From Thermoplasmata archaeon (GTDB taxonomy: Archaea; Thermoplasmatota; Thermoplasmata; Thermoplasmatales; GCA-001856825): 64,000 nt of DNA. The number at the start of each line of letters is the position of its first letter. Within the stretch, counting starts at the first letter, position 1. The stretch is taken from assembly GCA_021817415.1 (NCBI GenBank), contig JAKAUZ010000003.1, positions 124,001-188,000 on the forward strand. The letters run 5' to 3'. The position numbers and the translations under genes were made by a program. Under the pieces are notes generated by a model. It saw nothing but the letters and a program-made list of their open reading frames with translations, did not search any database and was not told the DNA's origin. Below, in pieces: positions 1 through 64,000 of the stretch.

Positions 1-102
1 ATTCATATCTTCCATATTGGAAAATTTGAATGGCTGATTACCTCTCAGGGCTATTCTACCATCCAGTGATGTCGCGAAGTTTATCCTGACAAAAGGTTTC
101 AC
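1..102 (-). CDS. RibD-type diaminopyrimidine/pyrimidine phosphate reductase, start of gene only
   Basis: The first 34 codons of a gene that runs off the left edge. The reading begins MKPFVRINFATSLDGRI, which is the characteristic opening of the RibD C-terminal / archaeal 2,5-diamino-6-ribosylamino-pyrimidinone phosphate reductase family (riboflavin pathway), where the SLDG segment lies in the NADPH-binding fold. The start is a GTG at 102-100; a TATA-like AT run (about 125-136) sits roughly 28 bases upstream, as for a leaderless transcript. It is divergent from the dehydrogenase gene at 185. The family call rests on the N-terminus only. Confidence 0.65.
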   Translation of the reverse strand, partial: MKPFVRINFATSLDGRIALRGNQPFKFSNMEDMN

Positions 103-184
103 GATTAACAATATGAGTAATGATAAAATATTTTGCTAGTTTTGAGAAGAATGGAAATTATTAACACAGAGGAAATAAGGAGTT

Positions 185-1060
185 ATGGAGAACGTAGGAT
201 TCATTGGATTGGGTAAAATGGGAGTCCCGATGGCAAAGAGGATAAAGAATGCAGGATATGACTTAATGGTATACAATAGAACAAAAGCAAAATCCGAATC
301 TCTCAAATCACTGGGATTCAAAGTCGCCAGAACACCAAAGGAGGTAGTTGAATTCAGCAAATATACCATTACTATGCTAACAGATTCAGAGGCAGTAGAA
401 CAGACCTTTTATGGATCAGACGGAATAATGAACGCTCTCGGGCCAGGTAAGACGTACATTGATATGAGTACAATATCCCCTTCAGTTTCCATGGAACTTG
501 CCAAGATTTCAGGTTCGAAGGGAGGGGAAATGCTAGATGCACCTGTGACTGGCTCAATTCCTTCCGCGGAGAATGGAGAACTCACCATAATGGTCGGCGG
601 GAAAAAAGAAACTTTCGAAAAAGCAAAAGAACTCCTCTCGACAATGGGTAAGAATGTTGTATACATCGGAGAAAACGGTTCTGGCCTCAAAATGAAACTC
701 ATTAATAATATAATTCTGGGGGGAAATATGGCGATCCTTGCAGAAGCCTTGCTTCTCGGGCAGGCAAATGGGCTAGATCCAGAACTGCAATTCAGAATAA
801 TTTCCACTGGTACTGCGCATTCAAGAGTAATGGACATGAAAAGGGAGAATATAATTAACAACTCGTTTCCATCCATGTTCAATCTTGAACATGAAGTGAA
901 GGACCTAAACTATGCAATGGAAATGGCAAGGGGACTATTGCATCCGATGGTAATAGCGTCTGAGGTCACTCAGCTTTACGAAATGGCTTTCAAGAAGGGT
1001 TTTGCTAAAAAGGATTTCTCGTCAATATATGGGGCAATTAAGTTGATGAATGAGGGTTAA
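185..1060 (+). CDS. NAD(P)-dependent beta-hydroxyacid dehydrogenase
   Basis: A 291-residue member of the 3-hydroxyisobutyrate / tartronate semialdehyde / 6-phosphogluconate dehydrogenase-like family, oxidising a beta-hydroxyacid or reducing the semialdehyde with NAD(P). The N-terminus carries the dinucleotide motif GFIGLGKMGVPMA, followed by NRT, which typically suits NADP. The substrate signature DAPVTGSIPSAENGEL lies near residue 118, and the catalytic-lysine segment GSGLKMKLINN near residue 163. Length is normal for the family. A purine-rich GGAG lies just before the ATG, so this mRNA probably has a short leader. The exact substrate cannot be read from sequence; 3-hydroxyisobutyrate, glyoxylate/succinic semialdehyde or tartronate semialdehyde are all possible. 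Confidence 0.85.
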   Translation: MENVGFIGLGKMGVPMAKRIKNAGYDLMVYNRTKAKSESLKSLGFKVARTPKEVVEFSKYTITMLTDSEAVEQTFYGSDGIMNALGPGKTYIDMSTISPSVSMELAKISGSKGGEMLDAPVTGSIPSAENGELTIMVGGKKETFEKAKELLSTMGKNVVYIGENGSGLKMKLINNIILGGNMAILAEALLLGQANGLDPELQFRIISTGTAHSRVMDMKRENIINNSFPSMFNLEHEVKDLNYAMEMARGLLHPMVIASEVTQLYEMAFKKGFAKKDFSSIYGAIKLMNEG

Positions 1061-1068
1061 GCAATATT

Positions 1069-1088
1069 TAATTAGGTCTACCTAATTA
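1069..1088. promoter_or_regulatory. Palindromic operator for the DtxR-type regulator
   Basis: A perfect 9-base inverted repeat, TAATTAGGT and ACCTAATTA, separated by CT, ends 7 bases before the ATG of the regulator gene. The half-site TTAGGT matches the half-site of the known bacterial DtxR/IdeR consensus. The palindrome covers the region where the TATA element and start site of a leaderless transcript should lie, so bound protein would block TBP/TFB or polymerase. Palindrome seen directly; role inferred. Confidence 0.75.
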
Positions 1089-1095
1089 CACATTA

Positions 1096-1719
1096 ATGAA
1101 GAACAATCTCGAAGATTACCTGTTAGTCATATGGGAAACAGATGAAAGTTTCGGGGAGGTATCAGAAAAGGAGGTTGCGACAAGACTGAATGTTTCCCTG
1201 CCGACCGCATGGGAAGTTCTTCACAAGCTGGGGGACGAAGGTCTGGTAAATGTGGACAGAAATGGAATTATTTTCACAGAGAGAGGCAAGGAATATTCGG
1301 GTACATTGATGAGGGCACATCGGATAATCGAATACTTTGCTTATTCTTTCCTGGAAATTCCTTGGGAAGAATCACATGAAGCAGTCATGTACCTTGAGCA
1401 TGGTTTTTCTGGGAAGACACTGGAGACCCTGCATAAGAATATGGGATATCCAAGTGATTGTCCTCACGGAAACCCAATTAACATCAAAGACAAAAGGAAT
1501 GAGCTTAATCTATCGGAGGTCAGCGGAGGAAGTTATGAGGTGAAAAGAGTTGTTTATGAAGAAAAGAATTTCTTAAAGGGACTTGCGGATGCAGGAAGCA
1601 AACCCGGAATGCGAATCAAGACTGGCAGGGATAATGAAAAAATCTGGATCCAGGGGGAGAATGGAGAATTCACATTTGATAAAAGCAAAGCAGATGGAAT
1701 CAGAGTACACCCGAAATGA
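1096..1719 (+). CDS. DtxR/MntR-family metal-dependent transcriptional regulator
   Basis: A 207-residue regulator. Residues 1-60 form the winged helix (LEDYLLVIW, SLPTAWEVLHKLGDEGLV), residues about 65-130 the metal-binding dimerisation domain (RAHRIIEYF, WEESHEAVMYLEH, CPHGNPI, holding the usual His/Glu/Cys ligands), and the rest a FeoA/SH3-like domain. The family senses Fe2+ or Mn2+ and represses uptake genes. The following NRAMP gene overlaps its stop by four bases (ATGA), so the two are co-expressed, and the palindrome just upstream suggests autoregulation. Whether iron or manganese is the physiological ligand cannot be told from sequence. Confidence 0.92.
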   Translation: MKNNLEDYLLVIWETDESFGEVSEKEVATRLNVSLPTAWEVLHKLGDEGLVNVDRNGIIFTERGKEYSGTLMRAHRIIEYFAYSFLEIPWEESHEAVMYLEHGFSGKTLETLHKNMGYPSDCPHGNPINIKDKRNELNLSEVSGGSYEVKRVVYEEKNFLKGLADAGSKPGMRIKTGRDNEKIWIQGENGEFTFDKSKADGIRVHPK

Positions 1720-2915
1720 ATAAGAAAATAATCAAGCTAATCCCGATGCTTGGGCCCGGATGGATAGTGATGATGGCTGACATGGATGCTCCCAGCGCTA
1801 TTACCGCTATTCAATCAGGCGCTCAGTTTCAAGGACACCTTATCATCTTTCTAATCATCTTGATATTTCCTTTATTCCTTGTGCAGGACACGGCATCCAG
1901 AGTTGGAGCAGTAACAGGCAAGACGCTGGGGAAGATTGCTACAGAAAATTTCGGCCACGCCTGGACAGTTTTTGCAGTTTCAGGGAGTGCAATCATTGAC
2001 TTCGCTGCTTACGTTGGAGAATTTGCTGGAATTGCAGTGGCAGGGCTTATACTGGGCATTCCTGTGATATACACGGTACTAGCCATTCTAGCTCTTCACA
2101 CAATAATCGCTCTGGCTGGACTTTACAAGAAAATTGAGGCCTTCCTTGTTGGTTTGGGGATGCTCCTATTTCTATTCGTTATTATCGACTTCTTCATCCA
2201 TCCAGGCAATGTGTCAATAGGTAATTTCAGTCCATTTATTGGAAAACCTTCCTTCCTCTATCTGATTGCCGCTAATATAGGTGCAGTTATAATGCCGTGG
2301 ATGCTCTTCTTCCATCAGGCCGCTGATGTCGACAGAGGACTGACAATGAATGAAATGAAAAGGGAATCGAAAGGGTCTCTAATTGGTGCTGTAGTATCAG
2401 AGATACTGATGATTTCAATTGTCATTTTTTCATGGAAACTTGCAAAGGATGGAATGATAGATGGATCTTCTGTGCAGGCAGTTGCATCATCCCTTGGTCA
2501 ATTAATCGGTCCCATTGGACCAATAATATTTGCGGTAGCCTTGGGCACAGCTGGCCTGTTGGCAATGTTTGTAATATCGATGAGCATGTCATATTCCATT
2601 TCTGACGCTCTCAAAATTAAGGGTAGTTTCAATGTCAAACCAATGAAAGGAAAATTATTTTACGTAATTTATTTCACCGAGATCATACCTGCTGGAATCC
2701 TTACATTATTGTATTCAAATCTGATCAATCTGGCACTCACAGTCATGGTCTTAAGCTCGATGGCTCTGGTATTACCTCTCCTGACCGTCATAAGGGTAGC
2801 TTCAAACAAAGAAATCATGGGAAAACACGTAATAAGCAGGGTCAGAACAGTCTCTCTCTACGTTATAATGATTTTATCATTTGCTGCAGGGCTGATATCC
2901 ATAATCACTGGTTAA
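1716..2915 (+). CDS. NRAMP-family divalent metal transporter
   Basis: A 399-residue membrane protein with about 11 hydrophobic segments, translationally coupled to the DtxR-type regulator. NRAMP proteins import Mn2+, Fe2+ and related ions with protons. The TM1 metal site, canonically MDPGN, here reads MDAPS (D24 kept, Asn replaced by S27), and the TM6 site, canonically MPH, reads MPW (M193 kept). The Asp and the Met ligands are therefore present but the Asn and His are not. Similar MPW-type sequences occur among archaeal relatives, to my recollection. Operon context favours regulated Mn or Fe uptake; the altered site leaves the selectivity open (Mg-type NRAMP relatives also deviate here). Confidence 0.88.
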   Translation: MNKKIIKLIPMLGPGWIVMMADMDAPSAITAIQSGAQFQGHLIIFLIILIFPLFLVQDTASRVGAVTGKTLGKIATENFGHAWTVFAVSGSAIIDFAAYVGEFAGIAVAGLILGIPVIYTVLAILALHTIIALAGLYKKIEAFLVGLGMLLFLFVIIDFFIHPGNVSIGNFSPFIGKPSFLYLIAANIGAVIMPWMLFFHQAADVDRGLTMNEMKRESKGSLIGAVVSEILMISIVIFSWKLAKDGMIDGSSVQAVASSLGQLIGPIGPIIFAVALGTAGLLAMFVISMSMSYSISDALKIKGSFNVKPMKGKLFYVIYFTEIIPAGILTLLYSNLINLALTVMVLSSMALVLPLLTVIRVASNKEIMGKHVISRVRTVSLYVIMILSFAAGLISIITG

Positions 2916-3033
2916 GGACCAGGGAGACTTTCCTTGTGCATACAACTATGCAGCCACTGAACTCTACAATGAGGAATGCTTGAATTGATCTCAGTTAAGG
3001 AAATGTAATTATATCGTTCATCAATGATTACCT

Positions 3034-4368
3034 ATGATCGTTTCTCCTTTGGACTACAGATACGGGAGAGAAGAGGCAAGAAGGATTTTCACGGAAGAAG
3101 GGAGACTTCAGTACATGCTGACCGTCGAATCTAAGATTGCAGAGGCAGAATCAGAGATTGGGCTGATTCCGAGAGAAGATGCAGAGGAAATAGGAAAGAA
3201 ATCAACCACTGAATTTGTGAAACCTGAAAGAGTGAAGGAAATTGAAAAGGAGATAGGGCACGACGTCATGGCTATGGTGAAAGCACTTTCAGAGGTTTCG
3301 GGGGAAAGTGGAAGGTACGTGCACCTGGGGGCGACATCCAATGACATCAACGACACGGCGACAGCCCTTCAACTGAAGGATTTTTACGAGATTCTTGAAA
3401 ACGACCTATTCAGACTTGGTGAAGCTCTTGCTGCGTTAGCAACCAAGTACAAGGAGACAGTAATGATAGGAAGGACTCATGGCCAACATGCGCTACCAAT
3501 AACTTTCGGGCTCAAAAATGCGGTTTATCTCAGCGAGATCATGAGACATATTGATCGTCTGAACGACTCAAGAAAAAGAGTTCTGGTAGGAAAATTCATG
3601 GGAGCGGTAGGAACAGGGGCTGCCCTGGGAGAAAATTCAATCAAGGTGCAGGAACTGGTGATGAATCGATTAGGAATAGGTTCTGAAGAGGGGCCTACCC
3701 AACTGGTGGGAAGGGATAGATATATAGAATATGTGTCCGTACTGTCTTCCATAGCTACCACTCTTGAAAAATTTGCAACAGAGATCAGGAACCTTCAACG
3801 ACCAGAGATCGATGAGGTACAGGAGCCCTTCGATGAGGAAAAACAGGTAGGATCCAGCACGATGGCCCAGAAAATGAACCCAGTAGTCTCCGAGAATATC
3901 GCATCCCTTGCGAGAGTGATTCGGGGCTTCATCACCCCCATGCACGAATCCGCAATTTTGTGGCATGAGAGGGACCTGACAAACAGCGCATCAGAGAGAT
4001 TCATCATACCTTACACTTCAATTTTGCTTGATGACATACTTAACAAGATGGCATGGGTTTTTGAAAATTTGAAAGTCAGGCCAGAGAAAATGTTGCAGAA
4101 TTTGATGTCTGACGACCTGATACTGGGAGAGGCCTATATAATGAACCTAGTGGGGGCGGGTTATTCAAGACAGGACGCACACGAAATCGTCAGGAAGGGA
4201 TCCATGGAAGCAAGGAGGAGTGGAATGAAATTGAAATCGGTAATTGAAAAATCAATAGGTAAGCCTCTGGAAGTATTGGACCCAAAAAGTTACATCGGAA
4301 ACTCAGTGAAGATTACAGAAGATGCTGTCAGGAGTTTTAAGAAAAGAAAAAGATTTAAACAGTCATGA
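3034..4368 (+). CDS. purB: Adenylosuccinate lyase
   Basis: A 444-residue enzyme of the fumarase/aspartase superfamily that releases fumarate from SAICAR and adenylosuccinate in purine synthesis. It opens with SPLDYRYGREEARRIF, has the conserved HLGATSNDINDT and GRTHGQHALPITFG segments with the catalytic histidine, and carries the superfamily signature GSSTMAQKMNP near residue 275 on the flexible catalytic loop. Length fits the short archaeal PurB type. It stands alone, with an AT-rich element (about 3007-3015) some 25 bases before the ATG and a membrane-protein gene 15 bases downstream. Confidence 0.95.
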   Translation: MIVSPLDYRYGREEARRIFTEEGRLQYMLTVESKIAEAESEIGLIPREDAEEIGKKSTTEFVKPERVKEIEKEIGHDVMAMVKALSEVSGESGRYVHLGATSNDINDTATALQLKDFYEILENDLFRLGEALAALATKYKETVMIGRTHGQHALPITFGLKNAVYLSEIMRHIDRLNDSRKRVLVGKFMGAVGTGAALGENSIKVQELVMNRLGIGSEEGPTQLVGRDRYIEYVSVLSSIATTLEKFATEIRNLQRPEIDEVQEPFDEEKQVGSSTMAQKMNPVVSENIASLARVIRGFITPMHESAILWHERDLTNSASERFIIPYTSILLDDILNKMAWVFENLKVRPEKMLQNLMSDDLILGEAYIMNLVGAGYSRQDAHEIVRKGSMEARRSGMKLKSVIEKSIGKPLEVLDPKSYIGNSVKITEDAVRSFKKRKRFKQS

Positions 4369-4383
4369 GTCTTATACAAGTGA

Positions 4384-5142
4384 ATGGGAGCACTTGAAAT
4401 AGACCTTGAAATAATAAAGGAAATAAATAGACGATTCCTGATAAAGACCGTTGCCTACGTGGTAATGTTGGTGGGAATAATAGTGGAGCTTGGTCTGGTT
4501 TTCTATTTCACGATTAGTCAGGGGATACCATTCACTTTTGATTCTTTCCCGTTAATGATAGTGATATTTGCAATTTCTGCGTGGTTAATCTTGGTGCTCC
4601 TGCTATACCAGATGATGGACATAAGAAATGGAGAAGGATCGGTAAACATTGATATCAAGAACAGGTTCAATAAAGTTATTAAATCCAGATCAAGAAAATT
4701 TCTTATAATTTTCATCGCACTTCTGTTTGCATCGGTCATTATTGGAGCAGTTGGGAATCATAGTTTCAGCGAAGAATTCAATATTGGTACGGGGCAAGTA
4801 CACTATTTCTCAGGTTCAAGCTTCTTTGGCGCACAGACTGTGTATAGCATTGGAATTGCAGGAAACGGAAATGTGTTGATTTACCAAAATGGGAGTTCCA
4901 TTCCACTTTACCAAATATCTGTCTCAGGCTGGTTCCAGATCAATCAGACGCTCCAGCCAGGATACTACTGGATAAAGGCCAGTACTGGAAATTTTGTCGT
5001 TCATCTGTATAAGAGTGCAGACATTTTGAACTTCATAGTCTCAGTATCGTCATCAATTGGTGGTATCATTGAGGCTACGGTCATACCAATCATTGGTTCA
5101 AACAGAATAAACAATGTTTCAAGAGCCACAAACAATTCGTAG
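4384..5142 (+). CDS. Polytopic membrane protein with an extracytoplasmic beta-rich segment
   Basis: A 252-residue protein I do not recognise. Hydrophobic segments lie at about 20-42, 55-78 and 104-122, followed by a Gly/Ser/Asn-rich hydrophilic stretch of about 90 residues (GTGQVHYFSG, QNGSSIP) with NxS/T sequons and the look of an outside beta domain, then a weaker hydrophobic stretch near 218-240. It starts 15 bases after purB and may be cotranscribed with it. A hairpin plus T-run follows the stop. No functional motif is visible. Confidence 0.75.
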   Translation: MGALEIDLEIIKEINRRFLIKTVAYVVMLVGIIVELGLVFYFTISQGIPFTFDSFPLMIVIFAISAWLILVLLLYQMMDIRNGEGSVNIDIKNRFNKVIKSRSRKFLIIFIALLFASVIIGAVGNHSFSEEFNIGTGQVHYFSGSSFFGAQTVYSIGIAGNGNVLIYQNGSSIPLYQISVSGWFQINQTLQPGYYWIKASTGNFVVHLYKSADILNFIVSVSSSIGGIIEATVIPIIGSNRINNVSRATNNS

Positions 5143-5149
5143 GGGTTCT

Positions 5150-5180
5150 CCACATCATAAGTGGAAACAACAGTTTTTTT
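5150..5180 (+). terminator. Short hairpin followed by a T-run
   Basis: CCAC and GTGG arms (5150-5153, 5161-5164) around a seven-base loop are followed by a run of seven T (5174-5180), directly after the membrane-protein stop at 5142. Archaeal termination depends mainly on the T-run; the hairpin is weak. Confidence 0.5.
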
Positions 5181-5288
5181 AAAATAATGGTGAATCTTCA
5201 TCCTTCCATTGCCATAATTCGGCAAATCACTCTTTCATTATGTCCTGGGCAAATAATCGCCCAGTAGAATTGTAGTATTAGCCTATAA

Positions 5289-5307
5289 CGAGCGGGTATC
5301 GAGCGGG
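5289..5307. repeat. Tandem CGAGCGGG direct repeat, 11-base phase
   Basis: CGAGCGGG occurs at 5289-5296 and again at 5300-5307, one helical turn apart, in otherwise AT-rich DNA about 65 bases before the start of the small Cys-rich gene. The phasing is what an activator or repressor dimer site would show. There is also a perfect CTGGGC/GCCCAG hairpin at 5245-5264 with an eight-base loop. Function unknown. Confidence 0.35.
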
Positions 5308-5371
5308 GTAATCGTTTAAACTTGCCGCAAGATACAAAATATCTATAAGAACAATAGTTATGGTAAATTGA

Positions 5372-5590
5372 ATGGAATCTGTAGGCAGATACTGTTATTT
5401 CAATTTCAAGGGGGAATGCTATTTCGTGAGAAATGATCCATCCAAATGTACCCTTTGCCCAAACTTCATTTCTTATAAAAAGGAAGCCCTGGAATACTCG
5501 GAATCGGACAGCTTACCCATAGACTATTTTGATTTGATTATCAATAAAGGAAATGGAAATTATTTTCAGGAAACATTATCTAGATTCTAG
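5372..5590 (+). CDS. Small cysteine-containing protein, unknown function
   Basis: A 72-residue ORF, MESVGRYCYFNFKGECYF, with four cysteines (C8, C16, C26, C29) in a C-x7-C-x9-C-x2-C arrangement that could hold zinc or an Fe-S centre. A TATA-like stretch (AAAATATCTATAAG, about 5337-5350) lies some 25-30 bases before the ATG, supporting real transcription. Its last 11 bases overlap the end of the converging site-2 protease gene. I recognise no family. The even codon use and the promoter argue that it is real, but it could be spurious. Confidence 0.55.
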   Translation: MESVGRYCYFNFKGECYFVRNDPSKCTLCPNFISYKKEALEYSESDSLPIDYFDLIINKGNGNYFQETLSRF

Positions 5591-7115
5591 GTATCACCAG
5601 CTGCCAAACAATAAGGAACAGTACCGCAAGCCCTACAAATGCGACAATTGAATTCCTCAGTTTCTGGTTCTTTTGCAAAAATGGTATATTAAGCAAAACA
5701 TATCCTCCGTCTAGGGGCACTAGCGGAAGAATATTTGTAAGTCCCAATGCAAAGTTCAACCAGAAGAGCCAGTAGGATAGGTACTCTAGATTGAGAACTA
5801 TAGGACTGGCAATCAACGAACTCTGGAGAACTGAAGGCAGTGGCATCTCATAATAGAATGGAAGTCCCAGGTAGTAAAAGATCGCAAGGACCCCTGAACT
5901 GAGAGGATTCCTTATGGTATTTAAATAAGCATTCTGGTCAAAAGGCGATATTCCCAGCAAGTCCACTTGAACTCCCAAGAAAGGATAACTTCTTGGCACT
6001 CCTGGGTTTGAACTCCCAATGGAGATCAGATAGTTGTACTTGGAGGCCAAAGTGACGTTGTATGAATGATATGATGAATTATAAAGCGATGTAATTGTGA
6101 CCTCCTGCCCTGCCTTGTAATTTGAAAGAACGTTTTCAAAAGTGCTCAAATTTGTTATGCTCTTTCCTCCGATTGTGAGTACAATGCTTCCGACCTCTAT
6201 TCCGGCATCACTTGCAGGATAACCTCCTACGACGCCAACTATGTATACCCCATATATAGTAGTTTCATGCAACAATTTACCATCTCGAATAACCGAGATG
6301 GGCACAATAGAGCCGGGTGTAAGTGACATCGACATAAGGGCAGAAACGCTCTCTATAGACACATTATTGACAGATTGAATTATGTCCCCTGGCCTTAGAG
6401 CTGGATTAATTGATGATTGCACTGGAGCACCATTTGCAGGGACTATTGAATACGCAAGCAGAAGTGCAATGACTATGAAAATTGCAGCCAGTGTCAGATT
6501 CATTCCGGGTCCTGCTGCAAAAACCTTCCCCCTGACTTTAGGCTCTCTCTGTTTCATAACTTCTTCGTCAGGTTCCACAAATGCACCGACGGGTATTATG
6601 AACCAGAGGATGCCCGTGCTCCTTAAGGGTATATCCGATCTTCGTGCAGCGATCCCGTGAGAGATCTCGTGGAGAGCAACTGCAACTATCAACCCGACAA
6701 CTCCATACCCAATGGGGATTACAGGATTGATCCCTGGGAGTGCAAGAGCATAAGAGAGTGGGACTGCAGAACTCTTGGGGATTGAAAGAATCAAGAAAGC
6801 TTCCCATATGAGCAGTATCACTGTAAGAATGCCAAATACCGGCACTGCATAATAAAAGAATGAAACAAAATAGTCCCAGAATTTTGTCCTTGAAACCTTA
6901 TCGATCGTTCTGATTCCAGCCTGAGTTTTGATTAATAAGGCTGGTCCGTATGGTGCAAAGTACTTTTTACCTACCCTGATTGCGATGACATATATCACTA
7001 TCCAGATCGCAATAAGAATTACTATAATATCTAGCCAGGACACGTTCCCGTATTGGAACTCATCTAATAACAATTGCCTAGCCGGACTAAACAACTCATA
7101 AATATAGAGGGACAA
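5580..7115 (-). CDS. Site-2 protease (M50) membrane metalloprotease with PDZ domain
   Basis: A protein of about 511 residues with roughly six to seven membrane segments. The zinc motif HEISHGIAARR lies near residue 168 and the second active-site motif LDGG near residue 471, within NILPLVPLDGGYVLLN. Between them is a PDZ-like region (GSIVLTIGGKSI, DAGIEVG). Site-2 proteases cleave transmembrane substrates, usually after a first cut, in membrane signalling. No ATG is available: the N-terminus shown uses TTG at 7115, only nine bases from the divergent OsmC start, so a TTG a few codons further in is equally possible. Substrate unknown. Confidence 0.88.
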   Translation of the reverse strand: MSLYIYELFSPARQLLLDEFQYGNVSWLDIIVILIAIWIVIYVIAIRVGKKYFAPYGPALLIKTQAGIRTIDKVSRTKFWDYFVSFFYYAVPVFGILTVILLIWEAFLILSIPKSSAVPLSYALALPGINPVIPIGYGVVGLIVAVALHEISHGIAARRSDIPLRSTGILWFIIPVGAFVEPDEEVMKQREPKVRGKVFAAGPGMNLTLAAIFIVIALLLAYSIVPANGAPVQSSINPALRPGDIIQSVNNVSIESVSALMSMSLTPGSIVPISVIRDGKLLHETTIYGVYIVGVVGGYPASDAGIEVGSIVLTIGGKSITNLSTFENVLSNYKAGQEVTITSLYNSSYHSYNVTLASKYNYLISIGSSNPGVPRSYPFLGVQVDLLGISPFDQNAYLNTIRNPLSSGVLAIFYYLGLPFYYEMPLPSVLQSSLIASPIVLNLEYLSYWLFWLNFALGLTNILPLVPLDGGYVLLNIPFLQKNQKLRNSIVAFVGLAVLFLIVWQLVIPRI

Positions 7116-7124
7116 TCAAGGTCA

Positions 7125-7541
7125 ATGCAAGCCAGTGTTAAGTGGGTCAGCGGATTAACATTCGTCTCCAAGGGAGAGTCAGGCCATTCAATTGTTATGG
7201 ACTCTGCATCGACAAGGGAAGAACAGACGGCTTCGTCTCCAACAGAATTGCTTCTACAGGCGCTATGTGGATGCACAGCCATGGACGTGATCTCCATTCT
7301 GAAAAAGATGAAAGAGCCAGTCGAAGGATTTGAGGTGAAAGCCGAAGGAATCAGGGCCACTGAACACCCAAAAGTGATAACTGATATTAAACTGGAATAT
7401 ATAGTGAAGGGCAATATCAACCACGAGAATCTTGACAAGGCAGTCTCTCTTAGCCAGGAAAAATACTGCAACATATCGATAATCCTGAAGAGGGGAGGAG
7501 TAAGATTTGAAGTAATAAAAACTGTGCAGCAACAAGATTAA
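7125..7541 (+). CDS. OsmC/Ohr-family protein
   Basis: A 138-residue OsmC-like protein (MQASVKWVSGLTFVSKGESG ...), a family of thiol peroxidases acting on organic hydroperoxides or of related redox proteins. The helix segment SSPTELLLQALCGCTAMDVISIL contains the conserved Cys (CGC) and the C-terminus has the second expected cysteine region (EKYCNISIIL). I choose the ATG at 7125 rather than the upstream in-frame start at 7074 because family members begin here and a TATA element (ATAAATATAG, 7098-7107) lies about 22-25 bases before it. That promoter lies inside the start of the divergent protease gene. Confidence 0.88.
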   Translation: MQASVKWVSGLTFVSKGESGHSIVMDSASTREEQTASSPTELLLQALCGCTAMDVISILKKMKEPVEGFEVKAEGIRATEHPKVITDIKLEYIVKGNINHENLDKAVSLSQEKYCNISIILKRGGVRFEVIKTVQQQD

Positions 7542-7572
7542 ATAACGCACTAACTTTAACCTTGGATAAATC

Positions 7573-7959
7573 ATGAGCTGGCAAGATCAAGAGGTCAGAG
7601 AACTCAAGGAAAATAAGTACATTCTCATAGATGATGAACCATGCAAGATTGTAGAGATTACTACGTCGAAACCAGGGAAGCATGGTGAAGCAAAAGCCAG
7701 GATAGTAGCTATAGGATTATTTGAAGGTCAAAAGAAGAGCGTTGTATATCCAACTAAGCATAAAGTTAAGGTGCCAATTATTGAGAAAAAAACGGCTCAA
7801 GTTTTGAGCATTTCTCAGAACGAAGCACTTTTCATGGATATGGAAACATATGAACAATTCAATCTTGCGATACCTGAAGAATTCAAGGACAAAGTGAAGA
7901 GCGGGATAGAAGTAGAATACTGGGAGTCTATGGGGAAAAGAAAGTTGATGAGGGCGTAA
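7573..7959 (+). CDS. Translation factor aIF5A (hypusine-containing)
   Basis: A 128-residue aIF5A. The hypusination loop reads [13 protein letters not shown] with K36 as the modified lysine; the KOW-like N-domain precedes it and an OB-fold follows. The factor promotes peptide-bond formation at stalled ribosomes after deoxyhypusine synthase transfers an aminobutyl group from spermidine. The next gene, agmatinase, starts immediately after its stop codon with no gap, so a polyamine-synthesis enzyme is co-transcribed with the protein that needs the polyamine. Length and sequence are typical. Confidence 0.97.
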
Positions 7960-8805
7960 ATGCCGAGTCCCCTAAAGTTTTGTGACAGCTCGGATACCTA
8001 CGAAACGTCAAAATATGTATTGTTTGGAGTTCCATTTGATTCCACTGTTTCCTTTAGGCCTGGAGAACGACTTGCTCCAAACAGGATAAGGGAAAGTTCT
8101 TACAATATTGAAAGCTACTCGCTAAGAAAGAAATATGACATAAGAGACGCAGGACTGTACGATATGGGAGACATATCCGAACATCATAATCCAGAAGACA
8201 TGCTCGAGGAAGTTTTTTCGACTGTTGATGAGATTGTTTCCGACGGTAAATTCCCGATAATGCTTGGAGGAGAACACAGCATAACTACTGGCGCAGTCAG
8301 AAGGTTGAAGAAGAAAGTAGTTTTCATCGATGCACACACTGATTTCAGGGATTCGTATCTCAGGGAAAGATACTCTCATGCATCCGTTGCTAGAAGAGTT
8401 AGCGAAATCGTAGAAAAGCGTAACATTGTTTCACTGGGAATACGTTCGATCTCTCCTGAAGAGATAGAAACAGTGCCGCAGAAATTCTTCACCAGTTATG
8501 AGATCAGGAATGACCCCCATAAAGCGCTGGAATACTTGAAACAATTCGCGGATGATGACATTTATTTTTCGATAGATTTTGATGGATTTGATCCGTCATT
8601 TGCCCCAGGAGTGGGGACACCAGAACCATTTGGAATTGATCCCATAATCGTTCTGGATATAATGGAAATTATCAAGAAGAAGATAGTGGGTGTTGATTTA
8701 GTTGAAATGACCCCCTTATATGACAATGGAAACACTTCAATGCTTGCTGCAAGGTTGATACAGGAAATTATAGCTTCTATAGAGTCTGATACCAATGACA
8801 AATGA
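7960..8805 (+). CDS. speB: Agmatinase (ureohydrolase family)
   Basis: A 281-residue arginase/agmatinase-fold enzyme that hydrolyses agmatine to putrescine and urea. The Mn-binding motifs are present: GGEHS near residue 106, DAHTDFRD near residue 126, and SIDFDGFDPSFAPGVGTPEP near residue 206. The start abuts the stop of aIF5A, and the last 11 bases overlap the DUF835 gene. In archaea this family may also cleave aminopropylagmatine to spermidine, so the true substrate could be either. The gene supplies the precursor of the spermidine used for hypusine. Confidence 0.92.
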   Translation: MPSPLKFCDSSDTYETSKYVLFGVPFDSTVSFRPGERLAPNRIRESSYNIESYSLRKKYDIRDAGLYDMGDISEHHNPEDMLEEVFSTVDEIVSDGKFPIMLGGEHSITTGAVRRLKKKVVFIDAHTDFRDSYLRERYSHASVARRVSEIVEKRNIVSLGIRSISPEEIETVPQKFFTSYEIRNDPHKALEYLKQFADDDIYFSIDFDGFDPSFAPGVGTPEPFGIDPIIVLDIMEIIKKKIVGVDLVEMTPLYDNGNTSMLAARLIQEIIASIESDTNDK

Positions 8806-9397
8806 TAAGTCATACAGAGAGGGATACCGAGATGGGCTCAATTTTGCCGTGATAATGGCAAAAATTCATGGTGGAAACCAGAAGCTATTAGAGAGTTTGC
8901 AGAAAGAAATGGATCAGAATTCAAATGAAAATCTGGTCAAGCTAAATTATGGGGAATCCTACTTAATTTTCGAAAAAGGAAACAAGAATGGAATGAGCAT
9001 AGCATCAAAGATTGCCACATCCGGGAAACCTCTAGTCCTTATAACAAGGGATGCCCGTAATAACCTCAAAAGCATACAAAACGTCAAGACCGTCCTGATT
9101 TCGTACGATGAAACACAAGATGGTCTTAATCCAGGTGAGTTAAGCAAGATTCAGGATTATGTGTTGAAAGACTTGGAGAATAAAACTGTAGTCTACATGG
9201 ATTGCATCGATTATTTCCTGTCAGTGAGTTCTTCTCCGCAAATGGTCTTTAAACTGGTGGGCCTTCTAAAGGACAGAATTGCAAAAATGAATGGTATTTT
9301 TATCTTATCTTTGAACAGAGAGGCACTTGAAAAAAATCATGCCTCTTTGATCGAAAAAGAGTTCAGGAATATCATTAAGACAAAAAGAGAAGATTAA
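8795..9397 (+). CDS. DUF835-family protein
   Basis: A 200-residue soluble protein. Residues about 50-190 match the DUF835 pattern as I know it: GESYLIFEKGN, then LVLITRDARN, then an acidic VVYMDCIDYFL segment and a final ALEKNHASLIEKEF. DUF835 is a nucleotide-binding-like alpha/beta domain, common in archaea and often attached to sensor proteins, with no assigned activity. The first 45 residues (YREGYRDGLNFAVIMAKIHG) are helical. It overlaps agmatinase by 11 bases and ends in a four-base convergent overlap with L10e. Any link with polyamines is only by position. Confidence 0.72.
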   Translation: MTNDKSYREGYRDGLNFAVIMAKIHGGNQKLLESLQKEMDQNSNENLVKLNYGESYLIFEKGNKNGMSIASKIATSGKPLVLITRDARNNLKSIQNVKTVLISYDETQDGLNPGELSKIQDYVLKDLENKTVVYMDCIDYFLSVSSSPQMVFKLVGLLKDRIAKMNGIFILSLNREALEKNHASLIEKEFRNIIKTKRED

Positions 9398-9897
9398 ATA
9401 CTAAAGGAGTCAATTTTTGAAGGAGTGGGAAACTTATGCGATGCTTTTCTTAACGCCTCTTTAGCTTTCAACTCTCCCGATTTCGGGACTCTCACAATTA
9501 TTATTGTACTACCTCTTTTGACGCGAGCCGCAGTCCCAACAGGGCGTCCGAAAGACAGGCTCATTCCGCTTGAAATACGGTCAGCACCAGCTCCAGTCGC
9601 CATTTTATGTTCTCTTATCACGTGGTGGGGGAAGGTCCTGATCCTCATAAAAAACCCTTTTTCGCCGAAATCTTTTATTAGCTCTCTATTGGATGTAATT
9701 CTTGCAGCTTCCAGTGCAGTATGTCTAATTTGGCAGGTCTCTTCTGCAACCAATCTTAATTCCAGGTCATATTCTCCATTAATATCGCCACTGACGTATT
9801 GCTGTATTCTAGAGGCTGGGACTCCTCCCATGTATTCTCTCTTAGTGTAGGATGGCCCTTCAAGCCTCCTGTACATCCTTGCTGGTTTCCTTACCAT
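9394..9897 (-). CDS. rpl10e: Large-subunit ribosomal protein L10e (uL16)
   Basis: A 167-residue protein beginning MVRKPARMYRRLEGP, the standard L10e/uL16 opening, with FPHHVIREHKMATGAGADRIS and SFGRPVGTAARV typical of the family. It sits near the peptidyl transferase centre and the A-site tRNA elbow. I use the ATG at 9897; an in-frame upstream start at 9939 would add 14 residues not seen in the family. The gene is single and converges on the DUF835 gene with a four-base overlap. Confidence 0.95.
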   Translation of the reverse strand: MVRKPARMYRRLEGPSYTKREYMGGVPASRIQQYVSGDINGEYDLELRLVAEETCQIRHTALEAARITSNRELIKDFGEKGFFMRIRTFPHHVIREHKMATGAGADRISSGMSLSFGRPVGTAARVKRGSTIIIVRVPKSGELKAKEALRKASHKFPTPSKIDSFSI

Positions 9898-10134
9898 GGA
9901 AATTACCTTTCTCTGAGAACAAATCAAAATATAAAACACTTGTCGGTTGAATCGATTGCATTTCGAGAAAAACTATCTCTAGGTGGAGGAGATACAGGCG
10001 GTAGCAAGATATCTTGTATGAATCAACTGATTCTCGAAAATGGTCTCCAACAGTTTAATGTACAACAGAGCATCGCTTCAAGGCACCTAAACGGAATTTG
10101 GTCAATGAAAAGGTTATTTATTTGTAAACTATGA
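9898..10134. other. Intergenic region between L10e and RFC small subunit
   Basis: Divergent promoter region of about 237 bases. AT-rich elements near 9923-9936 and 10112-10120 could serve L10e and rfcS respectively. No tRNA-like fold or conserved RNA motif was found in it. Confidence 0.5.
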
Positions 10135-11106
10135 ATGTTGGGAAAAATGGATGATCTTTGGGTAGAAAAATATAGGCCAAAGAAACTTGACGAAGTTATA
10201 GGGCAGAAAGTGGTAGTGGAGAGATTAAAGAGTTATTTATCTCAAAATAATGTTCCTCATCTACTCTTCTCAGGGCCACCAGGAACAGGGAAAACAACTA
10301 CTGCTCTGGCACTAGCAAGGGAATTGTATGGTGAAGTATGGAGGGAAAATTTCCTTGAGCTCAATGCTTCTGATGAAAGAGGAATTAAGATGGTCAGGGA
10401 AACAATTAAGGAATATTCCAGGATTCTTCCCACCAACTCACTGGGTTTCAAGATATTGTTCTTGGATGAGGCCGACTACATGACAAATGAAGCACAGGCG
10501 GCTCTTAGAAGAACGATGGAAAATTTCACAAAGACGACAAGATTCATACTATCCTGCAATTATTCATCCAAGATTATCGAACCCATACAATCAAGAACTG
10601 CAATCTTCAGGTTCAAGGGAATTGTAAAGGAGGATATGGTCAAAGCACTAGAGAGAATACTGAAGAGTGAAGGAATTGATTTTGAAAAAAACTCCCTAGA
10701 TGTAATTGCTGAGATGGCTTACGGAGACATGAGAAAGGCAATAAACGTTCTACAGGTTGCTGCAACATATTCGAAAGTCATTAGTGTGAATTCGATTTAT
10801 GAAGCTGCAGGAACGGTGCACAAAGACTGGGCCTTGCAAGTGATGAACATGGCCCTGAAGGGGGAAATATCAAAAGCGAAGAACATGCTTGAGGATGCTA
10901 TTGTCAAACAAGGCATATCTGGCCAGGACATAGTGGAACAATTCCACAGGAGCCTATATGATCTCACAGTTCAGGAAGACCTTAAGGCAGACATTTTATA
11001 CTATTTGGGCGAAATCGACTTTAGAATTTCCGAAGGTGCCAGGGAGATCATACAGTTGGAGAGTTTTCTGGGGTACTTGTACGGAAAAGCTACAAGGGAA
11101 GTGTAA
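10135..11106 (+). CDS. rfcS: Replication factor C small subunit (clamp loader)
   Basis: A 323-residue AAA+ ATPase that loads PCNA with the large subunit encoded at 21613. It opens with LWVEKYRPKKLDEVIGQ, has Walker A GPPGTGKTT near residue 48, Walker B LFLDEAD near residue 105, and the SRC-like motif QSRTAIFRF near residue 155, then the clamp-loader collar. Two ATGs compete: 10135 and 10147; the latter gives the more usual short N-terminus and is better spaced from the TATA-like TTATTTATTT (about 10112-10120). The Hjc gene follows after five bases. Confidence 0.95.
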   Translation: MLGKMDDLWVEKYRPKKLDEVIGQKVVVERLKSYLSQNNVPHLLFSGPPGTGKTTTALALARELYGEVWRENFLELNASDERGIKMVRETIKEYSRILPTNSLGFKILFLDEADYMTNEAQAALRRTMENFTKTTRFILSCNYSSKIIEPIQSRTAIFRFKGIVKEDMVKALERILKSEGIDFEKNSLDVIAEMAYGDMRKAINVLQVAATYSKVISVNSIYEAAGTVHKDWALQVMNMALKGEISKAKNMLEDAIVKQGISGQDIVEQFHRSLYDLTVQEDLKADILYYLGEIDFRISEGAREIIQLESFLGYLYGKATREV

Positions 11107-11111
11107 ATACC

Positions 11112-11612
11112 TTGGGGAAGAACGGCTCAGTATATGAAAGAGAATTGAAAGGGATACTGGGTGGTGAGACAGACAAATTGGAACGAATCAAGTGGATAGA
11201 TAACGATTTAAAGGAAAGAATAAACAAGAGACCGTTTTTAGTTGTCAGGGCAGCAGGAAGTCACGGCTTTGATATCATCATTATTAGAGACGACATCAGC
11301 ATTCCGATCGAAATAAAGAGTTCGAAGGAAAGGGTTATTAATTTCTCATCCTCTTCCAAAAGATCGCAGATTCAGGCCGAATATTATGTAGAACTCCTGC
11401 AAAGAACAAAGGTGATGCCCATTTATGCGTTTAGAACAAAAAGCGTGGGTGGGGACCCTTGGAGAATATTTACCTTCGACCTTGAATATACCAAAAATTA
11501 CAGAATTCTTTCTGAAATCATCCCCAAATTGGAGAAAACTAAAAGCGGCTCATATACCATGAAATGGGATAAGGGACTTTCGTTTACCTCTTTCTTGGAA
11601 TATCTATTCTGA
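11112..11612 (+). CDS. hjc: Archaeal Holliday-junction resolvase (Hjc family)
   Basis: A 166-residue PD-(D/E)XK nuclease. The family pattern is visible: GSVYERELKGIL, then VVRAAGSHGFDIIIIR, then the metal-binding IPIEIKSSKE, corresponding to the E, D and E-x-K catalytic residues. Hjc cuts four-way junctions in recombination and fork repair. It must start at the TTG at 11112, five bases after rfcS, because no ATG or GTG precedes the essential ERE segment. Compared with typical Hjc (about 120-135 residues) there are roughly 20 extra residues between ERE and VVRAAG and a longer C-terminal tail. Confidence 0.88.
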   Translation: MGKNGSVYERELKGILGGETDKLERIKWIDNDLKERINKRPFLVVRAAGSHGFDIIIIRDDISIPIEIKSSKERVINFSSSSKRSQIQAEYYVELLQRTKVMPIYAFRTKSVGGDPWRIFTFDLEYTKNYRILSEIIPKLEKTKSGSYTMKWDKGLSFTSFLEYLF

Positions 11613-11675
11613 CTTGGAATTCCTATTTTGAGAACATTTATGAATTGAATTCAGTCACCATCGATTCTCACAAAT

Positions 11676-12065
11676 TTACGCTATCCCAATTTCCATTTCC
11701 TTCTTCTGAGAACCTCTCGGGTAATCAACACCTCTTTCGAGCTTCTTGTATTCCACTGATTGCGGGGAAAGTTTATCCAAGATATATTCAAAGGCTGTCT
11801 CGGCATTATCAGTTGGTCCACAGGTGAATATGTCGAGTGTTACCAAACCGTACTCCGGCCAAGTATGGAAGCTCAGGTGAGATTCAGCAATCAGAATGAT
11901 TCCACTGACTCCAGTTGGCGTGAATTGATGGTAATGGGACCTGATCTTAGTCAGATTCCCTGCCTTAACAGCTCCCTCCATTACCTTTTTAATGTCATCT
12001 ACATTGGATATCCTATCAAACTCAACTCCTCTTAGATCCGCAATTATGTGTATACCAATGGACAT
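11676..12065 (-). CDS. speD: S-adenosylmethionine decarboxylase family proenzyme (SpeD)
   Basis: A 129-residue class 1B AdoMet decarboxylase. The self-cleavage site is AESHLSFHTWPE, with S62 becoming the pyruvoyl group after cleavage between E61 and S62; the processing residue H67 and catalytic C82 (FTCGPT) are present. It provides decarboxylated AdoMet, the aminopropyl donor for spermidine. Small homologues have elsewhere become arginine or ornithine decarboxylases, so arginine decarboxylation cannot be excluded. A TATA-like TTTAAATA lies about 37-44 bases upstream of the ATG at 12065. Confidence 0.9.
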   Translation of the reverse strand: MSIGIHIIADLRGVEFDRISNVDDIKKVMEGAVKAGNLTKIRSHYHQFTPTGVSGIILIAESHLSFHTWPEYGLVTLDIFTCGPTDNAETAFEYILDKLSPQSVEYKKLERGVDYPRGSQKKEMEIGIA

Positions 12066-12510
12066 TGACCTATCTCCAAGTGGTCTATAGAAATATCTCG
12101 TATTTAAAGGTGAGCATTTTTGAATAAAATATTCTGCTATAGAAATGCAAATATTATGATTCTAAATCGTAATATATGATATTTAAAGAATCAAAGTTCT
12201 AACTTTCATACTTTTAAGAAACAAAATCAAAACGAGAATTGTTGTCCTTGAATCGTATTAATTAGATATTTAGAAATGTAAATCGTATAACTACATATTT
12301 TATAAATGTGGTCTCCTTAATCATAAAAAATTTGATTAGGCTGTTCAGGTTTTGAAATTCAGTGTATTTATTCTGTATTCCATCCATATTAGGGCCTATT
12401 TTGTCCAGATGGTTATATTTCATTTTCTGAAACCATATTAGGAAAGTATTATTAGGCTGTTTGTGCTATGCGGTTTGAGCTTTTAGCTCTAGACAAAGGA
12501 ATGGTATAGT
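12066..12510. promoter_or_regulatory. Long AT-rich intergenic region with repeated ATTAGG and AATCGTA boxes
   Basis: A 445-base gene-free stretch upstream of the SSB gene. ATTAGG occurs four times (from 12335, 12388, 12437 and 12451), in mirrored order as parts of two 11-base repeats ATTAGGCTGTT (12335-12345, 12451-12461) and two 10-base repeats CCATATTAGG (12384-12393, 12433-12442). AATCGTA occurs three times (12165, 12251, 12281). A GAGC/GCTC hairpin lies in the leader near 12477-12489. No ORF is convincing. It looks like a heavily regulated promoter. Confidence 0.55.
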
Positions 12511-12945
12511 ATGGAAGAATTTACGAAAGTGAAAGATCTCAATCAGGGATCCAAGAGAGTGACTGTTTTGGCAAAGGTTTTGAATGTTGGAGAAGCAAAA
12601 CAAATCCAAACAAGATATGGAGAACAGAAGAGTGTTACTGAGGCTGTTCTCGGAGACGAAACAGGAAAGGTAACAATGTCATTGTGGAACGAACAGGCAA
12701 GCCAAGTTGAGCTTGGAGACAGTATAGTCGTTGAAAATGGATACGTCAGCCTTGTAAGGGGACACATGAGACTGAATGTTGGAAAGTATGGCAGTATTAA
12801 AAAGGCAGAAAATGAAGTCGCAGAAATCAACGAATCTCTCGATATGAGTGAAAAGGAATATCAGCCTGAAGAAGTCGAGAGAAGACCGAGAAGGGATTTC
12901 GGCGGCAGCGGCGGCGGGAACAGAAACTTTAGAAGAAGATTCTAA
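12511..12945 (+). CDS. Single-stranded DNA-binding protein, single OB fold (RPA/SSB-like)
   Basis: A 144-residue protein. Residues about 5-100 are an OB fold of the archaeal RPA/SSB type (FTKVKDLNQGSKRVTVLAKVL, VTEAVLGDETGKVTMSLWNEQA). An acidic linker follows, then an Arg/Gly-rich tail (GGSGGGNRNFRRRF). One OB fold plus a flexible tail resembles the Sulfolobus and Thermoplasma SSBs rather than multi-domain RPA. It coats single-stranded DNA in replication and repair. The gene is alone, preceded by a repeat-rich regulatory region, and ends two bases from the converging HNH gene. Confidence 0.88.
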   Translation: MEEFTKVKDLNQGSKRVTVLAKVLNVGEAKQIQTRYGEQKSVTEAVLGDETGKVTMSLWNEQASQVELGDSIVVENGYVSLVRGHMRLNVGKYGSIKKAENEVAEINESLDMSEKEYQPEEVERRPRRDFGGSGGGNRNFRRRF

Positions 12946-12947
12946 AG

Positions 12948-13577
12948 TCACCGTGAATTTTCTATCAATCCAATACAAAATTTTCCCTTTTCATTTTTTA
13001 TTATTATCTCATCCAATTCTAATTCTAGGTTGTTGACAGCATTATAGGCTGAATTAAGACCAAAATATTTACAGACGAATCCATCCAGGTAATGGCTTAA
13101 ACTGATTTTTTCATTCTTGTAATAAAAAGAGTCAATCCGCAGGTTTCTGCACTCTAATCCACGTGCTTTAAGTCTCTCAGAATTGGTAAATATCTCCACT
13201 TCCAGTGTCAGTTTGAGCTCTGGGTTATATGGAAGACCTTCATAGTCGCTCTTGAACGTTTTGACGTGGCAGCTTTTACAGAGAGTGACAAGGTTCTTTG
13301 TGGAATCTGATCCTCCCGCTATTCGTGGAACAATATGATGAACTTCCAAATCGAGTCTTACTCGATTAATATTTCCATTTTCCTCAGTTTTGAAGGGGCT
13401 GCGACCACAAATTCTGCATCTGTATGAGTCCCTTTCCAAAACTATGTTCTTTACAATATTCCACGCAATTGTTGAATCTTCTCTACTTCCCCCTTCAATT
13501 GCATCATAAATCTCACCATATTGAGCGAACTTTCTATTGATTCTCTCTAATACGCCTTGGCTTAGCTGGATCATCAA
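12948..13577 (-). CDS. HNH endonuclease
   Basis: A 209-residue protein with an HNH domain at about residues 50-110: CRICG, then LDLEVHHIVPRIAGG, then NLVTLCKSCH. The two CxxC/CxxCH pairs make the structural zinc site and the HH pair the metal-dependent nuclease site. The rest (N-terminal 45 and C-terminal 95 residues) matches nothing I know. It converges on the SSB gene. There is no restriction or intron context; it may be a stand-alone nuclease in DNA repair or a domesticated mobile nuclease. Confidence 0.85.
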   Translation of the reverse strand: MMIQLSQGVLERINRKFAQYGEIYDAIEGGSREDSTIAWNIVKNIVLERDSYRCRICGRSPFKTEENGNINRVRLDLEVHHIVPRIAGGSDSTKNLVTLCKSCHVKTFKSDYEGLPYNPELKLTLEVEIFTNSERLKARGLECRNLRIDSFYYKNEKISLSHYLDGFVCKYFGLNSAYNAVNNLELELDEIIIKNEKGKFCIGLIENSR

Positions 13578-13681
13578 GAAATGGAAACCAAAGAATTGTA
13601 TTTAGAGAAATTGGTTCTGATCTCGCGATATCTTATTGAAATGGATGGAAAATTTATAAGGAACTAAAACTTCACCAACAC

Positions 13682-14323
13682 GTGGCCATCCAAGCTTCAC
13701 TTTCAGGTCTCATCTCCTACTTTGTTAATATTTCTCTGGAAGTAATGGGTAAACTTGGACCCACTGGCGTGTTTATCTTAATGATACTTGAGGGGGTCGG
13801 TCTACCTTTTCCTTCTGAGATCATTATGTTATTTGGGGGATTTCTTGCTAATGGAAGCATAGTTTCCCTCGCAGTTTATTCTTTTATGGGGTCGATAGGA
13901 GGATTTTTTGGCAACCTAATCTTGTATTATATCTCCCTTTTTGGTGGGAGACCCATTATTCTTGGAATTGGAAAGTACATCAGCCTCAGGGAGGAACATC
14001 TCGACAGAGTAGAAAACTGGTTTGACCAGAAAGGGGAATGGACGGTATTCTTTGGTAGATTTGTTCCGGGATTCAGATCATATATGAGCATACCTGCAGG
14101 AATAGCCAAGATGAATGTTTACAAATTCTCATTTTTCTCTTTTGGGGGGTCTCTCATCTGGTCTACCAGCCTTGCAATATTGGGATTCGAACTTGGCAAA
14201 AACTGGCAAAAAATACTACCATATATATCAACTATCGGAACTATTTTACTGATAATATTTTCTCTTGCCATACTGGGTTACTTGGTCTTCCTGTACTACC
14301 GAAAGAGAAATAAGAACAAGTAG
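13682..14323 (+). CDS. DedA-family membrane protein
   Basis: A 213-residue polytopic protein of the DedA/SNARE-associated family, proton-coupled scramblases or flippases of lipid carriers. The signatures are EGVGLPFPSE near residue 38, the glycine-rich GSIGGFFGNLILYYIS, and FFGRFVPGFRSYMSIPAGIA near residue 125. The start is the GTG at 13682, about 25 bases after a TATA element (TTTATAAG, near 13651). In an archaeon it may recycle a dolichol- or polyprenyl-type carrier. A small ORF follows 11 bases later. Confidence 0.9.
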   Translation: MAIQASLSGLISYFVNISLEVMGKLGPTGVFILMILEGVGLPFPSEIIMLFGGFLANGSIVSLAVYSFMGSIGGFFGNLILYYISLFGGRPIILGIGKYISLREEHLDRVENWFDQKGEWTVFFGRFVPGFRSYMSIPAGIAKMNVYKFSFFSFGGSLIWSTSLAILGFELGKNWQKILPYISTIGTILLIIFSLAILGYLVFLYYRKRNKNK

Positions 14324-14334
14324 AATTTACCTAT

Positions 14335-14559
14335 ATGGCAAAGCTGCTTATCAATTCCAACGAGGTAAATATGAACCAAGAACCAGTAAAGTTCTCAGAT
14401 GATCCGATATATTTTGGCGTTGGATTCAAGGTCGGGACTGTCAATTGGAAATTGTTTAAGGACACTGATTTCATTACAATGGACGGAAGGAAATTCAAAA
14501 TCAAACAACACATCGATGTTGGAGATTCTACATGGTTTCTCTTCACCGCCAAAATATGA
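14335..14559 (+). CDS. Small hypothetical protein
   Basis: A 74-residue ORF, MAKLLINSNEVNMNQEPV, beginning 11 bases after dedA on the same strand. The sequence alternates hydrophobic and polar residues (YFGVGFKVGTVNWKLF, DSTWFLFTAKI), suggesting a small beta protein. No Cys and no membrane segment. An antisense ORF of similar size exists, but its composition is less protein-like and it has no visible promoter. Unrecognised family. Confidence 0.5.
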   Translation: MAKLLINSNEVNMNQEPVKFSDDPIYFGVGFKVGTVNWKLFKDTDFITMDGRKFKIKQHIDVGDSTWFLFTAKI

Positions 14560-14568
14560 TGAATGAAA

Positions 14569-15201
14569 TTAAGATATTGTAATATAATTGAGAAGGAAGG
14601 GAATCACCAGTACAGCAGCTCCGGCGAACAGGAATCCCCAGTAGGTTCTATTCCATCTATAAACCTTGCTTCCGTCGAGTGGATTTATTGGAATCAGATT
14701 GAAAAAAGCCAGCCAGATGTTTATGTAAACCAAGAAGTAGAGGGCAGTTCTAGGAAGAACAGGCAATTGGGTCAATAAAAGGACGGGAAGAAGAATTATT
14801 CCTATCACCAAATTCATGCTTGGACCAGCAAGAGCAATTTTGCCTTCTCTTATTGGGTTTCGATAACTTGCGAAGTAAACTGCCCCGGGAAGGGCAAAAA
14901 TGAACCCCAGGAATCCTGTAAGTAACGTGAGCACGACACCAAAGGGCCACATCCTGAACTCAGACCACGCGCCAAATCTGATTGCGGTGAATTTATGGCT
15001 CATCTCATGCAAGAAAAATGCGGTCATGACCACCAGGAATGAAATCAGTAATCTTTCAGGAAGTGTAGTAGAAGAGCCATCTAATTCACGATCGATAACG
15101 AAGAAGAGCCCGACAGTCAGGGCAATGACCGAAATGAGTATGTCCCTGATCTCCCTCCTCGAAAAGAAGCTCTTCTTGTACTCAACTGTATATGTCACCA
15201 T
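14569..15201 (-). CDS. Small site-2 protease-like (M50) membrane protein
   Basis: A 210-residue membrane protein with about six hydrophobic segments. Zinc motif HEMSHKFTAIRFG near residue 65; second motif NLIPINPLDGSKVYRW near residue 168, giving the NPLDG aspartate. There is no PDZ domain, unlike the larger site-2 protease at 5580. Such minimal forms are common in archaea and have unknown substrates. The stop lies ten bases from the end of the converging 74-residue ORF. Confidence 0.88.
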   Translation of the reverse strand: MVTYTVEYKKSFFSRREIRDILISVIALTVGLFFVIDRELDGSSTTLPERLLISFLVVMTAFFLHEMSHKFTAIRFGAWSEFRMWPFGVVLTLLTGFLGFIFALPGAVYFASYRNPIREGKIALAGPSMNLVIGIILLPVLLLTQLPVLPRTALYFLVYINIWLAFFNLIPINPLDGSKVYRWNRTYWGFLFAGAAVLVIPFLLNYITIS

Positions 15202-15261
15202 TCGAACAACATGGAAGTTAATTGAAATATATCTACCTAACTATTGGAAAACTCTGATATT

Positions 15262-16095
15262 TCAACGCTTTGGCTCAACCATTAGGGTTCCATCTCTGTA
15301 ACTAATTATACCGTAAGAGAATATTATTGACTTTATTGTTGTCGCATCCAAAAAGTAATTCAGAACATGTCTGTTGGAATTGAACCGATTCAATATGGCC
15401 CGTATGACTTCATCAATAGTCCTACCATTTGAAGAAATGTCCCAGAATACGTCCTTTATCTCCTTGATTCTATCAATGTTGAAATTTATGGTCTTTAGAT
15501 TGTCTTCCAGTAACCCCATGTGGCTAACTATGATTTTTCCGGTGAAACTTTTCAGTCTCTCCAAGGTTTGCAGGTACATTGGAACATCAAGAACGTACGG
15601 GATGGGATGCTTTTCAAGCGTCTCTATGGAAAACAATGAATCTCCCGCAAACATGATTTCGTCAGCTTGATATCCGACCTGGCCAAGGGTGTGACCCCTA
15701 AGGTCTATTACTTTGACCGATTCATTCCCAAAATTAACTTGATTTTCTACATAGAGTATCTTAGACCGTTCTGGGGTCACAAATTTTGATCTAGCGAATT
15801 CATAGTTGTAGAATCCTGATATCATGACATTCAGGATAGATGGATTCATAATCAGATCGGCTTCAATCCTTGATGAATACACGTTGATCCCCCTCTTAAC
15901 TGCAAAGAAAGCACCTCCTGAATGGTCTGAATGTGAGTGAGTCAGGTAGACTCCATCAACCGTATACCCTTCTTCGTTCAATTTATTCAGAACTTTTCTT
16001 ATATCATTTTCATCTATTCCAGAATCTATTACAATCGCCCTTCGATCGGACTTGATGACACCTATAGACACCCTTCCATATGTCTCAAATTCCAT
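15262..16095 (-). CDS. Metallo-beta-lactamase-fold hydrolase
   Basis: A 277-residue MBL-fold protein. The dinuclear metal motif THSHSDHSGG appears near residue 60, with a later GHTLGQVGY and GDSLFS matching motifs 3 and 4. A C-terminal region of about 70 residues (DEVIRAILNRF) resembles the helical tail found in lactonase/thioesterase-like members. The start at 16095 is favoured over an upstream in-frame start at 16206 because a TATA element (16112-16122) lies about 22 bases before it. It is divergent from hutH. Substrate unknown. Confidence 0.85.
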   Translation of the reverse strand: MEFETYGRVSIGVIKSDRRAIVIDSGIDENDIRKVLNKLNEEGYTVDGVYLTHSHSDHSGGAFFAVKRGINVYSSRIEADLIMNPSILNVMISGFYNYEFARSKFVTPERSKILYVENQVNFGNESVKVIDLRGHTLGQVGYQADEIMFAGDSLFSIETLEKHPIPYVLDVPMYLQTLERLKSFTGKIIVSHMGLLEDNLKTINFNIDRIKEIKDVFWDISSNGRTIDEVIRAILNRFNSNRHVLNYFLDATTIKSIIFSYGIISYRDGTLMVEPKR

Positions 16096-16234
16096 ATATA
16101 TGGAAACGCTATGAATATAAAAGAATAGCCAGTTGAACGAATTTAGACCCACCTTCTCATCAATTACAACTTTCAAGGCAAAGTCGTAACCAAAGAATAG
16201 AAGCAATATTTATTTCAACCAACTATTAACGGAT

Positions 16235-17731
16235 ATGATTATCCTTAACGGTAATGATCTCACAATAAGCCAGGTGGTCAGGGTATCAAAGAATAGGGTC
16301 AAGGTCAAACTTTCAGAGGGTGCCAGAAGGAAGATTATCCAGAGCAGAAAAAAAGTAGAAGATATGATGAAAGAAGGAGAAACAATCTATGGTGTAAATA
16401 CAGGATTTGGCGATCTAGTCAATATCAGAATAGGAGAAAAAGAAAGAAAACAACTACAATTAAATCTCTTGAGGTCTCATTCTTCTGGCTATGGAGACCC
16501 GATGGACGAAAATACCGTCAGAGCAATGATTCTGGTTAGGGCAAATGCACTCGCAAAGGGGTACTCAGGGGTCAGAGTTGAGATAATAGATTTCCTCATT
16601 AGGCTGTTAAATGAGAGTATTTACCCATACATACCAGAGAAAGGCAGCGTGGGTTCTTCAGGGGACCTATCTCCTCTCGCCCACCTCGCACTGCTGATAT
16701 TTGGTGAAGGTCATATCATCAGGAATGGAAAGATTGTCGAGTCTATGGAAGTGTTCAAAGAGATGGGAATAGAGCCTCTTGAAATTGAGGAAAAAGAAGG
16801 AATCTCTCTAATAAACGGTACATCCTACATGCTGGCAAACCTGACTCTAGGATATGAAGAATCTCGCAATATAATAAAGAATTCAATCCTGTCATCTGCA
16901 CTTTCAATGCATTCTCTAAGCGGTACTAGGAATGCACTTTTCCACGGACTATTCGAAGCGAGACCATATGGAGAACAGGCAGTGATTGCATCGAACGTCT
17001 CTGCATTACTCGAGGGAAGCAAAAATTGCGATAACGGGACAAGGGGGAAAGTCCAGGACGCTTACTCAATAAGGTGCATCCCAACAGTGATAGGATCAGT
17101 TCTTCAAGTATTAGAATATGTGGAAAATGTGCTGAGAATCGAATTGAACTCGGCAACGGACAACCCGCTTGTCTTTGACAAAATAATTTCGGGATGTAAC
17201 TTTCATGGTGAACCACTAGCATTTGCCGCTGATTTCCTTGGGATTGCAATGACAGAACTAGGGAACATGGCAGAAAGGAGAGTATTTAGGCTGACAGATA
17301 AGAATCTGTCTGGCCTCAATGCCTTCCTGGCGGAGAACCCCGGACTAGAATCAGGCATGATGATTCCACAATATGTTGCAGCCTCTCTTTGTAACGAGAA
17401 CAAGGTTCTTGTTTACCCATCTTCTGCAGACACTATACCAACGTCAGCTGACCAGGAAGATCATGTATCAATGGGTGCAACCTCGACAAGAAAATTGAGA
17501 AAGATTATAGAGAATGTCAAGGGAATCATAGCCATAGAGATGCTAGTAAACCATAGGGCAATGAAGATGTATGGACATGATGGAAAATACATATCTCTTA
17601 TCTATCAAAAACTTGAAGATATGATTGGCGACACAAAAGGAGACGCTGAAACAACCTTTATAATAAAGAATATAGCGGATGCAATAGATCATGAGTCATT
17701 ACTTGAAAATTTGCCAGTCCAGTTGGACTGA
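16235..17731 (+). CDS. hutH: Histidine ammonia-lyase (aromatic amino acid lyase family)
   Basis: A 498-residue MIO-dependent lyase converting histidine to urocanate and ammonia. The substrate loop YGVNTGFGDL lies near residue 52 and the MIO-forming segment GSVGSSGDLSPLAHL near residue 138. The cyclising triad reads Ser-Ser-Gly (141-143) rather than the usual Ala-Ser-Gly; S142 and G143, which are essential, are kept. The downstream active-site segments (INGTSYM, QDAYSIRC, GNFHGEP-like SGCNFHGEP, QEDHVSMG) favour histidine. A TATA-like AATATTTATTT (about 16203-16213) suits a leaderless ATG. No other hut gene is adjacent. Confidence 0.93.
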   Translation: MIILNGNDLTISQVVRVSKNRVKVKLSEGARRKIIQSRKKVEDMMKEGETIYGVNTGFGDLVNIRIGEKERKQLQLNLLRSHSSGYGDPMDENTVRAMILVRANALAKGYSGVRVEIIDFLIRLLNESIYPYIPEKGSVGSSGDLSPLAHLALLIFGEGHIIRNGKIVESMEVFKEMGIEPLEIEEKEGISLINGTSYMLANLTLGYEESRNIIKNSILSSALSMHSLSGTRNALFHGLFEARPYGEQAVIASNVSALLEGSKNCDNGTRGKVQDAYSIRCIPTVIGSVLQVLEYVENVLRIELNSATDNPLVFDKIISGCNFHGEPLAFAADFLGIAMTELGNMAERRVFRLTDKNLSGLNAFLAENPGLESGMMIPQYVAASLCNENKVLVYPSSADTIPTSADQEDHVSMGATSTRKLRKIIENVKGIIAIEMLVNHRAMKMYGHDGKYISLIYQKLEDMIGDTKGDAETTFIIKNIADAIDHESLLENLPVQLD

Positions 17732-17905
17732 CTAAAAATTTCTTCTCTTTCTTGAGCAGATGGCAAATTCGTCCCCGTCAAAGAACACTTCCCTGTCCGG
17801 AAAATCTCTTTTAACCTCATCGACCATGTCCATAATCTCCTTAACCGTGAGATTAGTATTTCTCCCTATTTTCCTGTGCACAATTTTGTCCTCGAGGGAG
17901 TCCAT
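17732..17905 (-). CDS. Small basic/acidic protein of 57 residues, unknown
   Basis: A short ORF read on the minus strand, MDSLEDKIVHRKIGRNT ... ending ICSRKRRNF. It begins at the ATG at 17905, has a TATA-like TTTTTATAAG (17932-17941) about 30 bases upstream, and stops exactly against the hutH stop with no spacer. The charged, helix-rich composition and the tight convergent packing argue that it is real. No known family; a DNA- or RNA-binding role is only a guess from charge. Confidence 0.6.
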   Translation of the reverse strand: MDSLEDKIVHRKIGRNTNLTVKEIMDMVDEVKRDFPDREVFFDGDEFAICSRKRRNF

Positions 17906-18019
17906 ATTCAAGGAGCTTATCCTAGGTGCTTATAAAAATCTTTTCGAACACGCTGTTTCATTAAAAATGAATGCGGTGAACGAACAATCCTGATGCGCTC
18001 TAAGAGAACACAAATGGAA

Positions 18020-19246
18020 TCAGTTGACTATGTCCTCCAGATGGTCTATTTTAATCTCTTCCTGCTTACCTGACGTCAGGTTCTTAACAACGACGCTTTT
18101 CCTAACGAACTCGTTCTCGCCCAGAATAATAACTCTTTCATATCCCATCTTTGCTGCGTATTCCAGCTGCTTGCTTATTCCCCTTTCGACTACGTTCTTG
18201 TCTGAGTTCACTCCTAAGTCTCTCAGCTTTTTGGCAACCAGAATTGAATAATCGATTCCTTTCTTGTCAATTGTGGCAATGAAGACGGACCGATCCTGTT
18301 TCCTGACCCATAATCCCTCGTGCTTCATTATGTTCTCAATAACGGCGTCCCCTATGGCGAATCCTACTGCTGGTGTCCTATCTCCACCCAGCTGGCTTAT
18401 AATGTTGTCGTATCTCCCTCCCCCCAGAATCGCCCTCATTTTCTCTTCCTTGTCCCAAGCCTCAAATACAAATCCTGTATAGTACGCAAGACCTCGCACT
18501 ACCCTGAGGTCTAACTCTACATCGATGCCCCCGTAATTCTTAATGAGTTCAATGGTCATCTTCAATTTATCAAGTTCTGGACTACTGTATTCTTTCAGAA
18601 TGTTTCCGGACGCAATAAGTTTCAGTGTGTCTATATCAAGTTTTTTCTCTTCAGCGACCTTCATTCTCTCTTCATCAGTATATTTATTCCACCCGTCAAG
18701 GATGAAATATGATTCCTCCTTCTTGTTCTCCAGGAACCTTTCGATGATGGAATCCATCAGGATTCTTGAATTCACCCTCAGTTTAACTTTGCTGGATATA
18801 CCGAGGCTGGTCAGAATATCGGCGGCAAGAGTAGTAACTTCTGCGTCTGCAAGGTAACTCTCACTTCCGAGTATGTCCGCATTCAGCTGATAGAATTCCC
18901 TGAATCTCCCAGACTGAGGCTCCTCGTACCTCCAGAACTTGGTAAGACTGTACCATTTAAGGGGCTTCACTAAGTCCTTCCTTGTCGAAACCATCCTTGA
19001 TAGACTTGGCGTGAACTCAGGTATCAGAGTTACGTCTCTCCCCCCCTTGTCCTTGAATGAGAACATTTGTGTTGTTATCTGCTGTCCAACCTTATGGCTG
19101 TAAAGCTGCATGCTTTCAATCGATGGTCCGTCTATCTCCTTGAATCCGAAGGATCTGCACCTCTCCTTCATCGTGTTGAATATAACTCTCCTTATCTCCT
19201 GCTCTTCAGGATAAAAATCTCTGAACCCCCTAAGTCTCTCGACCAT
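18020..19246 (-). CDS. hisS: Histidyl-tRNA synthetase
   Basis: A 408-residue class II synthetase charging tRNA-His. It opens with LRGFRDFYPEE, has motif 2 FRYEEPQ-type segment (FWRYEEPQSGRFREFYQ) near residue 105, and the histidine-specific RGLAYYTGFVFEA near residue 255. The C-terminal anticodon-binding domain is present. The ATG at 19246 is preferred; a GTG at 19258 would add four residues. A TATA-like TTTTTAAATAAG is about 45 bases upstream, so a short leader is possible. Confidence 0.95.
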   Translation of the reverse strand: MVERLRGFRDFYPEEQEIRRVIFNTMKERCRSFGFKEIDGPSIESMQLYSHKVGQQITTQMFSFKDKGGRDVTLIPEFTPSLSRMVSTRKDLVKPLKWYSLTKFWRYEEPQSGRFREFYQLNADILGSESYLADAEVTTLAADILTSLGISSKVKLRVNSRILMDSIIERFLENKKEESYFILDGWNKYTDEERMKVAEEKKLDIDTLKLIASGNILKEYSSPELDKLKMTIELIKNYGGIDVELDLRVVRGLAYYTGFVFEAWDKEEKMRAILGGGRYDNIISQLGGDRTPAVGFAIGDAVIENIMKHEGLWVRKQDRSVFIATIDKKGIDYSILVAKKLRDLGVNSDKNVVERGISKQLEYAAKMGYERVIILGENEFVRKSVVVKNLTSGKQEEIKIDHLEDIVN

Positions 19247-19361
19247 CCTACCTATCACCTTTACAGTCTATTTGATAAGTGCATCTCTTATTTAAAAATT
19301 CCAAAAATCATTTCCCATTGAATAATATGAAAATAGAATAAGAATTTCAATTATGCAGTAA

Positions 19362-20585
19362 TCACTTTCTCAGAAGCTCATCAAGACTGGCTCTGATTGC
19401 GTGAACAAATTCCTCAGAATCCACTACCTTGTTATTCTTTGTTTCCGCGATTCTCGCAACATCCTGAGTCATTATCTTCTCTTTTTCAATAGTGTCAGTG
19501 ACCGCTTTTTCCAATTTTTCTGAGAACTCTATGAGTTCGTGGTTCCCATCAATTTCTCCCCTTCTCTTCAACCCCCTTGTCCATGCGAATATCAATGCAG
19601 TGGGATTGGAAGATACCTTTTCACCTTTCACGTACCTATAATAGTGCTTCTGCACAGTCCCGTGAGCTGCTTCAGAGAGGTAGTATCCCTCTGGAGAAAG
19701 AAGTTCAGAAGTCATAAGGGCAAGTGTTCCGACATAGGCCGTCGAAACAAAGTCGGAGAATACATCGCCATCATAGTTTTTGCACGCCCAGACGAATCCT
19801 CCCTCGGATCTTACAACCCTGGCCACAGCATCATCGATCAGGAAATAGTTGTAAGATATACCGTTCCTTGCAAATTCTTCTTTGAATTCACGTTCGTATA
19901 TTCCATTGAATATTTCCTTGAACCTGGCGTCGTACACTTTCGAAATAGTATCCTTCGTAGCGAACCAGAGATCCAACTTGTTTATTATCGAGTATCTAAA
20001 TGATGCCCTTGCAAAACCCTCGATGGACTTATCAATATTATAAACTCCTTGCAGTATTCCAGGACCACTAAACTTGGGGTAAGAAACCTTCTTCACTTTC
20101 CCAGTTGAAGATACATAGGAGATTTCAGCGACTCCTGGCTCATCAAACCTTATCCCTATTCCATCATAAATGTCACCAAATGCATGCCTGGCCACAATTA
20201 TTGGCCTAGTCCAGAATCTCACCGCAGGTTTGATGTTGTTCACAAGAATTGGAGCCCTGAACACAGTGCCATCAAGTATTTTTCTTATAGTCCCATTTGG
20301 GCTGGGCCATTCTTTCTTCAAGTTGAATTCTTTGACTCTCTCTGCGTTTGGAGTTATTGTTGCGCACTTGACTCCAACTCCCCATTTCTTCACTGCATCC
20401 GCAGCCTGGAAAGTCACCTTGTCATCAGTTCTGTCCCTATTTACCACGTCTAGGTCATAATATTCCGTCTTTAAATCAACATATGGTTCGAGCAATTCCT
20501 TCTTGACCCAGGTCCACATGACACGGGTCATCTCGTCCCCGTCCATCTCAACCACAGGTTTGTCCATCTTTATTTTATTACTCAT
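19362..20585 (-). CDS. icd: NADP-dependent isocitrate dehydrogenase, eukaryote-like subfamily II
   Basis: A 407-residue enzyme oxidising isocitrate to 2-oxoglutarate. The sequence follows the eukaryotic cytosolic/mitochondrial IDH pattern: VVEMDGDEMTRVMW near the start, then CATITPNAERVKEF, SPNGTIRKILDGTVFR, and RHAFGDIYDG, with TAAHGTV-like SEAAHGTVQKHYY near residue 303. This is not the subfamily I form usual in archaea and E. coli. A TATA-like ATTTATAAA lies about 30 bases before the ATG. Together with citrate synthase (30824) it supplies the oxidative TCA branch. Confidence 0.93.
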   Translation of the reverse strand: MSNKIKMDKPVVEMDGDEMTRVMWTWVKKELLEPYVDLKTEYYDLDVVNRDRTDDKVTFQAADAVKKWGVGVKCATITPNAERVKEFNLKKEWPSPNGTIRKILDGTVFRAPILVNNIKPAVRFWTRPIIVARHAFGDIYDGIGIRFDEPGVAEISYVSSTGKVKKVSYPKFSGPGILQGVYNIDKSIEGFARASFRYSIINKLDLWFATKDTISKVYDARFKEIFNGIYEREFKEEFARNGISYNYFLIDDAVARVVRSEGGFVWACKNYDGDVFSDFVSTAYVGTLALMTSELLSPEGYYLSEAAHGTVQKHYYRYVKGEKVSSNPTALIFAWTRGLKRRGEIDGNHELIEFSEKLEKAVTDTIEKEKIMTQDVARIAETKNNKVVDSEEFVHAIRASLDELLRK

Positions 20586-20786
20586 TAGATCGCCTGTCAG
20601 GGATTACAAGACTGTTTATAAATTGTTGTCATTTGGACTTGATGCAAATAATTATTGAATTACATTTTTGGGGAAATGAATGAATTCAAGCCTAGTACTG
20701 ACAGTCTCTATAAATTTGGGCAGTTTAAATTTTAGCTCATTTAGGTCAGTTTGCGCCAACTGGAGTCACAATTGTCTCAAGGTTAA

Positions 20787-20810
20787 ATATATATATAAAG
20801 GGTATATAAA
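20787..20810 (+). promoter_or_regulatory. Two tandem TATA elements before the TBP gene
   Basis: ATATATATATAAA (20787-20799) and TATATAAA (20803-20810) lie in tandem before the TBP start at 20822. The first is about 29 bases from the ATG, right for a leaderless transcript; the second lies near the expected start site, so TBP binding there could compete with transcription of its own gene. Sites seen directly; autoregulation is inference. Confidence 0.6.
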
Positions 20811-20821
20811 GAGTGATTATT

Positions 20822-21379
20822 ATGGCAGAGGAAGAAAAAATTGCCATCGAAAATATTGTTGCGTCAACATCATTGGCAGAAAAACTTGATTTGAGCAAGA
20901 TTGCACTTGCTCTTGAAGGATCGGAATATGAGCCTGAACAATTCCCGGGACTGATTTATAGATTGCAGGAACCGAAGACTGCAGTGCTGATATTCAGATC
21001 GGGAAAGGTAAATTGTACAGGTGCAAAGACAATTGATGCCGTGAACAAAACCATAAACACAATTGTTGAGAAATTGAAAAAGGCCGGAATCAACGTCAAC
21101 AGTAACCCCGAAATTGTCGTCCAGAATATAGTTGCAGTATATGACCTCAGCATGCAGCTTAATCTTACGAATATAGCAATGTCTCTTGGTCTAGAAAATG
21201 TGGAATATGAACCTGAACAATTCCCGGGATTAGTATATAGGATAGAAGAACCGAAAGTTGTTCTGCTGTTATTTGGATCAGGCAAGGTTGTGTGCACTGG
21301 CGCAAAGGAGAAAGGAGAGATAGCTCAGGCCGTAAAGATACTCAGGAAAGATCTTGAAAAAATAACAACCGTTAAATGA
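20822..21379 (+). CDS. tbp: TATA-box binding protein
   Basis: A 185-residue TBP made of two direct repeats of about 90 residues. Each has the expected saddle sequence: IENIVAST..LDLSKIA and VQNIVAVYDLSMQLNLTNIA, each followed by YEPEQFPGL and by a SGKV.CTGAK strand. It recruits TFB and polymerase at promoters. The ATG at 20822 is favoured over 20813. The next gene overlaps its stop by four bases. Full length and intact. Confidence 0.97.
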   Translation: MAEEEKIAIENIVASTSLAEKLDLSKIALALEGSEYEPEQFPGLIYRLQEPKTAVLIFRSGKVNCTGAKTIDAVNKTINTIVEKLKKAGINVNSNPEIVVQNIVAVYDLSMQLNLTNIAMSLGLENVEYEPEQFPGLVYRIEEPKVVLLLFGSGKVVCTGAKEKGEIAQAVKILRKDLEKITTVK

Positions 21380-21627
21380 CTGTAAAGGAAAAAACGGGGA
21401 GAAGAAGATACGTTTACATTGAACCCGGAAGCGAAATAGATTTCAGGAAAGTGTTAGATGGGATAAGAAATAGCTCCCTCCTTGATTATAGAGGTCTTAA
21501 AGTTGTCAGAATCAAGCACTACCAACTTGATGATCTCAGAAAATTGGCGGAAAAGAACAACATGAGTGTGAGAATGGTCTCAGGCACACTCAAGGCACTT
21601 CATAGGAAAGTCTCAGAGGTCAAGTGA
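21376..21627 (+). CDS. Small basic protein, possible compact Pop5/Rnp2-like RNase P subunit
   Basis: An 83-residue basic protein translationally coupled to TBP (ATGA overlap). It begins MTVKEKTGRRRYVYIEPG and ends with RMVSGTLKALHRKVSE. The RRRYVYIE opening and the final VSGTLKAL-x-RK resemble the two ends of archaeal Pop5 (Rnp2), which stimulates RNase P catalysis, but the middle is about 30 residues shorter than usual Pop5. It could instead be an unrelated archaeal RNA-binding protein. The gene is real by coupling and composition; the family is a suggestion. Confidence 0.6.
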   Translation: MTVKEKTGRRRYVYIEPGSEIDFRKVLDGIRNSSLLDYRGLKVVRIKHYQLDDLRKLAEKNNMSVRMVSGTLKALHRKVSEVK

Positions 21628-22830
21628 AAGAACGTCATCTATATCTAACCTCATTTTTTCCTCTAGATTTGCCCTTATTTCTTCGTCCTTCAACAGCAGC
21701 TGGAATATAAATTTCAATGAATCCCTGTCCATGAATGCTCTTGATTTATGAACATATTTACCGCTTTTTGATGCGAATTCGTCCCTGATATTCCTGAACT
21801 TCTTGAGTTGACCCATTCTCTTGATAAGGGAAGGGAATGCAAATTTGAGATATTTGTCACCTTTCAACTCAAAAATAGTTGTTTCAGCCATCAGATCGGT
21901 GGCGTATCCCCACAATGAATAATTCATCCTCCTGCCGACTCTCCCCAGGAATAAATCGGCCCTCGCAATGTTTTGCAGGGCAGCAACGAATTCTTCTCTA
22001 TCTAAATGATAGGGGAATACGTTCTCCAGCAAGTAAAGAATGAATGTATCTGGATCCTCCCCTAAATTGATGATTTCCTGCCTGATTTCCCTTGCTGGCT
22101 TCCTCCTGAATATCAATTCATTCATGATGTTGTATATATTCTGGGTAACATCCCTATCCTGTGCCCCGCTGTAATCCCCAAATCCCTGTAAATCATTTAT
22201 CGCAGCCCTCATGTCTCCATTAGAATTAGCTGCAATCTCTGTAAGTTTATCTTGGGAACAGTAAATCTGTTCCTCCCTGCAAATTTCTCTCAACACACTG
22301 AGTATCTGGATGGACCTGTATCTCTGGAATTCAATTATTTCACATTTATCTACCAGTGCTTTACCGGTCATTCCTGATCTGAGTTCATATAAATTGTTCG
22401 CGATTAGGACCACTGGGTTCAGAGTCCTGTCCAGGAGGTTAGAAATGGCAGACTTTCCCCCAGCATCCCCTCCCTCAATATTTCTCTCGTAGAGAGAATC
22501 TACCTCATCCAGGACTATCAACTTTTTCCCCCCCTTAAATTCAGATATAGTGTTATAGAAGGAACCTTTCAGGGCAGTCTCGTTGATTGCTGTTTTGGAT
22601 CTCACGTCAGATGCATTGAATTCTAGATAATCCCAGTTCATCTCAAGTGAAAGAGCTTTTGCCGCTGACGTCTTGCCTGTCCCCGGTGGTCCATAAAGCA
22701 GCAACCCTCTTTTTTCGGGTATCCCATCATTCCAGCTCTTTGCCCAAGTCTTCATAGCCTCCGTACCTTTCTCTCTCTTGAGCTGGTCCAGTCTTAAGGG
22801 TCTATACTTCTCAACCCAGGGAACTTCCAC
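21613..22830 (-). CDS. rfcL: Replication factor C large subunit
   Basis: A 405-residue AAA+ protein, the large subunit of the clamp loader with the small subunit at 10135. It opens with PWVEKYRPLRLDQL, has Walker A LYGPPGTGKTSAAK near residue 45, Walker B LIVLDEVDSLY near residue 105, and sensor/collar domains after. It ends with a short acidic tail (LDIDDVLSLDL) where a PIP-like PCNA-contact motif would be expected, though no clear one is visible. The 3' end overlaps the converging 83-residue gene by 15 bases. It is somewhat shorter than RFC-L of many euryarchaea. Confidence 0.95.
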   Translation of the reverse strand: MEVPWVEKYRPLRLDQLKREKGTEAMKTWAKSWNDGIPEKRGLLLYGPPGTGKTSAAKALSLEMNWDYLEFNASDVRSKTAINETALKGSFYNTISEFKGGKKLIVLDEVDSLYERNIEGGDAGGKSAISNLLDRTLNPVVLIANNLYELRSGMTGKALVDKCEIIEFQRYRSIQILSVLREICREEQIYCSQDKLTEIAANSNGDMRAAINDLQGFGDYSGAQDRDVTQNIYNIMNELIFRRKPAREIRQEIINLGEDPDTFILYLLENVFPYHLDREEFVAALQNIARADLFLGRVGRRMNYSLWGYATDLMAETTIFELKGDKYLKFAFPSLIKRMGQLKKFRNIRDEFASKSGKYVHKSRAFMDRDSLKFIFQLLLKDEEIRANLEEKMRLDIDDVLSLDL

Positions 22831-23654
22831 GGAAAGGAATTATGAGTAGACTTAAAATATTTCTTATAATTTCAAAATTGAAATATAAGAAATTCTTGAC
22901 GTAGGAAGGTGTGAAGTCCCCTCAGTAAACCACGAATAATGAACTCCCATAATCAGAGATTTCAAACACAGATGACTACTCAATTGACCGCGCTACTGCT
23001 AATGATTCTAGATAAGGGGAATATCTGGAAATATACATACAACAAACAATGAACTTTGGAAGTCAGTCAAACTGTCCGAAAATAAGGTTACGTCCTATGC
23101 AGATTTTAAACTTCACAATTGCTCTTGTAATGTGCATTTAATGTATTTAAAGAATTTTGTATCTATGGCACCGTTGCCGTTGGTTGCACACCAAACTGCC
23201 CTGATTATTTTCTTATTTATTTTGCCGCCAGTATCTTATCACGGAGTGATGCTTCAGATGTCGACCAACTAAATCACAATGAATTGACCAATGGGAGGGG
23301 TCAGTGGAGACTAACATGTTATACAGATACAGGTCTCTTGATCACTGGCATCCACACTCCGCATTCAACTTACTTCACTAAGGATAACTGGTGAACATCA
23401 TTTGATGGATATTACTCATTCAATGCCTCGCCCATCGATATTAATTGCCAGTCATATTACTACAAAATAGCTAATTCTTATGAACTACCGGGTGTTTTAC
23501 CCAGATTAGGATAGCGCTGGCGTCAATTACCCCCTATAATCCACAAGTGGAAAGAAAGGTATTCAAGGCAAATAGTCCCTGATTTGAGCTGAATCACCAT
23601 AGAGCTAGAAAGATGCTGACAATAGAGATTTATCTTTCTTAGTAATCGAGAAGT
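22831..23654. other. 824-base intergenic stretch, mostly without genes
   Basis: Between rfcL and mtnA. It holds the rfcL promoter side (AT-rich 22850-22895, including imperfect dyad TTTCTTATAATTTC/GAAATATAAGAAA), the mtnA promoter (ATTTATC about 23628) and a broken reading frame (23131-23514, listed separately). No RNA gene or CRISPR repeat seen. Composition is less regular than in neighbouring genes, consistent with decay. Confidence 0.5.
23131..23514 (+). pseudogene. Decayed reading frame with an internal stop
   Basis: One frame stays open for 87 codons, is broken by a TGA at 23392, then continues for 39 codons to a TAG at 23512. It contains a hydrophobic stretch (YFLIYFAASIL) and, after the stop, FDGYYSFNASPIDI, which resembles the xGxYSFxxS strands of the large surface protein at 38272. 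It could be the remnant of a secreted protein gene. The similarity is short and the frame could be open by chance. Confidence 0.3.
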
Positions 23655-24665
23655 GTGAAAGTTAAACTTGATGATATTGAGAGAGACATATGGGCAGTCT
23701 GGTATGAAAGTCCCGTAATAAAAATGATTGACCAGAGGCTCCTCCCAGAGAAGGTCGAGATTATAGAAATAAGAAACCCGGAGGAACTATTTGCAGCTAT
23801 AAGGAATATGGCTGTAAGAGGCGCGCCCTCCATAGGGGCTGCAGCAGCTTATGGAATTGCCCAGGCTAAGGAACTGGATTATGATCTAGACAAGGCAGCA
23901 GAATTGATAAAATCCTCTAGACCAACAGCCTTCGATTTGTTTTACGCCGTGGACTATGTAATGAGACATAAGGACAATGCAGTGGAATTCGCACACAAAT
24001 ATGTGAAGTCAATCGTGGAAAAATCAAGAAAGATAGGAGAAAATGGAGAAAAACTCATTGAGTCGGGTCAGAAAATTCTCACTCACTGCAATGCGGGTGC
24101 GCTTGCCTCGGTTGATTATGGCACTGCCCTGGCCCCTATCAGAATTGCGCACAACAAAGGAAAAAAGCCGTTTGTATGGGTCGATGAAACAAGGCCAAGA
24201 TTGCAGGGCGCCAAGCTTACCGCATGGGAATTGCTTCAGGAAGGGATTCCACACAACGTCATAGCGGATAACGTGGCGGGTTTCCTAATGAGAAGGGGAG
24301 AAGTGGACATGGTCATTGTCGGGGCAGACAGGATAGTCGCTAACGGAGATTTTGCAAATAAGATTGGTACTTATGAAAAGGCTGTTCTTGCAAAGGAGAA
24401 CAAAGTAAAATTCTATGTAGCTGCTCCAATCAGTACGTTTGATTTCTCCATTAAAAACGGTGACAAAATACCCATTGAGCTAAGAGGAGAGGATGAAGTC
24501 AAGAAGATAGGTGAGAGGTTTATTTCACCAGCAGGGTCGCCTGCATACAATCCTGCTTTCGACGTCACCCCTCACAGGTATGTTACCGGGTATATAACAG
24601 AGTACGGAGTTTTCCAATATTCTGACCTCTCAAAATTGAAAGAATTCAAGGAGGCTGAATCATGA
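23655..24665 (+). CDS. mtnA: S-methyl-5-thioribose-1-phosphate isomerase (aIF2B-related)
   Basis: A 336-residue protein of the MtnA/eIF2B-alpha family. MtnA signatures are present: RNMAVRGAPSIGA near residue 50, THCNAGALA near residue 145, WVDETRPRLQGA near residue 180, and GADRIVANGDFANKIGT near residue 224 with the catalytic Cys and Asp. It acts in salvage of methylthioadenosine, the by-product of spermidine synthesis. The start is a GTG at 23655 about 25 bases after a TATA-like ATTTATC. The MBL gene downstream overlaps by four bases. Confidence 0.9.
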   Translation: MKVKLDDIERDIWAVWYESPVIKMIDQRLLPEKVEIIEIRNPEELFAAIRNMAVRGAPSIGAAAAYGIAQAKELDYDLDKAAELIKSSRPTAFDLFYAVDYVMRHKDNAVEFAHKYVKSIVEKSRKIGENGEKLIESGQKILTHCNAGALASVDYGTALAPIRIAHNKGKKPFVWVDETRPRLQGAKLTAWELLQEGIPHNVIADNVAGFLMRRGEVDMVIVGADRIVANGDFANKIGTYEKAVLAKENKVKFYVAAPISTFDFSIKNGDKIPIELRGEDEVKKIGERFISPAGSPAYNPAFDVTPHRYVTGYITEYGVFQYSDLSKLKEFKEAES

Positions 24666-25273
24666 AAATATCTGACAACATTGACTTGATTGATGGTACC
24701 AATGCAAACGTTTACGTAATTAAAACAGAGAAGAAAATTATCCAGATCGATACCGGAATGAAGAACAATCTTGAGAGGATTTTGAACTATTATGAGACCA
24801 ATAGAACAAGGCCTGATATAATTTTCATAACGCACTATCATATGGATCATATTGGAACGCTCAGCTCCCTGCAGGGAAGGTTCAACCCAATGGTAATAGC
24901 ATCTGAGACTGAAAGAGAATATCTTGAGGGGAGAGCCGTTCCGGAAAAGCCCAAGTCCTTGCTGGGAAAGATGGTGATGACTTTTTCCGCAAAAATGAAT
25001 TTTCAGGGGATATCGACATGTGAAAAAATAGAGGATGAGAATTTGCAATGCGTTGCCACTCCCGGACACACCCCAGGATCCATTTCTTTGCTGATGAGAA
25101 GGGAAAGGGTAATCTTCATTGGCGATGCTGCTGCGACCAAAGACGGAGAACTGAAAACTATAGGTGCGTTCACGCTTGACCCGGAGACGGCCGAGAGATC
25201 ATTAGAGAAGATAAGAGCCCTCAAGCCAATAAAAATACTGCCGGGGCATGGAGATCCGTTGAACCTCGAATAA
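24662..25273 (+). CDS. Metallo-beta-lactamase-fold hydrolase (glyoxalase II-like)
   Basis: A 203-residue MBL protein overlapping the end of mtnA by four bases. Metal motif THYHMDHIGTL near residue 57, GHTPGSISLL near residue 137, GDAAATKDGE near residue 157 and the last histidine in PGHGDPLN near the C-terminus. Short single-domain form without the extra C-terminal domain of glyoxalase II. Coupling to mtnA suggests a housekeeping or detoxifying role linked to sugar-phosphate or thioester turnover, but no substrate can be assigned. Confidence 0.85.
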   Translation: MKISDNIDLIDGTNANVYVIKTEKKIIQIDTGMKNNLERILNYYETNRTRPDIIFITHYHMDHIGTLSSLQGRFNPMVIASETEREYLEGRAVPEKPKSLLGKMVMTFSAKMNFQGISTCEKIEDENLQCVATPGHTPGSISLLMRRERVIFIGDAAATKDGELKTIGAFTLDPETAERSLEKIRALKPIKILPGHGDPLNLE

Positions 25274-25302
25274 TTTTATTTATCACCAATCATTCTTAGC
25301 AG

Positions 25303-27264
25303 ATGAACGATCCGAAACCCCTCTGGAAGCCCACTGAATCAAGTTGCGTCGAGTCAGAGATGATGAAATATCTGCACTGGGTGAATCAGAAATATGGCTA
25401 CGGTTTCAAAGGGTATGAAGACATGCGAAAGTGGTCTGTGGATAAAATTGAAGAATTCTGGGGAAGTTTATGGGATTATTTTGGGATTCTGCACGAAAAG
25501 GAGTATGATTCTGTTCTCAGGGGAAACGAAATTGTGGGCAGTAAATGGTTCAGTGGTGCCCACCTTAATTATTCAAGAAATGTGATGGAACTTGGAAAAC
25601 AGGAAGCTGCAGTTCTGGCAATGGATGAGGATGGCAAAACAATAACGCTAACAAAGGACAGAATGATAGGGAATGTAGCCTCTTTGAGGAAATCTCTCAA
25701 AGAGATGGGGGTAAGGAAGGGAGACAGGATTGCATCCTTCTTGCCTAACGTTCCTGAAGCGATTGAATCCCTCATGGCCACAAACTCAATTGGTGCAATA
25801 TGGTCCAGTACTTCTCCAGATTTTGGATCGAAAGGGATCATCGACAGGTTCAAACAGATATCACCCAAGGTACTGATCGGAATTGATGGTTATTCCTATA
25901 ATGGCAAGAAATATGATAGGACTGGGGTGTTGAATGAAATACTGTCAGAAATAACAAGCATCGAACACGTAATCCTGCTGAACAGGTACGGATTTTCGAA
26001 AGAGAGAGGCAGATTCCTGGATTTCAATGAACTTACAAGATCCGCAACCAACATGGAGTATGAATCCCTCCCATTTGACCACCCGCTTTGGATATTATAC
26101 TCATCAGGTACCACTGGTCCTCCGAAAGCAATAGTTCAAAGCCAGGGGGGGATTCTTCTAGAACATCTTAAGCTCCTGAAACTGCACTATGACCTGAACG
26201 AAGGAAAAAGATTCTTCTGGTACACTACCACGGGCTGGATGATGTGGAATCTTGTTGCGTCATCAATTGTTACCGGTGCAACTTCAGTCTTGTACGATGG
26301 CAGTGCGACATTCCCGGACAATTACTTGATCTGGAAAATGGCGCAGGATGTCAAAATATCTTTCTTGGGTCTGAGCGCGGCCTTTCTAACTTTCTCAATG
26401 AAGGAGAAACTGAACATTAGGGATCATTTCAATCTCGAGAACCTCATTGCAATTGGGTCCACTGGGTCTCCATTGCCTCCGGAAGCATTCAGGTACGTAT
26501 ACGAACAGGTAAAAGAAAATGTGTGGCTAGCATCAATCAGCGGTGGAACTGATGTTTGCACTTCCTTCCTTGGAGGATGCCCCTGCATGCCGGTATATGA
26601 AGGAGAATTGCAGTGCATAAACCTCGGTGCGGATATTCACGCTCTGGACGAAGAAGGGAACGACCTTGTTGAAGTGATGGGAGAGATGGTTTTAAAAAAA
26701 CCGATGCCATCAATGCCGATTTATCTATGGGGGGATCCAAACTACGAAAAACTAAGGGAGACATACTTCAGCAGATATCCGGGGATATGGAGACACGGAG
26801 ACTGGATAGTACTGACCTCAAGAGGGTCGGCACAGATTCTAGGAAGGTCAGACTCCACCTTAAAGAGGAAAGGAATCAGGATTGGTACCGCCGAGATATA
26901 TCGAGTGGTAGATGAAATGGAGGAAGTCAAGGATAGTCTCATCGTGGGAATAGAGATCAAGGGTGGCGAATATTACATGCCATTATTCGTAGTACCTGCC
27001 AAAACATTGCCACCAGAAGAAATCAGGAAAAGGATCGTTAATAATATCAAGAAAAATCTGACCGGAAGGCACGTACCGGACGAAATAATTTTCGTAAAGG
27101 ACATACCCAGGACAATTAACGGAAAGAAAATGGAGGTGCCAATTAAGAAGATACTGATGGGTTTCCCTTTAAATAAGTCACTGAATATTGCCTCTATGGC
27201 AAACCCTTCATGTCTGGAGGAATATATGACCATAGCAGCGGAGGTACGGAAGAGGTTTGGTTGA
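25303..27264 (+). CDS. Acetoacetate-CoA ligase (acetoacetyl-CoA synthetase)
   Basis: A 653-residue ANL-superfamily enzyme activating acetoacetate with ATP and CoA. The N-terminus (WKPTESSCVESEMMKYL) and the block GGTDVCTSFLGGCPCMPVYEGELQ are particular to the acetoacetyl-CoA synthetase branch rather than acetyl-CoA synthetases. The P-loop is YSSGTTGPPKAIVQSQ near residue 266, and the C-terminal catalytic lysine is in RTINGKKMEVPIKK near residue 606. It could feed exogenous ketone bodies or amino-acid breakdown products into the mevalonate or acetyl-CoA pools. Stand-alone gene, 29 bases after the MBL gene. Confidence 0.9.
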   Translation: MNDPKPLWKPTESSCVESEMMKYLHWVNQKYGYGFKGYEDMRKWSVDKIEEFWGSLWDYFGILHEKEYDSVLRGNEIVGSKWFSGAHLNYSRNVMELGKQEAAVLAMDEDGKTITLTKDRMIGNVASLRKSLKEMGVRKGDRIASFLPNVPEAIESLMATNSIGAIWSSTSPDFGSKGIIDRFKQISPKVLIGIDGYSYNGKKYDRTGVLNEILSEITSIEHVILLNRYGFSKERGRFLDFNELTRSATNMEYESLPFDHPLWILYSSGTTGPPKAIVQSQGGILLEHLKLLKLHYDLNEGKRFFWYTTTGWMMWNLVASSIVTGATSVLYDGSATFPDNYLIWKMAQDVKISFLGLSAAFLTFSMKEKLNIRDHFNLENLIAIGSTGSPLPPEAFRYVYEQVKENVWLASISGGTDVCTSFLGGCPCMPVYEGELQCINLGADIHALDEEGNDLVEVMGEMVLKKPMPSMPIYLWGDPNYEKLRETYFSRYPGIWRHGDWIVLTSRGSAQILGRSDSTLKRKGIRIGTAEIYRVVDEMEEVKDSLIVGIEIKGGEYYMPLFVVPAKTLPPEEIRKRIVNNIKKNLTGRHVPDEIIFVKDIPRTINGKKMEVPIKKILMGFPLNKSLNIASMANPSCLEEYMTIAAEVRKRFG

Positions 27265-27324
27265 ACCTGTTTGTATGGAATGTAAGGAACGCAACATTTC
27301 TATATCCATGAATAATATTATGCA

Positions 27325-27792
27325 ATGGCATTAAAAATTATCATAAATTCATTTGAGGAAGGAAAAGAGATTCCGAGAAAATTCACCTGTGACGGGGTAG
27401 ATTATTCTCCAGCAATAACGTGGGAAAATCTGCCCGCAGAGACGAAATCAATTGCTCTGATAGTTGACGATCCCGACGCCCCGGTTGGAGATTTTGTCCA
27501 CTGGGTAATTTACAATGTAGGCCCGAAGCAAGGAAGTCTTCCAGAAAATGTTCAAAAGACTGAGACGCTGCCAGATGGCATTATTCAGGGGAGGAACGAC
27601 TTCGGCAGTTTCGGGTACAACGGTCCATGCCCGCCTAAGGGACACGGTTTTCACAGATATTATTTTACACTTTATGCACTGTCAGTAGCTGAAATACCAA
27701 GAAGAAGGCTCTCAAAGGATGGACTCCTAGAGCTAATGAATGGAAATATAATTGAAAAGGACTCCAAAATGGGAGTCTACAGAAGAGTTTAG
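27325..27792 (+). CDS. YbhB/YbcL (PEBP) family protein
   Basis: A 155-residue phosphatidylethanolamine-binding-protein-like domain. The signatures DPDAPVGDFVHWVIYN near residue 48 and GPCPPKGHGFHRYYFTLYAL near residue 95 form the anion-binding pocket. In eukaryotes the fold regulates kinases; in prokaryotes no function is settled. Its stop overlaps by four bases the converging ferritin-VIT gene. Confidence 0.9.
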   Translation: MALKIIINSFEEGKEIPRKFTCDGVDYSPAITWENLPAETKSIALIVDDPDAPVGDFVHWVIYNVGPKQGSLPENVQKTETLPDGIIQGRNDFGSFGYNGPCPPKGHGFHRYYFTLYALSVAEIPRRRLSKDGLLELMNGNIIEKDSKMGVYRRV

Positions 27793-28694
27793 AGAATATT
27801 GCCTACAAAGTGGTGAACTACCAGCCCAATTATAAATGTGGCAATAAACCCGATTACGACAAGTGCCACTGAGGTGGAAACATCCTTCCTCAAGTTTCCA
27901 TAAGAGGATATTGAAATTACGGAAGCAGCAACCATGTCCACAATGATAGTAAGTATCACTGCCAGAATCAGTGCTACGTATTTAGCCAGGAATACAAATG
28001 GAATTATGGGAAAAATGGAACCGATAATATAGAATAAGGCAGTGTTCCTGGCTGCATGGATAGAAGTATAGTCTCCTTCGCCTTTATTAAGCTGTATCTT
28101 GGCCCTCTCCGACAGGAAAGCCCCAATAGTCATTGAAATCATCCCAGATATCGCAAAGATAAGGCCTCCTATCAGGATATAAAAATTATTTGCAAGAACA
28201 TTCGTAAGTCCGGCAACTCCGGCCAAAACCTCTATCAATCCATCAGACATCCCGTAAATTGCATCGTGTGTCTTTTCTGCACTGAGGGAGAACTCCTCGC
28301 TCATCTTAATGAAGACGGCTTCGTGATTCTTCTCATCATTTATAATTTCATTGAGTCTTTTCTTCTTATCTTCATTGTTTTCTGATTTTGTGTATTCCAG
28401 ATAGTCCACTATTCCTTTTACCTCGGACTTCTCCAGGTAATTGATAACGAAAGAGATTCCGAAAATTGATTTTAAAAATTTCAGGTAGAAGACGCTGAAC
28501 TTTCTGATCTTCGGTACAGGTTCTCTCCCTGCGCTCCGTATTTCAGCTGCCCAGAATTCGGAATGAGATTTTTCAATTTCAGAAAGCTCCAACAGCTTGT
28601 TTTTCGTGTTCTCGTGTTTTTCATTTTGAGCGAGCTGTAGGTACAGAAACGAATCATTCACTTCTCCCTGATAGAAACTTTCTGGATCACTCAT
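27789..28694 (-). CDS. Ferritin-like domain fused to VIT1/CCC1 membrane transporter
   Basis: A 301-residue two-domain protein. Residues 1-140 are a ferritin-like/rubrerythrin-type diiron four-helix domain with glutamates and histidines in place (ESFYQGEVNDS, LSEIEKSHSEF, EIINDEKNHEAVF). Residues 145-301 are a VIT1/CCC1 transporter with AIYGMSDGLIEVLAGVAGL and about five membrane segments. This architecture is that of the membrane-bound ferritin MbfA, an iron exporter in bacteria. It would oxidise or sense Fe2+ and move iron across the membrane, sensible for an organism of iron-rich acid water. Confidence 0.88.
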   Translation of the reverse strand: MSDPESFYQGEVNDSFLYLQLAQNEKHENTKNKLLELSEIEKSHSEFWAAEIRSAGREPVPKIRKFSVFYLKFLKSIFGISFVINYLEKSEVKGIVDYLEYTKSENNEDKKKRLNEIINDEKNHEAVFIKMSEEFSLSAEKTHDAIYGMSDGLIEVLAGVAGLTNVLANNFYILIGGLIFAISGMISMTIGAFLSERAKIQLNKGEGDYTSIHAARNTALFYIIGSIFPIIPFVFLAKYVALILAVILTIIVDMVAASVISISSYGNLRKDVSTSVALVVIGFIATFIIGLVVHHFVGNIL

Positions 28695-28844
28695 TGATTA
28701 TTATAAGGAATACGCTTAATAAAGATTGTTGGTTACTCTATCACGACCAGGAGACGCAGCAACTGAGATCCAATATACAAGGAGAGCCCAAAACTCCCCA
28801 TAAAAAGGTTATATTGTTTCAAGCCATATGGGAAAGTGAGTGCC

Positions 28845-30164
28845 ATGGCAAAGAATGTACTTATTATGGGTGCTGCAGGAAGGGACTTCCACAACTTCAA
28901 TGTATTCTTCAAGGACAGGGATGAATACAAGGTGGTTGCTTTTACTGCAACTCAAATACCCAATATTGAAGGAAGGGTCTATCCAAAGGAACTGGCCGGG
29001 AAGAACTATCCGAAAGGGATACCGATCTATCCGGAAGCGGATCTAACCAAACTGATCAAGGAAAATCACATCGATCTGGTTGTATTTTCCTACTCTGATG
29101 TCAACCACGAATACGTTATGCACAAGGGGTCAGAAGTCCTCGCTGCGGGTGCTAACTATCTTCTGCTTGGACCTAGGGATACACAGATAAAAAGCAGAAA
29201 GCCAGTAATATCAATATGTGCAGTGAGAACAGGATCGGGCAAGTCGCAAACGACCAGGAGGGTCGTTGAGATCTTGAAGAACAACGGGAAGAAGGTAGCT
29301 GTCATCCGACACCCTATGCCTTACGGGAATCTGGTAGAGCAGAGAGTACAGAGATTCGCTACAATGGAAGACCTTGACAGACAGAAATGTACCATCGAAG
29401 AAAGGGAGGAGTACGAACCTCACATAAAGAAAGGAGTGATAGTATATGCCGGAGTGGACTATGAAGGCATTATCAGGCAGGCAGAGCAGGAGGCAGACAT
29501 CATACTCTGGGATGGAGGTAACAATGACTTCTCGTTCTACAAAAGTGATCTTCAGATTGTAGTCGTGGATCCACACCGCCCGGGACACGAGATCAGATAT
29601 CACCCAGGGGAGGTCAATTTAAGAACTGCAGATGTCATCGTTATAAACAAGGAAGAGACAGCAGAACTTGAGAATATCAACATAGTCAGGGAAAATATCA
29701 GGAAATACAATCCTAATGCCATAGTCATAGACGGGGCATCACCATTCTTCTCAACAGAATCTAACCTGATAAGGGGAAAGAGAGTGCTGGCAATAGAGGA
29801 TGGACCAACGCTTACGCACGGCGAGATGAGTTATGGCGCTGCAGTCCTGTTTTCGCTCAAGTATGGAGCATCAGAACTGGTCGATTCAAAGGAGTATGCC
29901 AGGGGAACAATCAAAGGAGTCTATGAAAAATACAAGCAAATCCACAATTATCTGCCTGCAATGGGGTATTCCCCCGAGCAGGTAAAGGATCTAGAGGCAA
30001 CAATAAACAGCACTCCTGCCGATTATGTCGTATCTGGTACACCAATTGACCTTGCGAGACTTGTCAAGTTGAACAAACCACTGATAACCGTTAAGTATGA
30101 GCTACAGGAAATTGGTAAACCAGACCTGACGGAAATCATTGGCGAGTTTCTGAAGAAGCATTAG
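28845..30164 (+). CDS. Cyclic 2,3-diphosphoglycerate synthetase-like P-loop GTPase (COG2403 type)
   Basis: A 439-residue protein beginning MAKNVLIMGAAGRDFHNFN, typical of the family annotated as cyclic 2,3-DPG synthetase or predicted GTPase. An N-terminal Rossmann-like domain (1-125) precedes a P-loop ATVRTGSGKSQTTR-type motif (AVRTGSGKSQTTR near residue 130) and a central domain with ILWDGGNNDFSF and VINKEETAE. True cDPG synthesis is known only from some hyperthermophilic methanogens, so the substrate here is uncertain. I prefer the ATG at 28845; a GTG at 28836 is possible. Its 3' end overlaps the converging SRP19 gene by 29 bases. Confidence 0.82.
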   Translation: MAKNVLIMGAAGRDFHNFNVFFKDRDEYKVVAFTATQIPNIEGRVYPKELAGKNYPKGIPIYPEADLTKLIKENHIDLVVFSYSDVNHEYVMHKGSEVLAAGANYLLLGPRDTQIKSRKPVISICAVRTGSGKSQTTRRVVEILKNNGKKVAVIRHPMPYGNLVEQRVQRFATMEDLDRQKCTIEEREEYEPHIKKGVIVYAGVDYEGIIRQAEQEADIILWDGGNNDFSFYKSDLQIVVVDPHRPGHEIRYHPGEVNLRTADVIVINKEETAELENINIVRENIRKYNPNAIVIDGASPFFSTESNLIRGKRVLAIEDGPTLTHGEMSYGAAVLFSLKYGASELVDSKEYARGTIKGVYEKYKQIHNYLPAMGYSPEQVKDLEATINSTPADYVVSGTPIDLARLVKLNKPLITVKYELQEIGKPDLTEIIGEFLKKH

Positions 30165-30399
30165 ACGCCTGAATCATTCTTTTAATTAATTTTTCTTTGC
30201 TTTCATTCCACTCTACTTCATAGAATTTTTCCTTCTTGTAAGGCGATTTCGGGTAGTGGCCCTCTTTGACCTCGTGACTTAGCCCAAGAGAATTCAGGAT
30301 CTCAAGTATCCTGTCCTTCTGGAATCCTTTCTTTACTCTTCTTCCGTATTTTCTGGAAAGAGAAGAATCGAAATAACTTTCCCAGATTATTCTCTTCAT
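30136..30399 (-). CDS. srp19: Signal recognition particle 19 kDa protein
   Basis: An 87-residue SRP19 beginning MKRIIWESYFDSSLSRKYGRRV, with the RNA-binding RRVKKGF and the later HYPKSPYKKEKF loop. It binds helices 6 and 8 of SRP RNA (encoded at 51746) and helps SRP54 assemble. It overlaps the upstream S8e gene by four bases and the converging GTPase gene by 29 bases. Confidence 0.92.
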   Translation of the reverse strand: MKRIIWESYFDSSLSRKYGRRVKKGFQKDRILEILNSLGLSHEVKEGHYPKSPYKKEKFYEVEWNESKEKLIKRMIQASNASSETRQ

Positions 30400-30779
30400 T
30401 TCTTTATGAGGATTGCGTTAATCTGGCCATCTTGCCCAGGTCTCGAAGTAACTCTGGCCAGGCCCAGTTCAGTTTCAAGGATGGCACCCTTGGTTATTAC
30501 GTTTCTCTGAGCAAAGTGCGGATCTGCAATATTTTCCTTCACGTTTGTTATCTTGACTTTCTTCGTCTTTTTTTCATCTGGGATAGTGACATTCACGAAT
30601 TCAGCACTCAAAAGAAATTGCTTGGAATTTCCTCCAATTCCCTTGATTATCTTTCTCTTTTCCTTTCCAAAAACAGTATTAGTTGGTTCTCTTCCCAATT
30701 CGTATCTCATTTTATGCCTATTTTTCCTTAATATCCCACCACTGATTTTCACTCTTCCTTTACCATGATATATAGCCAT
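30396..30779 (-). CDS. rps8e: Small-subunit ribosomal protein S8e
   Basis: A 127-residue S8e with the expected features: KISGGILRKNRHKMRYELGREP near the start, NVKENIADPHFAQRNVITKGAILET in the middle and RVTSRPGQDGQINAILI at the end. The archaeal form lacks the long eukaryotic insertion. The ATGA overlap with srp19 puts a ribosomal and an SRP protein in one operon. Confidence 0.95.
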   Translation of the reverse strand: MAIYHGKGRVKISGGILRKNRHKMRYELGREPTNTVFGKEKRKIIKGIGGNSKQFLLSAEFVNVTIPDEKKTKKVKITNVKENIADPHFAQRNVITKGAILETELGLARVTSRPGQDGQINAILIKK

Positions 30780-30823
30780 TGTAAAAAGTGAATAAGAAAA
30801 AAGTAATTAAATTTTTACTTAAA

Positions 30824-31975
30824 TCAGCGTTTGTTTAGGGGTACGTACGGAACATCTAGGGGGCCATTGTAGAATTCCAGTGGTCTGAATAGTTTATTGT
30901 TGTTCCAATACTCAACGACATGGGAACCCCAGCCAGACATTCTCGAGGCCACGAATATGGGTGTGAACATCTCACCCTCAATTCCCAGGGACCTGTACAG
31001 AGGTCCGGAAAAGAAATCTATATTTGGCCATATTCCCTTGTTCTTCCCAAGTTTTTCTATCATCAGTTTCTCTGCCCTCAGTGCAATCTGGAGGAGCTTC
31101 TTCACTTCCTCAGTCGGATTGTTGTTCATCTGGTCTTCCAGATATTTTCTTACAATCTTCGCCCTTGGGTCATAAACTTTGTAGACCCTATGCCCAAATC
31201 CCATGATTCTCTGCTTTCCTTCAAGAGCGTCTTCAATATATTTCTCCGTGTTGTCCGGATGACCAATTGCCTGCATCATTTTCAAGGCCGCCTCATCTGC
31301 ACCTCCATGAAGTGGTCCCTTGAGAGTCCCAATTCCAGTGGTTGTTGCCGCATAGATGTCTGCTAGAGTGGATGCAGTTACAAGCACTGAGAAGGTGGAA
31401 GCATTAGTGCTGTGCTCTGCGTGCAGAATGAACATCAGGTCAATCAATTTTTCTTCCGTTTTGCTTGGCTTCTTCCCAGTGAGCATATAGAGGAAGTTGG
31501 CAGAATGTCCTAACGTCTTATCTGGAGGAATGTAATCGCGTCCTTCTCTAAATCTTCCCGTTGCTGCAGCTATTGAGGATAGCTTGGAAATCAGAGTTAT
31601 GACTTTATCGATCGTCGCCTCTCTATCCTTATTATTCAGGTCCTTGTCATACATTGCAAGCATCGATGCTGCTGTCCTCATCACGTCCATAGGATGGCTC
31701 GTTCTGGCCATCTGTCTTATAACCTCCAGGACTTCTTTCGGTACTTCTCTCCTATCTTTCAGTTTTCTGTTAAATTCTTCAAACTCCGTCTTGTTAGGAA
31801 GTTTTCCGTATAGCAGTAGGTAAGATACTTCTTCGAAATCAGAATTTGCCGCTAGGTCTTCTATGGTATACCCTCTGTACCACAGTTTCCCATTTTGTCC
31901 ATCGACTTTCGAAATCGCACTTTCGTCTACATAGATCCCTTCAAGACCAAAATTTATAACTGGTTTTTCGGTCAT
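30824..31975 (-). CDS. gltA: Citrate synthase
   Basis: A 383-residue type I/II archaeal citrate synthase joining oxaloacetate and acetyl-CoA. Catalytic histidines are visible in LHAEHSTNAST near residue 190 and GFGHRVYKVYDPRA near residue 258, with GPLHGGADEA near residue 224. The short length is normal for Thermoplasma-type dimeric enzymes. 2-methylcitrate activity cannot be excluded on sequence alone. It stands alone, 44 bases from S8e, with its own promoter region upstream (31976-32010). Confidence 0.95.
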   Translation of the reverse strand: MTEKPVINFGLEGIYVDESAISKVDGQNGKLWYRGYTIEDLAANSDFEEVSYLLLYGKLPNKTEFEEFNRKLKDRREVPKEVLEVIRQMARTSHPMDVMRTAASMLAMYDKDLNNKDREATIDKVITLISKLSSIAAATGRFREGRDYIPPDKTLGHSANFLYMLTGKKPSKTEEKLIDLMFILHAEHSTNASTFSVLVTASTLADIYAATTTGIGTLKGPLHGGADEAALKMMQAIGHPDNTEKYIEDALEGKQRIMGFGHRVYKVYDPRAKIVRKYLEDQMNNNPTEEVKKLLQIALRAEKLMIEKLGKNKGIWPNIDFFSGPLYRSLGIEGEMFTPIFVASRMSGWGSHVVEYWNNNKLFRPLEFYNGPLDVPYVPLNKR

Positions 31976-32181
31976 GGATATGAATCCGTTCCATTTATGT
32001 AAGAGTTTGGGTTGTATATTCTATTTAATCCATTTGATACAGGGAAGAAATTTCGTCTTTTGCTGACATTTGAAAACGGCAACAATGGCTTTTGATATAT
32101 TATGGAAACTTTAAGGAACGTTTGACTTGAATGTCTTCTTACTGTGGAAAATCCTTATTATTGTAATTAAATTATGAACGC

Positions 32182-33441
32182 ATGAAATATTTCCAGTTAT
32201 TTATCGTGATTGCAGTCATCCTAGTCATGATCTCAATATTACCGACTGGCAATTCTTCTTCGAAGGCCGTAGTGATAATAAATTTCAACTACGCAGTGGA
32301 CCCCGGGGCGCAGGATTATTTCCAATCCTCCCTGCAGTTTGCTCAATCCAGTGGTGATCCCGTAATTATCTTGATGAACACTCCTGGAGGATATCTTGCG
32401 AATGCTTACACAATAGTAAATTACATTATAAACTCGGAGAAGTACGTCAACGTGACTACTTACGTCCCAACCGGAGGAATGGCCGCCTCGGCAGGCTCAT
32501 ATATTGCAATGGCTTCTGATTACATTTACATGGCTAACGCGAGTTTCATAGGGCCTTCAAAACCATACGTTATAGGGGGCACGGCTTCTGAAACTCAACA
32601 CGTAGTGAATGGCTCAATAGGAGAAATGGAAACTTTGGCAATTCTGCACCATAGAAACGTGGCTGCCTCTGTTTCAATGGTCGAGAACAACACGGTATAC
32701 AATGCATCAACCGCCGCCTCACTTGGAGTGATAAATGGAATTGAAGGCAATCTATCATCCCTGATGATTAAATTGGGTTATCAGGGTATGCAGCAGATCC
32801 AGGCCTATGAAAGTCCAATTCAACAATTTGAATCTTTCATATCTGACTCGACGGTGGCTGCTTTCTTCATACTCATTGGGGCCGTCGCAATATTGCTGGA
32901 TATTTATCACGGGTCAATTATTCTGAGCGTCGCAGGAGTTGCTTCGCTTGCAATAGGATTTTGGGGATCGAGTCTTATCAGCTTCTATCCCGTTTCCCTG
33001 TTATTTATAATCATGGGTGTCGTGCTTATATTTCTCGAGATTAAGCTGGGACACGGACTTGCAATGGTAGGCGGGGTATCACTCGTCATAATAGGGAGTC
33101 TGATAATGCAGGAGGGAGTTTCATTTTCATCTAACGTGAGTTACCTCAATGGTACCAGTTACCTGATAATCGCGTTCGAGGCAACAGTAATTCCAATTGG
33201 AGCGTTGTACCTCATAGGACTGAGGAAAGCCGTGATGAAAAAACCGCCGAAAGTGGGGACAGAGAGGTTCATAGGGAAAAACGGGAAGGCAGTGACTGAT
33301 ATCACTCCTGGAAAAAAAGGAGTTGTAAATGTTTTGTCAGAGGAATGCTCAGCAATTTCAGATGAAGAAATAAAGAAGGGGGACGAAGTTACAGTCACTG
33401 AATATAGAGAAGGAACCCTTGTGGTCAGGAAATCTTCTTGA
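32182..33441 (+). CDS. NfeD-type membrane serine protease (long form), catalytic Lys apparently replaced
   Basis: A 419-residue protein. A signal/anchor (1-22) leads into a ClpP-like protease domain with NTPGGYLANAY near residue 66 and GGMAASAGSYIAMAS near residue 98; S103 matches the nucleophile. At the position of the general-base lysine of the Pyrococcus 1510 protease, my alignment by eye gives H140 (SETQHVVNGS). Four to five membrane segments (about 215-345) and a C-terminal NfeD OB-fold follow. These proteases act on stomatin tails, and an SPFH gene lies near on the other strand. It may be a pseudo-protease. Confidence 0.88.
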   Translation: MKYFQLFIVIAVILVMISILPTGNSSSKAVVIINFNYAVDPGAQDYFQSSLQFAQSSGDPVIILMNTPGGYLANAYTIVNYIINSEKYVNVTTYVPTGGMAASAGSYIAMASDYIYMANASFIGPSKPYVIGGTASETQHVVNGSIGEMETLAILHHRNVAASVSMVENNTVYNASTAASLGVINGIEGNLSSLMIKLGYQGMQQIQAYESPIQQFESFISDSTVAAFFILIGAVAILLDIYHGSIILSVAGVASLAIGFWGSSLISFYPVSLLFIIMGVVLIFLEIKLGHGLAMVGGVSLVIIGSLIMQEGVSFSSNVSYLNGTSYLIIAFEATVIPIGALYLIGLRKAVMKKPPKVGTERFIGKNGKAVTDITPGKKGVVNVLSEECSAISDEEIKKGDEVTVTEYREGTLVVRKSS

Positions 33442-33844
33442 CCTTCAGGGTTACCTTGTCTTCCATTACTCTAACCACCTCTACATTTTCGTTGTCCTTG
33501 GTATCAGAGTCGGAAATGAAACTCCACTCTTCACTTTCAATTTGGACTCCTCCTCTCTGACCAGCAGGTACTCCCTTGGTAACTCTTCCTACCTGCCCTA
33601 CAACGCTGTCTGGATGGAAATATCTCTTCCTAATGTTCTTCACATTCGTCAGCCTGAACCCAATCAGTAAAATAGCAAAAATTATGTAGAACAGTATTGA
33701 AAGTGCAAGGATTGATGGTTGCTGCTGCCCAGAGGCAAAATATTCTATCAGTAGGAAAGTGGAGAATATAAAAAGGATTAACAAAACAAAAAAAGTTCTG
33801 AACCCGTACTTTGCGGTCAGCGTTGTTTCGGATTTATTGCTCAT
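33425..33844 (-). CDS. Short NfeD-like membrane protein (OB-fold domain)
   Basis: A 139-residue protein with two hydrophobic segments (about 15-35 and 45-62) and a C-terminal OB-fold of the NfeD type (VVGQVGRVTKGVPAG, GGVQIESEEWSFIS, ENVEVVRVMEDKVTLKV). It is the usual short partner of SPFH proteins and lies 14 bases after the SPFH gene in the same operon. It overlaps the end of the converging long NfeD gene by 17 bases. Confidence 0.88.
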   Translation of the reverse strand: MSNKSETTLTAKYGFRTFFVLLILFIFSTFLLIEYFASGQQQPSILALSILFYIIFAILLIGFRLTNVKNIRKRYFHPDSVVGQVGRVTKGVPAGQRGGVQIESEEWSFISDSDTKDNENVEVVRVMEDKVTLKVKKIS

Positions 33845-33858
33845 TAGCTCCAGATTGT

Positions 33859-34767
33859 TTACTCATTATTTGAGCTTACGTTTTTCAGATTTTGAGTGAA
33901 TGGTCGGAGCATTTCAGTGAATTCCATAGGGATAATGTATTTCGTAGACGTCCCTGATCCAAGCGATTTCAACATGTCCAGATATTGCAAGGCCATTGTT
34001 TTCTGATCTATTTTGCTCGCTGCATTGAATATGGTAGTCAATGCAAGTGCGTACCCTTCAGCCCTTAACACTGCTGCCTGCCTGTCACCTTCAGCTCTCA
34101 AAATGGCTGATTGCTTATCGCCTTCAGCTACTGTCACAGTCGCCGCCTTCTTACCCTCTGCCTCTGTTACGACTGCTCTCCTTGATCTTTCTGCGCTCAT
34201 CTGAAGTATCATTGCGTCGGACACGTTCTTTGGAGGCAATATCTCCCTAATCTCTACGTTTGTGACTTTTACTCCCCACCTAGTCGTTACTTCATCTAGT
34301 TTTGTCCTCAGGATTGCATTTATGTTTTCCCTTTTGGAAAGAACTTCATCGAGTATTATGTCACCGATTACCGCTCTTAAGGTAGTGGTAGCAATTCCCA
34401 TTGCAGCACCTTCAAAATTTTGTACCTGTATTACTGAGTCAGATGCGTTGATAACCTTAAAGTAAATGATGAAGTCAATGTCCACAGGAGCATTATCCTT
34501 TGTAATGCACGTCTGGTGGGGAATTGTCAGGAATCTCTCTCTGAGATCTACTCGAACCGGTACATCTATAATCGGATAGATGAATACTATTCCAGGTCCC
34601 TTTTCTGCAAGGGCTCTTCCGAACCTGAACACTACAATTCTCTGATATTCCCTAACAATCTTGATGGAGTAGAATAGAAAAGCAAGGAGTATGATTGCTA
34701 CCAGAAACAGCAGGACATCCTGCCCTGCTCCCAACTGGAGGGGTATAGCACCAAATGGTAAATTCAT
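33859..34767 (-). CDS. SPFH/stomatin-family membrane protein
   Basis: A 302-residue stomatin-like protein: one N-terminal membrane segment (about 15-38), the SPFH/band-7 domain (EYQRIVVFRFGRALAEKGPGIVFIYP, VDLRERFLTIPHQTCITKDNAPV) and a coiled-coil C-terminus rich in Ala/Glu (AEGDKQSAILRAEGDRQAAV). It should oligomerise into cage-like membrane microdomains. The end PMEFTEMLRPF resembles the C-terminal segment recognised by the NfeD protease in Pyrococcus. Operon with the short NfeD protein. Confidence 0.93.
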   Translation of the reverse strand: MNLPFGAIPLQLGAGQDVLLFLVAIILLAFLFYSIKIVREYQRIVVFRFGRALAEKGPGIVFIYPIIDVPVRVDLRERFLTIPHQTCITKDNAPVDIDFIIYFKVINASDSVIQVQNFEGAAMGIATTTLRAVIGDIILDEVLSKRENINAILRTKLDEVTTRWGVKVTNVEIREILPPKNVSDAMILQMSAERSRRAVVTEAEGKKAATVTVAEGDKQSAILRAEGDRQAAVLRAEGYALALTTIFNAASKIDQKTMALQYLDMLKSLGSGTSTKYIIPMEFTEMLRPFTQNLKNVSSNNE

Positions 34768-34814
34768 ATATATCTATGTAAAATTAATACTTAAATATTG
34801 ACCAATTTTCTGGC

Positions 34815-35003
34815 TTAAGATTTAGATTTTTCTTTATTCTCTTCAGCGAGCTGTTCAAGGAACTTCTTATAATTCTCATCATTGAACTCAAATATTATTG
34901 AACCAACATATCCGCAATTCCCGCACCTGTATTTACCCGTTATGAAACCTGTCTCAAAGTCCATATTCTCCGAACCACATTGTGGGCATACCTTATGATT
35001 CAC
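34815..35003 (-). CDS. Small zinc-ribbon protein
   Basis: A 62-residue protein with two CxxC knuckles (VCPQCGSENM and RCGNCGYVG) forming a zinc ribbon, followed by an acidic helix (NYKKFLEQLAEENKEK). It starts the SPFH/NfeD direction of transcription, 47 bases upstream of the SPFH gene. Such ribbons are common in archaea and are not individually assigned. Confidence 0.8.
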   Translation of the reverse strand: MNHKVCPQCGSENMDFETGFITGKYRCGNCGYVGSIIFEFNDENYKKFLEQLAEENKEKSKS

Positions 35004-35624
35004 TTACATACATCAGCTCCCCGACATTAACTCTTTCTGCTTTCTACAAGAAAATAATCAGTGGTAGTCGATTGCGTTAGATTCCACATTGAGTGTGAAT
35101 AAAGTACCTTTCAGAAGAGAGAGATCCTTGCACGGAAACGATTATGAACACGCAAATTTGGTAAGTTGTCAATCAAGAAGTGAGTACCTCAGATGAGCTT
35201 TAGTCGCCGTAATGTGACCCATTTTTGGAGACTTATAGGATTGAATTATTAGGAAATTAGAGCGGCCAATATTATGTCAAATAACAACATCAATTATCTT
35301 TCTGTTGGTTCTCTTCAATGAGAAAGTCATTCAGACAGTTTAAAAGATAATCACCTCCCATTAGTTTCTAGGGTTGTGCTATATTATATGACTCTGTTTC
35401 GTCTATGACCCTTTGAATAATGACTTTCATTCTCTTAGCTGCCAGGGAATCAAGGCCACCAACGACTCCGATATTCCCAATTGAGAATTGTGCAATTTGA
35501 AAATATACTCAAGAGATATTGCTGGGGACAAAAGGTCACAGATATGATCCGCACCATCTTGTGTACTGCAGAAAAGATGTTTCAGGGACGGGAATGTTGT
35601 TTTTAGACCGTATCAGAACATTTT
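35004..35624. other. 621-base intergenic stretch with a gene remnant
   Basis: No intact gene. On the minus strand, 35368-35508 holds an open frame of 46 residues (FSIGNIGVVGGLDSLAAKRM ...) whose composition is protein-like but which lacks a start and is cut off by a TGA at 35511, so it looks like the tail of a decayed gene. Homologue not recognised. The rest shows no structure. This is the second decayed stretch of the window, next to the accessory-looking 35.6-43.4 kb region. Confidence 0.4.
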
Positions 35625-36011
35625 CTAGAGAGTGATTCCGCAGACTACTGCCATCAGCATTGGCAATATAATCAGAGTCATATATATAAGAGACAGCGGG
35701 TATGGGATATATTCGCTACTGTAAATGATTATCGTCCTAACGATATCGTATAGGACAGCTACAGGTATCAGCCCTGCAACGATGATTACCAACCTCCCTA
35801 ACAGATCCCCGGGCCTCCTTTTCAAGAGTGCCAGACCGGTAAATATCCCAATTCCTGCGACGAGCATAGGCAAAGAATCATAAAATGCAGCTGCCACGAA
35901 AGCTGATGGTGAAAAACCACCGGTAAACGCCAGGGTCAACACCCCTACAAGCAGGTCTAATGATGAAGCTGTAACCCCTAACGCTACGGCAATTTTGTGC
36001 CTAGTAGTCAC
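35625..36011 (-). CDS. Four-helix membrane protein, divergent from the P19-like operon
   Basis: A 128-residue protein with four hydrophobic segments (about 8-30, 48-64, 73-92, 103-126), beginning MTTRHKIAVALGVTASSLDL. No charged catalytic motif. It is transcribed away from the P19-like operon and shares with it a 91-base intergenic region containing the TTAGTAATACTAA palindrome, so the two may be co-regulated. Family not recognised. Confidence 0.7.
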   Translation of the reverse strand: MTTRHKIAVALGVTASSLDLLVGVLTLAFTGGFSPSAFVAAAFYDSLPMLVAGIGIFTGLALLKRRPGDLLGRLVIIVAGLIPVAVLYDIVRTIIIYSSEYIPYPLSLIYMTLIILPMLMAVVCGITL

Positions 36012-36057
36012 TATTGAAGAAGGTTTGAGTTTACTTAAAGGTTAGTTTTACATTTTT

Positions 36058-36070
36058 TTAGTAATACTAA
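36058..36070. promoter_or_regulatory. Palindrome TTAGTAATACTAA in a divergent promoter
   Basis: A perfect 6-base inverted repeat (TTAGTA/TACTAA) with a single central A lies between the 4-TM gene and the P19-like operon. Further TTAG half-sites lie beside it (GTTAGTTTT near 36039). It resembles the TTAGG half of the DtxR operator at 1069 without matching it. A CTTATTTAAG TATA-like element follows at 36071-36080, about 25 bases before the operon start. Regulatory role inferred. Confidence 0.5.
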
Positions 36071-36102
36071 CTTATTTAAGCGACACTAAGTATCTACAAC
36101 TG

Positions 36103-36831
36103 ATGGATAGTAGAATGGTGGATAGCAAGGGTAATCCCAGGAAACCACTGCTGGGACGAGCAGTTATCAGCTTTGTAATCGGAATCGTGATAGGCGCAGT
36201 CGCCGTATATGTAATTACAACTGATATAGGTCATTATTATCCTTCATCGAATATTTCGGGTTCCATCAAAATTTCACCTGGTATGAATGCGTCTGCGAAT
36301 TCAACGACAAATGACTTCGTAGTAATGCTTGTACTTGGGCCGCCTGCTTATATGATGAGTATTGGAGGGAACACGAGTTCGATGGCGTCGCAAAATGGGT
36401 CGATGACAGGAGGTGCTGAGTACATGTTGTCAGGACAGATGACAGATATTCCAATGGGAGATATGTACGCATTTCACCTTGAAGCTCACATATATGGTCG
36501 GAGCACGGGAAAAGTTGTCGTTATTCCGCCAAGCGAAGTGACAATCTCTGTCACAAACGAAAGCAACGGGTCAACGATTAACGTACCGATCGCCGTAATG
36601 TACGATCCGATGGTAGGGGTGCAAGACATCCATTACGGCAACAATATACTTCTGGGACCGGGAAACTTCACTATTCATGTGATTATAAGTGGCCAGTCGG
36701 CTGTATTTCATCTCCGGGTAGCGATGTCCATGGGTCAAGGTTCTATGAGCGTGATAGGAGAAGATGCACGAATTTCTAATGAATCGAACAGACCTATTTC
36801 AAGCACTGCTTCTGGTGGTAGATCGCAATGA
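36103..36831 (+). CDS. Membrane-anchored P19/Tp34-like iron (or copper) binding protein
   Basis: A 242-residue protein: cytoplasmic N-terminus of 20, one membrane anchor (about 19-40), and an extracytoplasmic beta domain. It matches the periplasmic P19/Tp34/FetP iron-transport proteins at the metal site: MYAFHLEAHIYG gives H125 and E127, and DPMVGVQDIHYGNN gives M170 and H177, with the same M-x6-H spacing as Met88/His95 of Campylobacter P19; GPGNFTIHV matches the following strand. Candidates for the last His are H192 and H203. Residues 60-120 are an inserted Met/Ser/Gly-rich loop. It overlaps the next gene by four bases. Confidence 0.72.
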   Translation: MDSRMVDSKGNPRKPLLGRAVISFVIGIVIGAVAVYVITTDIGHYYPSSNISGSIKISPGMNASANSTTNDFVVMLVLGPPAYMMSIGGNTSSMASQNGSMTGGAEYMLSGQMTDIPMGDMYAFHLEAHIYGRSTGKVVVIPPSEVTISVTNESNGSTINVPIAVMYDPMVGVQDIHYGNNILLGPGNFTIHVIISGQSAVFHLRVAMSMGQGSMSVIGEDARISNESNRPISSTASGGRSQ

Positions 36832-37262
36832 CTCCGAAATTCCTCAAAATATCTCGATACCTCTTGATGGCCGTTCTTCTGCTACTAATACTGCAATACG
36901 TACTGGGCATGATTGCGAACATTTATGCCACTCCCCCTTATGGTCCTTCTAACATAGGTGCTCATTACGTTATCGGTTATGTTGTGGCACTTGTTGGACT
37001 TATAACACTTATTTTCGTGGTCTTTTCCCGACAAGTAGGTGCAATTTCCTTTTCAGCTATAGGTTTCATATCCATCTTACTTGCAGGAGAATCAGGAAGA
37101 GGGTTTGCATTCCTCTCGCAGCACAACGGAGTGTACTCGCTGGCGATGGCTCTATTCTGGCTCTTATCCTTCAGTTCTTATTTCATTTGTCTGTTCTTAA
37201 TCACTCCCCATTCCCCTGAAAACCAAACAACAGATAAGGGGAAAGGTTTTCATGAAATCTGA
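36828..37262 (+). CDS. Four-helix membrane protein of the P19-like operon
   Basis: A 144-residue protein with four membrane segments (about 10-30, 46-66, 70-92, 105-126). The loop and helix ends carry potential ligands: NIGAHYVIGYV (H46), GRGFAFLSQHNGVYSLAMA (H100 region). The pattern, with a His near the outer edge of helices 2 and 4, is what a small heme-b or metal-relay membrane protein could show, but I recognise no family. Its start overlaps the P19-like gene and its end overlaps the next gene by 11 bases, so the three are one translational unit. Confidence 0.7.
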   Translation: MTPKFLKISRYLLMAVLLLLILQYVLGMIANIYATPPYGPSNIGAHYVIGYVVALVGLITLIFVVFSRQVGAISFSAIGFISILLAGESGRGFAFLSQHNGVYSLAMALFWLLSFSSYFICLFLITPHSPENQTTDKGKGFHEI

Positions 37263-37872
37263 CCCAAATAAATCAGCCTGGAACACCATATCGAGAGATA
37301 TAAAACTTGGAGTTTATCTGGTACTTATCATATCTACAGGTCTTTTCGGGATCGTAGTGGGATACATTATCTACCTGGAAGCAACGAATAGCCCTGTTCC
37401 AGCGTTGTCTGATTTCCCTCCCTTCGTAGTCAGTCTCTTGATCATTGGTCTCTCCTCCATAGCTATTTCTGTATACATGTCGACTAGGAAAGAATCCACG
37501 CATTCGGACGTTCTTGGTTCCCTATGGATTCTGGTCCTTCTGCCGATGTCAGTTTCCCTCTTTAATGACTATACTTCTGTAGATCTGCTCCCCATGGTGT
37601 TGATAGTCGTTTCAGCATTGCTGTTGTGGAGGGGAAACAGGAACATGAAATGGTTTTTACCAACTGGCATCATTATAGTTGCATGGTTTTTGTTTGATCC
37701 TCTCAACCACACAATTGATTACTTTTTGCTATCGTCAGGCTTGTCTGGGGCAGGGATCGTCCACGAGGGGGCCCAGCTTGCACTTCAACGCGCATTTTAT
37801 GACTGGTTGAGACTGGCATATTTTATTGCGGTCTACGTTGCTACTCTGCGCTATAAACCTTCTCATCCTTAA
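37252..37872 (+). CDS. Six-helix membrane protein of the P19-like operon
   Basis: A 206-residue membrane protein with about six hydrophobic segments. Polar residues in or near the last helices (PLNHTIDYFLLSSG, GIVHEGAQLALQRAFYDWLRLAYF) include His and Glu that could bind a metal. No FTR1-type RExxE permease motif is present, so it is not a classical iron permease. It ends the operon. Unrecognised family; possibly the translocating subunit. Confidence 0.7.
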   Translation: MKSDPNKSAWNTISRDIKLGVYLVLIISTGLFGIVVGYIIYLEATNSPVPALSDFPPFVVSLLIIGLSSIAISVYMSTRKESTHSDVLGSLWILVLLPMSVSLFNDYTSVDLLPMVLIVVSALLLWRGNRNMKWFLPTGIIIVAWFLFDPLNHTIDYFLLSSGLSGAGIVHEGAQLALQRAFYDWLRLAYFIAVYVATLRYKPSHP

Positions 37873-38271
37873 TTTCAATTAAACATTGGAATTAGTGAGT
37901 CCGAAATACGAGAGGTGGGTTTGATTGCGGTGCTTGGTGTTAAAGTATATGGTATTTCATCTTCTGTAAAGTTTCATTAAAGATGATATACCCTGATGAA
38001 GAATGGCCAAAAGGATTCAAAAATTTACAGGGAGGATTTCTTTAGAAATAGCAGAAACTTCCAAATCCGTTGCCACTTTGCGGGTCTTTAGAATGGGTCG
38101 CACAACCAAAAATTAATGTGGGCGAATATTTTAAATATTGATTAATTGTATATTGGTTAAATATTCAGTAATGCAAAGGATACCAGAATCACGGGATGAG
38201 AAACGTTCTGTGAACAATGATTGCAGGATACCAATAAGCCGCCGGTCCAATCGAAATGAGGTAGAGAAAAT
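37873..38271. other. 399-base intergenic region before the giant surface protein
   Basis: Contains a 37-residue basic ORF at 38003-38116 (+), MAKRIQKFTGRISLEIAETS..., without a clear promoter, and an AT-rich block at 38124-38166. In that block GAATATTT and AAATATTC form 8-base inverted arms around two direct copies ATATTGATTAA (38135-38145) and ATATTGGTTAA (38150-38160). This looks like an operator/promoter for the 1725-residue gene, about 105 bases before its start. Nothing else was recognised. Confidence 0.45.
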
Positions 38272-41200
38272 ATGTCTAAAGGCGTTGGGGCACATGCTGG
38301 TCTGGCAATTATTTTAATAGTCCTCCTAGTGTTTACGAATCTTTCTTCAGCTACCAGCATTTCGGGTCCTGCAGGAAATGCAGTAGAAACGCAACCAATT
38401 CCAAAGGGAAATCCAATCCAGTCAAGCCCTGCTCCGAATCCAAACTCCCCTGTTTCTGCTATGGTGGGGAATATATCTACAACAGGGCCTTCTTACATGA
38501 TTTTATACGACAGTATCCTGAATCTTACATATGCTCTGTCTCAATCGGGCATCCTATTTGTGGTAGCTGACTCTACAGATTCAGTTATTGCAAACATATC
38601 GGTTGGAACAGGGATCACTGATATGATTTATGATCCTTCAAATGGATTCATCTATCTTTCTGGCCCTAGATTATCGAGCATTACGGTGGTGTATGGAACT
38701 TCAGTTATCTCTTCAGTTTTTATTGGCTTTAACACATATCCAACTTCAATGATATACGACCCAGAAAATGAGTATGTATTAGTCGCATACACCTCATTCC
38801 TCACAGGATTTGTGGCTTTTCCAGAAATTGCAGCGATCAGCGGAACTCAAATAATCAATTTCTGGTCATATGGGGGCCAGCCTTCATATTCCATCGGCAT
38901 ATTTTCAAACAACCAATATTTCGTGCAGAACCTGACTTATAATCCTTCAAACGGTAACGTTTATGTCTCAAACGAACAGATGGGCGTCGTTGCAATCTAT
39001 GGTGAGCAAGCCCTAATAACTGTCTTACCAGACCCCGTCTCAATGATTTTCGACCCAGCAAATAGCCTCATCTATGTTGCTTCTTCCTCCGGTGCGATCC
39101 AGGCGATCGATACTCTAGGGGTCATTGTGGCAACAGTTCCAGGAATACTTGGAAGTTCCTTCTCGCAGACTCCATTCCTATTCGACCCAGCCAATAATGA
39201 CCTGCTGTTGTTCAATGAATCCGGGAACATGATATTTGTACTGAATTCTTCGAATGTAGTTGTTGCAAACATCAGCGATGGCACACCAACAAATGGTATT
39301 TATGATCCCGCAAACAGGTTGGCTTACGTTGGAAGCGTCAATAATAACTATGTAGTGGGAATTGACGCCAACCTTCAAATTCAGTACGACTTTACTATAC
39401 TCCCCAATGTTCTGACCGGAACTGCGAGTATGTCACTTGGGCAGAATGCGATGGAAATCTATCTTGCCAATTCCAATGTAAATTTCATTACCGTCATAGG
39501 CAGCAACGCTTATCCAGTCTACTTTTACCCTGTGGGATTGCCAAAGAATACTTCATGTGGGGGCAGGGTCGGATGGTCTGTTTCACTTGGAGGAAATTTT
39601 AAGACCAGTGGACCTACCAGCATAGAATTCCTTGAGATCAATGGGAGTTTCAGCTATTATTCTGCATCATCAGGGTTTGCGGCATCACCGGGTGCTGGCA
39701 CAGTAAATGTGGCCGGTGAACCAGTAAACGTTTCGATAAATTTCACCGTTTCAGACACTTTTGAAATCCAATCGCAACTGAGCCTCTCAGGTATATTCCT
39801 GAAGAATTTCACCCTTGATAATCTCGTCGAACTGCATCTAGGGATGGGCCCAGAAAGACCCTACAGCGTGACCGCAGTCAATGGGGCATCATCCTATCCA
39901 TTCAACGAAACAAATTGCTCACAGGGAATCTATCAGGCTTCCATAGATATGGGCTCATTAACTGGGAACTCAATTGAAATCATTGCAGATTACAATAACA
40001 CGACTCAAACCAGGAACATTTCAATAAATATGGTAAATGAGCCACTATGGCTGCAGTCCATGATGTCAATAGGTTTTGATAACGTTATGCAGTCGAACTA
40101 CCAGTGGAACAACACATACACAATTTACGTGGGCGACACCTTCCCATTCTTGAGCTTATTCGGTCAGAATGTAAACATACCAATGATTGGGGGGCAATAT
40201 GGATTTTTCCCCAACGTGGACTCTTCCCTTTTAATAAACTCGAATGGCAGCATACTGATGAATGCACACATAGCCTCCCCGAGCATATCCATTGCAGGTA
40301 TCAGTACAAACTCAATTCCAGGACTGCCTATCACATTTTCACTCTCGCTGACAGGACAATTCACAGTGAATAATGGGAACGTTATCTGGACGTCATCTAC
40401 AATGACAGTGAGCGTCTCAGGATCAGTTTCCATCCCGATTCCAATAGTTGGATACAGTTTCAACGTTCCTGACGTAGGATCGGTGAATATAGGTCTCAGT
40501 GTCACTATAACCGTGGCACCGACATTTGTGCTGGACCTGGCACTTGCACCATCTAATTCTTCTTCCTCACAGTTTATAGCAAATCTGGATGTTATGATTA
40601 CCAGCATCACCTCCCAAATCAGTATTGCAGTCTCAGCAGCCCTTAACGCTGGAATAGGTGTTGCATCAATCTCAGGGGGAGGTACCCTTACATTTAACAT
40701 AAATATGAGCATAATCCCATCCCCTCTCACCATAGGTGGGAATGTGCAGGGTTCACTTTTTGTCAACTGGAATGCACTTATCTGGTCAGGTACTATCTGG
40801 ACGTCCGGTGCATATAACTTATTCAGCTGGGGCCCTACAACGCTCTCTCACATATCACGAATAACATTTAATTCCACAAAGGGGAACGCTTCAAATTTCA
40901 CTCTCACCCCAAGATATTACAACACTTCAAATTATCAAAGTTACAGGTGGGTGAACGGTCAGTGGAATGGGACGGCAATAAATGACGTATACCCCTACGC
41001 TAGATTCACATCTGCCTCCTCCAATAACAGCACTTACGTGCTCTCTTCATTTGACAACGTCTCGCTGAATGAGAGACATGGACTTGGTATCCGCATCTTC
41101 CTTTCAAATTCAACCTCAAGGAATTTGACCAATCTTCCGGAACCAAGGGAGAATGGGTTCATTATCACCAATCCAGAGGCGATAATGCTTGAAAATGGGA

Positions 41201-43449
41201 GCCTGGGAGTCCTGTGGATAGCCGTTCCATACAATGGTACCAACGTCTCTAACCCTTTCTCAGTGACAAATATACTTCTCCAATACTCCATTTTCAATAC
41301 AAGCACCTGGAGCTGGTCAAAACCAGATAATATTACCACGTCAGGAATTGCCAACTCATATTCCATCGCCCAGCTGGGCGGAACCATATACGTAATCGTG
41401 CTGTGGAGCAGCAATTCCACATCTTCCCCTTACCTCGCAGAATTTGCAATATCTAAGTACCTCATCTTTGCTTCTCACAGTGACGTGGTTTACTCCACAC
41501 TTAACATGTCCCTTTCAGGTGCAAGCAACATAGTATCATTCAAAATCGAAAAAAATGGGTTCCAGAACATACTGGTACAGTTTGAGAATGGCAGTTACGG
41601 GATACTTGGATTTAGGCCTGCGGTAATTGGCCCTCCCTCAGTGGTTCGGATAGTTCAACTTCCTTCATTATATGGCTATTCAATAAAACAGGCTGGACTT
41701 GCATCAAATTCCACTGATATTCTCTTTGTACTGTATACTAACGGATCGTACGGAGACATATTTGTTGCCTACAATATCTCAAACCTGTCATCCCCTGTGT
41801 TCATCAGCAATCTTTTCATGCACCTCCCCGTATCCACGTCCTCCGTAAGGATGATTTATGGAAATAAGACGAGCTTCGTTGGAGTCTCCATCCTGGATCA
41901 GACAAAATACCTTGACAAGCTGCAGATATTCTGTCTAGGTACTCTTCCAGGATGGAAGTCCAAGCCTGACGTACGAAGTTTTTTCAATTTCACGGTGAAT
42001 ATAAGGAACATCACTTATTTCAACATTGAAAAGACAGACAATGCAGTACTATCCTATGCAATGAGCAATTATGGAAATATGAGCAGGCCCACTATGAACC
42101 TTGTCCTGACTTATAATGCAATAACACCTCCTCCATCACCGATTCTGCAGATCACCAATTATAACCAGAGGGAAATTTCCTTGAACTGGTCGGTGCCAGG
42201 TGGATCTGAATACAGTATCCAGAGATATTTGCTTAACTCATCCCTGGACGGGCACCCCTACTCTTCCGTGATACTTCCAAACAATACCACTGATTACAGC
42301 TTCCAGGTGGGGAATGGTGGCAGCTATAAGTTCTGGGTATATGCAATAGATCCATTTGGAATGAGCCAGAGATCAAATTTCGCCTCAATCACTTATTACA
42401 ATGCAACTTTTGTGGAGACAGGTCTCCCATCTGGAGAGCTGTTTCAGGTGGACCTGAATGGGACCCTGAATTCTGGTACGACGAAGGTTGTATTCTCTGT
42501 TACTAACGGGACCTACTCATTCAGGGCCTCCTCCAACGGGTCAATGAAAATAAATCCATCATTCGGCAGAATATCAATACAGGGATTCCCGGTCACAACG
42601 TATATATTCTTCACCATTAACAGTTCTTATCTAGTGAATTTCACTGAAACTGGCCTTCCAGCAGGGTACAAATGGTCACTAACGAACGGTGCTGGCACTT
42701 ACTCGTCAACTTCGCAGCACTTATCACTGTATCTTTCCAATGGTTCTTATCCAATCTCCTTCTCGGCTGCAAAATATACGGCCTATCCAGGTTCGCTAGT
42801 CATAACGGTAAATGGAACAATGCAGAGTCACATGATAACATTCGCATCACCTTCCACCAGTGTTTACAATATAACATTTTTTGAGTCAGGGCTCAAAAGG
42901 GGGACGCAATGGGGTATTTTCTTCAATGGGGTTCTCAGCACATCCGCACGCAGCTTGATAAGTGTGTATGAACCAGATGGGTATTACAGCTTCACAATCC
43001 AGCAAATTACCGGTTACTCCTCAACTCCTCTTGGCGGCAATATCACAGTGAATGGAGGGAACGTATTTCAGAATATCACTTTTTCAACAAGACAGGTTAT
43101 TCTTGATCTGACATTTATCCTGACTGGGATAAATTCAGGCGCTTCGTGGTCCGTCACTGTTGGAAACAGGACAATGCAATCGTCTTCTCTTAACATAACA
43201 TTCCTACTCCCTTCCGGAACATACAATTACACTATCTCTCCTCCTAAGGGATATGGGGCAAATATAACTAAAGGAACAGTCGACCTGACTGTAAACAAAA
43301 CGATATACATAAAAGCATCAAAATCAGTTTCATCACAAGGAATCAATCCGTGGTACTACATAATCCCAGTGATAATCATCTTTCTAGCACTGAATGCGAT
43401 AGCAGCAGCAATGCGGATGCGGAGAAGTGGTAAGGATAAGACGACCTGA
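38272..43449 (+). CDS. Giant surface-anchored protein: beta-propeller, FN3 and ETGLP repeats
   Basis: A 1725-residue exported protein. Signal peptide at about 8-28; a six-bladed-type propeller (about 60-410) with blade motifs MIYDPSNGFIYLSG, LTYNPSNGNVYVSN, MIFDPANSLIYVAS, GIYDPANRLAYVGS; one divergent repeat (about 417-490); a large beta-rich middle with many NxS/T sequons; an FN3-like domain (about 1284-1375, REISLNWSVPG); four tandem repeats of about 77 residues starting near 1377, 1455, 1532 and 1610 (FVETGLPSG, FTETGLPAG, FFESGLKRG, FILTGINSG); and a C-terminal membrane anchor at about 1694-1713 with a basic tail. Likely an adhesive or protective cell-surface glycoprotein; the cells of this order have no rigid wall. 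Confidence 0.88.
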   Translation: MSKGVGAHAGLAIILIVLLVFTNLSSATSISGPAGNAVETQPIPKGNPIQSSPAPNPNSPVSAMVGNISTTGPSYMILYDSILNLTYALSQSGILFVVADSTDSVIANISVGTGITDMIYDPSNGFIYLSGPRLSSITVVYGTSVISSVFIGFNTYPTSMIYDPENEYVLVAYTSFLTGFVAFPEIAAISGTQIINFWSYGGQPSYSIGIFSNNQYFVQNLTYNPSNGNVYVSNEQMGVVAIYGEQALITVLPDPVSMIFDPANSLIYVASSSGAIQAIDTLGVIVATVPGILGSSFSQTPFLFDPANNDLLLFNESGNMIFVLNSSNVVVANISDGTPTNGIYDPANRLAYVGSVNNNYVVGIDANLQIQYDFTILPNVLTGTASMSLGQNAMEIYLANSNVNFITVIGSNAYPVYFYPVGLPKNTSCGGRVGWSVSLGGNFKTSGPTSIEFLEINGSFSYYSASSGFAASPGAGTVNVAGEPVNVSINFTVSDTFEIQSQLSLSGIFLKNFTLDNLVELHLGMGPERPYSVTAVNGASSYPFNETNCSQGIYQASIDMGSLTGNSIEIIADYNNTTQTRNISINMVNEPLWLQSMMSIGFDNVMQSNYQWNNTYTIYVGDTFPFLSLFGQNVNIPMIGGQYGFFPNVDSSLLINSNGSILMNAHIASPSISIAGISTNSIPGLPITFSLSLTGQFTVNNGNVIWTSSTMTVSVSGSVSIPIPIVGYSFNVPDVGSVNIGLSVTITVAPTFVLDLALAPSNSSSSQFIANLDVMITSITSQISIAVSAALNAGIGVASISGGGTLTFNINMSIIPSPLTIGGNVQGSLFVNWNALIWSGTIWTSGAYNLFSWGPTTLSHISRITFNSTKGNASNFTLTPRYYNTSNYQSYRWVNGQWNGTAINDVYPYARFTSASSNNSTYVLSSFDNVSLNERHGLGIRIFLSNSTSRNLTNLPEPRENGFIITNPEAIMLENGSLGVLWIAVPYNGTNVSNPFSVTNILLQYSIFNTSTWSWSKPDNITTSGIANSYSIAQLGGTIYVIVLWSSNSTSSPYLAEFAISKYLIFASHSDVVYSTLNMSLSGASNIVSFKIEKNGFQNILVQFENGSYGILGFRPAVIGPPSVVRIVQLPSLYGYSIKQAGLASNSTDILFVLYTNGSYGDIFVAYNISNLSSPVFISNLFMHLPVSTSSVRMIYGNKTSFVGVSILDQTKYLDKLQIFCLGTLPGWKSKPDVRSFFNFTVNIRNITYFNIEKTDNAVLSYAMSNYGNMSRPTMNLVLTYNAITPPPSPILQITNYNQREISLNWSVPGGSEYSIQRYLLNSSLDGHPYSSVILPNNTTDYSFQVGNGGSYKFWVYAIDPFGMSQRSNFASITYYNATFVETGLPSGELFQVDLNGTLNSGTTKVVFSVTNGTYSFRASSNGSMKINPSFGRISIQGFPVTTYIFFTINSSYLVNFTETGLPAGYKWSLTNGAGTYSSTSQHLSLYLSNGSYPISFSAAKYTAYPGSLVITVNGTMQSHMITFASPSTSVYNITFFESGLKRGTQWGIFFNGVLSTSARSLISVYEPDGYYSFTIQQITGYSSTPLGGNITVNGGNVFQNITFSTRQVILDLTFILTGINSGASWSVTVGNRTMQSSSLNITFLLPSGTYNYTISPPKGYGANITKGTVDLTVNKTIYIKASKSVSSQGINPWYYIIPVIIIFLALNAIAAAMRMRRSGKDKTT

Positions 43450-43685
43450 GACAGGGGATCAAGATTTGGTAGATGCATGAAAATCGCATTCTGTGAAGAT
43501 ATTCTCTTAATCGAATTGGAAACCGTGAATAGGGGCTCTGATGCCGAAATTGAGAATAAATATCATTGCAGAAACAACATAGGCTCAATTTCTCATTTTC
43601 TTTCAAATTAGCGGGAATAGCATCAATTTAAGTCATGGAAGTGCTCAGTATAATTAATGAAGTGCCATTACCATTCTGTTAGTCA

Positions 43686-43769
43686 CGCCGGGGGGGAGAT
43701 TTGAACTCCCGATCCCTTGCGGGAACAGGCTTTCCAGGCCTGCGCCTTTCCGGGCTGGGCCACCCCGGC
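43686..43769 (-). tRNA. tRNA-Ser (anticodon GGA)
   Basis: An 84-base class II tRNA. Acceptor arms GCCGGGG/CCCCGGC pair fully; the anticodon arm CAGGC-CTGGAAA-GCCTG gives anticodon GGA; the T arm is CTCCC... paired with GGGAG around TTCAAAT; a long variable arm (CCCGCAAGGG) is typical of serine. Discriminator is G and no CCA is encoded. It diverges from nadE, sharing the AT-rich element near 43788-43800. Confidence 0.95.
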
Positions 43770-43819
43770 CTCTTACGTTAAACGGATAAGGTTTATTATT
43801 ATTTTCATATACCTGAACA

Positions 43820-44581
43820 ATGGAACTGCCAGAAGGAACGTTAGAAATACTGGATGTTTTTATCAAGGAATTCGTCAAAGATAAAGACGTGGTACTCGGA
43901 CTATCTGGTGGGATTGATTCAGCAGTCGTTGCTTATCTCCTCAAAAGGAATTTAAGGAGGGAGCGGATTCATATATATTCGCTTCCTGCAGGAACAGAAA
44001 GTCCAGACATTCCTAAGGTTTCTGAATTTCTCAAACTGAAATATGAAACATTCAGCATAGGGGAACCAATAAACTTCTTCAGAAAAATTTCTCAAGACAA
44101 CAGGGTCGCTGGAAACGTGACAGCAAGATTGAGGATGGTCTTCCTTTATGAGATGGCAAATAAAATGAATGGCCTGGTGGCTGGGACTTCAAATAAGAGT
44201 GAGCTGCTGACCGGATACTTCACGAAGCACGGTGATGGCGCTTCCGACTTTCAGCCACTTGGGGACCTCTATAAGACACAGGTTTTCGAAATTGCCAAAT
44301 TATTAGGGTTCCCTGAATGGCTCATAAAGAAGAAACCCTCGGCAGATCTGTGGGAGGGACAGACTGATGAGGGGGAACTCGGAATGTCTTATGAGGATCT
44401 GGACAAGGTGCTTGTGTGCATGGAGCATTCAAAAGAGATTGGTCAGTGCAAGGTACCTGGTGTTACAGAATCCGAAATATCCAGGATCTATGGTCTGGTG
44501 CACAGTAATGCACACAAGAGAATCAATTTCTTCATTCCTAAAATCGGGTTCCGGGCAGTAGGAACTGACTGGCTTGAATAA
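43820..44581 (+). CDS. nadE: NH3-dependent NAD+ synthetase
   Basis: A 253-residue N-type ATP pyrophosphatase that amidates nicotinate adenine dinucleotide to NAD+. The PP-loop is LGLSGGIDSAVVAYLL near residue 31. ARLRMVFLYEMANKM, GTSNKSELLTGYFTKHGDGASDFQPLGDLYKTQV and KKPSADLWEGQTDEGELG are diagnostic. No glutaminase domain, so free ammonia is used. A TATA-like AT run (about 43789-43800) sits some 25 bases before the ATG. Confidence 0.96.
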   Translation: MELPEGTLEILDVFIKEFVKDKDVVLGLSGGIDSAVVAYLLKRNLRRERIHIYSLPAGTESPDIPKVSEFLKLKYETFSIGEPINFFRKISQDNRVAGNVTARLRMVFLYEMANKMNGLVAGTSNKSELLTGYFTKHGDGASDFQPLGDLYKTQVFEIAKLLGFPEWLIKKKPSADLWEGQTDEGELGMSYEDLDKVLVCMEHSKEIGQCKVPGVTESEISRIYGLVHSNAHKRINFFIPKIGFRAVGTDWLE

Positions 44582-44593
44582 GATGATGCATTA

Positions 44594-44929
44594 TCACAGA
44601 AGCTTGAGTCCACCTGTTATTTTATCTATGATTTCTTCTTCATCTGGCCCGAATGCTGCACAGGTCAGTGTATCAGGGTCGAGCTGCGTCCTTCCAGCAT
44701 CTCTTATCTCACATACACGTACCCCCATCGATTTTGCCTTTGTCACGAGGGAAATCAGTTCATTCTCATCTTTTGCCCACACCACAACCTTCTTCTGTCC
44801 CTCCGACACCCACTGATCAACCTTGCTGCTCTTCCTCATTGCACAGTCGACTGCTGCATGAGCTACCTGGGCGGCTATCTTGCCTTTGCCCATGGCAAGA
44901 TCCTTTCTTACGACTATTGACATTTTCAT
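44594..44929 (-). CDS. pth2: Peptidyl-tRNA hydrolase, archaeal type (Pth2)
   Basis: A 111-residue Pth2, which releases peptides from peptidyl-tRNA that drops off ribosomes. Signatures: IVVRKDLAMGKGKIAAQVAHAAV near the start, WAKDENELISLV, and IRDAGRTQLDPDTLTCAAFGPD. I take the ATG at 44929 (MKMSIVV); 44923 is an alternative, and the upstream ATG at 44974 would overlap the divergent start codon at 44973. The TATA-like element near 44952-44965 supports the shorter form. Confidence 0.93.
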   Translation of the reverse strand: MKMSIVVRKDLAMGKGKIAAQVAHAAVDCAMRKSSKVDQWVSEGQKKVVVWAKDENELISLVTKAKSMGVRVCEIRDAGRTQLDPDTLTCAAFGPDEEEIIDKITGGLKLL

Positions 44930-44972
44930 TCTGTCGAAATCATAATTACCATTTATCTTATTAACCCAGTAC

Positions 44973-45614
44973 ATGAATTTCTATATCTCGGCACTGATAC
45001 CATTCATAACATTCACAGCGCTCTTCTATGTCAACTGGAACAGGGTAGATAAGATCGTGGATGAAGGGAAATTTGCTAGACTCCTGTTTTACGGTCTCCT
45101 CATGGGAATAGTGTATGTTGTACTTTTCATATATTCATGGTATTCGATCTACAGGTTTGAAGATTTAATGTTATTCTCCCTCATGCTTCTCCTTCCGCTC
45201 CTGGCATCAGGATCACAGCTCTCGATTCTGAATAATGAAAAATATCGGGACAGAAAGGACCTTGTACCGCTTTCCACCTCTCTTGGGGGTGCTTACTCAC
45301 TGCCAGTTTCTTTCATAATAGCGTCAGTGACAGCCCCATCAATTTACAATTACATATTCATAGCTATAATCACAATTTATTCCTTTTTCATAAATATCAT
45401 GGGAGCTGCAGTGCTTGCTACCGGAGTACAAAGAGGGAGATTGATGCTCTATTACAATGGTGCCTTCCTGCTACAAATTATGTTCTCGTCGTCCATATTT
45501 CTCGAATACCTGATTGGAGAAAATGCTCTTTATGTTGCGATACCGGAGATTGTGGTCACATTACTCTTATATATCAAGATTTTCCATGGACGTATAGTGG
45601 TGGTCAAAGAATGA
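44973..45614 (+). CDS. Polytopic membrane protein, first gene of transglutaminase operon
   Basis: A 213-residue protein with six to seven hydrophobic segments and short loops (MNFYISALIPFITFTALFY ... IVVVKE). No recognised motif. It overlaps the transglutaminase-like gene by four bases, so it is probably its membrane partner. Family unknown. Confidence 0.75.
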   Translation: MNFYISALIPFITFTALFYVNWNRVDKIVDEGKFARLLFYGLLMGIVYVVLFIYSWYSIYRFEDLMLFSLMLLLPLLASGSQLSILNNEKYRDRKDLVPLSTSLGGAYSLPVSFIIASVTAPSIYNYIFIAIITIYSFFINIMGAAVLATGVQRGRLMLYYNGAFLLQIMFSSSIFLEYLIGENALYVAIPEIVVTLLLYIKIFHGRIVVVKE

Positions 45615-46735
45615 AGGCGGGAAGAACTATTGCAACTGTTGCCATTGTCGTCCTCATATCGGCAACAGCCCTGACTTACATACTTGATCAGCAATCACTT
45701 ACCTCTATTCTCAACCCCTTCCAGCAATACTATGTTCCCAATCTCATCCAGATGACCTTCTACAGGAATTTTTCATTCTCAACCAGTCAGTCAGGGAATG
45801 GAAACTATTTTCTCTATATGACTCTGCCAGAAAATCAGTCTTTGCAGAGTGGATCAGTCCTTATTTCTCACTCAAGCAACGTGCTTCAGAACATCTCTCA
45901 ATCTACTGGAAGGACCTATGCAAAAATGACCCTAAGTCCAGGCGATGAATACGTGAATTTCACCTACAGGTTCAGTTCACAAGGCAAGGACTGGCAGGGG
46001 ACGGTCGCGGATTCAGGGAACATTAGCCAGATCCCAGAATCTCTCAGGGCCGAATACAATCACCCTGAATATTTCAATACGTCACAAAACCAGTCGTATG
46101 AAGTCATAAATCCTTCAATATTCAGGAATCTAACACTGTCGATAACTGCAAACCAGTCTTCTGTTGCAGGAAAGTTGCGTGCAATCTATGATTATATAGT
46201 CAATAACTACCGCTACAATATATCGTACAATCTGGGTAACATACCTCTCACATCTCTCCAGGTATATCAGGGAAAGATAGGGGACTGCGAGGAACTTTCA
46301 TACCTGTTTGAATCAATGAGCAGGAGTGTAGGGATTCCATCATGGACACAGTACGGCCTTCTGGTACAGAAGAGTGGCTCATCATACACGATCGGCAATC
46401 ATGCCTGGATACAGACGTATATCCCGCTTAAAAATGGAAGTGGAGAATATGTGAACATTGACCTGACGGTGGAGGTGGGTCATTCAGACCTAGGACTTGG
46501 ATTTCTAGTGAAATATCCGAATGCTCTCATTGAGTGGACTGACAACGGCAACTCGACTGACATGGTTGATTTCCACACCTTTCTAAAGTATCCGGAGTTC
46601 GGCCTGGGGCAGATATCGTACAGCGAGGATGACGGGGTCCAATCATTCGTACAGACCGGGCAGACCGTCATAAATACTAATAGCTCAGCTCTATTCACCG
46701 AAGCAATAGTGGCGAGAACATGGAAATACCCGTAA
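45611..46735 (+). CDS. Membrane-anchored transglutaminase-like (papain-fold) protein
   Basis: A 374-residue protein with an N-terminal membrane anchor (about 7-24) and an outside part. Residues about 195-300 form a transglutaminase-like core with an intact triad: C226 in GKIGDCEELSYLFESMSRSVGIPSW, H264 in IGNHAWIQTYIP, and D284 in YVNIDLTVEV. Such proteins act as proteases, amidases or cross-linkers outside the cell. Residues 30-190 are a Ser/Asn-rich beta domain with many sequons. It lies in an operon between a polytopic protein and a HisA-like protein. Confidence 0.85.
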   Translation: MKAGRTIATVAIVVLISATALTYILDQQSLTSILNPFQQYYVPNLIQMTFYRNFSFSTSQSGNGNYFLYMTLPENQSLQSGSVLISHSSNVLQNISQSTGRTYAKMTLSPGDEYVNFTYRFSSQGKDWQGTVADSGNISQIPESLRAEYNHPEYFNTSQNQSYEVINPSIFRNLTLSITANQSSVAGKLRAIYDYIVNNYRYNISYNLGNIPLTSLQVYQGKIGDCEELSYLFESMSRSVGIPSWTQYGLLVQKSGSSYTIGNHAWIQTYIPLKNGSGEYVNIDLTVEVGHSDLGLGFLVKYPNALIEWTDNGNSTDMVDFHTFLKYPEFGLGQISYSEDDGVQSFVQTGQTVINTNSSALFTEAIVARTWKYP

Positions 46736-47229
46736 TCAACATCAGGAAGAGAAAAATATTGGAGGAGGAGCTCCTTGCTGATTATGAATCAGGTCCCCTC
46801 TGGGTCGTGGACAATGATGCCAAGCGGGGGAGGGAACTTAATTTCAAGATATATGACGATCTTGCAGGGCAATATGAGATCTACTTGGACGGAGAATTCC
46901 GTCACAAGGACGACATCTCCGACGGCATCACAATGGGCGCGTCTAACGTGACTATTTCTGAGCAGATTGAGGATGAAGCAATCAGGGAACTCCTTTCCAT
47001 CACGGAATCAATGATACTCTATTACCGTGGGGACGACCACAAAATTGAAATCTTCAGGGATGAAGGTGGTTTATACGTCTATAGCGACTCCACCATACCT
47101 GAAGGAATGAAACAGGTATTCACGAGAAAAATCAGCTGCGATAATTGCATATTGTTGATAGATATTGGAGAATATAATGGCAGAAGAGATAAAGAAACTG
47201 ATTTATTACCTCAAAAGAACACTGGGTAA
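46720..47229 (+). CDS. HisA/HisF-like half-size protein, unknown
   Basis: A 169-residue soluble protein. PLWVVDNDAKRGRELNFKIY followed by YEIYLDGEFRHKDDISDGITMGASNVTIS resembles the DxD strand and the GGIR/phosphate-loop pattern of the HisA/HisF barrel family, especially the archaeal HisA-like proteins of unknown function. The usual length is 230-250, so a large part of the barrel is missing. It overlaps the transglutaminase gene by 16 bases and the next gene by 53. Family assignment tentative; clearly a real coupled gene. Confidence 0.55.
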   Translation: MEIPVINIRKRKILEEELLADYESGPLWVVDNDAKRGRELNFKIYDDLAGQYEIYLDGEFRHKDDISDGITMGASNVTISEQIEDEAIRELLSITESMILYYRGDDHKIEIFRDEGGLYVYSDSTIPEGMKQVFTRKISCDNCILLIDIGEYNGRRDKETDLLPQKNTG

Positions 47230-47632
47230 ATGGGAGTTCACAGAATCGGAGATTCTGAATGTCCTATCAATGAGGACCCGCTTCCTCACTCCCGTTGAAG
47301 TGAAGGAATTCCTGAACATTGCCGTCCAGCACAAGTATCTTAAACTGGAAAACGACACGTATTCCATTACGACCTCTCTTGTGGATGTCTCGCTTCCAGT
47401 TGACTACAGGCCTGATTTCAAGACTTTGGTTGAAGAAAAAGGGGAGAGGGACCTGTTCGTCGAAATACTGGAATATATAGTCCAGAGCGGCAAGATGACA
47501 AAAAAGGAAGTACTGGTGGAAGTTTCCAGAATAAGGGAGATGAATCCAATCATAAGCTCCTACGTAGCATGCCTGCTTGTGGCCAAGCTTAACGGCCTAG
47601 ATGTCCAGAAGTTTACAGATGAGCTCGCCTGA
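47177..47632 (+). CDS. DUF2240-like archaeal protein
   Basis: A 151-residue protein: a winged-helix-like N-terminal part (FTESEILNVLSMRTRFLTPVEVKEFLNIAVQHKYL) and a second helical half (DLFVEILEYIVQSGKMTKKEVLVEVSRI). The pattern fits DUF2240, an archaeal family of unknown function. I prefer the ATG at 47177 (MAEEIKK) over 47165. It ends one base from the TPR gene on the other strand. Confidence 0.7.
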   Translation: MAEEIKKLIYYLKRTLGKWEFTESEILNVLSMRTRFLTPVEVKEFLNIAVQHKYLKLENDTYSITTSLVDVSLPVDYRPDFKTLVEEKGERDLFVEILEYIVQSGKMTKKEVLVEVSRIREMNPIISSYVACLLVAKLNGLDVQKFTDELA

Positions 47633-48364
47633 CTATTTCCTTGACTCCTTCGGGTCCTTGTTGAGGTATGAGGCATACCTGGTTGCAGTGTCATACTGAT
47701 CAAGTTCCATCGCTATGTCGGAGGCGGCGTCAAACACCTCAGAATAATTGCTCACAAACTCAATCCTTTCATTCTTCTTGCTAAGGGTACTTCCCTGTGA
47801 AATTATCCTGCCGATTACATCGTCGAGGACCTTCAGCGGCAAGTCCCCTCCTTTCTCCTCCAACAACAGGTAGGCGTAATTGACTGCAGCCTGCGCCATC
47901 ATATCAAGATCGTTCACTTTCTCTGCTTCCTTGATGCTCCTCTCAAACAATTTTGACGATTCTTCAAAATTCTTCAGTATTGTGGCCAATGAAATCATTG
48001 AGTAAATGAGGTTTTCCTTATCGTTTGCCTTCTGGAATGTGTCGAGCGCCTGTCTTCCGTAAGATTCTGCCTTTGAATCCTCCATGAGATTCAGAATCTG
48101 CGAAAGGAGCAGATAACTCTCCCCAATTCTCTTGTCGTCTTTTTTCTCCTGCGCAATGTTAAGCGATTCTTCAGCGTTCTTCTTTGCAAGTTCAACATCC
48201 GGATTCTCCTTATAAAGATGGCATTCAGAAAGAATCCTCATCCCATCAGACTTTAACAGAGGGTCATGCACTCCTGCAAGATTCTCGTCAAGGAATCTTA
48301 TGCATTCCTGGAGTTCCCCCTCGTCTTCGAGTTCCAATGCCTTTTCGATGATATCATTGTCCAT
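47633..48364 (-). CDS. Tetratricopeptide-repeat protein
   Basis: A 243-residue all-helical protein built of TPR-like repeats of about 34-38 residues (ESYLLLSQILNLMEDSKAESYGRQAL, NLIYSMISLATILKNFEESSKLFERSI, AAVNYAYLLLEEKGGDLPLKVLDDVI). No enzymatic motif or signal peptide, so it is a cytosolic scaffold. Its start overlaps the end of the ribulose-phosphate epimerase gene by 11 bases, suggesting co-expression. Confidence 0.8.
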   Translation of the reverse strand: MDNDIIEKALELEDEGELQECIRFLDENLAGVHDPLLKSDGMRILSECHLYKENPDVELAKKNAEESLNIAQEKKDDKRIGESYLLLSQILNLMEDSKAESYGRQALDTFQKANDKENLIYSMISLATILKNFEESSKLFERSIKEAEKVNDLDMMAQAAVNYAYLLLEEKGGDLPLKVLDDVIGRIISQGSTLSKKNERIEFVSNYSEVFDAASDIAMELDQYDTATRYASYLNKDPKESRK

Positions 48365-49016
48365 TTGAAACCGCTCTTATAGCACCTTTTAGGAAATTAA
48401 TATTTTCCTTGATGTTCCCGTTATAAATTGCAGATGCGCTAATTATATAATCAGGTCTCAAGGAAGCAACCTTCGTTATGTTGTTCCTGTTGACCCCTCC
48501 ATCTACTCCTATTTCATAATGAAGATCCTGCTTCTCCCTGTAATCCCGCAGTATCTTTATCTTTTCAAGTGCGCTCTCTATAAGTGACTGACCTGAGAAT
48601 CCGGGCTCGACAGTCATGACCAGGACGTAATCCACCTCAGCCAGCATTCTCTCAATCTTCGAAGGATCAGTACCGGGGTTTATTGCTATGCCTGCCTTCA
48701 CTCCATATCCCTTGATATCCTTCATGACTCTTGAGGTCTGGACCGGGGCCTCATAGTGAAATGTGATGATCTTCGAAAAGGAACTGTACCTGTCAAGATA
48801 CCTGTCTGGATTATCCACCATCAGGTGGGATTCAATATTCATCCCCATCTTCTTCCAGATTGCCTGACCGAGAGGAATCCCGAATGTCAGATTTGGAACA
48901 AAGTGCCCATCCATCACGTCAAGGTGAAGCCAGTTTACATTCGCAACCTGCGTCTCCCTTAAATCACGTTCCAGGTTCAGTTGGTCAGCAGATATTATAG
49001 AAGCTGAAAGCTCCAT
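48354..49016 (-). CDS. rpe: Ribulose-phosphate 3-epimerase
   Basis: A 220-residue TIM-barrel epimerase interconverting ribulose-5-phosphate and xylulose-5-phosphate. ELSASIISADQLNLERDL at the start, WLHLDVMDGHFVPNLTFG near residue 28, VMTVEPGFSGQSLI near residue 128, and EIGVDGGVNRNNI near residue 165 cover the metal and phosphate sites. The ATG at 49016 is preferred to 49067, having a TATA-like TTTTATGAG about 25 bases before it. It serves the non-oxidative pentose pathway. Confidence 0.93.
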   Translation of the reverse strand: MELSASIISADQLNLERDLRETQVANVNWLHLDVMDGHFVPNLTFGIPLGQAIWKKMGMNIESHLMVDNPDRYLDRYSSFSKIITFHYEAPVQTSRVMKDIKGYGVKAGIAINPGTDPSKIERMLAEVDYVLVMTVEPGFSGQSLIESALEKIKILRDYREKQDLHYEIGVDGGVNRNNITKVASLRPDYIISASAIYNGNIKENINFLKGAIRAVSNGQ

Positions 49017-49103
49017 GATAGTCATATGAATCAGGCTCATAAAAGCTTGTCTTATGCTAATTATCATACAAAATTTCTATATACTGTATAAAAATAATAC
49101 CTA

Positions 49104-49568
49104 ATGAAAACCAAGTTCGACTCCCTGGACATAAAGATACTTAACGTCCTGAAGGACGATGCGACCTTGGGTTATACGGAAGTCTCAAGAAAAGTCAAGT
49201 CCCCGCCCACGACTGTTTTTCAGAGAGTCAAGAGACTGAAAGAACGGCAGATAATAAAGAAAATAGTCCCTATCATTGATCATGAACTTCTTGATTACAG
49301 CCTTACGGCATTTATAAAGTTATCAATAACAGACATCAAAGAGATGGACAGGATCGCGAAAGAGCTGTCCAAGCTTGACGAGGTGCTGGATATTCATCAT
49401 GTAACTGGAGACAATGAGATAATGCTGAAGATCAAGACGAGGGACAATACAGAATTGAAGGATTTCGAGATAGAGAAGATAGGCTCCATCAAAGGTATAA
49501 AGAGCCTGGAGACAATGATAAGCATTGGAACTTATAAGGAAGACCCCAATATCAAGCTAAAATTGTAA
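49104..49568 (+). CDS. Lrp/AsnC-family transcriptional regulator
   Basis: A 154-residue regulator with an N-terminal HTH (KILNVLKDDATLGYTEVSRKVKSPPTTVFQRVKRL) and a RAM effector-binding domain (HHVTGDNEIMLKIKTRDN). The family senses amino acids or small metabolites. A strong TATA-like ATACTGTATAAAAATAA lies about 15-25 bases before the ATG. Its TAATG stop/start overlap with the ABC ATPase gene makes it the likely local regulator of that transporter. Confidence 0.92.
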   Translation: MKTKFDSLDIKILNVLKDDATLGYTEVSRKVKSPPTTVFQRVKRLKERQIIKKIVPIIDHELLDYSLTAFIKLSITDIKEMDRIAKELSKLDEVLDIHHVTGDNEIMLKIKTRDNTELKDFEIEKIGSIKGIKSLETMISIGTYKEDPNIKLKL

Positions 49569-50407
49569 TGATAGAAATTACAGACCTCCACAAAAAATAT
49601 TCAAGGAATTTTGTTGCACTCAAGGGACTGAACCTACTGCTGGACAATAGGGTCTCTACTATAATAGGAAGGAATGGCGCTGGAAAAACCACCCTTCTGA
49701 GAATACTGTCAACTCAGCTTTACCCGACAAAAGGGACGGCAATCATTGAGGGTTACGACATCATAAAGGAGACAAGGAAAGTCAGGAGCATTATAAGCAG
49801 CATTCCGCAGGAGGCACAGCCCATAGGAATACTGTCTCCAATGGAGCAGATCAAGCTGTACCTGATAGCAAGGGGATTCACGGCCCAGCAGGCAGGTAAG
49901 GAGGCAAGGTTTGCCCTGGACGAGCTCGACATGGACGAATTCAGGAACTCTCCATCTGACACACTTTCTGGAGGTATGAAAAGGAAGATGTTTGTGGCAA
50001 TGGCTCTTGCTTCCAATTCAGATGTAATATTCTTGGACGAACCTACGACTGGACTTGACCCCCTATCAAGAATGGAAGTCTGGTCGGCAATCAAGCGATT
50101 GAAGAGCAAGATCATACTGACTACGCACTACATGGATGAGGCACAGGAACTATCAGATTTCGTTGCAGTTATGGATCAGGGCGATGTCATTTCGCGAGGT
50201 ACGATCAAGGAAATACTGAAGGCGTTTGATGGTAAGATGAGAGCGGAGCGAATTGATGGCGAGACTTATGACATCAAGGTAGGAAACATCGCAGTAAAAT
50301 ACATAGACAAGAGCAAGGTAGATGAATTCCTGAGAATGGGATATGACATCAAGCAGGTCAACCTTAATGATGTATTCCTAACAAGGGGGATGAACCTTGA
50401 ATCCTAG
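49568..50407 (+). CDS. ABC transporter ATP-binding protein
   Basis: A 279-residue ABC ATPase: Walker A IIGRNGAGKTTLLRIL near residue 35, Q-loop near IPQEAQP, signature LSGGMKRKMFVAMALA near residue 136, Walker B VIFLDEPTTGLDPL near residue 155 and H-loop TTHYMDEAQEL near residue 186. It is of the ABC-2/DrrA type used for export. One base overlaps the Lrp gene; 11 bases overlap the permease gene. Confidence 0.95.
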   Translation: MIEITDLHKKYSRNFVALKGLNLLLDNRVSTIIGRNGAGKTTLLRILSTQLYPTKGTAIIEGYDIIKETRKVRSIISSIPQEAQPIGILSPMEQIKLYLIARGFTAQQAGKEARFALDELDMDEFRNSPSDTLSGGMKRKMFVAMALASNSDVIFLDEPTTGLDPLSRMEVWSAIKRLKSKIILTTHYMDEAQELSDFVAVMDQGDVISRGTIKEILKAFDGKMRAERIDGETYDIKVGNIAVKYIDKSKVDEFLRMGYDIKQVNLNDVFLTRGMNLES

Positions 50408-51125
50408 ATTCATTGGGTATTTTGCCTGGTATTATGGATTCTTTGTAATCAAGAGGGGTCCTTCTTACCTTGTGGCATCCCTTTCCCTCCCTCTTACCCT
50501 TCTATTCATGGTGGGAATACTATCGCACGGGAACCTGATATCATTTGCTTTGATAGGTGGGCTGGTCTCCATCATAGCATCTAACTGCATAAACGGGGCG
50601 GCTGATGCAGCCTTTTTCAGGTTGCAGATTAAAATACAGGACCTTTTCGTAGCTACAAAAATAACGCCTGGCGATTATATGATGGGGCTGATCATGAGTT
50701 ATTTAGTATTCTCCATCCCCGGTATCGTCCTATATGCTATTCTTGGTCTCTACTGGCACGTATTCACAATTGGCTCGGTATTGCCCATAATACTGATACT
50801 GATTGCAGTGACAATTTCTATTTCCAACATAGCTTTCATAATAGCTGGTTCAATGAAACACATCAGAAATGTATGGGGAATCACTGCCGTACTCTCAATT
50901 GTGATGACGGTGCTGCCTCCAGTCTTCTACCCATACACGTTCCTGCCCAAGATTGCGCTTTACGTTCTTTCAGCCTCACCTGTAACCCCCGCAGCTGTCC
51001 TTCTGCAGGGATATGTAGGTCTGGAGCAGCTGAATTATACGACCAATCTCATGGTACTGATTCTTTTTGCAGAAACCGTGATCCTGACAATTCTTGGGAG
51101 GCAGTTCATCAAATGGAGGGAATGA
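50397..51125 (+). CDS. ABC-2 type transporter permease
   Basis: A 242-residue permease with six membrane segments, starting with TTG at 50397 (MNPRFIGYFAWYYGFFV) inside the end of the ATPase gene. The layout and the late conserved region PPVFYPYTFLPKIALYVLSASPVTPAA match ABC-2 permeases. Together with the ATPase it forms a small exporter; cargo (drug, lipid or polysaccharide) unknown. Confidence 0.88.
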   Translation: MNPRFIGYFAWYYGFFVIKRGPSYLVASLSLPLTLLFMVGILSHGNLISFALIGGLVSIIASNCINGAADAAFFRLQIKIQDLFVATKITPGDYMMGLIMSYLVFSIPGIVLYAILGLYWHVFTIGSVLPIILILIAVTISISNIAFIIAGSMKHIRNVWGITAVLSIVMTVLPPVFYPYTFLPKIALYVLSASPVTPAAVLLQGYVGLEQLNYTTNLMVLILFAETVILTILGRQFIKWRE

Positions 51126-51208
51126 ATTCCTTTTCTACACTGGGAAAGCCGAAATGTAGCTCTTAGGAACAAGAAAAATAATATAACGGAGGAGTTTTAG
51201 GTATAAAT

Positions 51209-51664
51209 ATGGAACCAGATTACGATCGTATATTTACCTCAATAAAACGGATGGTTTCAAGGAACATTCGTAAAGAAAGAACTGTCGGTCTAGCACTTTC
51301 ATCATTTGACAGTCAGGTTGGTGCTTTCTGGGTCGACGGAGGCAATTACATAACTCTGAACAGAAACGTAGTTGAAGCAATGGATGCAAATCAGAGGAAC
51401 CTGCAAGAAAAAAAGGCACTCGTGACTGTGCTTCTGATGCATGAATATATTCATTCCCTTGGTTTTGGCAGTGAAATTGCCGCAAGAGATCTGACTGCAA
51501 AAATTATTGAGAGAGAAATGGGAAGGGAGAGCCTGGAATACTCAATTGCAGAAAGCGGTCCATGGAATGTTTTCCCTTTCCTCTCTGAATACAGGGGAAG
51601 GATCAGTGAAAGAATTGATATAGTGAACAGATTTGGCAGCAGGGACACAGATTACATTGGGTGA
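51209..51664 (+). CDS. Zincin-like HExxH protein, unknown
   Basis: A 151-residue soluble protein with a zinc-protease motif LLMHEYIHSLGFGSE near residue 77, preceded by a helix and a strand-like YITLNRNVVEAM, as in minimal zincins. A third ligand could be an acidic residue further on (RDLTAKIIEREMG). No signal peptide. It sits between the ABC exporter and the SRP RNA. Likely a cytosolic metallopeptidase of an archaeal family I cannot name. Confidence 0.75.
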   Translation: MEPDYDRIFTSIKRMVSRNIRKERTVGLALSSFDSQVGAFWVDGGNYITLNRNVVEAMDANQRNLQEKKALVTVLLMHEYIHSLGFGSEIAARDLTAKIIEREMGRESLEYSIAESGPWNVFPFLSEYRGRISERIDIVNRFGSRDTDYIG

Positions 51665-51745
51665 TTTATTCACCAGCTGACCCCATAACTATAAAGTGGA
51701 AGGGATAGAACGATAAGTTTATGTTGAAAGATTCATAAACTTAAT

Positions 51746-52050
51746 GCCGGGCTGGCCGGGAGGATAGGCGTCTCCTGTTACCTGAAACCGTCTATATGCG
51801 GGGGCGACAGCCAGTAAAGGAGGCAACAGTCAATATGCATGCCCCTGAGATCCGCTGAGATTCTGTCCCTTCGGATCCGGGTAGTGCAGGGCAATCCCGG
51901 AGGGGAATGTCTTGCATCTCATCACAGGAATCCGCCAGGACCGGAAGGGAGCAACGGTTATGTGGACCTTGGATGCTGAAGGGGGAACGGAGTTGAGGGT
52001 CGAGGGGGGGAAGTGCCTATTCGACCGCCCTTTGATATTGGCGGCCCGGC
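51746..52050 (+). ncRNA. Archaeal signal recognition particle 7S RNA
   Basis: About 305 bases closed by GCCGGGC (51746-51752) and GCCCGGC (52044-52050). The Alu-domain UGUUACC-like segment lies near 51776-51784. Helix 8 with the SRP54-binding loop is GCCAGGACCGGAAGGGAGCA (about 51934-51953), ending in the GGAA tetraloop. The RNA binds SRP19 (encoded at 30136) and SRP54. An AT-rich GTTTATG element lies about 25-30 bases upstream. The ORF overlapping it is a shadow. Confidence 0.95.
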
Positions 52051-52264
52051 TTAAATTAAGTATGAAAAGGACAAGCCTGAAAAGGGATCAAGAAAGGGAA
52101 TAATTTTGCCCGGATTAATCATTGCAGGCATGAATTCAGGACGGGAGATAGATTAACCGGCTATTTTCACTCTGAACATGTGATGCATCCCATAATTACT
52201 TACAATGGGTCGACAGCCTTAAATTTAAATATGCTCTATTTCTAATCATCCTTTGAAATAAGAA

Positions 52265-53362
52265 ATGATAATTCACGATGCAATTTACAGCTCCATAAAA
52301 ATTGATGATAAGGCTTCAGAGATAATTGGGACAAGGGAATTCCAGAGGTTAAACACAATAAAACAGCTTGGATTTTCGTATCTCGTATTCCCCGGAGCCA
52401 CTCACACCAGATTTGAGCATTCACTTGGAACCTATTACCTGGCAAGGGAAGCCGCAAAGAATCTGGAAATGAATTCCAGCGAAATTGCACAGGTATCAAT
52501 TGCCGGACTCCTCCACGACCTGGGACATGCACCTTTCTCACATTCAATCGAAGAAGGAGTCGAGAGTTTATACGGAAAGGATCACGTTGAAGTTGCAATT
52601 GACATCATAACCGGAGAGGAGGGGTCTGGTAAAATTCCCTCAATCCTCAAGGAAGACCTGGATGATGTGGCAAAAATACTGCAAAATAAGAAAGGAATCC
52701 AAAGCAGATTGATCTCTGGAAATGGTGACATGGACCAGATAGATTATTTGGCAAGGGATTCCTATTACACTGGGGTGGCGTTAGGGGCAGTGGACGTCTC
52801 CAGGATACTTAACACGATCCACGTGTTCAACAATGAATTCTGCGTTTTGGAGAAGGGCCTTCCCGCTCTCGAGGGGTTGATGCTCGCGAGAATGTTGATG
52901 TACAGGACTGTATATAGATATAAACACTCATTGATTGCCTCGACAATTGCGAACGAAGCTTTCAGGAGCCTTTCACCCAGTTACGAGGAATTCATAACAT
53001 GGGATGACTGTGATTTTCTATCTGAGATGAAAAGGAATGATAAGACGAGGGAGACCTACCGGAGAATCAAGGAGAGGAGCCTCCCGCCCGGGCTTGTTCT
53101 GGAAACAGACAGGAAGCAATTTGATGAGGTGAGGAGTGAACTTGGGGACTACATTGAAACTTCAAGCTATTTCAGCTCTCCATACAAGACGGAAGCAATT
53201 AAGATTCTTGATGGAAAGGAGCTCAAGCCAATAACGGAACTGTCAGGGATAATGCATTACCTGGAACAGGAGCTTCAGGGGTCAGGTATCATTGTGTTCA
53301 ACAAGGAGAATGAAGAAAGATTGAGGGCCAAACTACTCAGGCGTGAGATAAAATTCCAGTAG
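52265..53362 (+). CDS. HD-superfamily phosphohydrolase (dNTPase/SAMHD1-like)
   Basis: A 365-residue HD-domain protein beginning with IYSSIKIDDKASEIIGTREFQRL. The metal motif is split as usual: THTRFEHSLGTYYLA near residue 44, LLHDLGHAPFSHSIE near residue 83 and IDYLARDSYYTG near residue 158. The family hydrolyses dNTPs or other nucleotides (dGTPase/SAMHD1 relatives, COG1078). A protein of unknown function follows 12 bases later in the same direction. Confidence 0.92.
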   Translation: MIIHDAIYSSIKIDDKASEIIGTREFQRLNTIKQLGFSYLVFPGATHTRFEHSLGTYYLAREAAKNLEMNSSEIAQVSIAGLLHDLGHAPFSHSIEEGVESLYGKDHVEVAIDIITGEEGSGKIPSILKEDLDDVAKILQNKKGIQSRLISGNGDMDQIDYLARDSYYTGVALGAVDVSRILNTIHVFNNEFCVLEKGLPALEGLMLARMLMYRTVYRYKHSLIASTIANEAFRSLSPSYEEFITWDDCDFLSEMKRNDKTRETYRRIKERSLPPGLVLETDRKQFDEVRSELGDYIETSSYFSSPYKTEAIKILDGKELKPITELSGIMHYLEQELQGSGIIVFNKENEERLRAKLLRREIKFQ

Positions 53363-53374
53363 TAAATTAGTTAA

Positions 53375-53959
53375 GTGAACGAATTATACAGAAATGTGCT
53401 CAGGCCAATTGGAAAAAGGGCGAAAGAGATTATTGACAAGGATTCTCTCAATTTTCTCTCCTATCCGGAAAAAGAAATGTTTCTTTGCATACTTCCGGAG
53501 ATGAGCGGAGAAGAGGAGAACTATATTGCAAGTTCTACCAATAATTTCCTCGTTGCTATTTTTCCAATGGGAGAAGAGTTCTCTGAGAAGGTCAAGGCAA
53601 GCAAGGACATTCTGGCCAGGCTTGAAAGAAGGCATTCGAAGATTGTCCTCTACGATGATGAAATGAAGCGTTTCCCATACTACTCGTTCTCCAAACTAAT
53701 GGAATTCAGGGAGCATCTAATTTACCTGCTTCACTGGGCGTACGTCCAAAAGCCTGAGATATTCCACGGTAGAAATGCAGTAGGCATGAGCTATTCAAAA
53801 ATCAAGTATGAACCTGTTGAAACAATGGAGAATGTGAGAAGGAGCCCATGGTACGCGGTTGGCAGGGAAGAAATCTTTTCCTTCTCGAAATTCGAAACCG
53901 GTCACAAGGTCAATCCCGACCTGAACGAAATATTTGTAGTGAGTTTCAAGGATGATTAG
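53375..53959 (+). CDS. Unknown protein paired with HD phosphohydrolase
   Basis: A 194-residue soluble protein starting with GTG (MNELYRNVLRPIGKRAKEII). Mixed helix/strand with no membrane segment and no cysteine pair. Conserved-looking patches are FLSYPEKEMFLCILPEM, HLIYLLHWAYVQKPEI and SPWYAVGREEIFSF. I recognise no family. Tight spacing to the HD gene suggests a shared operon and possibly a regulator or partner of the hydrolase. Confidence 0.72.
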   Translation: MNELYRNVLRPIGKRAKEIIDKDSLNFLSYPEKEMFLCILPEMSGEEENYIASSTNNFLVAIFPMGEEFSEKVKASKDILARLERRHSKIVLYDDEMKRFPYYSFSKLMEFREHLIYLLHWAYVQKPEIFHGRNAVGMSYSKIKYEPVETMENVRRSPWYAVGREEIFSFSKFETGHKVNPDLNEIFVVSFKDD

Positions 53960-54056
53960 ATCCTGCTAATGTTTCCAGACCGAGGATAATTGAGGTTTGT
54001 TTGCTGATTTTTAACAATCAATTCAGGGCTCATTCTGATCATCCTCGATCTCTGTT

Positions 54057-54752
54057 TCAATCAACAGTCAATTCAATTATATCAGTTGCCGTTTCTTCAG
54101 GCTTGGTGATCATGGGCCAGTGACCGGCATCAATCAGCTTATAAGGGCCATATAACTTTCCCCATTTCCCGCTTATTATTTCATCGACCGGATCTCCGCT
54201 CAGTGTGCAGAAAATATATGAGCTCTCAATTGAATCAAATTTTTCAGAAAGAATGATAGGGTTCTTGGCATACCTGACTGGCCATGGAGTGGACTTCGAA
54301 AGAAGCCATTTCCGGTCATCTCCTTCTACATCCTTCCCGATGGCGTCAATTATACCTTCGTTGAAAGGTATTACGAAACCGTCTGTCTTGAATTCGTCTC
54401 CAAATATGCCCTGAGGGGTCCTGACTTTGCTGGGGAAGAATGCGTCCAAATACAATATTGATTTAATTTTTTCTGGAATGCGATCAGCAACAGCCGAAAC
54501 CACTTTCCCGGCAAAACTATGGCCAATCAGCACAATGTCATCAAGGTCATTGTAATTTATGGTGTTGACGACGTCCAGGATGGCTGTTTCCAGATTCAAG
54601 AGATCAGTAGCAAGATGGACTCTATCCCCCATTCCGGTGAGGGTCACTGGAAAAGCAGGATATCCTTCCTTATTAATTATTGGAGTCACTCTGGACCAAA
54701 CCCATGAACCAAGCCAAGCACCGGGAACAAGAACGTATGATGGCTTCTTCAT
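54057..54752 (-). CDS. Alpha/beta-hydrolase (esterase-like)
   Basis: A 231-residue alpha/beta hydrolase opening with YVLVPGAWLGSWVWSRV, resembling the plant hydroxynitrile lyase / salicylic acid-binding esterase group. Nucleophile elbow IGHSFAGKV near residue 97; catalytic His in DAGHWPMITKPEE near residue 212; acid probably in a late loop. Oxyanion residues fit the G-A-W type. A TATA-like TATATTAAA lies about 27-33 bases before the ATG. It is convergent with the gene at 53375. Confidence 0.88.
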   Translation of the reverse strand: MKKPSYVLVPGAWLGSWVWSRVTPIINKEGYPAFPVTLTGMGDRVHLATDLLNLETAILDVVNTINYNDLDDIVLIGHSFAGKVVSAVADRIPEKIKSILYLDAFFPSKVRTPQGIFGDEFKTDGFVIPFNEGIIDAIGKDVEGDDRKWLLSKSTPWPVRYAKNPIILSEKFDSIESSYIFCTLSGDPVDEIISGKWGKLYGPYKLIDAGHWPMITKPEETATDIIELTVD

Positions 54753-54765
54753 GGAGATGAACGTC

Positions 54766-54894
54766 TTGGTGGCGTTTAATATATGTGTAAAGAAGCGAAC
54801 TAATAATCAGGAAAGGCGAGCATTAGTTTGCACTGGCAATACTTCCAAGAGAGGCGTGAAAGGAACAAATTCAACTCCCACGTAACGCCACCAA
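54766..54894. other. 129-base structured intergenic element (candidate RNA or operator pair)
   Basis: An 11-base perfect inverted repeat, TTGGTGGCGTT (54766-54776) and AACGCCACCAA (54884-54894), encloses a second stem GCGAACTAAT/ATTAGTTTGC (54795-54804, 54822-54831; one G-U pair in RNA) with a 17-base loop, and a smaller stem around CGTG...CACG (54855-54882). This would fold as a multi-branched RNA. The left arm lies in the promoter of the alpha/beta hydrolase, so a looped protein-binding site is an alternative. Not a tRNA. Confidence 0.5.
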
Positions 54895-55124
54895 AAACAA
54901 CTCCAGCATGCAAGGTGAGGAAGGGGGAAAGCTGCCAATTCTCGGCTGTCATTCTAGGTCAATCTGATATGTTTCTTCATTTACAATTCATCAAATATGT
55001 CTCAGTTCTTGTCAATTCTAAATAAAAATATGTGAGATAAGTACCAGCTGTTAGACTCTATGTCCCTGAAAGGTTCAAAATGTCGACAAAGAAAAATAGA
55101 TTAAGAGATAATGACTGAAGCATC

Positions 55125-56201
55125 ATGAATGCAGAAAAATTATTTGACATGAACCAGAACGTTGAAGCAATATTGATCTACAACGAAGGGGAAGCAAGCA
55201 CTGACCCGTCCTTCTTCTACTTCACGCAGCTGTCACGTGGCCTGTTCGAAGGATCTTACGTTTTCCTGACGAGGAAGAACCTGAAAGTGATAACAAGTCA
55301 GCTTGAAGAGGAAACGGCAAAATCAGAGCAACTTGACGTCATAGCCTTTTCCAATGGGGTGGAAAGAAAGAACAAATTAAAGGAATTGACTTCAGACTTC
55401 AATTTCATAGGAATTAATTTTTCAGGTCTGTCTCATAAGGAATTCCTTGGTCTGAGGCAAATTCTTCCCGACAAGGAATTTGTGGACGTCGGAGAGTCAA
55501 TTTCCAATCTCAGGATGATAAAGTCAGAGAGGGAAATTGGGAAAATACGAGAAGCAGCGAAAATAGTATCGGAAGTGGCAGAGGTGATTCCTGAAAAGTT
55601 GAAAGATGGACTTACGGAAAACGAACTAGCTGCCATAGTGAATTTTGAAATGATGAAGAGGGGCGCATCCTCTCCCAGTTTCGATACAATTGCTGCTTTC
55701 GGAGCGGACGCCGCAGAACCCCATTTCACAGGGGGGAGTAGGAAACTGAAGAAGGGAGACGTGGTTCTGGTTGATTTTGGAGCCAGATACGAAAGATACT
55801 GTTCAGATATGACAAGAACTTTCTTTTATGGCAAGCCGGAGAGAATGATGCTTGATATGTACGAGACAGTACTGAAGGCGCAAAAAGCAGGCATCGAGGC
55901 AGTCTCTGCCGGGATTAATGGGAAGGATGTAGACAAGGAGGCAAGGAAGATCATTGATTCAAGCAAGTTTGCAGGGAAGTTTATCCACAGCCTCGGACAT
56001 GGGGTCGGTCTCAACGTTCACGACCATCCTGCGCTCTCCCCATCATATGACTTCTTCCTGAAGGAGAACATGGTCGTAACTGTGGAACCGGGAGTTTATA
56101 TTTCAGGTAAAGGTGGAGTACGCATAGAGGACGATGTGGTCGTCAAGAAGGAAGGATGTGAAGTATTGACGACTGCCCCCAAGGAACTAATAGTAGTATG
56201 A
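55125..56201 (+). CDS. pepQ: Xaa-Pro dipeptidase/aminopeptidase (M24)
   Basis: A 358-residue creatinase-fold peptidase. N-terminal domain 1-125; C-terminal pita-bread domain with the five metal ligands: VLVDFGARYERYCSDMTRTF near residue 209 (two Asp), SLGHGVGLNVHDHP near residue 290 (His), VTVEPGVYI near residue 318 and GVRIEDDVVV near residue 334 (two Glu). It removes proline-containing dipeptides for an organism that lives on peptides. The ATGA overlap couples it to the primase large subunit. Confidence 0.93.
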   Translation: MNAEKLFDMNQNVEAILIYNEGEASTDPSFFYFTQLSRGLFEGSYVFLTRKNLKVITSQLEEETAKSEQLDVIAFSNGVERKNKLKELTSDFNFIGINFSGLSHKEFLGLRQILPDKEFVDVGESISNLRMIKSEREIGKIREAAKIVSEVAEVIPEKLKDGLTENELAAIVNFEMMKRGASSPSFDTIAAFGADAAEPHFTGGSRKLKKGDVVLVDFGARYERYCSDMTRTFFYGKPERMMLDMYETVLKAQKAGIEAVSAGINGKDVDKEARKIIDSSKFAGKFIHSLGHGVGLNVHDHPALSPSYDFFLKENMVVTVEPGVYISGKGGVRIEDDVVVKKEGCEVLTTAPKELIVV

Positions 56202-57241
56202 AAGAGGACCTTATAACAAAATATCCTTTCATAAAATCCGGGCTCAAAGAGTACTTCGGGTTCGGGAAACCTCTTTCAGAGTTCCTGGAAGAGAACTCAA
56301 ATTATCTTGCCGACGTTTCAAGGGACATACTGGACGTCGTCAATGGAAAAGACATCTCTTTCCCAATCGAGCCAGACGAAAGAGTGAAGAAATTCATTCT
56401 TGCAAAGATCCTGCTCACCTTCATAAGGGATTACTTCGTGTCTGCAAGGTATGCGATCAGGGAAAGAAAAATTCTGTACGATAACATCGAGCTCGAACAG
56501 GATCACAGGAACATAATGCTTGTTGCAAAGGAACTAGGCATAAAGTTTGAGCTTAGAGACGGGCGGTATCTTGTCTCCGTACAATCTTTCCTGAAAAATG
56601 CGGTGGTATTCAATGACAAGGAGCTCAAACTGTGCAACCAGGAGATGATAGAAGGCAGGGTAGTCGCTGACAGGAGAATCATTGCAAAGTTGATCAGGGA
56701 GGCCTTTTACAGGATATACATGGAAGAAGTGAACAGTCTATCATCATTCCCGGAGGAAGTTTCGCCCATATTGAAAGGATATGCGGAGAAAATAATAGTC
56801 AGAGGGGGGCAGATCAGGCAGGAGAGGGCAAACCTCGGACCGCTGAATACTAAAGCATTCCCACCGTGTCTCACCATGATCATATCCCAGATGTCAAAGG
56901 GAATGAACGTGTCTCATCCGGCTAGATTTTTCCTTGTGACCTTCCTCCACCGAATAGGTCTTTCGAATGATGAAATATTCAAGTATTTTGGAGAAGTTCC
57001 TGATTTTGCAGAGAAAATAACAAAATATCAGATAGAACATATAACAGGAACCGGGAGAGGGAGAGAATACATGGTCCCGTCATGCAATACCCTTATGTCA
57101 CTTGGTCTCTGTTACAAGGAGACGGATGAACTATGCAGATCAGGGGTGATAAATCACCCCCTCAATTACTACAAGAGAAAGAATGTCCGTAGAGGACCTG
57201 AACGGAAAAATGAAGTAAATGGTGAGAAGACAAATCACTGA
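56198..57241 (+). CDS. priL: DNA primase large subunit
   Basis: A 347-residue PriL. The N-terminal helical domain (1-200) contacts PriS, and the C-terminal domain carries four Fe-S cysteines in PPCLTMI, VPSCNTL, LGLCYKE and DELCRSG, followed by NHPLNYYKRK. It binds primer-template and regulates primer length. It is coupled to pepQ by a four-base overlap; PriS is not in this window. The last 15 residues are a charged tail. Confidence 0.93.
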   Translation: MKEDLITKYPFIKSGLKEYFGFGKPLSEFLEENSNYLADVSRDILDVVNGKDISFPIEPDERVKKFILAKILLTFIRDYFVSARYAIRERKILYDNIELEQDHRNIMLVAKELGIKFELRDGRYLVSVQSFLKNAVVFNDKELKLCNQEMIEGRVVADRRIIAKLIREAFYRIYMEEVNSLSSFPEEVSPILKGYAEKIIVRGGQIRQERANLGPLNTKAFPPCLTMIISQMSKGMNVSHPARFFLVTFLHRIGLSNDEIFKYFGEVPDFAEKITKYQIEHITGTGRGREYMVPSCNTLMSLGLCYKETDELCRSGVINHPLNYYKRKNVRRGPERKNEVNGEKTNH

Positions 57242-57287
57242 AGTGAAAGTATGAAAGCGGGCAATGAAAACGTTATTGCAGGCCAGA

Positions 57288-57881
57288 CTACTCAACTTCA
57301 ATTGATCTGTAAACCTTGGCCGCCCTGTAAATGGAATTAATCAGGCCTGCAAGACCGAGAAACAGCAGAGTCCAGGAGATTATATAAAATCCATAAATCC
57401 TTCCGGTGAACAGCTGGATCAATATTGCTGCCAGAATTATTACCAGTCTGTCAGCCCTCCCAGGGAAACCACCGTACAACCTTTTCTGGCCAATTGCTTG
57501 AGCCTGAGTACCAACATAACTTGTCAGGAAAGTTCCAGCTATGGCTAAACTCCCGAAATAGATATTGCCATATGCACTGATTGCAAGTGCAAATAGAACT
57601 ATGAAATCCACATACCGATCTATCAGGTGGTCGAGAAAATCACCTTTCAACGATACTTTGTTGAACAGCCTGGCCACAGTGCCGTCCAATGCATCAAAAT
57701 ATGCTGAAACAAGGAGGGCAACGAAGGAAAAAACAATGTATCCATAATAAAAAAGGAATGCAAACACCAGGGAGATGACCAGGGACAGGACAGTAATCAA
57801 ACCGGGACTGACCTTCCCCATTCTGGCTGCTACTGGGTCAATCAGAAATTTTGTGCCGGATCTACCTTTATCTAGAACCAA
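57288..57881 (-). CDS. CDP-alcohol phosphatidyltransferase (archaetidyl-phosphate synthase type)
   Basis: A 197-residue membrane enzyme with about six helices and the full CDP-alcohol motif DALDGTVARLFNKVSLKGDFLDHLIDR starting near residue 63 (D-x2-D-G-x2-A-R-x8-G-x3-D-x3-D). It transfers an alcohol or inositol phosphate to CDP-archaeol, making archaeal phospholipid headgroups. Archaetidylinositol-phosphate synthase is the most likely, archaetidylglycerol-phosphate synthase the alternative. Last gene of an overlapping operon. Confidence 0.88.
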   Translation of the reverse strand: MVLDKGRSGTKFLIDPVAARMGKVSPGLITVLSLVISLVFAFLFYYGYIVFSFVALLVSAYFDALDGTVARLFNKVSLKGDFLDHLIDRYVDFIVLFALAISAYGNIYFGSLAIAGTFLTSYVGTQAQAIGQKRLYGGFPGRADRLVIILAAILIQLFTGRIYGFYIISWTLLFLGLAGLINSIYRAAKVYRSIEVE

Positions 57882-58357
57882 TCCATCATCTCCATAAGCA
57901 GATCGATCTTATCTTTGTCTTCAAGCTTTCCTTTGATTATGTTCTCCACAATAGCCACAGTATCATCAATGTTTTCATTCAGAACTTCGAAAACTCGTCC
58001 AGGATGCAATTCCTCTGCTTCCGCTCCGATCAGGTCTATAGCCTCTGCTTCCACGTTATCCATTATCTTCTTTTTGGCGTACCCTCTCTTCGACAACCTA
58101 TCCTCAACATCGTGAAGGTGTGAACGAAGCACAATAACCAGATCACACTTCAGGTAATGGCTCAGATGACTCGCCACTATTCCATCAACCCTCAGTCTCC
58201 CTAGGCAGTCAGTATCAATAAGTTTCTCGTTTTCCTCAGTTCCATCAACGCAATCGTTCGCTATGTCGATCATTTCGTGGACTTCATATCCCCTGCTTCT
58301 CAGCAATGCGATCAGGGAAGATTTTCCAGTTCCTGGCGTCCCGGTTATGCAGATCAA
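57872..58357 (-). CDS. Fap7-like adenylate kinase/ATPase
   Basis: A 161-residue P-loop kinase, ICITGTPGTGKSSLIALL at the start, then IDTDCLGRLRVDGIVASHL and the lid segment RLSKRGYAKKKIMDNVEAEA. This is the Fap7/hCINAP-type broad adenylate kinase that helps mature the 18S/16S 3' end with uS11 in eukaryotes and archaea. It overlaps tiaS by four bases and the CDP-alcohol transferase by ten. Confidence 0.9.
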   Translation of the reverse strand: MICITGTPGTGKSSLIALLRSRGYEVHEMIDIANDCVDGTEENEKLIDTDCLGRLRVDGIVASHLSHYLKCDLVIVLRSHLHDVEDRLSKRGYAKKKIMDNVEAEAIDLIGAEAEELHPGRVFEVLNENIDDTVAIVENIIKGKLEDKDKIDLLMEMMDWF

Positions 58358-59622
58358 GCTATCACGCCGAGCTTGAGGGGTCTCGATAGATGCCTTCTGG
58401 CGACTATCGGAACTTCGTATGTTTCAGCGGCTATGCCCCTGGATGCATCCTTCGCCTCTCCCTCCCCTCTTTTACCACATCTCCTGCATCTATAACCTTT
58501 CCCTTTTCCCACGCTTTCCATCTTGATATTGCAGTTCAGGCATAAGGGAGGCTGAATTTCCAGTACGTTTGACAGGGATAGGACCTTGAATTTCTCAAGG
58601 TTGATGTAACCTTCCTTTGTGACGCCCCCGAATAATCTCAGTCTGTCCCCCCTTCTCAGTTTGGTGACAGTCTCCCTGAATTCTTTTGTGGGCTGCATAG
58701 CGACTGCCTTAATGCTTCCACTTCCATCGGAAAAATCAAAAATGGCCACACCACCCCGTATCATGACAGGATTGCTTGCGACTACCCCATCTATTATCGA
58801 TGAATCGTATAGGCGGGTTCCGCTTATCGTCCTCCTTACAAGGTGGTCATCAGTTCCCTGATTTGTCTTATAGATTATGTAGGAGTCGTATGGCTCGCTC
58901 TCTATGTATTCCAAGGTCCGGTGCAGATTGACATGGTCTATGCCCCTTATCCCGAAGAGCACTGGTGTCTTGGTGGTTGGCCTTATTGCATTATAATTGT
59001 TTGCAAAGTCAAAATTGTCGAATGTATCAGGAAAATTTCTCTCCAGATACTCTGCCCCAAGGGGGGAAACAAAATGATTTCCGCCCCATCTTTCCTTCTT
59101 GAGGTACGATATCAGTTCATAGGTCGCGTGCTTCTCTGGCCAGGAATTCGCTGCGTTGGCCCCTACAATCCCAACATCTCCATTGATTGTTTCTATTTCT
59201 CCCCCGATCCTTCCCTTGACTTCCCTGTAGTCGACGAATTCTCTTACTGCTTCCCAGTAAAAGTTTTCATTCTCCCTTTCTCCTGTTACTATGACAGCAG
59301 GATTAGTCTTCTCGTCCCTTGGGGAGAATTCTTCAATTATGCTCATCAGGTCTATGTCCAGTTTGGCTTCCTCGAATCGTTCATATGAATGTACAGTCTC
59401 TCCGTCTATTTTCCCAACTTCCTGTTTAGACCCCATTCCCCTCCCTAGGGTAATGGATATTGCCGCATTTCCCCTTGTCTTGAGCGGGATGTTAGGATTA
59501 AGGCGCACCAATCTGGGAAAACCTATCAGGTCCAGGCTTGTCCTCTTCAGTATTTCGATGGTGATATAGGTGGTGCACATCTCCCTGGCAGAGTCTGTAT
59601 CATCAATCCCTATGATAGGCAT
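58354..59622 (-). CDS. tiaS: tRNA(Ile2) 2-agmatinylcytidine synthetase (TiaS)
   Basis: A 422-residue enzyme that attaches agmatine to C34 of tRNA-Ile so that it reads AUA. It begins MPIIGIDDTDSAREMCTTY, the family's GIDDTDS motif, followed by RLVRLNPNIPLKTRGNAA; a nucleic-acid OB-fold near residue 280 and a C-terminal zinc ribbon (CLNCNIKM, CRRCGKRG) are present. The ATG at 59622 overlaps the uppS stop as TAATG. It consumes agmatine, the substrate of agmatinase at 7960. Confidence 0.95.
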   Translation of the reverse strand: MPIIGIDDTDSAREMCTTYITIEILKRTSLDLIGFPRLVRLNPNIPLKTRGNAAISITLGRGMGSKQEVGKIDGETVHSYERFEEAKLDIDLMSIIEEFSPRDEKTNPAVIVTGERENENFYWEAVREFVDYREVKGRIGGEIETINGDVGIVGANAANSWPEKHATYELISYLKKERWGGNHFVSPLGAEYLERNFPDTFDNFDFANNYNAIRPTTKTPVLFGIRGIDHVNLHRTLEYIESEPYDSYIIYKTNQGTDDHLVRRTISGTRLYDSSIIDGVVASNPVMIRGGVAIFDFSDGSGSIKAVAMQPTKEFRETVTKLRRGDRLRLFGGVTKEGYINLEKFKVLSLSNVLEIQPPLCLNCNIKMESVGKGKGYRCRRCGKRGEGEAKDASRGIAAETYEVPIVARRHLSRPLKLGVIA

Positions 59623-60407
59623 TATTTCCCGAACCTCCTGTTCCTCCTCTGGTAATCCCTTATGGCTTTTATGAGATCCAATCTTGACATTTCTGGCCAG
59701 TAAACATCCATGAAATAGAGTTCGGAGTAAGCCGATTGCCAAAGAAGGAAATTGCTTATCCTCTCCTCCCCTGACGTCCTTATTATGAGATCCGGGTCTT
59801 CAATTTCCCCTGTATAGAGATGCCTGTGCATTACCTCATCGTTTATTGTTTCAGGTTCAATCGTCCCCTCCCTCACCTCTCTGGCAATATTCCTGATTGC
59901 GTCAAGTATCTCCTCCCTTCCTCCATAAGCAATGGCAACATTCAGGAGATACCCATCGTAGTCCTTTGTGGCTTCCTCCGCCCTTTTTGCCGCCTTCCTC
60001 ACAAATTCCGGCAGGAGGTCTATCCTTCCTATGACCTTTATCCTTATTCTGTTCTTAATAACCCTTTCATCCCTTGACATATCTGTAAGGCTTTCAGCGT
60101 AGAGATTCATAAGGTATTCAATTTCATCCGCGTCCCTGCTGAAATTTTCAGTTGAAAATGCATATACAGTGACAATCTTTATCCCAATATCAAAGCACCA
60201 GTCGAGGAATTCTTCAAGCTTTTTCTTTCCCATGGCGTGTCCTTCATTCGAAGTCAATCTAAGCTGCCTTGCAAATCTCCTGTTGCCATCCATTATCACA
60301 GCTATGTGACGTGGAAGAGGCTCCTTTTTTATCGATTGGAGCAGGTTCTGCTCATACCTCTCCTTGACTCCTGTAAATATTGAATCAATTACCCCTTGCC
60401 TAGGCAT
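59622..60407 (-). CDS. uppS: Cis-prenyltransferase (polyprenyl diphosphate synthase, UPPS family)
   Basis: A 261-residue cis-prenyltransferase making the long-chain carrier lipid used for N-glycosylation. HIAVIMDGNRRFARQ near residue 33 is the catalytic Asp motif; GKKKLEEFLDWC, VTVYAFSTENFSR and IRTSGEERISNFLLWQSAYSELYF are characteristic. ATG at 60407 is preferred over an in-frame TTG at 60425; a strong TATA-like TGATATAAAAAA (60434-60445) is about 29 bases upstream. First gene of the overlapping four-gene operon. Confidence 0.93.
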   Translation of the reverse strand: MPRQGVIDSIFTGVKERYEQNLLQSIKKEPLPRHIAVIMDGNRRFARQLRLTSNEGHAMGKKKLEEFLDWCFDIGIKIVTVYAFSTENFSRDADEIEYLMNLYAESLTDMSRDERVIKNRIRIKVIGRIDLLPEFVRKAAKRAEEATKDYDGYLLNVAIAYGGREEILDAIRNIAREVREGTIEPETINDEVMHRHLYTGEIEDPDLIIRTSGEERISNFLLWQSAYSELYFMDVYWPEMSRLDLIKAIRDYQRRNRRFGK

Positions 60408-60442
60408 CTCAGATGACAGATGCAATCATTGGAAATAATTTT

Positions 60443-61315
60443 TTATATCAACCTGAGAAGATAGTAAAAAAGGGAGTCCTCAGGAGAAAAGCCATGAACC
60501 TCCCTTCTTTCGAGGACGTCAACAAAGTTCCATCTGATGAGAAAGTCTTTACTTGCAAGATTGAAAAAATGTACCACCGTTCCCTTTCCATACCTGCGAA
60601 CAATTTCTTCTGAAGTTCCTATGTCCTGGGTAGGATTATTCATAATGACCTGGTTGGGTGATATACAGTGTGCAATTGAATTGGAGTCTGCAATTATTGG
60701 ATTGCCCTTCAGCCTGTTCAGTCTCAGATTATATGATAGCAGATCAATCGCAAACGGATTGACATCAATCGAGATGGTGTTGATATTATTCTTGAGAAGG
60801 AGCAGAGAGATGGGGCCGACTCCAGCGTACATGTCCAGAACGAGTTTGTGTTCATATTTCAGTACATTTTCAAGAAGGTGAGACCTGATGCTCGCGAGTC
60901 GGGGAGAGAAGTATGCCTTTTCAACGTTCACCTTCATCCTGATCCCATTTTCCTTCACTATTCCCTCTGGTTCACCTTCGCCGGCTACTCTAGTCAGTTT
61001 TCTCCTCCTCTCCCTCCCAAATACGCCTTCGTCAATGAAGACGGCCCGTGGCTTCCGTTTTAACAATATTTCATCCATTATGGCTTCCCAGCCAGCTCTT
61101 CTCTTAATTACGTAAAAGTCGCCTATGCTTTCAAAGCTCCCAACGTGTCTCATCTTCTTTGAATGAGACTCTTCGAATTCCCCCTCCTCATCAGAATGCC
61201 TCACTGGAACCAGTACAAATTCTCCTTCATGCTTGATTCTGAAGCCATTCAAGAATTCGCCTTTCTTCCTGAGTCTGTCTATCTCCTTCTCTGCATCTTG
61301 TTTCAGGACCCTCAT
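60443..61315 (-). CDS. Trm5-like tRNA (guanine-37) methyltransferase family
   Basis: A 290-residue class I SAM methyltransferase with the Trm5 layout: an N-terminal domain of about 100 residues, AYFSPRLASIR-type linker, SAM motif LVLDMYAGVGPISLLLL near residue 164, SIDVNPFAI, and MNNPTQ where Trm5 has NLP. It probably makes m1G37 or acts in wyosine synthesis (Taw22). The ATG at 61315 is favoured over the TTG at 61330. The exact activity among Trm5a/b/c types cannot be read. Confidence 0.82.
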   Translation of the reverse strand: MRVLKQDAEKEIDRLRKKGEFLNGFRIKHEGEFVLVPVRHSDEEGEFEESHSKKMRHVGSFESIGDFYVIKRRAGWEAIMDEILLKRKPRAVFIDEGVFGRERRRKLTRVAGEGEPEGIVKENGIRMKVNVEKAYFSPRLASIRSHLLENVLKYEHKLVLDMYAGVGPISLLLLKNNINTISIDVNPFAIDLLSYNLRLNRLKGNPIIADSNSIAHCISPNQVIMNNPTQDIGTSEEIVRRYGKGTVVHFFNLASKDFLIRWNFVDVLERREVHGFSPEDSLFYYLLRLI

Positions 61316-61370
61316 GAAATTTATTCTCAACTATGGAAAATGTAATAAATTAAGATAAACTTTAGTCATT

Positions 61371-61676
61371 GTGTTTTGTCCAAAATGCGGTTCAATGATG
61401 TTTCCCAAAGGTGGCAAGTGGCAGTGCAGGAAATGTGGATATGAAATGGACATCAAAGCAGAAGAGAAGAAGGGAATTGTGGAGAAGGGGAACAAGAAAG
61501 AAATGATAGTGGTGAAGAAGGAGGAGATAGCCCTACCGATGGACAGATCAATCCAGTGCCCGAAATGCGGGAATTTCGGCGCGTACTGGGAGACGATGCA
61601 GACCAGGGGAGCAGACGAGCCAGAAACAAAGTTCCTAACCTGCGTGAGCTGCGGGCACAGATGGAGAGAATATTAG
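61371..61676 (+). CDS. tfs: Transcription elongation factor TFS (TFIIS/Rpb9-like)
   Basis: A 101-residue protein with an N-terminal zinc ribbon (FCPKCGSMMF, CRKCGYEM) and a C-terminal TFIIS-type ribbon (QCPKCGNFGAYWETMQTRGADEPETKF, CVSCGHRWREY). The DE pair in RGADEP is the acidic hairpin that reaches the polymerase active site to stimulate RNA cleavage in backtracked complexes. GTG start at 61371. It is divergent from the Trm5-like gene. Confidence 0.95.
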   Translation: MFCPKCGSMMFPKGGKWQCRKCGYEMDIKAEEKKGIVEKGNKKEMIVVKKEEIALPMDRSIQCPKCGNFGAYWETMQTRGADEPETKFLTCVSCGHRWREY

Positions 61677-61717
61677 ATTGACTCTAATTGATAATTCCAC
61701 ACATCACTGATAGGGAA

Positions 61718-62128
61718 TCATCCGAAACCAAGAATGTCCTTTTTCTTCTGTTGCTGCAAGTTTGGCATTGGCACAGGAGGTGGTAACCTGAGGTCTCTTG
61801 CCAGTGTGATTGTTTCCACTATGGATGAGGTGAAAATAGCCCCCTGAACCTCTGAAGCAGCCCCCTCCGGCAATTCCTTGCTCTTCTTCCATTTCAGTTC
61901 AAAATCTTCTGTGCCTGAGTAGAGCAGCGATCCTTCAACAGATATGTTTCCAAGGCCTGAAAATGTTGAGACGAATTTGTAGAATACTCTCTGGAATTCC
62001 CCTTCCTTCCTGACATCAAGTATGGATAAATTCTGGTCTATCCTGATCTCCTGCTGTCTTGCATCTATCTGAGAAAACCTCTTTCCCTCTATTGATGTAA
62101 TTTCCAGATCTTTGATCACGGTACCCAC
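61718..62128 (-). CDS. Conserved archaeal protein with SecB-like features
   Basis: A 136-residue soluble protein of unknown family. A beta-rich core (KRFSQIDARQQEIRID, NISVEGSLLYSGTEDFELKW) is followed by a helix with IVETITLARDLRLPPPVPMPNL. The last part resembles the C-terminal helix and proline segment of SecB-type export chaperones, and the middle strand pattern is compatible with the SecB fold. The resemblance is by eye. It lies five bases downstream of queC on the same strand. Confidence 0.6.
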   Translation of the reverse strand: MGTVIKDLEITSIEGKRFSQIDARQQEIRIDQNLSILDVRKEGEFQRVFYKFVSTFSGLGNISVEGSLLYSGTEDFELKWKKSKELPEGAASEVQGAIFTSSIVETITLARDLRLPPPVPMPNLQQQKKKDILGFG

Positions 62129-62132
62129 AATC

Positions 62133-62867
62133 CTATCTAACTAATTTGTCTTTTCTATTTTTCACATAGAAATCTGGATAATGTTCATAGGGTATTGGGT
62201 CTTCAATTCCTGCCTCCATGAAACCCTTCAATCTGAGCTTGCAGGAATCGCAAGTTCCGCAGGCCTTTTCCCCTCCTTTGTAGCAGGACCAAGTGAGTTC
62301 CAGTGGAACTTTCAATTCATCTGCGATCCTGACTATATCTGCCTTGGTAAACTTCAATAGAGGAGCCTCGACTTTTATATCTCCTCCCTCCACTCCCACC
62401 TTCGTTGCAAGCTTGAACGTCTTGTTGATTGACTCGAAATATTCAGGTCTGCAGTCCGGATAGCCTGAATAATCCAGGTGGTTTGCGCCAATGAATATCC
62501 TGTCCGCTTTGATGACCTCAGCAAGTCCAAGTGCAATCGATAGAAGTATAGTATTCCGTGCAGGAACGTAAGTCATTGGAATCTCCTTTCCAATTTGATC
62601 GATGGGAGCATCTGGAACTTCAATTTGATCAGTTAAAGCACTCCCTCCAATTGTCCTCAGGTCGAGTTTCATTATCCTGTGTTCCACCTTGTAATAATCT
62701 GCGATCTTCCTTGCTGATTCAAGTTCCTTTTTGTGGCGCTGTCCGTAGTCGAATGATAGGGCAGTGACTTCATACCCTTTGCTGAGGACAAGCGCAAGCA
62801 TCGTCGAGCTATCCAGTCCTCCTGACAGAAGTGAGACTGCCCTATTTTTTCCAGGATGACTTTGCAT
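62133..62867 (-). CDS. queC: 7-cyano-7-deazaguanine (preQ0) synthase
   Basis: A 244-residue ATP-dependent enzyme making preQ0, precursor of archaeosine in archaeal tRNA. PP-loop SLLSGGLDSSTMLALVLS near residue 13, SFDYGQRHKKELESA, VPARNTI, and the zinc cysteines in SCYKGGEKACGTCDSCKLRLKG near residue 196 are all present. It overlaps the end of queD by 26 bases. Confidence 0.95.
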   Translation of the reverse strand: MQSHPGKNRAVSLLSGGLDSSTMLALVLSKGYEVTALSFDYGQRHKKELESARKIADYYKVEHRIMKLDLRTIGGSALTDQIEVPDAPIDQIGKEIPMTYVPARNTILLSIALGLAEVIKADRIFIGANHLDYSGYPDCRPEYFESINKTFKLATKVGVEGGDIKVEAPLLKFTKADIVRIADELKVPLELTWSCYKGGEKACGTCDSCKLRLKGFMEAGIEDPIPYEHYPDFYVKNRKDKLVR

Positions 62868-63309
62868 ATTGCCCCGGTCCCTCGTGAACTTCTATCTCAA
62901 CTGCTTGATAATTCCCCACCATTGTTTCCCTGAACCTCTGGAGAATGTAATTGCTCAAACATTCTGCCGTGCTGTCCTTTATCGGGAGGAATCTGCACTC
63001 CTCAATAGGGAACTCGTACTCCTTGTCCCTTACTCCCACTTTCACAGACCGCTCGGTCCTCTCTATTTTCACTGAAGGATTTTCAGTAGGTATGAGGATC
63101 CTGTGATCCAGAAAATCTGCTATTTCCTTAAGGGAGTTCTTGGCAGAGGAGAAGTCAAGAAAGTACGACTTATCACCCAATTCTCCCGCTATCCTTGCAG
63201 AAAGTGAATAATCGTGCCCGTGAATCCTGTCACACTTCCAGTCCCCAGGAATAAAATGAGCGCAGGAGAATCTTATGTTTGAAAAGTTCCCGTCAATATA
63301 TATTTCCAT
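62842..63309 (-). CDS. queD: 6-carboxytetrahydropterin synthase (QueD/PTPS family)
   Basis: A 155-residue PTPS-fold enzyme, with zinc-binding histidines in FSCAHFIPG and CDRIHGHDYSL and catalytic Cys in DWKCDRIHGH. It forms 6-carboxytetrahydropterin, the QueE substrate, before QueC acts. DSTAECLSNYIL and VEIEVHEGPGQYA support the family. QueE is not in the window, so it may be elsewhere. Confidence 0.9.
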   Translation of the reverse strand: MEIYIDGNFSNIRFSCAHFIPGDWKCDRIHGHDYSLSARIAGELGDKSYFLDFSSAKNSLKEIADFLDHRILIPTENPSVKIERTERSVKVGVRDKEYEFPIEECRFLPIKDSTAECLSNYILQRFRETMVGNYQAVEIEVHEGPGQYAKSSWKK

Positions 63310-63381
63310 AAACCGGTATATGGGAATCTGGTATATTTTTTATTGAGGAAAGGGTTATTAATAATAAGTAAATAATGAAAT

Positions 63382-63723
63382 ATGACTAAGGTTCTGTATC
63401 TCGTTCTTAGTGGAGAAGATTCTCCACAGAAGTTCGATCTTGCAATTATCAGCGGTTTGAGGTCTATAGAAAATAAGAGATTCGAGGATCTCAAGCTACT
63501 CTTCTTCGGTCCAAGTGAAAATATGCTCGCAAAGGCAAAAGGAGAGAGGGCAGAGAATATAAAGAAGTTAATTGAGATGAAAGCGGTTGATTCGGCATGC
63601 GTTGCCGTGGCCAAAAATAATGGAATAGAAAATGATCTAAAATTATTGGGGGTCAGTCAGGAGCCATACGGTGCGAGGCTTGCTCACTTTCTCTCTGAAG
63701 GTTACGCTGTTGTCACTTTCTGA
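63382..63723 (+). CDS. DsrE-family protein
   Basis: A 113-residue DsrE/TusD-like protein (VLYLVLSGEDSPQKFDLAIISGL, LKLLFFGPSENML) with a cysteine in DSACVAVAKNNG. The family covers sulfur-carrier and other small alpha/beta proteins; no second Cys is seen at the usual position, so a sulfur-relay role is uncertain. Stand-alone gene, divergent from queD. Confidence 0.82.
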   Translation: MTKVLYLVLSGEDSPQKFDLAIISGLRSIENKRFEDLKLLFFGPSENMLAKAKGERAENIKKLIEMKAVDSACVAVAKNNGIENDLKLLGVSQEPYGARLAHFLSEGYAVVTF

Positions 63724-63744
63724 GCCGCATGGGGAAGCGAATGC

Positions 63745-63999
63745 TCAGGAAGTGAGAGTTGCACCAAAAATGGACGGATGGTCTGTGTCGCCAATCGGAG
63801 GAATGAGCAGTATAGCCCGGTTCTTCGGTAGATACTGTTCATATCCTTTGAATGTCACAAATATCACGTCCGGGCCATAGAAATCAGATTTCTCCCTTAT
63901 TCTTGATGGTTTCCTTATGTCAGAATATTCGCATTCCACAGCTATCTTCTTGCCATCATTCATCAAGACCAGATCAGGTTTTCTTTCATTGATTTCCAC
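63745..63999 (-). CDS. Partial gene, PD-(D/E)XK nuclease-like C-terminal part
   Basis: The last 84 residues of a minus-strand gene running off the right edge. KPDLVLMNDGKKIAVECEYSD has the D...E-x-E spacing of a restriction-endonuclease-like core, followed by the strand VIFVTFKGYEQYL. It could be an archaeal nuclease/Holliday-junction-type protein or a predicted endonuclease. The GTG at the edge may not be the true start. Confidence 0.5.
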   Translation of the reverse strand: MEINERKPDLVLMNDGKKIAVECEYSDIRKPSRIREKSDFYGPDVIFVTFKGYEQYLPKNRAILLIPPIGDTDHPSIFGATLTS

Positions 64000-64000
64000 A

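Follow-up and report, generated by a model that had tools for sequence, protein, structure and literature searches.

A divergent, putatively surface-anchored P19-like protein and its dyad-bearing promoter in an archaeon related to Thermoplasma

Most known P19-type proteins come from bacterial pathogens and act there with FTR1 permeases. Here we describe a divergent P19-like protein from an archaeal relative of Thermoplasma that is predicted, from its lineage, to be acidophilic. As a whole, the best explanation of the locus is that this protein is a surface copper- or iron-binding P19 variant that belongs, as an optional component, to an envelope regulon, a reading in which our confidence is about even. 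The protein would be exposed on the outside of the cell membrane, hold a soft or borderline metal through H125, E127, M170 and H177 together with nearby methionines, and buffer or donate metal at the surface, not serve as the substrate-binding part of a permease formed by the two membrane proteins (B and C) encoded downstream. The latter would have an envelope function of their own, probably separate from that of the P19-like protein. The arrangement of the genes, profile-based family membership, the ligand pattern, the loss of P19 where A, B and C are retained, and the distribution and spacing of the dyad are observed; how the protein is exported, whether and which metal it binds, translational coupling and the regulator are what we infer from sequence. 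An anchored archaeal P19 that lacks FTR1, belongs to a lineage of acidophile type and stands behind a lineage-specific promoter would uncouple the domain from transport by FTR1.

The locus and its P19-like protein

The window (the whole 64,000-nt stretch that was analyzed) corresponds to C48:124001-188000 of the host genome, G000 (2.03 Mb, 89% complete). Based on the list of open reading frames and on the letters themselves, the locus comprises four genes, a divergent gene A and then an operon of overlapping P19-like, B and C genes (Table 1). The stop codon of the P19-like gene and the ATG of B overlap as ATGA, and B and C overlap by 11 nt; the P19-like protein would be translated first from a leaderless polycistronic message, with translational coupling to B and C. 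The coordinates and reading frames of the preliminary description were correct on recheck, as were its accounts of two overlapping polytopic genes completing the operon, hydrophobic peaks being present in both, and of a divergent gene with about four transmembrane (TM) segments. For C, a low-confidence model placed extra helices beyond the four strong peaks. Elsewhere in the window, positions 38272-43449 encode a surface protein of 1725 aa that is rich in sequons, has a TM segment at its C terminus and belongs to no Pfam family. At 32182-34767, an NfeD1b-type protease gene is convergent with two others, one for a stomatin-like (Band 7) protein and one for a small NfeD protein.

Table 1. Coordinates of the features of the locus, of relic genes and of dyad-associated features in related genomes. 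Locations are positions in the window unless a locus (L) is named.
Feature	Location	Strand	Description
Gene A	35625-36011	-	128 aa, hydrophobic, ~4 TM; opposite orientation to the P19 operon
TATA-like box of A (putative)	36032-36040	-	CTTTAAGTA; ~25 nt from GTG start, leaderless spacing
Inverted repeat (dyad)	36041-36071		GTTAGTTTTAC-N9-GTAATACTAAC; between A and the P19-like gene
TATA-like box of P19 operon (putative)	36072-36080	+	TTATTTAAG; ~27 nt from ATG start
P19-like gene	36103-36831	+	242 aa: TM anchor (20-38), Met-rich stalk with many glycosylation sequons, PF10634 domain
P19-aligned region	36469-36702	+	Residues 123-200, with H125, E127, M170, H177
Gene B	36828-37262	+	144 aa, 4 hydrophobic peaks, 4-TM
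Gene C	37252-37872	+	206 aa, polytopic; four strong hydrophobic peaks
P19 relic ORFs	L003 10386-10600; L025 8715-8740		Stop/start overlaps leading to B
Dyad sites, other loci	L086 180-206; L087 4537-4563		
Dyad sites at ~1501-1527	L090, L096, L098, L099, L100, L092, L097		
Winged-helix/STAND fusions	L086 1159-3381; L100 1766-3027; L092 1765-3027; L090 2501-3027		
PadR-type regulators	L097 1549-2466; L076 1823-2863		Methyltransferase-like C-terminal part

By sequence criteria, the P19-like protein belongs, as a divergent member, to the PF10634 (P19/Tp34) family, with a score barely above the cut-off. The match covered residues 124-198 at 22.1 bits (gathering cut-off 21, E = 1.9e-4), the gene scored 22.4 bits in a genome search with PF10634, and NCBIfam returned no match for the protein. 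Against a comparison set of four bacterial P19s (C. jejuni and three plasmids, from Azospirillum, E. coli and Pasteurella), hhalign gave E = 1.3e-4 with a probability of 54%. When the exported part was shuffled 10,000 times, the real score against the bacterial P19 profile was never equalled. Identity to the bacterial proteins was 23-26%, and pairwise BLAST was weak (E 0.017).

Five residues, H42, E44, M88, H95 and H132 (numbered as in 3LZL, position plus two), were invariant in the bacterial P19 alignment, and these are established metal ligands of the P19 family. The first four correspond in the alignments to H125, E127, M170 and H177, and both motif blocks, HLEA and then PMV-x5-HYG-x-N, occur in the right order. 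The P19/Tp34 arrangement previously proposed for these four residues stands, and so does the M-x6-H spacing, which is identical to that of bacterial P19 in the alignment. A counterpart of H132 is absent, its loop being shortened or missing, and H192 and H203 did not align with it. A single-sequence AlphaFold model was all-beta and poor (pLDDT 46, pTM 0.51); in a PDB fold search with this model 3lzl appeared at rank 39 with probability 0.30, a ranking that carries no meaning.

The protein contains a single hydrophobic segment, preceded by basic residues, and the exported part of 200 residues has nine N-glycosylation sequons and 7.4% Met, the Met-rich insertion recognized earlier being present as an N-terminal stretch. 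Among 44 long ORFs, just two large proteins, those richest in sequons, equalled this density. Its TM anchor and downstream sequons together predict an extracytoplasmic protein.

The gene is single copy in G000, and in a PF10634 search of 390 Thermoplasmatota genomes its product was the sole match; a joint P19 profile across Thermoplasmatota likewise recovered this protein alone, besides chance-level matches. Closer P19-like relatives were not found in two genome-collection scans, a phylum profile search, or plasmid and phage searches, and only one intact sequence of this protein was found. Haloferax volcanii, a control genome and the one by which its phylum was covered, carries a PF10634 protein, and archaeal members of PF10634 as such are therefore not new. 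In a limited full-text search of partial literature, no paper on archaeal P19-type proteins was found.

The presence of P19 with FTR1 is a known arrangement (PMC6083913; PMC8238504; PMC11966278). With the P19/FetP/FtrA proteins (C. jejuni P19, 3LZL; E. coli FetP; Bordetella and Brucella FtrA) the protein described here shares the PF10634 domain, the motifs, the four candidate ligands and predicted export, but it has an N-terminal TM anchor and a Met-rich stretch that is putatively glycosylated, has no H132 loop, is without FTR1/FetM, thioredoxin, FMN or ABC partner genes, and sits beside membrane proteins of unassigned family. Surface lipoproteins of PF10634, Tp34 (2O6C, the 34 kDa antigen of T. 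pallidum) among them, are anchored and outward-facing, as is predicted for the P19-like protein, and the joint profile finds the P19-like protein, which, unlike Tp34, is archaeal, TM-anchored rather than lipid-anchored, and far more diverged in sequence.

Persistence of genes A, B and C without P19

None of A, B and C matched a transporter family in Pfam or NCBIfam, A had no Pfam family at all, and a PDB search with B gave no match. Orthologues of B and C were present in two genomes of the same taxonomic family as G000 (84-85% in G004, 72-78% in G014), both of which also have an A orthologue at the same divergent place. Gene C was found only in these three genomes; C-profile matches in 78 other genomes were taken as chance because they were short and weak and the one examined (L077) fell at a DNA polymerase II small-subunit ORF. 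Weak A-profile matches elsewhere (E 4e-4 to 9e-3) were also taken as chance. A paralogue of A lies in G000 at C68:1405-1800. Homologues of B, about 30% identical, occur in many Thermoplasmataceae beside unrelated genes, and none had a metal-linked gene context. Among 11 B homologues G27, N31, H46 and G90 were invariant, H46 being the only invariant His. Assignment of B to cytochrome b561, CtaA or LspA was rejected, as scores were far below curated cut-offs. When the window was compared with L003 and L025, A of G000 was closer to that of G014, and B and C were closer to those of G004, discordant distances that suggest recombination at the locus.

In both G004 and G014 the genes A, B and C are intact and the P19 gene remains only as relics. 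Values of dN/dS for A, B and C between species were 0.13-0.27, indicating purifying selection, and 0.20-0.33 once the A paralogue was compared. The G004 gene is mostly deleted, with its start and 56 3' codons left; the start survives as MDSARVEKWRIL*, ATGA-overlapping a 63-codon ORF that ends with about the last 37 codons of P19 and has its stop on the B start. The relic in G014, ATG-GAT-AGT-GAA-GGT-TCT-CAA-TGA, retains no more than P19 codons from the two ends of the gene, and this ORF (MDSEGSQ*) also has its stop on the B start. That the relic ORFs keep their overlap with B would fit translational coupling on a leaderless message. Purifying selection still acts on A, B and C where P19 is a relic, so B and C work without P19, rendering a three-part metal importer doubtful. 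PF10634 and profile searches found no P19 in other Thermoplasmatota genomes having B, and B and C are not co-conserved with P19, which they outlast.

The preliminary description had cast A, B and C as partners in a metal system, a proposal that did not survive these comparisons: all three persist under selection where P19 has been lost, the Thermoplasmataceae homologues of B stand outside any metal-linked context, and the second G000 copy of A is away from P19, B and C. The pattern of P19 loss is a warning against equating gene overlap with a functional complex.

The dyad promoter element

The arms of the inverted repeat between A and the P19-like gene (36041-36051 and 36061-36071) are 10/11 complementary, and the dyad is conserved in G004 and G014. 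Together with the flanking TATA-like boxes, it looks like a head-to-head leaderless promoter pair with a common regulator site. Archaeal promoters of the known bidirectional, leaderless kind (BRE plus TATA, with dyad operators) have the same head-to-head TATA about 25-27 nt from the starts and a dyad between, whereas the consensus described below, TRGTWTTAC-N9-GTAAWACYA, was found in one Thermoplasmatales family only.

In a first genome scan allowing up to three mismatches the dyad was not above control, though the best sites were at promoters. With the tighter consensus, one mismatch allowed and the reversed pattern as control, 14 sites were recovered in the family of G000, spread over seven of its 15 genomes (2 for the control), and a single site in the 46 Thermoplasmatales genomes from outside it (2 for the control). 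Because the consensus was drawn from G000, G004 and G014, their sites are not independent; independent sites came from G001, G006, G012 and G013. A start codon (ORF of at least 40 codons) was located 36-48 nt downstream of 23 of the 28 family half-sites, nearly always at 39-42 nt, as compared with 14% of random positions, and the relic P19 starts in G004 and G014 are also 42 nt from a dyad half-site. We regard TRGTWTTAC-N9-GTAAWACYA as a family-specific promoter element, newly recognized here. The shared palindrome of the preliminary description is real and stands between A and the operon, and it appears to be a general envelope-gene promoter element and not a metal box.

Further dyads were located between genes for a secreted beta-helix protein (PF13229, 38 bits; NosD under cut-off) and a 200-aa membrane protein with H-x6-WTGIDLFMG. 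Other dyads precede genes for CopD/HemJ-like 4-TM proteins (weak UPF0093 and Urate_ox_N matches), and one precedes a PadR-type regulator gene. Judging by hhalign (E 4.4e-5), the 200-aa family is probably related to the CopD/HemJ-like one, while A, B and C had no homology to the other dyad-controlled membrane proteins, nor A to B. The divergent promoters of A and of P19-B-C share a 27-nt dyad that would mark a family-specific envelope-protein regulon, and the element yields a short list of putatively co-regulated envelope genes, a direct route to testing the response of the set.

The right-handed beta-helix/200-aa membrane protein pair was conserved as a divergent pair at L090, L096, L098, L099 and L087, with WTGIDLFMG invariant and no Pfam family for the 200-aa protein. 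One of the two PadR-type genes in Table 1 has the dyad in its own promoter and the other, at C68:1826-2863 of G000, is beside the A paralogue; their products are candidate dyad regulators. Dyad sites also commonly adjoin genes in which an ArsR-like winged helix is fused to a STAND/AAA ATPase, and TPR repeats are present in one of these fusions.

Candidate functions and metal handling

Copper binding by the P19-like protein is a tentative proposal, somewhat short of an even chance, and iron binding is unlikely. Low pH weakens histidine as a ligand but leaves thioether ligands functional, and acid water is rich in Fe2+; on these grounds we rank copper above Fe2+.

Several other readings of the locus were weighed against the same observations. 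That P19, B and C form a single Fe2+ or Cu importer, with a B/C channel replacing FTR1 and the exported domain capturing the metal and passing it on, would accord with the two gene overlaps, the common promoter, the failure to find FTR1 in the genome and the side-by-side position of bacterial P19 and permease genes at the three plasmid loci that were read, but the selection on A, B and C in the relatives lacking P19, the other Thermoplasmatota genomes that have B and no P19, the B homologues elsewhere without metal context and the failure of A, B and C to match any transporter family make it quite unlikely. The importance of metal itself would be removed if the protein were an Ig-like beta-sandwich stalk or adhesin that resembles P19 and belongs to a glycosylated surface gene set. 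The marginal PF10634 score, the resemblance of the poor model to generic beta-sandwiches, the wealth of envelope proteins in the dyad regulon and a sequon density as high as in the adjoining 1725-aa surface protein all point that way; however, the PF10634 cut-off was passed, the protein is Met-rich and both motif blocks occur in order with four candidate ligands, and we judge this reading unlikely.

FtrA of Rubrivivax has reportedly been proposed to have a copper-dependent ferroxidase role. Oxidation of Fe2+ by Cu2+-FtrA is described in a report quoted in PMC11966278, and the P19-like protein could by analogy be a copper-dependent surface ferroxidase or electron-transfer module with B as its membrane redox partner. 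The weak similarity of B to b561/CtaA (E 0.02-0.1), its one invariant His and the CopD/HemJ-like products of other dyad genes are consistent with such a role, but the similarities of B lie far under curated cut-offs, H46 is a lone invariant His and B does not need P19, so that we consider this improbable. A family-specific copper-handling envelope regulon, in which P19-type, CopD/HemJ-like and NosD-like proteins are switched by a PadR or winged-helix/STAND regulator and P19 is optional, is to our minds similarly improbable. Our preferred reading is still that of a surface metal-binding P19 variant, optional within an envelope regulon.

No FTR1-type permease (PF03239) was found beside the P19-like gene, as the preliminary description had said, or in the 89%-complete genome. 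FeoB_N matches were present in the genome search and may represent GTPases other than FeoB. Furthermore, no metal-repressor box was found in the P19 promoter, whose dyad is unlike the palindrome AATTAGGT-CT-ACCTAATT. The latter stands at ~1070-1087 of the window, directly before genes for a DtxR-type regulator and an NRAMP transporter (1096-2915), and is likely the metal-repressor (DtxR) site of this genome. The two genes likely form an autoregulated Fe/Mn uptake unit, and NRAMP with the DtxR-type regulator would provide the ordinary Fe/Mn route in this genome.
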